DNA of 28,556 nt. Source: a virus. The notes under the pieces are model-generated. The model saw only the letters and a program-made list of their open reading frames with translations. It searched no databases and had not been told where the DNA came from. Where the stretch lies: IMG/VR virus record IMGVR_UViG_3300032829_000033, positions 1-28,556 of that record; one strand, written 5' to 3'. A program made the translations under genes and the position numbers. Positions 1-28,556 of this stretch are shown here, one piece after another; the stretch's first letter is position 1, and the number at the start of each line of letters is the position of its first letter.

Positions 1-1
1 A

Positions 2-202
2 GGTTCCAGATCAAGCAACACTAACACCAACCGCCCCGAATTCGATTGGGCGCTTTACGGCAAAGTCATGAGCGAACGCATTCGGGTGTTGCTGGATCGG
101 GCGAACCGGGAAACAGCGTTAGCCGTACAGCGATCCGCATTGCGTGAGGCCAAGCGTGCGCTGTCCGAGGCCGGGGCGAAGGAGGGAAAGAACAATGGCT
201 AG
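2..202 (+). CDS. Hypothetical protein, 5'-truncated by the window edge
   Basis: The frame is open from the first bases of the window to a TAG at 200-202, with 66 visible codons. The visible part is charged and probably helical (RVLLDRANRETALAVQRSAL, then REAKRAL) and ends GAKEGKNNG. The stop overlaps the start of the next gene at 195 by 8 nt, as in a packed phage operon. The purine-rich stretch near 180-190 supplies the next gene's ribosome binding site. I do not recognise a family. The only internal ATG in frame, at 68, would leave a 44-residue product, so I prefer a gene that begins outside the window. Confidence 0.6.
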   Translation, partial: GSRSSNTNTNRPEFDWALYGKVMSERIRVLLDRANRETALAVQRSALREAKRALSEAGAKEGKNNG

Positions 203-320
203 TTGGTTCAAATCGCTGTTTTGCCGTCATGATTATAGTTTCATCATAAACGGTTGCAGATGCAGCTTCTGGCAATGCTGCAAGTGTAAAAAGGTTACGA
301 TGCGGAGGCTGCGGCCATGA
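195..320 (+). CDS. Cys-rich 41-aa mini-protein, probable zinc-binding
   Basis: This is a 41-residue ORF starting at ATG 195, with GGAGGG about 9 nt upstream, and ending in a TGA that overlaps the next ATG (ATGA, 317-320). It begins MASWFKSLFCRHDYSFI and carries a Cys-rich tail (GCRCSFWQCCKCKK) with six Cys after the CRH motif. The layout CxH near the N-terminus followed by W-x-C-x-x-C resembles small phage proteins of the type HDY-F-I ... W-x-C-x-x-C-G-K, which are thought to bind zinc. Its role is unknown. The operon position with 4-8 nt overlaps on both sides supports a real gene. Confidence 0.6.
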   Translation: MASWFKSLFCRHDYSFIINGCRCSFWQCCKCKKVTMRRLRP

Positions 321-595
321 TTGGGGACTTTTTCTATCCCGAGCAGTTGGATTATCACGATTGGGCGGAAATTCTAATCGCCTACGCAGCGGCACGCGAG
401 GCCCAAGCCCGCAAGCAGGGCTACGAAGAGGGAATCGAGGCAGCGATTCAGGCTGCGACAGAACTATCTTTGTCGGTCGCTAGCGCCAAGGATGATGGCA
501 TATACGGGGGAATCGCCATGTTCGCACTGCAAGAAATGTGCAAGGCAATCCGTGCTCTTTCCCCCGCCGTAGCAGAGGAGAAGAAAAATGGCTGA
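317..595 (+). CDS. Hypothetical protein, 92 aa
   Basis: The ORF starts at ATG 317 within an ATGA overlap with the previous gene and stops at 593-595, overlapping the next start at 588 by 8 nt. It begins MIGDFFYPEQLDYHDWAEIL and then becomes an Ala/Glu-rich helical region (AAAREAQARKQGYEEGIEAA). The C-terminus is Lys/Glu-rich (AEEKKNG). There is no signal peptide or membrane segment. I do not recognise the family. The protein is acidic and probably all-alpha. Confidence 0.65.
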   Translation: MIGDFFYPEQLDYHDWAEILIAYAAAREAQARKQGYEEGIEAAIQAATELSLSVASAKDDGIYGGIAMFALQEMCKAIRALSPAVAEEKKNG

Positions 596-758
596 TGCAC
601 CAATGTTGCTCAGAACAATCATCCACCGCGATTCACCCGGAGGGGACGATCTTTTGGCAAAGATCAATTACGCCATTCCAGACGCTAGCAAAATCGTCTC
701 AGTTGTGCATGAGTACGTACTCGGCCATCTAGAAGTACACGTTTATTACATTTCGTGA
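588..758 (+). CDS. Hypothetical protein, 56 aa
   Basis: This 56-residue ORF starts at ATG 588, preceded by a purine-rich GAGGAGAAGAAAA that serves as the ribosome binding site, and ends at TGA 756-758. It begins MADAPMLLRTIIHRDSPGGD and has a mixed alpha/beta composition (INYAIPDASKIVSVVHEYV). It overlaps the preceding gene by 8 nt in another frame. A GC-rich hairpin follows the stop immediately. Function unknown. Confidence 0.55.
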   Translation: MADAPMLLRTIIHRDSPGGDDLLAKINYAIPDASKIVSVVHEYVLGHLEVHVYYIS

Positions 759-774
759 CCGGGGCGGCTCCCGG
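759..774 (+). other. GC-rich hairpin right after a stop codon
   Basis: CCGGG (759-763) and CCCGG (770-774) form a perfect 5-bp stem with a 6-nt loop, starting at the first base after the stop of the 56-aa gene. No T-run follows, so it is not a standard intrinsic terminator. It may be a weak pause or mRNA 3' end structure. The following stretch to 992 holds no gene I can support. Confidence 0.3.
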
Positions 775-917
775 CGTACCGAGTAACAAGTGAGCCATGA
801 ACAAGTTTGCCAGCGGTAGGGAGTCCGCCGAATAGGAGCAGAATCAGGCGGTATGCGTTGTTTCCAGCAATGTCGAATACAGCTCCTTCGCTCAGAAATG
901 AACCGCTGGCAATTCAG

Positions 918-946
918 TTCTATGCAGCAACGCACGAACAGACAGC
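918..946 (+). repeat. 29-bp direct repeat, copy 1
   Basis: This 29-nt segment (TTCTATGCAGCAACG at its left end, GAACAGACAGC at its right) is repeated exactly at 1336-1364, with 389 nt between the two copies. In copy 1 a related GAACCGCTGGC lies just upstream (899-909); in copy 2 its near-match GAACCGTTGGC lies directly downstream (1365-1375). This suggests a rearranged or recombined block. Confidence 0.8.
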
Positions 947-992
947 AGTGGGATGGGTCCCTACCCCCAAGCGTAGGAGAAAGTGGTCGGAT

Positions 993-1196
993 ATGTACAA
1001 ACCGAAGAAATACTTTGTGGTAGCAACAGAAACCGACGATGAGCGCGAAGCTATTGAAACCGCGTGGAAGCTTCAAGCAAAGTTCGTATTTGATACCGAA
1101 AAGAACGGCATTGCCACGATCATCACAGACAAAAATGGATCACGCCTGAAGGTTTACCCTAATCTATCCATCACGCACGAAGTGGTTAATGGGTAG
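993..1196 (+). CDS. Hypothetical protein, 67 aa
   Basis: The frame is open from 807, but I choose ATG 993 because the upstream part is Arg/Pro-rich, does not look protein-like and contains the 29-bp repeat. AGGAG at 976-980 lies 12 nt before the ATG, so the ribosome binding site is imperfect. The product starts MYKPKKYFVVATETDDEREA and contains strands and a helix (AIETAWKLQAKFVF, then GIATIITDKNGSRLKVYP), consistent with a small alpha/beta fold. A 12-bp inverted repeat pair (955-966 and 1191-1202) brackets the gene. No family is recognised. A longer product from 853 in another frame was considered and rejected. Confidence 0.5.
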   Translation: MYKPKKYFVVATETDDEREAIETAWKLQAKFVFDTEKNGIATIITDKNGSRLKVYPNLSITHEVVNG

Positions 1197-1260
1197 GGAC
1201 CCGAGCGAGGCACGCTCAGGCGATGCATTGTAGACACAGTTGAGGAAGGAGTGATGAACA

Positions 1261-1329
1261 ATGTTTGTATGCACAAACTGTAATCAACAAATGCGCCCAC
1301 AGAAAAATGGGTTTGAGTTTGTAGAGTAA
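1261..1329 (+). CDS. 22-aa zinc-knuckle-like micro-ORF, possibly a truncated gene
   Basis: AAGGAG at 1246-1251 precedes ATG 1261 by 9 nt. The product MFVCTNCNQQMRPQKNGFEF plus VE stops at TAA 1327-1329. The C-x-x-C followed by Q-M-x-P-x-x-N-G matches the first half of small phage zinc-ribbon proteins that normally continue to a second C-x-x-C, which is missing here. The second copy of the 29-bp repeat begins 7 nt after the stop, so the 3' half may have been lost by recombination. It could also be a chance ORF. Confidence 0.35.
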   Translation: MFVCTNCNQQMRPQKNGFEFVE

Positions 1330-1335
1330 CTGAGT

Positions 1336-1364
1336 TTCTATGCAGCAACGCACGAACAGACAGC
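1336..1364 (+). repeat. 29-bp direct repeat, copy 2
   Basis: This is an exact copy of 918-946. It begins shortly after the stop of the 22-aa ORF and leads into a 1365-1452 stretch with no gene I can support. Read in the frame of the micro-ORF the repeat would encode FYAATHEQTA, which is also the reading in the extended frame over copy 1, but neither context looks like a genuine protein. Confidence 0.8.
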
Positions 1365-1452
1365 GAACCGTTGGCTATAAGCGGCAGAGAGGCTCATACG
1401 GGGTGATGGTGTAGATGGCAGCACACTCACATGAGTTAAGGAGTGAGGGATT

Positions 1453-1653
1453 ATGGCGACAGATACGGAATTGCTTGACTGGATGATTTTCTACTCGGGG
1501 CAGGTAATCTGCTCCAGCGACGGCGAGACGTGCTGGGTGAAGTGGTTTTCCTCTGACGAAGAAGCTGGGGACGCGGGAGAATGCACAACGGGGCATTTCG
1601 GTGATGCCCGAAACGCAATCCGCGCAGCGATGAAACAAGAAGCCGAGAGTTGA
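1453..1653 (+). CDS. Hypothetical acidic protein, 66 aa
   Basis: ATG 1453 is preceded by AAGGAG, giving a workable ribosome binding site. The leader GAGTTAAGGAGTGAGG (1433-1448) is nearly identical to that of the next gene. The product begins MATDTELLDWMIFYSGQVI and contains a strand-rich core (GETCWVKWFSSDEE) and a C-terminal helix (GDARNAIRAAMKQEAES). The last part, G-x-F-G-D-A-R-x-A-I-x-A-A-M, resembles small phage proteins of unknown function. It is acidic and cytoplasmic. Confidence 0.65.
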   Translation: MATDTELLDWMIFYSGQVICSSDGETCWVKWFSSDEEAGDAGECTTGHFGDARNAIRAAMKQEAES

Positions 1654-1666
1654 GGAGTGAGGCAAG

Positions 1667-1855
1667 ATGACAACGCAAGATGTATGCAAAGGTTTCAGAA
1701 TTGAAATACGCACCCACACTCCCGCCTTGAACGCAATGAGTCCAGAACGAATCCGAGAAGTAGTGGCGATGGCCCTTGAGCATGGCGCGAGAATGCCGCA
1801 AGTTGAAGAAGAAATCGACTTTACCCTAGAGGTATCACGGATTTACGAAAAATAG
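1667..1855 (+). CDS. Hypothetical protein, 62 aa
   Basis: ATG 1667 is preceded by GAGGAG in a leader (1647-1662) that overlaps the stop of the upstream gene and matches that gene's own leader at 15 of 16 bases. The product begins MTTQDVCKGFRIEIRTHTPA and has a helical middle (SPERIREVVAMALEHGARMP) and an acidic strand-like end (EEEIDFTLEVSRIYEK). It is the last gene of the + strand early block. Family unknown. Confidence 0.65.
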   Translation: MTTQDVCKGFRIEIRTHTPALNAMSPERIREVVAMALEHGARMPQVEEEIDFTLEVSRIYEK

Positions 1856-1895
1856 GGGCGGCCCAGAAGGGGCAGTGAGCCATCCGGTGCCGCCC
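1856..1895. terminator. Candidate bidirectional terminator between convergent operons
   Basis: GGGCGGC (1856-1862) and GCCGCCC (1889-1895) can form a perfect 7-bp GC stem with a 26-nt loop, sitting exactly between the last + strand gene and the last - strand lysis-region gene (stop at 1903). There is no clear T-run on either side, so termination is inferred mainly from position. Confidence 0.35.
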
Positions 1896-1902
1896 ATGAT
1901 GA

Positions 1903-2337
1903 TTAACTCAATGATGCTGGCACCGGGGCAGTCTGCGCCGGAGGAACCGGAGGAGTCGGCTTTCCCGCCGTCTGTAAACTGCCAGAATCCAAAGAATTCA
2001 GGATTTCAGCCACTGCCGATGTCAAATCCGTGCAGCCCTGAATAAATAAGGCTTCATTGGCAATCTTGTGCCCGCTGACGAGTTCCGACGTCTTTACGAT
2101 GTTTGCAACCAATGGGGCAGCCGCCGCTAATTTCTGCGGGCCAGAGCCTGTTGATTGAATCAAAGCTTCCGCCTGCACGACCACTTGCCCAATGGAAGTT
2201 AAATCGTTAATGATAAGCGTCCCCGTATTCTGCGCTTTGGTGTTAGAACCGAACAGCCCCGATACCAGAGGCCACACGCCAGTGGCAACTGCGATGCCCT
2301 GAGCAAGAATCGAACCGAGTTTCTTCAAAAACGTCAT
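1903..2337 (-). CDS. Hypothetical protein with hydrophobic N-terminus, 144 aa
   Basis: The start ATG 2337 overlaps the stop of the upstream Tlde1-like gene (ATGA). The N-terminus MTFLKKLGSILAQGIAVATG followed by VWPLVSGLFG is a basic then hydrophobic stretch that could insert in a membrane. The middle is Ala/Val/Ile-rich and helical (SIGQVVVQAEALIQSTGSG), and the tail is Pro-rich (PTPPVPPAQTAPVPASLS). It is the last gene of the late transcript, next to the peptidoglycan enzyme, so a holin-like or lysis-accessory role is possible but not shown. There is no catalytic motif. Confidence 0.7.
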   Translation of the reverse strand: MTFLKKLGSILAQGIAVATGVWPLVSGLFGSNTKAQNTGTLIINDLTSIGQVVVQAEALIQSTGSGPQKLAAAAPLVANIVKTSELVSGHKIANEALFIQGCTDLTSAVAEILNSLDSGSLQTAGKPTPPVPPAQTAPVPASLS

Positions 2338-2717
2338 GCTATTTCTCCTTTGATTACCTGAATGTCATGGTCGAGCGACTGCCAGAACATCTCCCGCACC
2401 AGGCGAGCCTGGATAATGCAGCCATCAGAAGCATAGCCCGGCCGCTCGATTGAGTCGCCATGCAACATGAATCCGCTACGGCCGAAAGTCTCAGTTTCAA
2501 GGTAGGGCTCGAGCCGAATAGCATAAGGGCCATGCGTGCTTGATTCTGGAATCAGTTCGACTGCCTGCCACATACCACAAGGGATAGGGCCCATATTGTG
2601 CAGCGCCTGCGAGTCTGGGTCATTCTTGTGCGGCGGTTGCCCGGAATAGCCCATGCCCTGCACGGTGCCAGTGGCATCGATAAACTTGCCAGTCAGTTGA
2701 TGGTAAATCCATGCCAT
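2334..2717 (-). CDS. Tlde1/DUF2778-like L,D-transpeptidase-type peptidoglycan enzyme, probable lysin
   Basis: At 127 residues, the whole protein fits the Tlde1 (DUF2778) family: W-x-Y-x-x-x-T-G-K-F near the start, G-Y-S-G (23-26), N-x-G-P-I-P-x-G (41-48), then HGD (86-88) and ASDGCI (96-101). The His-Gly-Asp plus Ser-x-Gly-Cys signature, with Cys100 as likely nucleophile and His86 as partner, is typical of L,D-transpeptidase folds. Known Tlde1 proteins act on tetrapeptide stems in the periplasm. Here it lies among holin-like genes, so it probably acts as the endolysin or helps lysis. There is no signal peptide, so export would need a holin. The stop overlaps the next start (ATGA). Confidence 0.75.
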   Translation of the reverse strand: MAWIYHQLTGKFIDATGTVQGMGYSGQPPHKNDPDSQALHNMGPIPCGMWQAVELIPESSTHGPYAIRLEPYLETETFGRSGFMLHGDSIERPGYASDGCIIQARLVREMFWQSLDHDIQVIKGEIA

Positions 2718-2718
2718 A

Positions 2719-2946
2719 TCAGCTATCCCTGTCTGCCAGAAGCAGCGCTACGGTGCCTTTCTTGTCTTCTGGGGCAATCAGCATGATGGCTGAAGCCATA
2801 GCCAGCCGCGCCTTCTGCGTCTTATCTATCTCTGCATTGAGCTTGCGGCCCAAGCCATTCACATCCTTGCGGCTCTGCTTAATGAATGCCCACGCCCCGC
2901 CGGCGCCGAAGGCGAACCCTAGAAGTGCTTCAATGCCGATCATCAT
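2719..2946 (-). CDS. Small N-terminal-anchored membrane protein, lysis region
   Basis: I choose ATG 2946 (MMIGIEALLGFAFGAGGAWA, 75 aa) over an upstream TTG at 2964; GAGG lies about 12 nt before the ATG. ATG 2943 is equally possible. Residues 2-22 form one Gly/Ala-rich transmembrane segment. The remaining 50 residues are basic then helical (KQSRKDVNGLGRKLNAEIDK, then ARLAMASAIML). It overlaps the preceding gene by 14-17 nt and sits 1 nt before the Tlde1-like gene. A holin-accessory or i-spanin-like role is possible from size and place, but no family motif supports it. Confidence 0.6.
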   Translation of the reverse strand: MMIGIEALLGFAFGAGGAWAFIKQSRKDVNGLGRKLNAEIDKTQKARLAMASAIMLIAPEDKKGTVALLLADRDS

Positions 2947-3205
2947 TCGGCAGAATAACCTCAATTTTCATCAGTTCGCTGCTTAATTCCTTCACTCGGC
3001 TGGTCACTATGGCGGATCCGGCCATGCGCGCTTCATCGATTCTGGCCAGCAGCAGCTCGCGGTGAATGTAGGGCCCTAGGGCATCCCGAAAGTCGGCGTA
3101 ATCGGGCGGTCGGGAGTGCGTGTAGTACATCGAATGTGAAATTTTACGGGCAACAGCAGAAATGCGGTCGACGGCTGTCTTGCCGTTAATCGCGCGCTCG
3201 TCCAT
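2930..3205 (-). CDS. Hypothetical helical protein, 91 aa
   Basis: ATG 3205 begins MDERAINGKTAVDRISAVAR. The protein is mostly helical and soluble, with a central aromatic stretch (SHSMYYTHSRPPDYADFRDA) and a C-terminal helix (SRVKELSSELMKIEVILP). The ribosome binding site is weak (GTGAGC). It overlaps the next gene's start by 17 nt. No family is recognised. The position among lysis genes is the only clue to function. Confidence 0.55.
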   Translation of the reverse strand: MDERAINGKTAVDRISAVARKISHSMYYTHSRPPDYADFRDALGPYIHRELLLARIDEARMAGSAIVTSRVKELSSELMKIEVILPNDDRH

Positions 3206-3285
3206 TGCTCACAACCATACGCAATCTGCCCCTGTTGATGTTGCAAATTCTTACAGTTCCGGATTTCGTAACAGTTGTCTTGCAA

Positions 3286-3633
3286 TTACTGCGCCACCAC
3301 AGAAACCCCAGAAGGCGGTGCCGGGAGCACTGGTATCTGTACCTGCACTTCTCCATCGCAGGCACTTTCCGCACCGCCTTTCACCGCCGAAACGTTATAG
3401 AACAACGTTTGGCCGTCCGTGAGCCCAATCGAGTCGACGAACTGTGTAGAGGACACGCCAGTAGCGTAAGGAATGGGGGTTCCTGAGCATACGCCCGCCG
3501 CCGTGCCTCGATAAACGTTGTAGGTGACTCCAGAGGTCGTGGAAGCTGTCCACGTCAGCGTAACGGCATGCTTGCCCGGTGTATTCGCCCAGGCTAAGCC
3601 CGACAGCAATACCAAAAGCGCCCAGCGCTTCAT
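3286..3633 (-). CDS. Secreted fibronectin type III-like protein, 115 aa
   Basis: I choose ATG 3633, 1 nt after the stop of the upstream gene and with AAAGGCGG upstream, instead of an upstream in-frame start at 3678. The N-terminus MKRWALLVLLSGLAWA is a clean Sec signal peptide with an AWA cleavage site before NTPGKH. The mature part is one FnIII-like beta sandwich: HAVTLTWTAS, then TYNVYRGT, then FVDSIGLTDGQTLFYNVSAV, ending in a Pro-rich tail. Cys residues in VCSGTP and SACDGE could form a disulfide in the periplasm. FnIII domains bind proteins or sugars. A phage protein with a cleavable signal peptide in the lysis region is unusual. Confidence 0.7.
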   Translation of the reverse strand: MKRWALLVLLSGLAWANTPGKHAVTLTWTASTTSGVTYNVYRGTAAGVCSGTPIPYATGVSSTQFVDSIGLTDGQTLFYNVSAVKGGAESACDGEVQVQIPVLPAPPSGVSVVAQ

Positions 3634-3634
3634 G

Positions 3635-3817
3635 TCAATCCGCCTTTCGATGGTTCTCGACTGTGACTTTATGCCCATTCCAGCTTAGAGCAATCTTGTG
3701 GATTTTATGCACCTTCCGCCCAATCCACGCCAGCACTGAGATGATGGCTCCGCCGACCCACATCATGCCATCGCCGATGCGGGTGTGCGTCCACCAGTTC
3801 TGCTCGAATAGGCTCAT
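3635..3817 (-). CDS. Small single-pass membrane protein, 60 aa, holin-like
   Basis: ATG 3817 overlaps the stop of the preceding holin-like gene (ATGA). The 60 residues begin MSLFEQNWWTHTRIGDGMMW and contain one transmembrane segment (MMWVGGAIISVLAWIG, about residues 18-33), followed by a basic tail (RKVHKIHKIALSWNGHKVTV). Size and topology suit a small holin or holin partner, but no family motif is visible. Confidence 0.6.
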   Translation of the reverse strand: MSLFEQNWWTHTRIGDGMMWVGGAIISVLAWIGRKVHKIHKIALSWNGHKVTVENHRKAD

Positions 3818-4161
3818 GGTTTAGCCGCGGGCGGAACTGCCGCAGCCTGTGGGCCCTGTGTCAGCAAATTGCCCCAGCCGTGCTGAATGGCATATTGCAC
3901 AAACCAATGCCAAAAGTACGTGAGCAAGACGGCACCTGAAGGGATGGCGATGGTCAGCACATGCCCGCCATCAGTCCCGGGCGACCATGCCCAGGTAATG
4001 CCCATAGCTGCAATGCCGGAAGTGACGATGCGCATGGCCGTATTGATGCCTTGGGTATGCTCGGTAATCCAGGGCAGTTTAGACCATTTCTGCGCCAGTT
4101 GAATGGCGTAGGCACAAACTGCCGCCGCGCCGATTTGGGTTGAAAGTAGATTTGCCGCCAT
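3814..4161 (-). CDS. Holin-like membrane protein, 115 aa
   Basis: ATG 4161 is preceded by AAAGGGGG, a strong ribosome binding site. Hydrophobic segments lie near residues 5-23 (LLSTQIGAAAVCAYAIQLA), 42-58 (AMRIVTSGIAAMGITWA) and 68-90 (VLTIAIPSGAVLLTYFWHWF), with a Pro/Ala-rich C-terminus (AAAVPPAAKP). Two or three transmembrane helices in a 115-residue protein beside lysis enzymes fit a phage holin. It is coupled by a 4-nt overlap to the single-pass protein that follows. No holin family can be named from the sequence alone. Confidence 0.65.
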   Translation of the reverse strand: MAANLLSTQIGAAAVCAYAIQLAQKWSKLPWITEHTQGINTAMRIVTSGIAAMGITWAWSPGTDGGHVLTIAIPSGAVLLTYFWHWFVQYAIQHGWGNLLTQGPQAAAVPPAAKP

Positions 4162-4176
4162 AACGCCCCCTTTACA

Positions 4177-5961
4177 TCACTGACAAAATATAGCCACGTT
4201 CACCGTGTTCCCCGCCCCGGGAGTGCCTGAGTAAGTGAACGTTGCCCCGGTCGCGCTCACACTCGAAGCAACAAATGTGCCGTTCGCTTGCGTGCCGCCG
4301 TTCTGTACCGCGTTGCAGACACTTGGAGCTGCAAACAAGGGCGTCGGAAACGTGTAGGTAATCGTCGGGTTAGCGGCTTGGCCGGTTCCACTGGCAGTGA
4401 TGACGCCGCTGAAGCTGTTTCCGCCCTGAAGACTAGTCCATGCTGCGGTTGATCCCCAGCTCGCATTCAGAACTGCTTTCGCCGCCGTGATTCCAGCCAC
4501 GCCCTGCGAATCGAGATTCAGAACGAATCCGGTGTTCGAGATGCCCGCGCCGCCCGTGAAGTTATTCCCGCCGCGATTGATGAAGATAGACGATGCCGAT
4601 GATGCGTTGTAGGTGTTTCCCGTGCCCTTGGCCGCGAGGGTTAGCCCTTGCACGTCCACGGTGCAGGTGTTGGCACCGCAGTAGATGCCGTTGAAGTTGG
4701 TCACTGGATTCGCTGTGGCATTCATGCCGAAGGACGCGGAACTGCTTATAATTTTCAGGTAGCAGCCCGAGGCTCGACAGACATACCCATAGGCGTTCGT
4801 GCCGCCGTTGATGTTGAATGCAGGCTCGTAGAGCGTGACGCTGCCTGTCGCCGCTGAACCGATTCCGACTGCGTTGTTCGTACCGTTTTGGCTGCCATAG
4901 AACAGGCAGTAATAGCACACGAACCTGCCACTGACGTAGAGGTTCGCGTCCGATAATCCTGCCGGACTGTTGTTTTCAATCGAAACGCGATTGCCATAGG
5001 AGAGAGCACCGCTCCCTATCGACATTCCGGTCGTGCCGCACTCGCTGATGTTGATTTGCTGCAACTGCGCCCAGTGGGTTACTTCTACACCTGTCGCTCG
5101 CTCTCCGGTGCAAGTAAAATACTCCAAAGAGCCCACGTCCACGTTTATAAGATATGCGGAGGTTCCGGCGTTGAACGAAGTTCCGGCAATCTGGAATCCG
5201 ATGAATCGGCCCTCGAGCGGCACCGCAAAACAAGCATCATTCGCCGCCCCGTGGTTGCACGCGCCACTTTCGGGAAAGTCCGGAGGCGTCCAGATGACCG
5301 TGGTTGCAGGTCCGCGCCCTTCTAACTCGAAGCCGTTCGACAGATACATATTCCCCTGCGCCTGCCCGCCGGTCAGTGAAGGCAGATTCAGGCAGCCCGC
5401 TGGGTTTGAGTAGAAGTGCGGCGTGGTGAACATGTACTGCGCGGCGCTCAAGAAGACTTTCGGGCAAATCCAGCCCGTATTCGCCCCTGACGCCATGAAG
5501 GTATCGAGCGCAGCCGCCGCTGTGTCGTCCGGATTGCCCCATACGATACAAGCGAACGCCGCATTCGAGAGAGCCACGGAACTGACTACGACCGTCGTAT
5601 TGCTAGTGAAAGAGTTGATCGTAACCGGGGCGTTATACAGAATGGTCGAGTTCGATCCGAAGGGGTTGCAGCCGGATGACCCGAACAGCTTTTTCCCCAC
5701 GTCTCCCGCCACGAATGTATTGGCCGGACAGACTACGTTCGAGTTCGACGTGCTCACCGTGCAAGTGTTTTGCACCTGGGTGTTTGCTGGCGTCTGGTAA
5801 CACTGTCCGGTATTGGCTGCGGGGCATTGTGGAGCAAGGTAGAACGCCATGACCGGAGAGGCCCCGGAACCGACTCCGGAGCCGGAACCGCCTCCCGGAT
5901 TGATAATCTGCCCATGCGCCAAGACGGAGGCGAATAGCATTGCAATCAGTAGTTTATGCAT
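4177..5961 (-). CDS. Beta-helix spike or depolymerase-like protein with signal peptide, 594 aa
   Basis: ATG 5961 is chosen over TTG 5976 because AGGA lies 5-8 nt before it and the product then begins with a Sec-type signal peptide, MHKLLIAMLFASVLAHG. A Gly/Ser linker follows (GGGSGSGVGSG). Near residues 142-155 GNPDDTAAAALDTF resembles the opening of pectate-lyase-type right-handed beta-helices, and the middle is full of short Asn/Gly/Ser/Thr strands and Cys pairs. The last 90 residues (TITYTFPTPLFAAPSVCNAV, then VNVAIFCQ) look like a small beta-sandwich tip domain found on phage fibres. It could be a tailspike, a secreted depolymerase or a host-modifying surface protein. No catalytic residues can be assigned. 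Confidence 0.65.
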   Translation of the reverse strand: MHKLLIAMLFASVLAHGQIINPGGGSGSGVGSGASPVMAFYLAPQCPAANTGQCYQTPANTQVQNTCTVSTSNSNVVCPANTFVAGDVGKKLFGSSGCNPFGSNSTILYNAPVTINSFTSNTTVVVSSVALSNAAFACIVWGNPDDTAAAALDTFMASGANTGWICPKVFLSAAQYMFTTPHFYSNPAGCLNLPSLTGGQAQGNMYLSNGFELEGRGPATTVIWTPPDFPESGACNHGAANDACFAVPLEGRFIGFQIAGTSFNAGTSAYLINVDVGSLEYFTCTGERATGVEVTHWAQLQQINISECGTTGMSIGSGALSYGNRVSIENNSPAGLSDANLYVSGRFVCYYCLFYGSQNGTNNAVGIGSAATGSVTLYEPAFNINGGTNAYGYVCRASGCYLKIISSSASFGMNATANPVTNFNGIYCGANTCTVDVQGLTLAAKGTGNTYNASSASSIFINRGGNNFTGGAGISNTGFVLNLDSQGVAGITAAKAVLNASWGSTAAWTSLQGGNSFSGVITASGTGQAANPTITYTFPTPLFAAPSVCNAVQNGGTQANGTFVASSVSATGATFTYSGTPGAGNTVNVAIFCQ

Positions 5962-5968
5962 CGGGTTC

Positions 5969-6469
5969 CTATCCAAAGAAAGTTATCGGCAAGCTGTGCG
6001 AGAGAATCGGGTGCTGTTCTCGATGTCCTACAATGTGCTCCTGAAACCATGGGCGGGTAATCTTGTTCAAGTCGGCCCAGAACAACGCACTTTGCGGCGG
6101 CGGAGCCATGGGCCTGCGCCCCAAAGCATCGGCGCGTGGCAGGGCAAATTGCACACTCGGCAGGCTGGTAACGGTATCGCGCAGGGCACCGGAATAAACG
6201 CGCTCCACTTGCGGCACCAGGGCCCGAAAGTCCGGGTCATCCACGGCTGGCAGGCTGCGAAAATCCAGTTCATCCAGATTGTTGGCTGCATGCATAGGGA
6301 AGGAATCGATGATTTGCAGCCAATCGCCGCCATGCCATCCTGCCAGCACGCGGTTATGAATCACATGGCAAATGCCCAATGCCGCATCCCGATTGCCCGG
6401 TGCCAGTCGCTTGCCTTCACGCCAGCCGAGCAGGGCCAATTGCGAGATTACGAAATCTCCAACGTTCAT
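5969..6469 (-). CDS. SleB-like (Hydrolase_2) cell-wall hydrolase candidate, 166 aa
   Basis: ATG 6469 gives MNVGDFVISQLALLGWREGK. The early W-R-E-G (16-19), then AALGICHVIHNRVLAGW (29-45), match the pattern of SleB/Hydrolase_2 proteins: a catalytic Glu (here Glu18) in a W/Y-x-E context, followed by an A-x-x-x-V-x-x-N-R-V helix. These enzymes cleave peptidoglycan glycan strands. The C-terminal half is Pro-rich and not recognisable. There is no signal peptide and the ribosome binding site is weak. It is the first gene of this - strand block, facing the + strand island. The family match is moderate; a structural virion role is the alternative. Confidence 0.5.
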   Translation of the reverse strand: MNVGDFVISQLALLGWREGKRLAPGNRDAALGICHVIHNRVLAGWHGGDWLQIIDSFPMHAANNLDELDFRSLPAVDDPDFRALVPQVERVYSGALRDTVTSLPSVQFALPRADALGRRPMAPPPQSALFWADLNKITRPWFQEHIVGHREQHPILSHSLPITFFG

Positions 6470-6513
6470 TTTATGCTTGACAATCTTTCAGTGTGTGTGC
6501 GAGAGTGTGCGTC
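6470..6513. promoter_or_regulatory. Divergent intergenic region with phased repeats
   Basis: Only 44 bp separate the - strand hydrolase gene and the + strand zinc-ribbon gene. It holds a perfect TTGACA (6477-6482) reading toward the + strand and two copies of GTGTGCG starting exactly 10 bp apart (6495 and 6505). I find no good -10 at 17-bp spacing. Both flanking genes have weak ribosome binding sites. Confidence 0.35.
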
Positions 6514-6633
6514 ATGGCAAAGACACAAGGACAACCAGTTTGCCCGCAGTGCCAAAGCAAACAGGTGATTTTCTTGAAAAAGAAGAATGCCTTTTTGTGT
6601 CGGCGCTGTGGTAATGAATGGCCAAAGAAATGA
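6514..6633 (+). CDS. 39-aa zinc-ribbon protein
   Basis: ATG 6514 to TGA 6631-6633 encodes 39 residues beginning MAKTQGQPVCPQCQSKQVIF. CPQC (10-13) and CRRC-G (29-33) form a C-x2-C-x15-C-x2-C zinc ribbon with a beta-hairpin-like spacer (VIFLKKKNAFL) and a Trp near the end (GNEWPKK). Such ribbons bind DNA, RNA or polymerase subunits, as in TFIIB/TFIIS-type and IS1-type ribbons. It lies 104 bp upstream of the 192-aa gene in the same direction, against the strand of the surrounding late genes, so the two may form a small operon. Confidence 0.7.
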   Translation: MAKTQGQPVCPQCQSKQVIFLKKKNAFLCRRCGNEWPKK

Positions 6634-6737
6634 GCCTTCATGTCGATGCTTTACTTGCCCTTTCTCGCCGACTCCATGCCGAACGAGTCATCGCTTTGCT
6701 CGTCAAACCACTTCATCTTTTTACCTAGGAGGGTAAA

Positions 6738-7316
6738 ATGCACCGAACCTTTCACATCACTATCGAAGGCATCGCGCCTTTGATCCAAGACAACCCGAAA
6801 GAATCTGATCTGGCCCAGCTTACCGGGAACAAGAAGAAAACCGCATCTCGCCAAGAAAAGGGCGAGGAATGGCGTAACAAGGTGTATGCCGTCGATGGCA
6901 AACTGTGCCATCCGGCGCGCGCGTTTGAGACATTGGTCAAGGATGCGGCCAAGAACTTCAAGGGTCGCGGCCGCGCATCCATGAAAGAAACCGTTCGGCA
7001 GACTTGCTGGGTCGATGGCTCTTGGCTGGAGATCACGAACCGCAAGGAACCCGATGAGGTCATGGTTAGCACACCGCAGACCATGAGCGGCCGCGTCCCT
7101 GCTTACCTGCCTGTATTCAAGGCGGGCTGGCGCATGGAGTTCGACTATCAATTGACCGATGATGAGATCGTCACTCCGGGTCATTTGCATGAAATCATTA
7201 GCTGGGGCGGGCAGCGCATTGGATTAGGCAAAGCTGCGTATCGTCCCAAGTTCGGCAGATTCATTGTTGTAGGTTTTGAAGAAATTGATGCCAAAGCAGC
7301 GGCATCTCCAAATTAA
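6738..7316 (+). CDS. Conserved phage-type protein, possible RAMP/Cas7-like fold, 192 aa
   Basis: ATG 6738 has a textbook ribosome binding site (AGGAGG at 6727-6732, 5-nt spacer). The protein begins MHRTFHITIEGIAPLIQDNP: a strand, then G-x-x-P-L-I, like the strand plus P-L-L start of RAMP/Cas7-type proteins. It continues with a basic region (NKKKTASRQEKGEEWRNKVY), a DGKLCHPARAFETLVKDAAK stretch resembling a D-G-x-x-x-P-x-x-x-x-x-x-L-x-x-A-A motif, and a Gly/Arg-rich C-terminal motif GGQRIGLGK then YRPKFGRF (157-174). I associate this order of motifs with an uncharacterised phage family. The fold link is an inference. Nucleic-acid binding is plausible from basic and Gly-rich loops; no catalytic residues are obvious. 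Confidence 0.55.
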   Translation: MHRTFHITIEGIAPLIQDNPKESDLAQLTGNKKKTASRQEKGEEWRNKVYAVDGKLCHPARAFETLVKDAAKNFKGRGRASMKETVRQTCWVDGSWLEITNRKEPDEVMVSTPQTMSGRVPAYLPVFKAGWRMEFDYQLTDDEIVTPGHLHEIISWGGQRIGLGKAAYRPKFGRFIVVGFEEIDAKAAASPN

Positions 7317-7376
7317 ACTCGCCGATTCGACTCCTATCTGGCCCATACTGGCCTGCGCGAATCAAAACTGACCTGA
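7317..7376. terminator. Convergent intergenic spacer with weak hairpins
   Basis: The 60 bp between the + strand 192-aa gene and the - strand 265-aa gene contain GATTCG (7324-7329) paired with CGAATC (7358-7363), and inside it GGCC (7340-7343) with GGCC (7350-7353). An A-run follows at 7364-7367. Termination is inferred from convergent position; the stems are short. Confidence 0.25.
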
Positions 7377-8174
7377 TCAAGGCATCCACAAAGCGGAGGC
7401 GTCAGATCTCTCAAGGATCTGGCGCTTTCCTTTTGCAATCTCGCTCGGAACCGGGTAGGCGTAAGCATCGGTCCTGAGATGGTCGTAGCCATCGCCACAG
7501 GCGCAGAGCTGCTTGCGGCACTCTGGGCAGCGACCGTTGCGCAAGATAAACAGCTTGCGATGCCATGGCTTAGAGCGCGGCGAATTCTCCGGTTCGCCGA
7601 ATACTGCATTGGCCTGCTCGACATTGATAATTCCATTGCCAATCAGGGCCAACAGAACGGCCCGCCAGCCCCTTTTGCGCTCGCTCAATGCGACCCCATG
7701 ACTGTCGAAACGGAACTGTGACCATTCCGCCATGTTGCCGTTTTGAACTGACACGCCCGAATAAGTCGGCACGCCATTCTGCATGAAGCCCAAGCCCCTT
7801 AATCCCAGATAGGACACTTCAGCCAGAAAAGCATCCGGGCGAATAATCTGCAGAAGACGGAGAAATTCTCCCATCCACAGGATCCGGCCGGGATGCCACT
7901 GCTCAAGCTCGGACTGGAACGGCAGGCGCTGCTTGCGCACGGCATCGGTATTTTCTTCCTGCAGCTGCTTCGTGAATTCATCGGTGCGGGTATCCGGCTT
8001 GCGCTCGCGGCAACGCTGCTCGAATTCATCGATTTGCTTGGCCAGTTCAGCATCCAAGGGCTGCTCTGTGGCATCGTCCTGAAAGCCCTGCCCGGGCTGG
8101 CTGTCGTCGATTTCGATGGCACCGCGCGCCTTAGCTTCGCGGCGAAATTCTTCTAGCTTCTCAATATCGCTCAT
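7377..8174 (-). CDS. Hypothetical protein with C-terminal Cys cluster, 265 aa
   Basis: ATG 8174 overlaps the stop of the upstream gene (ATGA). The N-terminal third is highly charged and likely coiled coil (EKLEEFRREAKARG, then QIDEFEQRCRERK). A middle globular part (100-190) is hydrophobic (ILWMGEFLRLLQIIRPDAFL, then AVLLALIGNGIINVEQANAV). Near 216-226 CPEC and CAC followed by Gly-Asp suggest a metal-binding site. It is the last gene of the ejection-protein block. I do not recognise the family; a virion or morphogenesis role is inferred only from its neighbours. Confidence 0.65.
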   Translation of the reverse strand: MSDIEKLEEFRREAKARGAIEIDDSQPGQGFQDDATEQPLDAELAKQIDEFEQRCRERKPDTRTDEFTKQLQEENTDAVRKQRLPFQSELEQWHPGRILWMGEFLRLLQIIRPDAFLAEVSYLGLRGLGFMQNGVPTYSGVSVQNGNMAEWSQFRFDSHGVALSERKRGWRAVLLALIGNGIINVEQANAVFGEPENSPRSKPWHRKLFILRNGRCPECRKQLCACGDGYDHLRTDAYAYPVPSEIAKGKRQILERSDASALWMP

Positions 8175-9310
8175 TTTGTTCCTGTGGCCGTCTTGTAGGT
8201 GTTATATGCCTCGCCGACCAATCCCCCGCCAGCCATATATCTGATGGCGTTTTCCTTGACGTGCTCCTTGGCTTTGGCTGCCATCGATGCCGCGCGGTAC
8301 CCTTTCATAGCTTCGCGGTACTTTTGCCCAATGTCAGGGCTCGCTGAATCAGCCGTTTCTTGCAAAGATTCCCGCAAAGAGCCTTCCAGTTCCCGCAGCA
8401 AAGATTTAATCGTGCCTTGCATTTTGGCTTTGGTTGCCCCCGGAATTCCTGCGAAATTCTTCTGGAATTCGCGCGCGTCTTTGAATGTCAGAGGATTTTC
8501 AGGGTCCCTTGCTGCATCGATAAACTTGTTCAGCGTATCTTTGATACCAGGCAATTTCGTGCCAAATTGCTCTTTTTGACTCATGATTTCATCAGCTATT
8601 TCCGCTGCCTTATCCGCAATTACCGGATGGTTGCCGATAGCTTCATTTACCTGGCTGAATAGCTCGCCAGCCTCCGCTTTGCTTGGAATGTTGGCGAAAG
8701 CGCCAATCTTGCCGAGCCCCGCGCCAACTGCTTCGGCTACGGGCCCGAGCGCCGCCCCAGTTTCGGCACCTTGCACGCCTTCATGCAATCCGCCTGCAGC
8801 AGCTCCGGTCGCCGATCCGCGCAATGCAGTCAGGCCCGCGTTCACAATCTTAGCCAGTGTTGGCGATTCCTCCGCAAGCTTGCTGATTTTCTGCGCCACG
8901 CCAAGCTTTTCCATGATGCTCAAGCCTTTTAGCGCTTCATCGCCCAGCGCAAATTCGGCGATTCCTTCGCCTATCTTGCCCGCTGTCTCGCCTTCATTCG
9001 ATGATTCCAGCGCTTTTGGTTGCTGCAAGGATGTTGGCAGCCAACTGATATTGTCACCAGTCAGTTTATTCAGCACGCGCCCGATGGTATGCGCGGTTTC
9101 TCCCACACCCTTGACCGCCCCGGCAAGATGCGCGCCGCCCTGCACAACTCCCGGGATGCCGATGCCTGCCCCGGTTGAAAGCATTTCGCCCGGCGTTAAT
9201 TCCTGCCCGGGTTCTTGCTGTGGCTGAGACAGGCGGTCAAATACGTCGCCAGTTGCCTGTGGAGTAGCAGGCGCTTGCGCTGGAGCGATTTGGTCGAATA
9301 CGTCAGGCAT
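8171..9310 (-). CDS. Probable internal virion protein, 379 aa
   Basis: ATG 9310 shares one base with the stop of the 549-aa gene (TAATG). The N-terminus repeats a short motif: MPDVFDQIAPAQ and GDVFDRLSQPQ, spaced by about 20 residues and rich in Pro/Gln/Ala. The middle is helical with Gly-Ala-rich hydrophobic stretches (GSATGAAAGGLHEG, then TGAALGPVAEAVGAGLGKIG) that could interact with membranes. The C-terminus ends in a Gly-rich turn (YMAGGGLVGEAYNTYKTATG). This composition fits phage internal or DNA-ejection proteins. There is no enzyme motif. Confidence 0.55.
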   Translation of the reverse strand: MPDVFDQIAPAQAPATPQATGDVFDRLSQPQQEPGQELTPGEMLSTGAGIGIPGVVQGGAHLAGAVKGVGETAHTIGRVLNKLTGDNISWLPTSLQQPKALESSNEGETAGKIGEGIAEFALGDEALKGLSIMEKLGVAQKISKLAEESPTLAKIVNAGLTALRGSATGAAAGGLHEGVQGAETGAALGPVAEAVGAGLGKIGAFANIPSKAEAGELFSQVNEAIGNHPVIADKAAEIADEIMSQKEQFGTKLPGIKDTLNKFIDAARDPENPLTFKDAREFQKNFAGIPGATKAKMQGTIKSLLRELEGSLRESLQETADSASPDIGQKYREAMKGYRAASMAAKAKEHVKENAIRYMAGGGLVGEAYNTYKTATGTK

Positions 9311-10959
9311 TATTGGAGTACCCAGCCCTGTTTCTGCGCGGCGGCCCGGGCTTTGTCTTTATCGCCGCCAGCTGCATCCAGGTAGATTCGCGCCGTGGCA
9401 GGGTCTAGCGGAGTCTGGCCATTGCCCCGGGGCAGGAAGGTGATCGGCAAGCCCTGATTGCGCGCATTCGATACCGCATTTTCCCAAGTGGCATTACGCG
9501 ATTGCGAAATCAGGTCAGTGAATGCCGCCCATTGTGCCGAGGAAAGCTGGTCGCCGTTTACGAGCCTTTGCACTGCAACATGCGCAGCATCACTAACCCC
9601 GCGCGCCCCCAAGTGCTCAGCAATCATATCTTTCGTGATGCGCGAGCCTTTCACGTTGCCAAACGTCGTGCCCAAGTGCTGAGAAAGCAGCAACATGGAC
9701 TGCGCGCCAGTAGGCAATGTTTTGCCTTGTTTCAGTGCATTTTGATACTCAGTGAATGCTTGCTGACTCATCTGGAAAGCCTTTTCCGTATCGTAGGCCT
9801 TGTTTACTACGTCCTTCTGGAAAGCATCTTGCCGTTTGAGCACTTCCTTTTGGGGCAAGGTCGATGTATTGCCGAATGGGTCCGCCTGCTGAGAATTAAT
9901 CAGCATTCTGGCTTGCGTGTCGGCCAGATTCGTTTCCGCATTCATGTGGGCTATTTCGGCCGGAAGCTTTTTCAATGCGCCCTGCTGCTCGGCTAGCTTG
10001 TTTTGTTCTTCCAGTTTGGCGTAATAGGCATTCGAGTAATTGCCCTGCACCTGGAACATCTTCGCTAGCGTTGTGTTCGGGTCCACATCATAGGATTTCA
10101 ATGTGCCCTTGGGGTCGTTCGGGTCGAGGCTGGGCACCAGATACTTATGGCCTTCTCCGACTGGCTGGTCCCATGTGTCCTTTGGCACTTTGAGTACATG
10201 CACAATTCCATCCGGACCCATTACAGGAACGATATTGTTTTTCGCAACGTCTACGGCATACTGCTTTGAGGTTTCAGGGCCGACAGCCTCTAAATGCTTG
10301 TTCAATTCATCATTCGTGCTAAATGACGTCATTTCTTGCACGCCTGGCATGCTTTTCAGCTTCATCAATTCGGCGCCTATAGCAACTTGGTGCTCATCTA
10401 GCTCTTGCTGTTTCGCCTTAATATCAAGGGCCATCCGCACTTGCTCTTGCGCATTCTTCGCCAGATTTGCCTGAGTCAGCAACTTCTGCTGCTCTGCCGA
10501 GTTCGTCGCCCTGACATTGGCCGATTGCTGCTGCAGCCGTTCCTGTTGCATCTGCCGCGCCTGGTCTGCGGATTGCACACCTGCCAGCGCCGCCTTCCCC
10601 ACTGCCCCAGGGCCATGCTCTGCCGCGCCCGCGGCCGCCCCGCGCAGTAGTGTGCTGATTTGCCCGCCAATGCGCTGCTCACGGCTCAGTGGCACCTGCT
10701 CAATGGCGCCTGTCTGCGGGTTAACGTGCTGCCCATACTTCGGCCCTTCAAACACATCCGCCACTGCATGCAACAGGTCAGAGAAGAAGCCCTTATGCGC
10801 CGGCGCTGCTTCCTGTGGCGGTTGCTGGGGCTGCTGCTGCATGCCCGCGGTGGCAGCCTGCACCTGTTGCCCCATGGTCTGAGTCGGCACCGTGTCGCTA
10901 CTGGGTGGCGGCGCTGAGGGTGTCGGCTGTGCTTGAGTGTCCGTTTCCTGCGTTTCCAT
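9310..10959 (-). CDS. Probable internal virion/ejection protein, 549 aa
   Basis: ATG 10959 has AAGG upstream and overlaps the end of the preceding gene by 62 nt. The first 55 residues are Pro/Gln/Thr-rich and probably disordered (TPSAPPPSSDTVPTQTMGQQ). From about 100 to 210 there is a long Gln/Ala-rich helical region (QARQMQQERLQQQSANVRAT), likely coiled coil, and more helices follow to the end (RAAAQKQGWVLQ). Long, helical, Gln-rich proteins between the nozzle and lysis genes are typical of podovirus internal or ejection proteins. No peptidase or transglycosylase motif is visible. Confidence 0.6.
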   Translation of the reverse strand: METQETDTQAQPTPSAPPPSSDTVPTQTMGQQVQAATAGMQQQPQQPPQEAAPAHKGFFSDLLHAVADVFEGPKYGQHVNPQTGAIEQVPLSREQRIGGQISTLLRGAAAGAAEHGPGAVGKAALAGVQSADQARQMQQERLQQQSANVRATNSAEQQKLLTQANLAKNAQEQVRMALDIKAKQQELDEHQVAIGAELMKLKSMPGVQEMTSFSTNDELNKHLEAVGPETSKQYAVDVAKNNIVPVMGPDGIVHVLKVPKDTWDQPVGEGHKYLVPSLDPNDPKGTLKSYDVDPNTTLAKMFQVQGNYSNAYYAKLEEQNKLAEQQGALKKLPAEIAHMNAETNLADTQARMLINSQQADPFGNTSTLPQKEVLKRQDAFQKDVVNKAYDTEKAFQMSQQAFTEYQNALKQGKTLPTGAQSMLLLSQHLGTTFGNVKGSRITKDMIAEHLGARGVSDAAHVAVQRLVNGDQLSSAQWAAFTDLISQSRNATWENAVSNARNQGLPITFLPRGNGQTPLDPATARIYLDAAGGDKDKARAAAQKQGWVLQ

Positions 10960-11350
10960 TGAGCCCTTCTAGGAAGAAGCCTAATTTCGTGCGTTCATTG
11001 ATGGCCCGATCCTGCAATGCATCCTGCAGCGCATCAATGATATGTCGAGCGCTTACATAGCGAAATGTGCGAATCAAATCTGCCAGTGTGGAATCTATCG
11101 TCAGCCTGCCTTCATATCCGCGCGCCTGCGTCCTTCCCGCACATTTGGCATGAATGTTATTCAGCAGCGCCTGCCAGCCTGCCTGAAAGGTCAGGAATGT
11201 GCGAATGCCATTCGAGTTGATAGGGTCTACGCGATCTACAGAATGCGAGCGCAGCAAGCCGGGATTCAGAGTCTGAAATGCCTCACTGCCCGGCTCCAGT
11301 GCATTGTTCTCTCGAGCAATGGCCAGAGCCAATGCCTCAATACGTTTCAC
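10898..11350 (-). CDS. Virion-associated protein with possible lysozyme-like (NPG) domain, 150 aa
   Basis: The start is GTG 11350, in a GTGA overlap with the preceding gene. It begins MKRIEALALAIARENNALEP. NPGLLR (29-34), then GIRTFLTFQAGWQALLNNIH and a later TLADLIRTF, match the pattern N-P-G-N-L-R ... F-x-x-x-x-x-G-x-x-A-L ... I-x-x-x-I-x-x-x-A seen in phage proteins thought to have a lysozyme-like or transglycosylase-like fold acting on peptidoglycan at DNA entry. The catalytic Glu cannot be assigned with confidence; Glu14 is one option. The last 20 residues are low-complexity and lie in the 62-nt overlap with the next gene. Confidence 0.5.
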   Translation of the reverse strand: MKRIEALALAIARENNALEPGSEAFQTLNPGLLRSHSVDRVDPINSNGIRTFLTFQAGWQALLNNIHAKCAGRTQARGYEGRLTIDSTLADLIRTFRYVSARHIIDALQDALQDRAINERTKLGFFLEGLNGNAGNGHSSTADTLSAATQ

Positions 11351-11958
11351 TTAGCGCCTTCGTATGCTCCGAATGCCCCTGCCGCTGACCCAATCGCCCC
11401 GCTTACGAGATTCATCCAGCTATTGTTGGCCTGCGTAATCTCATTCGCAGTAGTCGATGCGGCCGAGCCTGCGCCTGTGGCGGAGTTAGCGAACCCTTGC
11501 GGATTCAACTGACTGGATACTCCGCCCAACGCATTTGCGGCCATCTGGAAATTTTGCAAGCCCTGCGCATAGTTGGCCTGTTCAATGCCCAACTGCTCGC
11601 CCGAGCTGGTCGCCGCGGCAGATTGCGCTAACTGTGCGCGCTGCTCCTGCTGTGCCCCTGAAGGCACAAAGGCATTGCCGCCACCCTGCGCTGCCTGTTG
11701 CGTTGCCAGCGCTGCCTGCGCATTCTTGTAGTTTTGCCCGACTCCGGTAGTCGCCTGCGATTCAAGCGATTGCAATTCCTGCGCGCTGAAGCCTTGCTGG
11801 TTTGGCCCTGCCTTCAAGATAGGCTCAAAGGCCTTCGTAAGCTGCCCCAGAATGGCTTGGTCTTGGCCGAATACGGTGCTGTATTGCGAGGTCAGTGTGT
11901 TATAGAAATTGGCCTGCGCTGCTTCGATTTGGGTCTGTTGAGAGCTTGCTCCGCACAC
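11347..11958 (-). CDS. Probable internal virion protein, 203 aa, Gln/Ala-rich
   Basis: The start is GTG 11958 with GAGG about 7 nt upstream. The protein begins MCGASSQQTQIEAAQANFYN, a Met-Cys-Gly start that recurs in small podovirus internal or tail proteins. It is rich in Gln, Ala and Ser, helical (GAQQEQRAQLAQSAAATSSG), and ends in a Gly/Ala-rich hydrophobic segment (LVSGAIGSAAGAFGAY) that could contact membranes, as in the smaller ejection proteins. The position directly after the nozzle gene supports this. No named family is assigned. Confidence 0.6.
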   Translation of the reverse strand: MCGASSQQTQIEAAQANFYNTLTSQYSTVFGQDQAILGQLTKAFEPILKAGPNQQGFSAQELQSLESQATTGVGQNYKNAQAALATQQAAQGGGNAFVPSGAQQEQRAQLAQSAAATSSGEQLGIEQANYAQGLQNFQMAANALGGVSSQLNPQGFANSATGAGSAASTTANEITQANNSWMNLVSGAIGSAAGAFGAYEGAK

Positions 11959-11967
11959 GGTAAGCCT

Positions 11968-12216
11968 CTAGGAACTCTGATATTTCGGCGGTATTACGCG
12001 AACGGAGCGGACTCCGGGTTGGTCTAACTGCCTCAAATTGTCCACACTCACCGGGTTAATCGGCGGCAAAGGGCACCGCAGCCCGGGAGTCGGGCGGTAC
12101 GGATCCGCCACAGGCGATGGCATGGGATGATTCGCTTGCAAACTGGCCAAAGGCTCAGTCTGCGTCCATTGCCGATGGCGCATAGGAGAATTGATCAGTT
12201 CTTCAAGGGGCGGCAT
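11968..12216 (-). CDS. Proline-rich small protein, 82 aa
   Basis: ATG 12216 shares one base with the stop of the nozzle-like gene (TAATG). It begins MPPLEELINSPMRHRQWTQT, then is dominated by Pro and short polar turns (PMPSPVADPYRPTPGLRCPL). It has no predicted helix of length and no membrane segment, and is likely extended or disordered. It lies between the nozzle-like and ejection genes, so it may be a minor virion component or linker. Family unknown. Confidence 0.55.
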   Translation of the reverse strand: MPPLEELINSPMRHRQWTQTEPLASLQANHPMPSPVADPYRPTPGLRCPLPPINPVSVDNLRQLDQPGVRSVRVIPPKYQSS

Positions 12217-15200
12217 TATTCTGAATGCACTGAGCCAAAGAGTGAGTACGTGTAAAGCTCATTCTGGAAGTTCTCCGCAGGCCACGAAAGCTGAATCATG
12301 AGATTACGCATCCATGCCGGGTTGGACATGGTATCGAAGTACCAGCGGTCTGCATAAATCGTGCTCGACGTCAGCAAGTACGGCGGGTCGTTCACATTGC
12401 TGGTCAACGTGCTGAATGCGCCCGAAATCTCATCGCCCAGAATGCCTACTGTTGGATGGCTGCCCAGAGCCGGGCATTCCGTCGTGATGCTTACGATTTC
12501 CGCGCACTGATTCGGCTGGGCCAGGATGATAGAGCCGATGGTCAGATTCGCCGCATAATTCGAGCCGTTATCCTGATTCGTGGTCAAATCGCGTGTAAGT
12601 ATCTGCCCTGAGCTAGTGGGCCCGATGAGCAACTGGCGCACGCCCGGGGAAGTCTCGACCGACTGCACGCATTTACAGCCGCCAACAATCGTGGCGAAGG
12701 TTGACCATGCGAACCCTGATTCTGGCGGCGATAAGGGGCTGAGCCGATACCATCCTGTTGCCCCATCGCTAACGTAATAGGCAGAATCGGTGCCGAAAGA
12801 GTGCCATGTTACATAGCTGCTGCTCACGGTAAAGGCTGCCAGCTTGTCCGCAATCGGCAGCCCTGCCCACTGCACGCCCGAGGCAGGGTCAAGTATCTGG
12901 AATGTGTTATCCGATGCCAGCAACGCCGGCACTGAGCCGTTCACCGTAAAATTGTTCGGGCTCAATATGCCCGTATGCCCAAGGTAAAGAGTCGGTGTCA
13001 GCGGATTGCCGTTGCCATCAATTCCAGAACTGAGCCATATGTCGGCATTCGTGAAGAAGAAAATGCCCGCCGCGGAAGGCCAGAGCACGACCGGAGTCGA
13101 CGGCATCTGGAAGTAGTTGCCCGCGGACCATGATTCTGGCCCTACGCCTACTTCTTCCCCTTGCACCTGCGAATACTGCACAAATTCATTTGCAATGCCC
13201 CACATCCGCCCCAAGTGGTAAGTCAGGCCTATCAGATTGCTAGGCGGCGGTGCATTCGTACCTACCAAATCCGGCGAGATGAGATTATTCAGAATCGCCG
13301 CAGGCGCGGGCGGGTCTGGCGTGCTGTCAATGTAGGACCATGGCGCCCCAAGCAAAGGCGCAGGGATGGACGTCAGGAAGAATGGCACTGACGAACCCTG
13401 CACGGAGCGGTAGATGTTGATTGTGTCAACGCCATCCGTGGCATAGTTCGGGTCGCCAGCGCCACTGACTGAAATCGCGTTGCCGCCCTGCAGCACAATC
13501 TGTGAGGAAATCGGGGCCGCCGTCGATTCCTGCTTAGTCACTGAGTTCTTGTAACTGAACGTGTAAACCCAGTAGCTGGTATTTGCGGCCGTGACCGGCC
13601 CGGCATTCGTCCAGTTAATCCCATTGTCAATGGTCACCAGGCCGGGCTTTTCAACCGAACTGCTCGTTGCCCAAGTCGGCGCGGAGCCGCCGCTTTTCCC
13701 TGCCAAGGTCACGTTTTGCTGGAATCCGCTGGCATCAATGATGCTCGAGTTGGTAGCTACCAGAGTCGTATTCGTGACATTGCCTTGCGTATTGTAAGAA
13801 GGCGAACTATTGGCCGAACTGGTGCGCGTCACCTGATAGCCCACATTGGCCCAAGTCACCGTGCCATCTACGACTGTGCCGCCGAGAGTTTGCGGCCAGC
13901 TGATATTCGCGGTGGATGTGCCGCTGCTCGTGCCTGCAATGGTGCATTGGAACAGAAAGTAGTTCGTGAAGGTCTGGAAGGTATAGATCGGCAGGCCATT
14001 CTTGTAGTACAGCAGCTTTTTCTGCGTAGTCGTTACGGTAACGCCTATGTAACTGTTGATGGCATAGGCCGTAGTCGTGGCGCGCGTTGCCGAGCCCTCG
14101 CAAGTCCAAACTGCGCTTCCGTCTGCCGTCGTAACGCCGGGCGTGCTCGACCATACCGGCGGCGCTCCAGCCGTAGTTCCCGCAGTGGTCAAAAGTTGCA
14201 AATTGCCGTTTGAATCGACAATCACCGGCGCGGGCCAGTAGTATGTATTTGCAGCCCATGCTGTCCCAGCCGTTTGCAGCACATTGGCCACAGTTGGCGG
14301 ATTGAGCGGCCCTAAAATCCCCCAATTCTCAACAGATGGCCCTTTGCATGTCCAGGTGAGCACGCCATCTGAAGTTGTGGCTCCAATAGTCGTGCTCCAT
14401 GTCGGCGTGACGTTGCCGCTTGTTCCCTGCCCAGTTGTGACCGTGGCCGTGCCCGTATCTCCGCCATAGCCGACTGGAGTATGGACAAACGGAAAAAACA
14501 TCAGCGCCTGCTGTGACAATGGGGGCGTGCGATTCAGCACCGAACTGACAATGGCTTGCTGCCCATTCAGAAAAGACAAAGTAGTAAAGCCGCTGAGCGT
14601 AATTGTCTCGCCGGGCAGGTCCGTAAGCTGTTCTGCCGACCATTGGGCCGAAGTATTGCCCCAGACCAATTGGCATACGTTATTGGTCAGGATTGTGCCG
14701 AAAATCGTATTGCCCGGGAAGTTAATCTGCACGCCAGTCAACTGCTGCAGATTGTTATTCGGGTCAAGGATAGTGAAGCCGGTCTGGTACCTCGTAGTTG
14801 GCTGCCACGCGGGCGCCCAAACCCACTTCCACACTTCTGCCCCATCTCCGGCGTAAAGCGTATTGCCTACACTCTGGAAACTGGTCTGCCCCGCCGATGC
14901 CGCCTTGGTATACAGCGTTGTTTGCGTGCTCGGCCCGGTCGCATCGTAGACAGTCGCTGCAGAATCGGCAATGAGCCGGATTGTCTCAACTCCGCTGAGC
15001 GGATCCGTGACGCGGAACGGGTAAAACTCGTCAATTGCCGGGAAAGTTTGCGAATTGTAGACCGAAAGCCCCGGTCGCCGCGCCCAAGTCAGCCGAGTGG
15101 TCAATTCCATGTTCGATCCAGCCCAAACTGAGTCAAAGCGGGCGCCGGAATAGAACTTTTCGTATAAATACGGTACGCCAGCCTCGCGCAAAGGCCCGCG

Positions 15201-15299
15201 GTTCGTCCAAAGGCCCGTAAAGAAGCGGTTGATGTGCAGCGGAGCCCGTTTTTCGGGCTTATCCATCTGCGCGCCGGCTTGTGTCAGCGGACTAGGCAC
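12216..15299 (-). CDS. Large nozzle-like tail protein with fibre-type repeats, 1027 aa
   Basis: The start GTG 15299 overlaps the stop of the adaptor gene (TAGTG), with GGAAGG about 8 nt upstream; ATG 15266 is an alternative. Residues 20-160 contain a conserved opening (INRFFTGLWTNRGPL, ELTTRLTWARRPGLSVYN) resembling podovirus nozzle (tail tubular B) proteins: N-terminal flow of product-type phrases such as RRPG and repeated IRLIAD strands. Residues about 275-567 hold four copies of a P-x-W ... D-G-x-x-x-W repeat. The remainder is beta-rich with a propeller-like feel (GLTYHLGRMWGIAN, IFFFTNADIWLSSG). It probably forms the tail tip nozzle. Function is inferred from order and composition. Confidence 0.6.
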   Translation of the reverse strand: MPSPLTQAGAQMDKPEKRAPLHINRFFTGLWTNRGPLREAGVPYLYEKFYSGARFDSVWAGSNMELTTRLTWARRPGLSVYNSQTFPAIDEFYPFRVTDPLSGVETIRLIADSAATVYDATGPSTQTTLYTKAASAGQTSFQSVGNTLYAGDGAEVWKWVWAPAWQPTTRYQTGFTILDPNNNLQQLTGVQINFPGNTIFGTILTNNVCQLVWGNTSAQWSAEQLTDLPGETITLSGFTTLSFLNGQQAIVSSVLNRTPPLSQQALMFFPFVHTPVGYGGDTGTATVTTGQGTSGNVTPTWSTTIGATTSDGVLTWTCKGPSVENWGILGPLNPPTVANVLQTAGTAWAANTYYWPAPVIVDSNGNLQLLTTAGTTAGAPPVWSSTPGVTTADGSAVWTCEGSATRATTTAYAINSYIGVTVTTTQKKLLYYKNGLPIYTFQTFTNYFLFQCTIAGTSSGTSTANISWPQTLGGTVVDGTVTWANVGYQVTRTSSANSSPSYNTQGNVTNTTLVATNSSIIDASGFQQNVTLAGKSGGSAPTWATSSSVEKPGLVTIDNGINWTNAGPVTAANTSYWVYTFSYKNSVTKQESTAAPISSQIVLQGGNAISVSGAGDPNYATDGVDTINIYRSVQGSSVPFFLTSIPAPLLGAPWSYIDSTPDPPAPAAILNNLISPDLVGTNAPPPSNLIGLTYHLGRMWGIANEFVQYSQVQGEEVGVGPESWSAGNYFQMPSTPVVLWPSAAGIFFFTNADIWLSSGIDGNGNPLTPTLYLGHTGILSPNNFTVNGSVPALLASDNTFQILDPASGVQWAGLPIADKLAAFTVSSSYVTWHSFGTDSAYYVSDGATGWYRLSPLSPPESGFAWSTFATIVGGCKCVQSVETSPGVRQLLIGPTSSGQILTRDLTTNQDNGSNYAANLTIGSIILAQPNQCAEIVSITTECPALGSHPTVGILGDEISGAFSTLTSNVNDPPYLLTSSTIYADRWYFDTMSNPAWMRNLMIQLSWPAENFQNELYTYSLFGSVHSE
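13599..14477 (-). repeat. Four-copy beta repeat in the nozzle-like protein
   Basis: Residues about 275-567 contain four diverged copies ending in: PTWSTTIGATTSDGVLTW (299-316), PVWSSTPGVTTADGSAVW (381-398), ISWPQTLGGTVVDGTVTW (466-483), and PTWATSSSVEKPG...NGINW (541-563). The second copy has the fullest form, with W-A-A-N-T-x-Y upstream and NGNLQLLTTAGT before it. This is the carbohydrate-binding-like repeat common in phage tail proteins. Confidence 0.7.
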
Positions 15300-16003
15300 T
15301 AGATTTGCCTTCCGGCATAGCCTTGCTGCGTCTTATTTGCGCCGCGGACTGCTGCAAGGGTCACATTTTCCCATTGATTCATGAAAATAGCCTTGTCTTG
15401 CTCGGTCAGACCCTCAGAAACTGCCAAAAGTGAGGCAATAAACTTGGAATTGGCCACCTGAAACCGGGTATCATCGGCGAAAAGCTGCATCAGGGCCAGA
15501 AACCCCCAGTTGTAGATGTGCCCATACATGTCGGGTATCGTCCAAACGGTCGAAAGAGTAGTCATCAGCGGCGCGCGCTGCTGGTAAATCACCTTCACGG
15601 TGTAGGCCTGGTCCGGCGTGCCTGGCAGAAAGCGGAAAGTGATGTTCCCATTGTTGTCATCAAGGAACACGCCGATGCTATTAGCGCGCCCCGTGCCCGC
15701 ATCCTGCGTCAATTCCATTTTGATGGTCGGGATTTCGTAAACATTCCCGCTGCCATCGGTCACTGAGGCTTTCTCAATCCAGCCAAACGTTGCCAGTGAT
15801 TGCGGCGTGTCCGTGCTCGGCTGCGCAAACGATGCGACTGCGCGGTTCCATGGCCACTTGAACGGCGGCGCCAAAATGGTCTGCTGCACCAGATTCGCCG
15901 AAGTCAGGGCGGGTTCGCTGTTGAGCACGGCGGCGGGGCGACGCCCGATATAGAACGTCGCCCAATCGATTGAGTTTTGGATAGTGCGAGTGTTTGAGGC
16001 CAT
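15299..16003 (-). CDS. Head-tail adaptor-like protein (short paralogue), 234 aa
   Basis: ATG 16003 starts 3 nt after the stop of the 357-aa gene. It begins MASNTRTIQNSIDWATFYIG. Landmarks shared with the 357-aa neighbour are EPALTSANLV (30-39), a W-x-W-N motif (50-53), FGWIE (73-77), a strand (TVKVIYQQRAPLMTTLSTVW) and IPD followed by a G-F-x-A (156-170). Such alpha/beta proteins between portal/capsid and nozzle genes act as gatekeeper or tail-tube adaptors in podoviruses. The middle (IPTIKMELTQDAGTGRANSI) is where the neighbour carries a much longer insertion. Confidence 0.6.
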   Translation of the reverse strand: MASNTRTIQNSIDWATFYIGRRPAAVLNSEPALTSANLVQQTILAPPFKWPWNRAVASFAQPSTDTPQSLATFGWIEKASVTDGSGNVYEIPTIKMELTQDAGTGRANSIGVFLDDNNGNITFRFLPGTPDQAYTVKVIYQQRAPLMTTLSTVWTIPDMYGHIYNWGFLALMQLFADDTRFQVANSKFIASLLAVSEGLTEQDKAIFMNQWENVTLAAVRGANKTQQGYAGRQI

Positions 16004-16006
16004 AGG

Positions 16007-17080
16007 TTACATCGGCGGGGCGAACGGCCAAGCCGGGCCCGGGTTCGGGTAATCGTAGCCGCCCATAATATCGGTCGACGGAAAGGCGCCGTAAGTCTCC
16101 GGCTCGCGGTCGGCCTGCCCCATGGCGTCCATGATTGCCTTCTGCCAGAGCTGGTATTCAACTTGGAACTTGGCGCGTACCTTTTCTTCCGGCGAGCGCT
16201 GATAGCAGTAGGCTCTGAAGCCCTGCATGAAGTACTGCGAGAAATCGTCCGGAATCGGGTCTATGAATTGCCCGAGGGTCGAGAATCGCTGGGGCTTGTA
16301 TTGGCCGACAAGCATAACGAGCCACACAACGCCTCCAGAAGCTTCGATGGGGCTAAGACGTATGCCTTGTCCGTAAGGGTCTGCGACAGTCCATTGCACG
16401 GTGCCGTCTGCTGTATTTGTGCCCACTGCTGCACTTGCGGCAGGCCAGCTTGGGGCGATGCCCCCACACGTCCCATACTGTGTAAGGATTTGCAGGTTGC
16501 CGTTTGGGTCGATGATTTGCGTGATTGGATTCTGCGGAGTAACCGTAACGCCCACTGGATTGCCATACACTACCCCCGGCCCGGGATTCAGTTGCCCAGT
16601 GAGATTGGAATTAGGAACGGTTGCTGCCGACCCCCAAGTACCATATTGCATGTTGGCATTGTTCAGCCAGTTGGCCTGGTAAGGCCGTCCATAGGAGTTG
16701 GACGTCGGCAGCATCGCCTTCCCTACTTCCAGCGGAAACTTGCGCTTCGGAATGCAGCTCGAGTTGATGTCAATGATTACGCCAGACTCAAGCCAGCCCA
16801 GATTCGTCAGATTGGCAGGATTCGTCAGCCATGCCCCGTTTGCCTGTGCAGTTCCCCCGGAAGGGTAATCGTTCTGCCAGCCATTCGTGGCAAAGGGCGT
16901 GATGTTGAAAGAGTTCCATTTCCAGTTGTAGCGGCGGCTGCAGAGTTCGGCCATAACGATATTCGCAATCGTCAAGGCAGGCTCCATGGACGATCCGCCA
17001 GCCTGCAGAACAGGCTTAAGGTCGCCAAAGCGCATGGCGTCATCAATGCAATACTGCAGGCTCACCGTAGAACTGGGCAT
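16007..17080 (-). CDS. Head-tail adaptor-like protein (long paralogue with inserted repeat), 357 aa
   Basis: ATG 17080 is preceded by GGAG. It starts MPSSTVSLQYCIDDAMRFGD. EPALTIANIV (33-42), a W-K-W-N (53-56), LGWLE (94-98), VVWLVMLVGQYKPQRFSTLG (251-270) and IPDDFSQYFMQGFRA match the shorter protein next to it. Between them sits a Gly/Asn-rich segment (about 130-240), including one copy of the P-x-W ... D-G-x-x-W repeat (181-235) that also occurs four times in the nozzle-like protein. The C-terminal 60 residues are extended (QADREPETYGAFPSTDIMGG). It probably joins portal and tail. Confidence 0.65.
   Translation of the reverse strand: MPSSTVSLQYCIDDAMRFGDLKPVLQAGGSSMEPALTIANIVMAELCSRRYNWKWNSFNITPFATNGWQNDYPSGGTAQANGAWLTNPANLTNLGWLESGVIIDINSSCIPKRKFPLEVGKAMLPTSNSYGRPYQANWLNNANMQYGTWGSAATVPNSNLTGQLNPGPGVVYGNPVGVTVTPQNPITQIIDPNGNLQILTQYGTCGGIAPSWPAASAAVGTNTADGTVQWTVADPYGQGIRLSPIEASGGVVWLVMLVGQYKPQRFSTLGQFIDPIPDDFSQYFMQGFRAYCYQRSPEEKVRAKFQVEYQLWQKAIMDAMGQADREPETYGAFPSTDIMGGYDYPNPGPAWPFAPPM
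16376..16540 (-). repeat. Single fibre-type repeat inserted in the adaptor
   Basis: Residues 181-235 of the 357-aa protein (DPNGNLQILTQYGT, then APSWPAASAAVGTNTADG, TVQWTV) match repeat 2 of the nozzle-like protein (DSNGNLQLLTTAGT, PPVWSSTPGVTTADG, SAVWTC) in order and spacing. The shorter adaptor paralogue lacks it, so it looks like an insertion. Confidence 0.7.
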
Positions 17081-17082
17081 CT

Positions 17083-17727
17083 CTATTTCTCCACTAAGGC
17101 AACGCCAATCCCAGCCATGGCCAAAGCATTCGGCGGCAACTTGCCCAGATACTCGGCAAAGTCCGCATCATCCTTTTGCCGCTGCTTCTGCAAGGCGGGG
17201 ATATTGAACCGGATTGACCCGGCCAGTTCGCCGTTAGGCGTATCGAAGGTCTTGGCGGGCCACTTCAGCATCTCGTTGTATTCCTTCTCCTGCTGCACGT
17301 ACTCAATCAGCGACAGGCGCCCGTCGATGACCGCGCGCTTGCTCGGCATGTGCCATTCTTTCTGGCAGCGGAAGCACAAGCCGTAGACTTCCCCTGTGGG
17401 CAGTACCTGGCGAGCGACCGCATAGCCGTAAATGTCGCCATCGCCGTTCAGAATCCCCGGCATGCCGAGCCCGCCCGTTTTGTGCTTGCAGGCGCGGCGC
17501 TCCGATTCCTGGCGCTGCTGCTCAGCCTTGATGGATTCCGTCTTGGCCTTCGCCATGCGCTCTTTGGTTTCTTTCTGGTCAACGTATTCCTGATTCTGCG
17601 CCTGCACGACTTCCAGTTCGCGCTCTGCCTTCTGCAAGGCAACAATGGTCATGCGCCGCGAAATCTCTGCCTCGCTGAGAGAATCAATCGGTGCGCTCAA
17701 TAGTTCCTGAGTGGTTTTCGGTGCCAT
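17083..17727 (-). CDS. Coiled-coil protein with Cys/His cluster, 214 aa
   Basis: ATG 17727 is preceded by AAGGAG. The first 80 residues form a long charged helix, probably coiled coil (VALQKAERELEVVQAQNQEY, then KAEQQRQESERRA). C-K-H (80-82), then C-F-R-C (118-121) and H126, can make a zinc site around a small beta domain containing LPTGEVYGLCFRCQKEWHMP. The C-terminus is helical (FAEYLGKLPPNALAMAGIGV). I have seen similar C-x-H ... P-T-G ... C-x-R-C layouts in phage head-region proteins, but the function is unknown. Confidence 0.6.
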   Translation of the reverse strand: MAPKTTQELLSAPIDSLSEAEISRRMTIVALQKAERELEVVQAQNQEYVDQKETKERMAKAKTESIKAEQQRQESERRACKHKTGGLGMPGILNGDGDIYGYAVARQVLPTGEVYGLCFRCQKEWHMPSKRAVIDGRLSLIEYVQQEKEYNEMLKWPAKTFDTPNGELAGSIRFNIPALQKQRQKDDADFAEYLGKLPPNALAMAGIGVALVEK

Positions 17728-17736
17728 GGTTTCTCC

Positions 17737-18096
17737 TTAAAGCGTTGTGCCTACTCCCTGCACGCCAATGTTCGGATACTCAGTCGGCCCATTGATAGTG
17801 CCGAGCGTCCCCGTTCCTGCGGGGTTGTACGTCTGGAAATTGTTGAACGGCGTTGCCGGGTTGACGGCCGTCTTCGGCGCCGTGGCAAACGCTGTCGTGG
17901 TCTGGATGTTGGCCGTAGCCAGATTCGGCGTTGACGTCGTATAGGCTGCCAGACCATCCGCCGTGCCGCACACGCCCGGCTGCAGATTCGCGGCAATCGA
18001 CAGATACGGGCTCGAGTTCGGGTAGGCCGTGGAATACGTTGCGCCCGTGTTGGCGGTGTTAATCAGGGCTGCTGGATTCAATGCAGTCGATGACAT
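17737..18096 (-). CDS. Small capsid-adjacent protein, almost free of charge, 119 aa
   Basis: ATG 18096 has AGGAG 6 nt upstream, just beyond the terminator T-run. The 119 residues are Thr, Ala, Asn, Pro and Gly-rich (TANTGATYSTAYPNSSPYLS, then TPFNNFQTYNPAGTGTLGTI). Only one Asp, one Glu and one Lys are present, with no Arg or His. Such composition suits a beta-rich or extended protein on the outside of the capsid, such as decoration or cement. It is the first gene after the capsid gene. No family is recognised. Confidence 0.6.
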   Translation of the reverse strand: MSSTALNPAALINTANTGATYSTAYPNSSPYLSIAANLQPGVCGTADGLAAYTTSTPNLATANIQTTTAFATAPKTAVNPATPFNNFQTYNPAGTGTLGTINGPTEYPNIGVQGVGTTL

Positions 18097-18107
18097 GGAA
18101 TTCTCCT

Positions 18108-18145
18108 AAAAAACGGGGCGGAATCCCCTTCCCGAATCCCGCCCC
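18108..18145 (-). terminator. Intrinsic terminator behind the major capsid gene
   Basis: Read on the - strand, GGGGCGG then CCGCCCC form a perfect 7-bp GC stem (18139-18145 with 18115-18121) followed by G and six T (18108-18113). The loop is 17 nt. It begins 6 nt after the capsid stop codon and ends directly at the ribosome binding site of the next gene. This is the clearest terminator in the window. Confidence 0.75.
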
Positions 18146-18151
18146 AGGGGG

Positions 18152-19177
18152 TTAGCTGATATTCGACGGAGCATCAGCATAGCGGTAGCGCAAGGTCGTA
18201 TCAGGACCGAGCGAAGCCGCATACTTCAGGTTGTACGACGTCCAGCCACCGATCACGCCGACTGGGTCTGCCGCTGAGGTTGCAGGAGACTTTACCAGTT
18301 CGGTCGAGATGTTGCGCCATTCGCCTTCACCGATTTTCGCGCCTTCCTTTGCCCCAAGCGAGATGCCGAATGTGGCATTCTGCCCAAAAACGTATGTGCG
18401 GAAAGCGGTTACGCCGGTGTGGCTGAGATAGTTGGCGGTCTGCGTGACCATCTGGCACTGGTAAGCCCGAATGCCCGAAATGTCGAGAATCGGAGCTTCT
18501 TCGCCAGGCAGGTCGTACAGCATGTCACGGTCCTGAGAGCCGCGCACTGCCGCAAACTTGGCAATATCCGTGATGCCGCCGACTGAAGTATCATTCAGCG
18601 CGTCACCGGCTACAAACGGGTGAATCAGCATGCCGAAGCGGTTGGCTGCCTGGTCAAACGGCTTTACGCCGCGGCCCTGCAGGGATTGCACCATAGCCAC
18701 AAAGACCGTCTTCGACATGGTGACGTTGTAGGCAAGCGACAGAGCCGAAACCGAAGAATCGATTGAGGCGCCAGTGTCGACAACGTTGCGATGCACGGTG
18801 TTCAGCGACAATGCCGCGCGATAGGCGATTTCTTCTCTCAGGTTGCCGAGAGCGTCATCGATTGCAGTTTGCAGGGCGTAGTCGGAAAGCGAGATGTAAT
18901 CGCCGTACTGGCCGATAGTTGTGGTATTGGTAAGCACAGTCGGAGTCAAGCCGGAGCCGACAGTACCTTCCGAGATTTGGGCGGTGTTAGCGGCGAGGGG
19001 CTGGTACATGAACAATTCCAGCTTGTTGCCGGAGTTCATAGGCAGCGGGCGCCGCTCGGACAAGCGCAGGAACAGCGTCCATAACTTCAAGTTCTGGACG
19101 AAGTTACGGTCATAGAATGTGACCGTCGCTTGAGGCAGAGCATTGCTGGTCGTTGATGCTGGATTGTATCCAGACAT
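18152..19177 (-). CDS. Major capsid protein, N4-gp56 family-like, 341 aa
   Basis: ATG 19177 starts MSGYNPASTTSNALPQATVT. Residues 21-57 (FYDRNFVQNL, LRLSERRPLPMNSGNKLEL) match the start of N4-gp56-type capsid proteins: Y-x-R-x-L/F-x-x-N-L ... R-P-L-P-x-x-x-G-x-x-x-x-x. The following EGTVGSGLTPT (70-80) and then YGDYISLSDYALQTAIDD (91-108) are the E-G-x-T-P and Y-G-x-x-x-x-x-S-D signatures. It forms the icosahedral shell. The length is somewhat below the usual 350-400. It follows the scaffold gene, and an intrinsic terminator lies after it. No strong Shine-Dalgarno is visible before the ATG (GGGTAAAAGTCT). Confidence 0.85.
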   Translation of the reverse strand: MSGYNPASTTSNALPQATVTFYDRNFVQNLKLWTLFLRLSERRPLPMNSGNKLELFMYQPLAANTAQISEGTVGSGLTPTVLTNTTTIGQYGDYISLSDYALQTAIDDALGNLREEIAYRAALSLNTVHRNVVDTGASIDSSVSALSLAYNVTMSKTVFVAMVQSLQGRGVKPFDQAANRFGMLIHPFVAGDALNDTSVGGITDIAKFAAVRGSQDRDMLYDLPGEEAPILDISGIRAYQCQMVTQTANYLSHTGVTAFRTYVFGQNATFGISLGAKEGAKIGEGEWRNISTELVKSPATSAADPVGVIGGWTSYNLKYAASLGPDTTLRYRYADAPSNIS

Positions 19178-19235
19178 AGACTTTTACCCGGAATTGGTTA
19201 TGTCGGGAACCGGAAGGATGGGCTGTATGATTTCG

Positions 19236-19250
19236 GCGCTAGTCCAGCGC
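19236..19250 (-). other. Hairpin in the scaffold-capsid spacer
   Basis: GCGCT (19236-19240) and AGCGC (19246-19250) make a perfect 5-bp stem with a 5-nt loop, starting at the base after the scaffold stop codon (19251). No T-run follows, so full termination is unlikely. It may act as an mRNA 3' protection or processing element in a spacer (19178-19250) before the capsid gene. Confidence 0.3.
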
Positions 19251-20105
19251 TTACTTCTTCGGCCATTGCCCTGTTTCCTCATAGTACTTCTTGAGTTCTG
19301 CAGGGCTCATCATTGCGAGTTCTCTTGCGGACGGCCCCTTTTTGCGCACAGGCGTCCCGCTTCCGGAAGCGTTGCTCCTGTTCATCGCCAAGGGTATGGC
19401 CGTCTGGCTAGCCGCTGGTTTGGGAGGATCAATCCGAACCTCTGGGGCAGGGCTAGGTGCTGCTGTTGGGGGCTCAGGGGCGGCGAGCAATAGTCCATTG
19501 TCGCCAAGCTCCTTGTATGCCCGCTCGAAATTCTTGAGACTCAGAGCCAATCCGCGGCTCTTGATGTAATCCAGAATGGCCCGATTATTCTCCTCAAAGG
19601 CCACTACGTCTGGATGCGCTTCGGCAAACTGCTGCGCTTCGGCAATCACGCGATTCTTTTCCGCGGCGCGCGCCTGGATGACTTGCAATTCTGCCGCCTG
19701 CTTGGGCGAGAGGCCGGAAGTCGCCGTATGCAGTTCAATGTAAGCTTCCTGCACCTTCTCCGGATCCGCGAACTTGCGCGAAATCTCGAGCCGCTCAGCC
19801 GGCGTCAGTTCCCTGACTTTGGGCTCTGGGATGTCCTGATAGAGTTCGGCGCCTTCGGGCGGCGTGAAAGTTGAGGGTTCGAGAGTAACCTTTCGGGACA
19901 GTTCCCGAATCTTAAGCGTGCCGTTTGCAATCGCGGCCGCCATCTTATCCATGACTTCCTGCTCGGAATCGCCTTCATAAACGTGCGGTGCCCCAATAGG
20001 ATTTCCGGCCGCATCCTTGGGCTGTATCTCCCTGCGAATCTTGGTTTTCGGCTGCTCAACTACCGGGGCAGTCGCTTCTGGAACTGCGACAGGTTGCGTA
20101 CTCAT
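19251..20105 (-). CDS. Scaffold-like capsid assembly protein, 284 aa
   Basis: ATG 20105 is in an ATGA overlap with the small upstream gene. It starts MSTQPVAVPEATAPVVEQPK. The centre is charged and helical: RELTPAERLEISRKFADPEK, then LSPKQAAELQVIQARAAEKN. It continues with AEAQQFAEAHPDVVAFEENN and LALSLKNFERAYKELGDNG, matching a common phage assembly protein pattern (F-x-x-x-H-P-D-Y/V ... E-N-x-x-x-I-x-x-Y ... N-x-x-x-A-x-x-x-L). The C-terminus is basic (PVRKKGPSARELAMMSPAEL). The position immediately before the capsid gene and the helical, charged make-up fit a scaffold. Confidence 0.7.
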   Translation of the reverse strand: MSTQPVAVPEATAPVVEQPKTKIRREIQPKDAAGNPIGAPHVYEGDSEQEVMDKMAAAIANGTLKIRELSRKVTLEPSTFTPPEGAELYQDIPEPKVRELTPAERLEISRKFADPEKVQEAYIELHTATSGLSPKQAAELQVIQARAAEKNRVIAEAQQFAEAHPDVVAFEENNRAILDYIKSRGLALSLKNFERAYKELGDNGLLLAAPEPPTAAPSPAPEVRIDPPKPAASQTAIPLAMNRSNASGSGTPVRKKGPSARELAMMSPAELKKYYEETGQWPKK

Positions 20106-20278
20106 TTCGATTCCACCTCTGCGCGCCTCTTTTTATTGAAAATGACACATGCAATCGCATGTGCATCTACCGGATATTCCGGCTTGCGCAGACTGCATAG
20201 GCAGTCATAAGCGCGTTCCTTTTCGGCTTGTTCTCGCCAGTAGCGCTCAATGCCAGTTTCTTCGGTCGCCGTACTCAT
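20102..20278 (-). CDS. Hypothetical protein, 58 aa
   Basis: ATG 20278 to TGA 20102-20104 encodes 58 residues starting MSTATEETGIERYWREQAEK. It overlaps its neighbours by 4 nt at both ends (ATGA on each side), which argues that it is a real coupled gene. The end is basic (VIFNKKRRAEVESK). Cys-Leu-Cys in the middle (DCLCSLRKPEYPVDAHAIAC) might bind a metal. Family unknown. Confidence 0.65.
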   Translation of the reverse strand: MSTATEETGIERYWREQAEKERAYDCLCSLRKPEYPVDAHAIACVIFNKKRRAEVESK

Positions 20279-20526
20279 GATTCCTCCACTCCTCTATGTT
20301 CGGCCACATGGAACTTGATGACTTCTTTCAGCCGCGTAATCATTTTGCCTTGGGCATAAGCTACTGCATGTTTACCCTGAATTTCTGGCGACCATGGCGG
20401 CTCGCCCAAAAGCTCATTCTCCGATTCCGTGCAAATTGCCTCAAGCAGTTCATAGACGAGCTTTAGCCCAGCAGAATCGGCAATGCCTACCAGCGTGGCG
20501 CGCTTGATTGGGTCAAGTTCTATCAT
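20275..20526 (-). CDS. Hypothetical helical protein, 83 aa
   Basis: ATG 20526 is inside an ATGA overlap with the portal stop, and its own stop overlaps the next start in the same way. It starts MIELDPIKRATLVGIADSAG. The rest is helical, acidic and soluble (LKLVYELLEAICTESENELL, then AVAYAQGKMITRLKEVIKFH). It sits between portal and scaffold, where small head-assembly proteins are often found. I do not recognise the family. Confidence 0.65.
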   Translation of the reverse strand: MIELDPIKRATLVGIADSAGLKLVYELLEAICTESENELLGEPPWSPEIQGKHAVAYAQGKMITRLKEVIKFHVAEHRGVEES

Positions 20527-22616
20527 TCGCCCTCGCCCAACTGCTCCGGCGCCTGCTCAAACTCATGCCGCAGGAGGTAATCTCCGCCCTGGTCGAGGCT
20601 CTTGTTGATAACGTCCCGGGCAATGCCCTGCTCGCCCTTCTGCTTCAAAAGCTGCTGCTGTTGCTGGAAGTCCTGCGATTTCAGCATTGCCTGCGCCTGC
20701 GCCTTTGCCATTTCGCCCTGCGCCTTCTGATTCTGCTTCATTTGCGGCGTCATGGGCTTAATCAGCGACTTTCGATTATGCAGGCCGATAATCTCAAGCC
20801 ACAGCAAAAGCAATTCCTTGACGTCAACGTATTCTTCTGAAATCTGGTTTAACTGCTGCTGAATCTGCGGGTTATCGAAGATTTGCGTGATGACTGGCAG
20901 CATCTGCGCGGCGAGCTTGCGCGAGGCCAGATGCGCGCCCGCCTTCACTGAGAACTTCACGCGCCCGGAAAGGAAGTCGCTTTCCTCAAACTTGTAATCC
21001 TTGCCCAATTCCTCGGCCAGCACCGCCTTGATTACATCTGAGCCTTCGGACGTGGTCATAATGAATCTGCGGTTCAATTCGTCAAGCTGGTAAATCCAAG
21101 GAATAAAGACCTGTTGCAGGAAATGTTCTAGTGGTCCTTGAAGTCTTCCAGAGGTAGCGGCGATTACTCCAGCGGCGCCGGTGGCATTCCTCGTTGCGCT
21201 TGACTTTCCGGCGGTGCCGGGTCCGGGCATACTGCCCTGCTGGAATAGCGCATTGGATCCATCGGCGGCTTCTGATTTGGCTTCGGAGTTCGACAGGAAA
21301 GCGAATAGCTCTCCGACCGGGAGTCGGGGCATTTCTAGGGGCGCGATTCCAGCGCGGACGTCGCCCTTGATTTTGATGAATCCGCCTTTTCGAAATCGGA
21401 CATTTTGCGATGGCACGTTAGCGTCATCTGAAACCGCGAAAGGCGGATCAAGAATGAGCTGCAATAACTCAAGCCCGGCGTTTTCCAATCCTTGCTGGAG
21501 ACGTTGGTCAGTCCCGACCATCTTTCCCACTCCAAGCCCATAAAACGCCCGGATGCGGTTGTACCAATTCGCAGAGTAGAAGGGGATGCATCCATAGGGA
21601 TTCTCTCGATTCTGAATCAGTTTCTTATTGTTCAATACCGTGATGACCTTATCGCAGCTCCAGCGCTCCAGGCACATGAGCGACTGCTCGTAAGGGTCTT
21701 CCGTAGTCTCGAGCCATCCCGGCACACCCTGGCCAGCAATAGCAGGGCTACCAGGAGTCGTATCGAGGTTGCCAAGCTGCGCCGGTTGCTCCTTCTCTGG
21801 CGGATTGAACCATGCCTTGATTTCATCTTCAGTTTCAGTAAGATACTTGCCAAAGTTCGGGTCTTTCTTTAAGCGTAACAAATCATCTAGGGTCACATAC
21901 GACTTGTGAATCACGAACCCGGCGCGCCGAATGTCTGGCCATTTCAACTTCGGGTCGACCAATACATCCCGCAAATCCAAGTTCTCAAAGAACGGCTTCA
22001 CCGCCATGCGGGTATGCTTCACTTCCCGCCACTGCTTTGACATGGCCGTATTCGCCGTGACCGTCTGCCCTAAAGAATTCGTCTGCTCGAGCGGCGGCTC
22101 CTTGCGCTCATACGTGAAGTATTCTTCTTCCTCGTACTTCAGCCCCCACTTCCAGATTCCTGTGCCGTGCAGTATCTGCTGAAACAGGCCGAGACTCACT
22201 TCATTCTCAAAGTCCATTTCCTCAAATTGCGCCTTAATCACCGCCGCCCGGGCCCTCACCGTCTCCGAAGCTGTTCCCGGCCGCGGCTCTGCCTCAAAGC
22301 ATTCCTCGTTGTAAAACAGCCCCTCAATCAGCGTTGGGTGAATCGAGTTCACATGCTGCGCCAGCGTATACCGGTTCACCGCCGGCTTCTGCTGTACCGT
22401 CCCTTCCCACACGCTGAATATCTTTGGGCTGTCGTACAAAATATCTATCTGCCGCCAGTTCTCATTCCACTGGTTTGACTCAATCCAGGACTGCGCATTC
22501 GCAGCATCCGCCAGTACCATTTCAATCGCCGCATCGTCCTCGGTCTTAAACGGCGTCGGCACATCCTCCATGAATATCTGCTTGCCGACTACCCGCTCAT
22601 CCTGAATTGTTGCCAT
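20523..22616 (-). CDS. Portal protein, 697 aa
   Basis: ATG 22616 is preceded by GAGGAAG about 11 nt upstream. This long protein has the make-up of a podovirus portal: an N-terminal helical region, a central region with characteristic patterns (NENWRQIDILYDSP, VNSIHPTLIEGLFYN, GTGIWKWGLKYEEEEYFTYE, GCIPFYSANWYNRIRAFYGL), then a helical stem (GPLEHFLQQVFIPWIYQLDE) and a Gln-rich coiled C-terminus (QKAQGEMAKAQAQAMLKSQD). Twelve copies would form the ring for DNA entry at one vertex. Terminase lies upstream, and scaffold and capsid lie downstream, which confirms the role. The length of about 700 is in the podovirus range. Confidence 0.8.
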   Translation of the reverse strand: MATIQDERVVGKQIFMEDVPTPFKTEDDAAIEMVLADAANAQSWIESNQWNENWRQIDILYDSPKIFSVWEGTVQQKPAVNRYTLAQHVNSIHPTLIEGLFYNEECFEAEPRPGTASETVRARAAVIKAQFEEMDFENEVSLGLFQQILHGTGIWKWGLKYEEEEYFTYERKEPPLEQTNSLGQTVTANTAMSKQWREVKHTRMAVKPFFENLDLRDVLVDPKLKWPDIRRAGFVIHKSYVTLDDLLRLKKDPNFGKYLTETEDEIKAWFNPPEKEQPAQLGNLDTTPGSPAIAGQGVPGWLETTEDPYEQSLMCLERWSCDKVITVLNNKKLIQNRENPYGCIPFYSANWYNRIRAFYGLGVGKMVGTDQRLQQGLENAGLELLQLILDPPFAVSDDANVPSQNVRFRKGGFIKIKGDVRAGIAPLEMPRLPVGELFAFLSNSEAKSEAADGSNALFQQGSMPGPGTAGKSSATRNATGAAGVIAATSGRLQGPLEHFLQQVFIPWIYQLDELNRRFIMTTSEGSDVIKAVLAEELGKDYKFEESDFLSGRVKFSVKAGAHLASRKLAAQMLPVITQIFDNPQIQQQLNQISEEYVDVKELLLLWLEIIGLHNRKSLIKPMTPQMKQNQKAQGEMAKAQAQAMLKSQDFQQQQQLLKQKGEQGIARDVINKSLDQGGDYLLRHEFEQAPEQLGEGE

Positions 22617-22693
22617 TCTAGTAAACTTCCTCGCTCATTTCCCCAAAACTCTCAGCCCGGGAATTTTCGTGCCTCACACCAGAAACAAAGGAC

Positions 22694-22918
22694 TTAAATG
22701 TTGGCGAGTTGGTTATCATTTGCCATAATTTCCGCCAAAATGCCAAAACAGACGTCGCAAACCATGTAATCCGCGATAACCGCGCACGGAAAACCCAAAT
22801 ATTCCTCTCGCCAAATCTCCCATTTCCGCAAATCTTCCCACTCCTCCGCCATCCCGCAGCGCTCACAGCGGGCCCAATTCACCATCTTGCCGCCCCTCTC
22901 CCACTCCATTTTCGCCAT
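22694..22918 (-). CDS. Small zinc-finger-like protein, 74 aa
   Basis: ATG 22918 follows a GGCGG about 9 nt upstream. It begins MAKMEWERGGKMVNWARCER. C18-x2-C21 and C54-x2-C57 could bind one zinc; the 32-residue spacer is Trp/Glu-rich (EEWEDLRKWEIWREEYLGFP) and the end (GILAEIMANDNQLANI) is helical. It lies between terminase and portal, separated from the portal by 77 nt. The competing frame (22618-22866) reads as poor protein and was not chosen. Function unknown. Confidence 0.5.
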   Translation of the reverse strand: MAKMEWERGGKMVNWARCERCGMAEEWEDLRKWEIWREEYLGFPCAVIADYMVCDVCFGILAEIMANDNQLANI

Positions 22919-23197
22919 TTTCTCTACCGCCTAAGCATGCTTCTAACTGCTTCATTCGCAAAGGGTTACAGTGTAATAATTGCCGGGAAGCGGCGCATCC
23001 GAACTTTTTTCCCACCCCCCTGCCAGGGTAAGTGCCCCGGTGCCTCATTCGAGCCGAACGGAGCCTCATTGATTCCATAGGGTTTGGAATGACGGACAGA
23101 GCTTGAGAACTATCTACCTCCAATAAGGACGAAGACGCTTTAACTACTATGCTGCACGCTCTCATATGCGCGGACGCGTTATTTTGTATGCGCATGC
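22919..23197. promoter_or_regulatory. 279-bp intergenic region between terminase and the portal operon
   Basis: No gene is supported here. It contains an 11-bp palindrome TTACAGTGTAA (22966-22976), a hairpin ATTCC (23072-23076) with GGAAT (23086-23090), two copies of GCCTCATT (23042-23049 and 23063-23070), and a stem ATGCGC (23166-23171) with GCGCAT (23190-23195) right after the terminase stop. It is the largest gap in the late block, so it is the best place for a promoter or operator for the portal-capsid genes. I cannot name -10/-35 elements with confidence. Confidence 0.35.
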
Positions 23198-24967
23198 TTA
23201 TATGGGATAAGGACTTGGAAGACCTGTCATTGGGTCGATGAATTGATTGGGCTTCTCTTTTGGTGCAGGCGCCCATGAACGATCCCAATTGCTGCCAGGC
23301 GCGTATTTGCCACGCCGAAACATCAATTGCTCGAATTCGCTCTCACGCATTTGCGCCCATTGTTCTTGCGAGCTTGACATGGGAACACTGACTTGTGCTG
23401 GTCCGGAGTATTGCTTGACGAGATGCGCGACCGCATCAGGGATATCATCGTGAATGCTCGAGTTGCGCCGGCCAACATGCACAAACTCTTTCACCAGGTC
23501 ATCCAAGCAATCGATTGTGTTCAGGAAGAATATGCGCTTCGAAGTCATCCACGAATGTAAGCTGCACATATGGATGTACTTAGCATCTAAGCCATTGCCG
23601 CGCCCAATCGGAACCCAGTCGATATTCAGCTCTGTGTTCATGGTCTTGCTCAATCGGTACAATGGCTCAACCATCGAAGCTTGCGCGCCTTGCACATCTT
23701 CAATGGCTGTGCGAATGGGCCTGAAATTTCGTATGGAATTGACGATTTGGAAGCACTTTTCGCTGAAGTCGAAGCGTGAGCGGATGATATTGATAATCCA
23801 CCATCTGCGCTGCTCATCAATCATGCCGATGATGCCCACGGTGTAATCACGATAGGCCTTCGTCGACAATGCGAGATCCCACGCTGCATATGTCACGCCA
23901 GTCTTTGGCAAAGCCGTATGGTCAATGAAGCAGGATTTGACTAGCTCCTCTGTGAATGGCATCTCAGCCGCATCGAATGGATTGTTAAGCTGCTGAGAAT
24001 AAAAGGTTTTCTTATTCTTGAACTTCTTCTTCAATGCACCGTATGGCGCGCCTTCAGGAAAGAACAAATCCACTTCCTCTGCGCGCGGGAAGCCGGTCAT
24101 CTTGTAATCAGGCTGCTTATAGGGCTCGCCTTTGAGCCATAATGCTGGCTTGCACATGTATTTCAGGCCATCGGACTCGAATTCCCCATAAAGCTCACGA
24201 ATGCCGTGCGTTTCAGCCAGAATGCCGTAAGGATCGGAAGGCTGATAGCGAGTCGCTACAATATGCCGAAAGCCATAGTTCATGAGCAATTCAAAAATCA
24301 TTGCCATGCGATTGGATAGTTGCTCGAGCCGATTGCCAGATTCTGAGTTGCGGTCAGAAATTGGGTCATCATAGTCGAGCACATCACAATGCCAGCCTGA
24401 GCTTGTGCCTTCCATGGAGATTGTGCCAGCAGTTGGCTCTTTCTCTATAAGGTTGGCAGGCAAGAACTTACGGGCAGGCGTAATGAATTCACCGCGCACC
24501 GCTTCAGATTCAGATATGCAGTGCTCTTTGAATAGCTCCTGGAATTCAGTCCAGCGGCCGCCCTCGAGCAGATTCGTCTCAGGATTGCGCTCTGCCTTGC
24601 CTTGCACAGTGAAATAGCGCGTGAGTTGGTCAATGAATGCAGTTGCAAGCTCTTTATCGGCCGTAACCGTCAAGATGCGGATTTCAGGGTAATTCAGAAT
24701 CCACTGCACATTGTCGATGACTTTGATAGTCGATTTGTAGGTATTCCGCGGCACAAGCTGAATGCGGTCATGTGCACCGGGATATGCTTGAGCGAATTCT
24801 TTGAAATGCGTGGCTGGGTCTTTGCGCACGTAGAAATCGCACATCGATTGATGCGTATTCGCTACAAAGTCCTTATGCAGTAAGTCTTTACCGAGCACAT
24901 ACAGATTCGTACATGCCAGATATTTCAGCGCTTGCCGCTCACTCGTATTGAGTGTGCTGATGCTCAC
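23198..24967 (-). CDS. Terminase large subunit, 589 aa
   Basis: The start is GTG 24967, overlapping the preceding gene by 4 nt (GTGA). Residues 71-80 (LVPRNTYKST) are the Walker A-like ATP site, and CDVLDYDDP (194-202) is the Walker B region. HIVATRYQPSDPYG (235-248) fits the coupling motif. The nuclease domain shows AAWDLAL with Asp364, IEDVQGAQ (422-429, Asp424) and HDDIPDAVAH (506-515, Asp507/508/511), as in the RNase H-like TerL nuclease. The protein cuts and pumps DNA into the head via the portal. The Walker A is the degenerate R-N-x-x-K-S-T form common in phages. No small terminase was identified in the window. Confidence 0.9.
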   Translation of the reverse strand: MSISTLNTSERQALKYLACTNLYVLGKDLLHKDFVANTHQSMCDFYVRKDPATHFKEFAQAYPGAHDRIQLVPRNTYKSTIKVIDNVQWILNYPEIRILTVTADKELATAFIDQLTRYFTVQGKAERNPETNLLEGGRWTEFQELFKEHCISESEAVRGEFITPARKFLPANLIEKEPTAGTISMEGTSSGWHCDVLDYDDPISDRNSESGNRLEQLSNRMAMIFELLMNYGFRHIVATRYQPSDPYGILAETHGIRELYGEFESDGLKYMCKPALWLKGEPYKQPDYKMTGFPRAEEVDLFFPEGAPYGALKKKFKNKKTFYSQQLNNPFDAAEMPFTEELVKSCFIDHTALPKTGVTYAAWDLALSTKAYRDYTVGIIGMIDEQRRWWIINIIRSRFDFSEKCFQIVNSIRNFRPIRTAIEDVQGAQASMVEPLYRLSKTMNTELNIDWVPIGRGNGLDAKYIHMCSLHSWMTSKRIFFLNTIDCLDDLVKEFVHVGRRNSSIHDDIPDAVAHLVKQYSGPAQVSVPMSSSQEQWAQMRESEFEQLMFRRGKYAPGSNWDRSWAPAPKEKPNQFIDPMTGLPSPYPI

Positions 24968-25122
24968 TTGGCCTTGTATTCGCTCTTGCCGCCCTGTGCT
25001 GCGCGCTTCTCACTCATCATGATGGCCACAGCCTGCTTTTGGCTCTTTACAGGCGGCCCAGACTTTGAGCCTGAATGCAGCTCGCCTGATTTCCATTTTC
25101 CCATGACTTTATTCCATGGCAT
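24964..25122 (-). CDS. DUF6496-like small basic protein, 52 aa
   Basis: I choose ATG 25122 (MPWNKVMGKWKSGELHSGSK) over an upstream start at 25188, because AGGAGG lies just before it. Residues 6-40 match the DUF6496-type pattern: V-M-x-x-W/F-K-x-G-x-L-H-S-G-S, then V-K-x-x-x-Q-A-V-A-I-x-x-S-E-x-R-A-A. Such short basic proteins are frequent in phages and bacteria; their function is unknown, and DNA binding is possible. The stop overlaps the terminase start by 4 nt, so it is translationally coupled to TerL. Confidence 0.7.
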   Translation of the reverse strand: MPWNKVMGKWKSGELHSGSKSGPPVKSQKQAVAIMMSEKRAAQGGKSEYKAK

Positions 25123-25133
25123 GGCTATTCCTC

Positions 25134-25226
25134 CTATTTCGCCGCCCAAACCACGAATTTGGCTAGCAAAATAATGGCAATCAGCCAAATATAGAAAGCG
25201 GCTACAGCAATTAAATCGCGTCTCAT
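25134..25226 (-). CDS. Very small membrane protein, 30 aa
   Basis: The frame encodes MRRDLIAVAAFYIWLIAIIL plus LAKFVVWAAK, a basic start followed by a single transmembrane segment. ATG 25226 lies 7 nt after the stop of the His-rich gene. ATG 25262 in the same frame would give a 42-residue version with a longer basic head (MAKPKAKKNNRK) and a 29-nt overlap. Neither start has a strong ribosome binding site. Role unknown; a membrane-disturbing or accessory peptide is possible. Confidence 0.45.
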   Translation of the reverse strand: MRRDLIAVAAFYIWLIAIILLAKFVVWAAK

Positions 25227-25233
25227 TTTCCGA

Positions 25234-25527
25234 TTATTCTTCTTTGCTTTCGGCTTCGCCATCATCGCCGCCAGCCTTTTCGCCTTCACCGGCTGCTTCC
25301 GCTGCCTCTGCGCCAAAATGCTCGTGCACATGGTCATGCACCGCATCGATGCTTGGCGCTGCATGCTCGCTCATTCCGCCCTGGCCATCGTGCCGCATGA
25401 CATGAAAGCCGCCTGAGTGCATCTCTTTGACATGCATCTCGCGCATGGGCTTTGGTTTGCCGTGCGCTGCGCCCTTATGCGTTAAGGCGTGATGCGCTAA
25501 TTCCGTCAGTTCCTTGTGCTCTGCCAT
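25234..25527 (-). CDS. His-rich protein, 97 aa
   Basis: ATG 25527 has GAGGAG 4 nt upstream, so I keep this start despite a 53-nt overlap with the preceding gene. Fourteen of 97 residues are His (TELAHHALTHKGAAHG, VHDHVHEHFG). The middle matches a small phage family pattern: M-H-V-K-x-x-x-x-G-G-F-x-V-x-H, then a D-x-V-H-D-H-V-x-E-H-F segment. The C-terminus is acidic and disordered (GEGEKAGGDDGEAESKEE). Metal binding is plausible. It is near TerL, as for similar small proteins in other phages. Function unknown. Confidence 0.65.
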   Translation of the reverse strand: MAEHKELTELAHHALTHKGAAHGKPKPMREMHVKEMHSGGFHVMRHDGQGGMSEHAAPSIDAVHDHVHEHFGAEAAEAAGEGEKAGGDDGEAESKEE

Positions 25528-25933
25528 ATGGCTCCTCGTCGACCATCAATTCGTAATCATTCGTACCTGGGATTCCTGAGAACCCGAAATGCCTTTTGCA
25601 GAATCCGATTAGTGCCGGAGATTTGCTGTCAAATACCAGCCTGCGCACCTTCGTTAAGCCTAGCTTTTGCATGAAGATAGGCCAGCCATGAATCAAGCCT
25701 AATGCCGATTGCTTGCGATTCGGCCCAAACTGGATATGCAGCCTGACCGTCGCGAGCGCTTCGCCTTCCATGCGCAGATAAATCAATGGTTTGGAGTCTG
25801 TAGTCTCAATCACAAGTGAGACAGGCCGCGCAAAGAAGTCTGCGCCAATGTTCTTGTGCTCCGGATCCTGCGCAATCCAGTGAGTGAGCGTGTCGAAATC
25901 CAAATCGCGCACTTTGCGGAAGCGCACTTGCAT
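25475..25933 (-). CDS. GNAT-like acetyltransferase fold protein, 152 aa
   Basis: I choose ATG 25933, in a TAATG overlap with the tail fibre stop, over an upstream in-frame start. It begins MQVRFRKVRDLDFDTLTHWI. A central strand pair (PLIYLRMEGEALATVRLHIQ), a helix (ALGLIHGWPIFMQKLGLTKV) and RRLVFDSKSPALIGFCKRHF then GF are typical of the GNAT fold: beta4-alpha3-beta5-alpha4, with an N-x-x-A/S-x-x-x-F/Y-x-x-x-G-F end. The acetyl-CoA loop (R/Q-x-x-G-x-G/A) is not clear (GPNRKQSALG), so activity is uncertain. Similar proteins occur beside phage structural genes. Confidence 0.55.
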   Translation of the reverse strand: MQVRFRKVRDLDFDTLTHWIAQDPEHKNIGADFFARPVSLVIETTDSKPLIYLRMEGEALATVRLHIQFGPNRKQSALGLIHGWPIFMQKLGLTKVRRLVFDSKSPALIGFCKRHFGFSGIPGTNDYELMVDEEPYGRAQGTDGISASRLNA

Positions 25934-28556
25934 TACTCGGCTATCTCCAGCCAGCTTGTGCCATTGCACTTGAACTGGTAGTTATTGGCGCCGGTCACAC
26001 CGCTCCATGCAGTGGCAAAGCCTGCGGCCGTATTGCTCGTAATCCACATGGATTTCCCTTTGTAGGTTCCTGCGCATGAAGCTACATCCGCTGTAGGTAC
26101 GTTGAACGTTTCCGAGGCTGCGAATGTGGGCGAGCCTGAAATGCCTACCTGCGTTGTCACGTTCGTGAAAGTCGAGCCCCATTCCATGTTGCCGGTGCCC
26201 TGAGTAAATGAGAACCCAGTCGCCAGATTGATGAACTTGTTGTCTGCGTAGACGTTATCAGCCTGCGTTCCAGAGCCGGCCGTGCGAATGCCAAAATCCC
26301 CTGTCGCTCCGCCGCCACAGCCAATGATCGTATTGTTTTGAATCTTATTGGCATTGGCAAGGTCGGTCGACGAATTTGGCCGCACCAGAATGCCATAGCG
26401 ATTGTTGGTCAGCGTGCCCTGGCAGGGCAGATTGATTATGTTGTCTGCAATCACGTTATTGGATTGCATCGACTGGATGAATGCAGAAGAAGTGCAGCCG
26501 CCGCTACAAGCGCCCAGCCCAGAGGTCGGATTGTAGATTGTAAATGTGCCGCTGGTGCGCGAATAGCCTGCATCCAGAATCAGGCCTGAGATGTTATAGC
26601 CGGCTGTCGTGGCTCCAGTGAGGTTGATTGTCAATCCGGGCTGTATCCAGCCAGGCAGGGGCGGAGATGCGACCGTTACTGTAACGGTATTGCTTGACTC
26701 GCTCATGGAGCCAATCTGCACTTGGGCATGCGTGCCGCCTACACAGATGCCTCCAGCCACGTTGCTGCCATCACCAGCTTGCCCAAAGCCATAGATGTTA
26801 TTGCCTGTAATAGCTACTTTGCTTGATTGGTTAACCGTGATGGCGCAGGCCGTACCAGGCGTTTCGGTATAGAAAGTATTGATGCTAAAGGTTCCGCCAG
26901 TCGTGCCTATCACTTCAAAGCATGTGTAATTGATGGTCATGCCATTGAAGTTGCAGGTGTTTCCGGTCACTGTCGGGTTGAGATTGTTTTGCAGCGACAG
27001 CCCGCCGCACAGGGTCGAAGTTCCGCCTGATGGGCACAGCAGAATGTTGTTGGAATAGACCATGTTGCGGGTCGTATAGGCATTGAACCCGCCTGACTGA
27101 ATGCACCAGCCTTGGTTTGTAGTGCCCGGGCAGGTAATCGTATTGCCATTGATGATCCAATTGCTGATGCTGGTCGTGAGCCCCTGCGATTCAATCTCAA
27201 TGGTTCCGGGCCCGGATGCATAGGAACTGTTGCCGCAATCAAGGATATTGTCCTCAATCAATCCCGGCCCAACTTGGCCTTGCAGGCTAATAGCAGCAAC
27301 CGCGGTCGATACTGCAGGGCACTGAATGTAGTTGTGCGCAATCTGCACATTGGTCGGGCCCGGGTTCGTATACGATGCAGCAGAAGTGATATTCAGGCCA
27401 ACCACTTCGCAGTTCGTAATCTTGGAGTTGATGACTGAGAATCCTGAGACATTGGCTGCATTCGTGATGCAGATACCAGTATTCCCAGCGCAAGCTCCGC
27501 CTGAAGCGTTGCAGTTGCCGTCATAGGTCAGGCCTTCAATCCTGACGCCCGCAGCAGTAACCACTATCGAACCGCTTGGCCCTGGGCGCCCTGCCGAGGA
27601 ATTGTAGTTCTTCTTGATTGTGGCGCCATAGGCCTTCAAAACACAGTTGGCATTGCCCAAGGTAATTTGGCTGTTATGGATGTAAGTGCCTGGAGGAATT
27701 AAGACGGTACCGCCGTTGGGACACGCCGCAACAGCGCTATTGATTGCCGTCGCCGAATCGCTTACGCCTGTCGGATCGGCGCCGTACGTTGCCTGCGTGA
27801 CGTCAATCCATGGCCGCGGGCCAGCGATCGCGGCCGTACTAGCCATGCTTGCAGCTCCACTCGCGCTGAATGTGGTCGAATTGACAGCAGCAGCGGCCGT
27901 GCCGCCGATGGCTGGAGGCGAGGCAAACAGATTGGTAAAACCGGTGCCGCTCACCGCACCGGAAGCGCTCAGCGTAGTGGCATTTACACCTGCTGGAACA
28001 CTTGAGCCTAACGCTGGAGGCGAGGCGAAGCTGTTGGCTACGAACTGATTCGTGGCAACTTTCGTTGTAGTGTCGCCAGTGCTCTGCGTTGTAGCTGTTT
28101 GGCCATTCGGCAATGCAGATTGCAGGGCAAGCGTTACGCCTCCACTAGCACCGCCGCCGCTCAGGCCTGTGCCTGAAGATACCGAAGTGATTGTTCCGGT
28201 GCCTGCACCTGAAACATAGAACACATCCGGCCTAACGTCAGTCAGCGTAATCACTTGCGTGCCATTCGTTGTGACTGTGGCAACCGGATAATACGTGTTC
28301 GTAATCGACGTAAACGCGCTGGTCGTACTCAGAATCAGCCCTTGCACCATGTCGACATAGACATTTGTAGTCGTGTTCGGTGCGAGGCTAAGCCGGACCG
28401 AGGGCACCTGCGTCTTCACTCCGCTGATTGTGATGGTGCCGCCAGAAACTGATACAGACAGGCCAGCCAACGCAGGGAAGTTCGATTGCTGGTAGGGCGT
28501 GAAGGCAGGCAGAGAAGCCGCGCGCTGTTGCGTAGTAACTTGAGAGAACGCTGCGG
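25933..28556 (-). CDS. Tail fibre/tailspike with beta-helix domain, 5'-truncated
   Basis: The frame stays open to the window edge (28 further codons upstream of the TTG at 28470), so the true start lies outside; 873 codons are visible. Features in order: a fibre-like N-terminal beta region (GTITISGVKT, then TITSVSSGTGLSGGG), two tandem FASPPA repeats (27832-28029), a pectate-lyase-type opening YGADPTGVSDSATAINSAV followed by GGTVLIPPGTYIHNSQITL, then a long right-handed beta-helix with many N-x-I/V repeats, and a C-terminal tip (KGKSMWITSNTAAGFATAWS, ending SWLEIAE). It probably binds or degrades host surface glycans. No catalytic residues are assigned. Confidence 0.75.
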   Translation of the reverse strand, partial: AAFSQVTTQQRAASLPAFTPYQQSNFPALAGLSVSVSGGTITISGVKTQVPSVRLSLAPNTTTNVYVDMVQGLILSTTSAFTSITNTYYPVATVTTNGTQVITLTDVRPDVFYVSGAGTGTITSVSSGTGLSGGGASGGVTLALQSALPNGQTATTQSTGDTTTKVATNQFVANSFASPPALGSSVPAGVNATTLSASGAVSGTGFTNLFASPPAIGGTAAAAVNSTTFSASGAASMASTAAIAGPRPWIDVTQATYGADPTGVSDSATAINSAVAACPNGGTVLIPPGTYIHNSQITLGNANCVLKAYGATIKKNYNSSAGRPGPSGSIVVTAAGVRIEGLTYDGNCNASGGACAGNTGICITNAANVSGFSVINSKITNCEVVGLNITSAASYTNPGPTNVQIAHNYIQCPAVSTAVAAISLQGQVGPGLIEDNILDCGNSSYASGPGTIEIESQGLTTSISNWIINGNTITCPGTTNQGWCIQSGGFNAYTTRNMVYSNNILLCPSGGTSTLCGGLSLQNNLNPTVTGNTCNFNGMTINYTCFEVIGTTGGTFSINTFYTETPGTACAITVNQSSKVAITGNNIYGFGQAGDGSNVAGGICVGGTHAQVQIGSMSESSNTVTVTVASPPLPGWIQPGLTINLTGATTAGYNISGLILDAGYSRTSGTFTIYNPTSGLGACSGGCTSSAFIQSMQSNNVIADNIINLPCQGTLTNNRYGILVRPNSSTDLANANKIQNNTIIGCGGGATGDFGIRTAGSGTQADNVYADNKFINLATGFSFTQGTGNMEWGSTFTNVTTQVGISGSPTFAASETFNVPTADVASCAGTYKGKSMWITSNTAAGFATAWSGVTGANNYQFKCNGTSWLEIAE
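27832..28029 (-). repeat. Tandem fibre shaft repeat
   Basis: Two tandem copies read FASPPALGSSVPAGVNATTL then SASGAVSG, and FASPPAIGGTAAAAVNSTTF then SASGAAS. Each is about 32-34 residues with a shared F-A-S-P-P-A-x-G ... V-N-x-T-T-x-S-A-S-G-A. They lie just before the beta-helix, as in trimeric fibre shafts. Confidence 0.75.

Follow-up and report, generated by a model that had tools for sequence, protein, structure and literature searches.

Gene content and layout of the locus

The DNA analysed (the window) is a 28.6-kb virus record, IMGVR_UViG_3300032829_000033, taken over its full 28,556 nt. The surrounding region is carried on the - strand and encodes structural proteins (terminase, portal, major head protein and tail proteins); within it, between - strand genes at 5969-6469 and 7377-8174, lie two + strand genes. 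Both open reading frames were verified where an initial annotation had placed them, as an opposite-strand pair in a late region. The feature extends beyond the span of 6514-7316 given by that annotation, from ~6478 to 7434, and takes in a pair of non-coding arrays, one on each side of the larger gene, both of which had been missed (Table 1). The larger gene is preceded by the ribosome binding site AGGAGG and is called vipr here for the homology described below.

Table 1. Features of the cassette, with positions counted from the first base of the window
Feature	Position	Strand	Basis
Gene for 39-aa zinc-ribbon protein, first gene of the cassette	6514..6633	+	ORF; weak zinc-ribbon Pfam matches
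Candidate vrRNA1, 16 pentads NNNNC, between the zinc-ribbon stop and the vipr RBS	6635..6714	+	Period-5 run
8-bp hairpin after array 1, containing the vipr RBS	6719..6738	+	-6.8 kcal/mol, z -1.5
vipr, 192-aa predicted RAMP (Cas7-like) protein	6738..7316	+	phrog_4652, 36pp_D, AlphaFold2 model
Candidate vrRNA2, 14 pentads NNNNC, from the vipr stop codon	7314..7383	+	Period-5 run
15-bp hairpin followed by a T-rich stretch	7395..7429	+	-26.4 kcal/mol, z -5.3
TTGACA, possible -35 element before the zinc-ribbon gene	6477..6482	+	Sequence reading; weak

A sigma-70 promoter scan returned no full site at the cassette, which leaves the TTGACA element as a weak -35 candidate. No match was obtained in an Rfam search of the whole window, no CRISPR-type direct repeats were present in the locus and no cas genes were recognised near vipr, its neighbours being the zinc-ribbon gene and phage structural genes. 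Among GenBank phages the portal protein matched only that of Tunturiibacter phage Tunturi_3, so the host of the phage is probably an acidobacterium. Two repeats of another kind occur toward the end of the window: a perfect 29-bp direct repeat (918-946 and 1336-1364, 418 nt apart), with copies between or within small + strand ORFs, and a 28-nt repeat (79%; 1433-1460 and 1647-1674) that spans the ribosome binding site and start of consecutive small + strand ORFs of 66 and 62 aa.

The 265-aa and 166-aa genes that flank the cassette have homologs in two related phages (G004/L100 and G005/L103), where these are about 66 and 27 nt apart. No vipr was found in the records of either phage, and the hairpin at 7395-7429 is absent at the equivalent place in both (2/2). 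Because the flanking genes are adjacent in these relatives, the cassette is, judged by gene order, an insertion (moron) of about one kilobase among the late genes.

The 39-aa protein carries a CxxC...CxxC pattern and would be 46 aa long if translated from an upstream GTG start. Its zinc-ribbon Pfam matches were weak (best 7e-6, with PF12760 at its cut-off). The two genes had been proposed as a conserved pair, and this linkage is not kept in related loci: 9 of 87 loci carry small zinc-ribbon-like ORFs no more than 1.5 kb from vipr, these ORFs differ in sequence, kind and place, and no clear homolog of the window's zinc ribbon was found near vipr among the 87, only weak matches in phages. The protein may be a local accessory (vap-like) protein; the window contains no homolog of vap1.

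Homology and predicted fold of the 192-aa protein

The motifs on which the initial annotation had based a RAMP/Cas7-like fold (GxxPLI, GGQRIGLG and RPKFGRF) are present in the 192-aa protein and are conserved family motifs in an alignment of 57 sequences. The protein matched phrog_4652 (unknown function) at 5e-14, as did all 57 aligned family members; the earlier mention of an uncharacterised phage protein family was thus correct as annotated, and the family can now be named Vipr. A profile built from the 57 sequences gave one strong match in the PDB, over the whole length, to 36pp_D ("SUSP1 Vipr protein", 3e-47); the window protein as a single sequence matched the same chain at 1e-4. Distant homologs with about 27% identity are found in Felixounavirus phages. 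An IMG/VR search with a small alignment recovered 290 relatives; single-protein searches of IMG/VR and GTDB genomes found no close ones. A nearest-kin profile search returned L008 and L009 only, and 3 of 399 genomes of the Edaphobacter class contained Vipr relatives, none of them close.

Neither the window protein nor any of the 57 relatives matched a Cas or RAMP family in Pfam. The AlphaFold2 model of the 192-aa protein (pLDDT 88.8, pTM 0.84) has a single RRM-like RAMP core with a G-loop; its best Foldseek matches were Csm3 and Cas7-like subunits (8e-6), and VIA-align placed it on Csm3/Cas7 subunits with Z of about 13 over about 160 residues. Structure prediction and fold search therefore bear out the RAMP/Cas7 suggestion, as does the homology to SUSP1 Vipr, and by homology and model the protein is a divergent Vipr protein with this fold.

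Pentad arrays flanking vipr

VIPR systems combine a Vipr protein with vrRNAs in which 9-16 pentads, each with a fixed GGY and a free NN, follow one another in tandem (PMC13142463). In the window, C recurs at every fifth base in the two arrays on either side of vipr, read on its strand, and no other period-5 identity run in the 28.5-kb window reaches 9. Their lengths of 16 and 14 fall, at the DNA level, inside the published range. The longest period-5 run in 300 Markov-1 simulated windows was 12. In 1.09 Mb of control sequence there were 3 runs of at least 14, all in short tandem repeats, and no non-repeat run of that length. Two of the 3 belong to one pentapeptide-repeat gene split across the ends of a contig in G004 (L099:1-104 and L102:4050-4138), whose 15-nt repeats mimic an every-fifth-C signal; these runs were rejected as vrRNA, and the gene can usefully serve as a negative control when scanning for vrRNA. 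The window arrays are not built of repeated 15-mers and are located between genes.

The C is present in 30 of 30 pentads, the composition of the remaining four columns is near random in each array, and GG is not kept. If the fixed C is taken as the Y of GGY, two C-periodic arrays with otherwise near-random columns mean that, as read from the sequence, the pyrimidine has been kept as C and GG is gone, leaving four free bases per repeat. Assignment of the arrays to the + strand follows the usual orientation in the family, the order of the genes, and the hairpin at 7395-7429 with its T-rich stretch; vrRNAs encoded on the reverse strand, with G at every fifth base, are possible.

Hairpins follow both arrays, with differing sequences, and only the second is significant. 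The first, not significant alone, could be a tail of vrRNA1 or a translation switch. The second, which falls within the 3' end of the opposite-strand 265-aa gene, is probably a terminator or the 3' tail of the cassette transcript; a simple terminator scan did not report it.

Repeat motifs and tree position among related loci

A period-5 array above threshold was found beside vipr in 85 of 86 related loci, mostly GGY/NN and on the vipr strand. Partial reductions of the motif occur. Five loci (L014, L015, L029, L046 and L048), four of them in one clade, have GY/NNN repeats in arrays downstream of vipr (e.g. L014:6269-6368). GNY/NN repeats, in which G and Y are kept and the middle G is lost, are found at L240 (2040-2120) and L242, two loci of one Edaphobacter-class genome (G341) with nearly identical repeat stretches and a longer G-loop (FRPENRGIWGRF). 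The window shows the furthest reduction among the loci seen, and no second C/N4 array like its own was found among the relatives; a weak C-rich array at L081 was considered and not counted, its runs being short. A separate array at L073:5139-5218 is the reverse case, GGA/NN, with A in place of the pyrimidine in 16 of 16 pentads and GG mostly kept.

The window Vipr stands on a long branch and joins L008 and L009 with support of 81. Because the repeats of these two loci are GGC/NN, the loss of GG in the window repeats looks derived, as far as the tree goes. The G-loop of the window protein has 2 extra residues (GLGKAAYRPKFGRF vs GIGDWRPKFGRF), unique among family members; a pattern scan of viral contigs recovered the window protein itself and no other carrier of the insert. 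In the window protein alone, L replaces the near-invariant arginine R124; the protein also lacks R122. That these residue changes are tied to the loss of GG is no more than suggestive, since a single lineage is concerned and R122 is missing too in some family members with full GGY repeats.

Target searches

In published VIPRs each NN dinucleotide pairs with double-stranded DNA, one base of the target is passed over before the next dinucleotide, and the complex acts as a repressor of competing phages and satellites (PMC13142463). Targets of the window arrays were sought in sequenced material; targets in unsequenced competitors are possible. Sixteen reading rules applied over 1.07 Mb of collected loci gave best scores at chance level, the window's own arrays apart. 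Exact 16-base cores were searched against viral contigs, those of array 1 read as NN and as NNNN (one skip) and those of array 2 read as NN (one skip), and the hits extended no further than expected by chance. A search of the 399 Edaphobacter-class genomes with 13 dinucleotides, allowing 3 mismatches at most, found no target.

Interpretation

From protein homology, predicted fold and array anatomy, the locus is read as a VIPR cassette in which the repeat motif has been reduced to one fixed base (probability about 0.88). A single + strand transcript would yield the zinc-ribbon protein, Vipr and two vrRNAs. Copies of Vipr, one to each pentad if Cas7 is a guide, would coat each vrRNA and grip the fixed C of every pentad, and variable bases of the pentads would pair with matching double-stranded DNA in a competitor (phage, satellite or prophage), where binding of the Vipr-vrRNA complex would block transcription of the target gene. 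The initial annotation had offered a nucleic-acid-binding or host-takeover pair; nucleic-acid binding fits and is predicted here, and host takeover gives way to the DNA of a competing element as the likely target, reached through the flanking vrRNAs.

Because the window repeats keep one fixed letter, not the usual three, the targeting code of this cassette may differ from the published one. Either two bases would still be read, the grip on GG having been lost, or the number read out of the four free bases would be larger. The former, in which three positions per pentad are skipped (xxC) and the GG preference has disappeared along with the protein contact, is given an even chance. Every published VIPR that has been tested reads two bases and skips one (PMC13142463), the nearest relatives of the window have GGC/NN repeats, and the changes in the G-loop and at R124 could have no effect beyond relaxing GG recognition. 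Against this, no fitting target was found in the sequences searched, and retention of the published code alone gives no reason for near-random drift at both former GG positions.

A C/NNNN code, in which one base is gripped and three or four others are read against DNA and which is tied to the changes in the G-loop and at R124, is put forward as a tentative proposal that is rather unlikely to be correct. Such a code would be denser, part-way between that of known VIPRs (2 of 5) and that of CRISPR, whose crRNA is read at 5 of every 6 bases (PMC13142463). Where it refers to its fig. S17, PMC13142463 allows GGY/NN "or a related consensus", so the C/NNNN motif may already be familiar to its authors.

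A decayed or inactive VIPR, with the GG of the vrRNA lost by mutation and a protein that no longer works, would account for the long branch and the lost near-invariant arginine. It is improbable, as decay would erode the C and the reading frame too; the intact ORF and the C in every one of the pentads suggest continuing selection. Since a pentapeptide-repeat gene of a related phage gives the same signal, a period-5 C alone is no proof of a vrRNA, and the protein could be a RAMP-fold protein of other function (e.g. stand-alone RNA-binding, Cas6-like) beside stretches that are C-periodic by coincidence or coding, an explanation with very little probability given that the window stretches lack repeated 15-mers and lie between genes on either side of vipr, where the family has its arrays.

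VIPR was described only in 2026 and is a proposed ancestor of CRISPR. As read here, the VIPR cassette of the window combines one-fixed-base repeats with changes in the RNA-binding loop, a natural test of which Vipr residues read which repeat base. It also tests whether a subunit can come to read more or fewer bases, a step needed for a 2-of-5 code to become a 5-of-6 one. On this reading VIPR is now placed in a phage of probable Acidobacteriota hosts, as an inserted cassette of one kilobase.

Comparison with known systems

The closest characterised system is the type II VIPR of Escherichia phage SUSP1 and Felixounavirus (PMC13142463; PDB 36pp), with which the window shares a homologous RAMP protein, a minimal phage-borne locus, and pentad arrays of 9-16 repeats on both sides of the gene and on its strand. 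The window protein differs in sequence (about 27% identity to the Felixounavirus homologs), in its G-loop (+2 residues) and in R124L, and the repeats are C/NNNN rather than GGY/NN; in place of a vap1 homolog the window has a zinc ribbon, and its cassette is inserted among late genes. The GY/NNN and GNY/NN loci belong to the same family and have likewise lost part of GGY; they keep two fixed bases per pentad, whereas the window keeps one, and the GY/NNN loci are not its nearest kin in the tree. With Csm3/Cas7 of the type III and type VII CRISPR effectors, the window Vipr shares the predicted RAMP fold, the G-loop and the size of a backbone subunit; unlike them, it has no Cas sequence-family match, and neither a CRISPR array nor another cas gene was recognised close to it.
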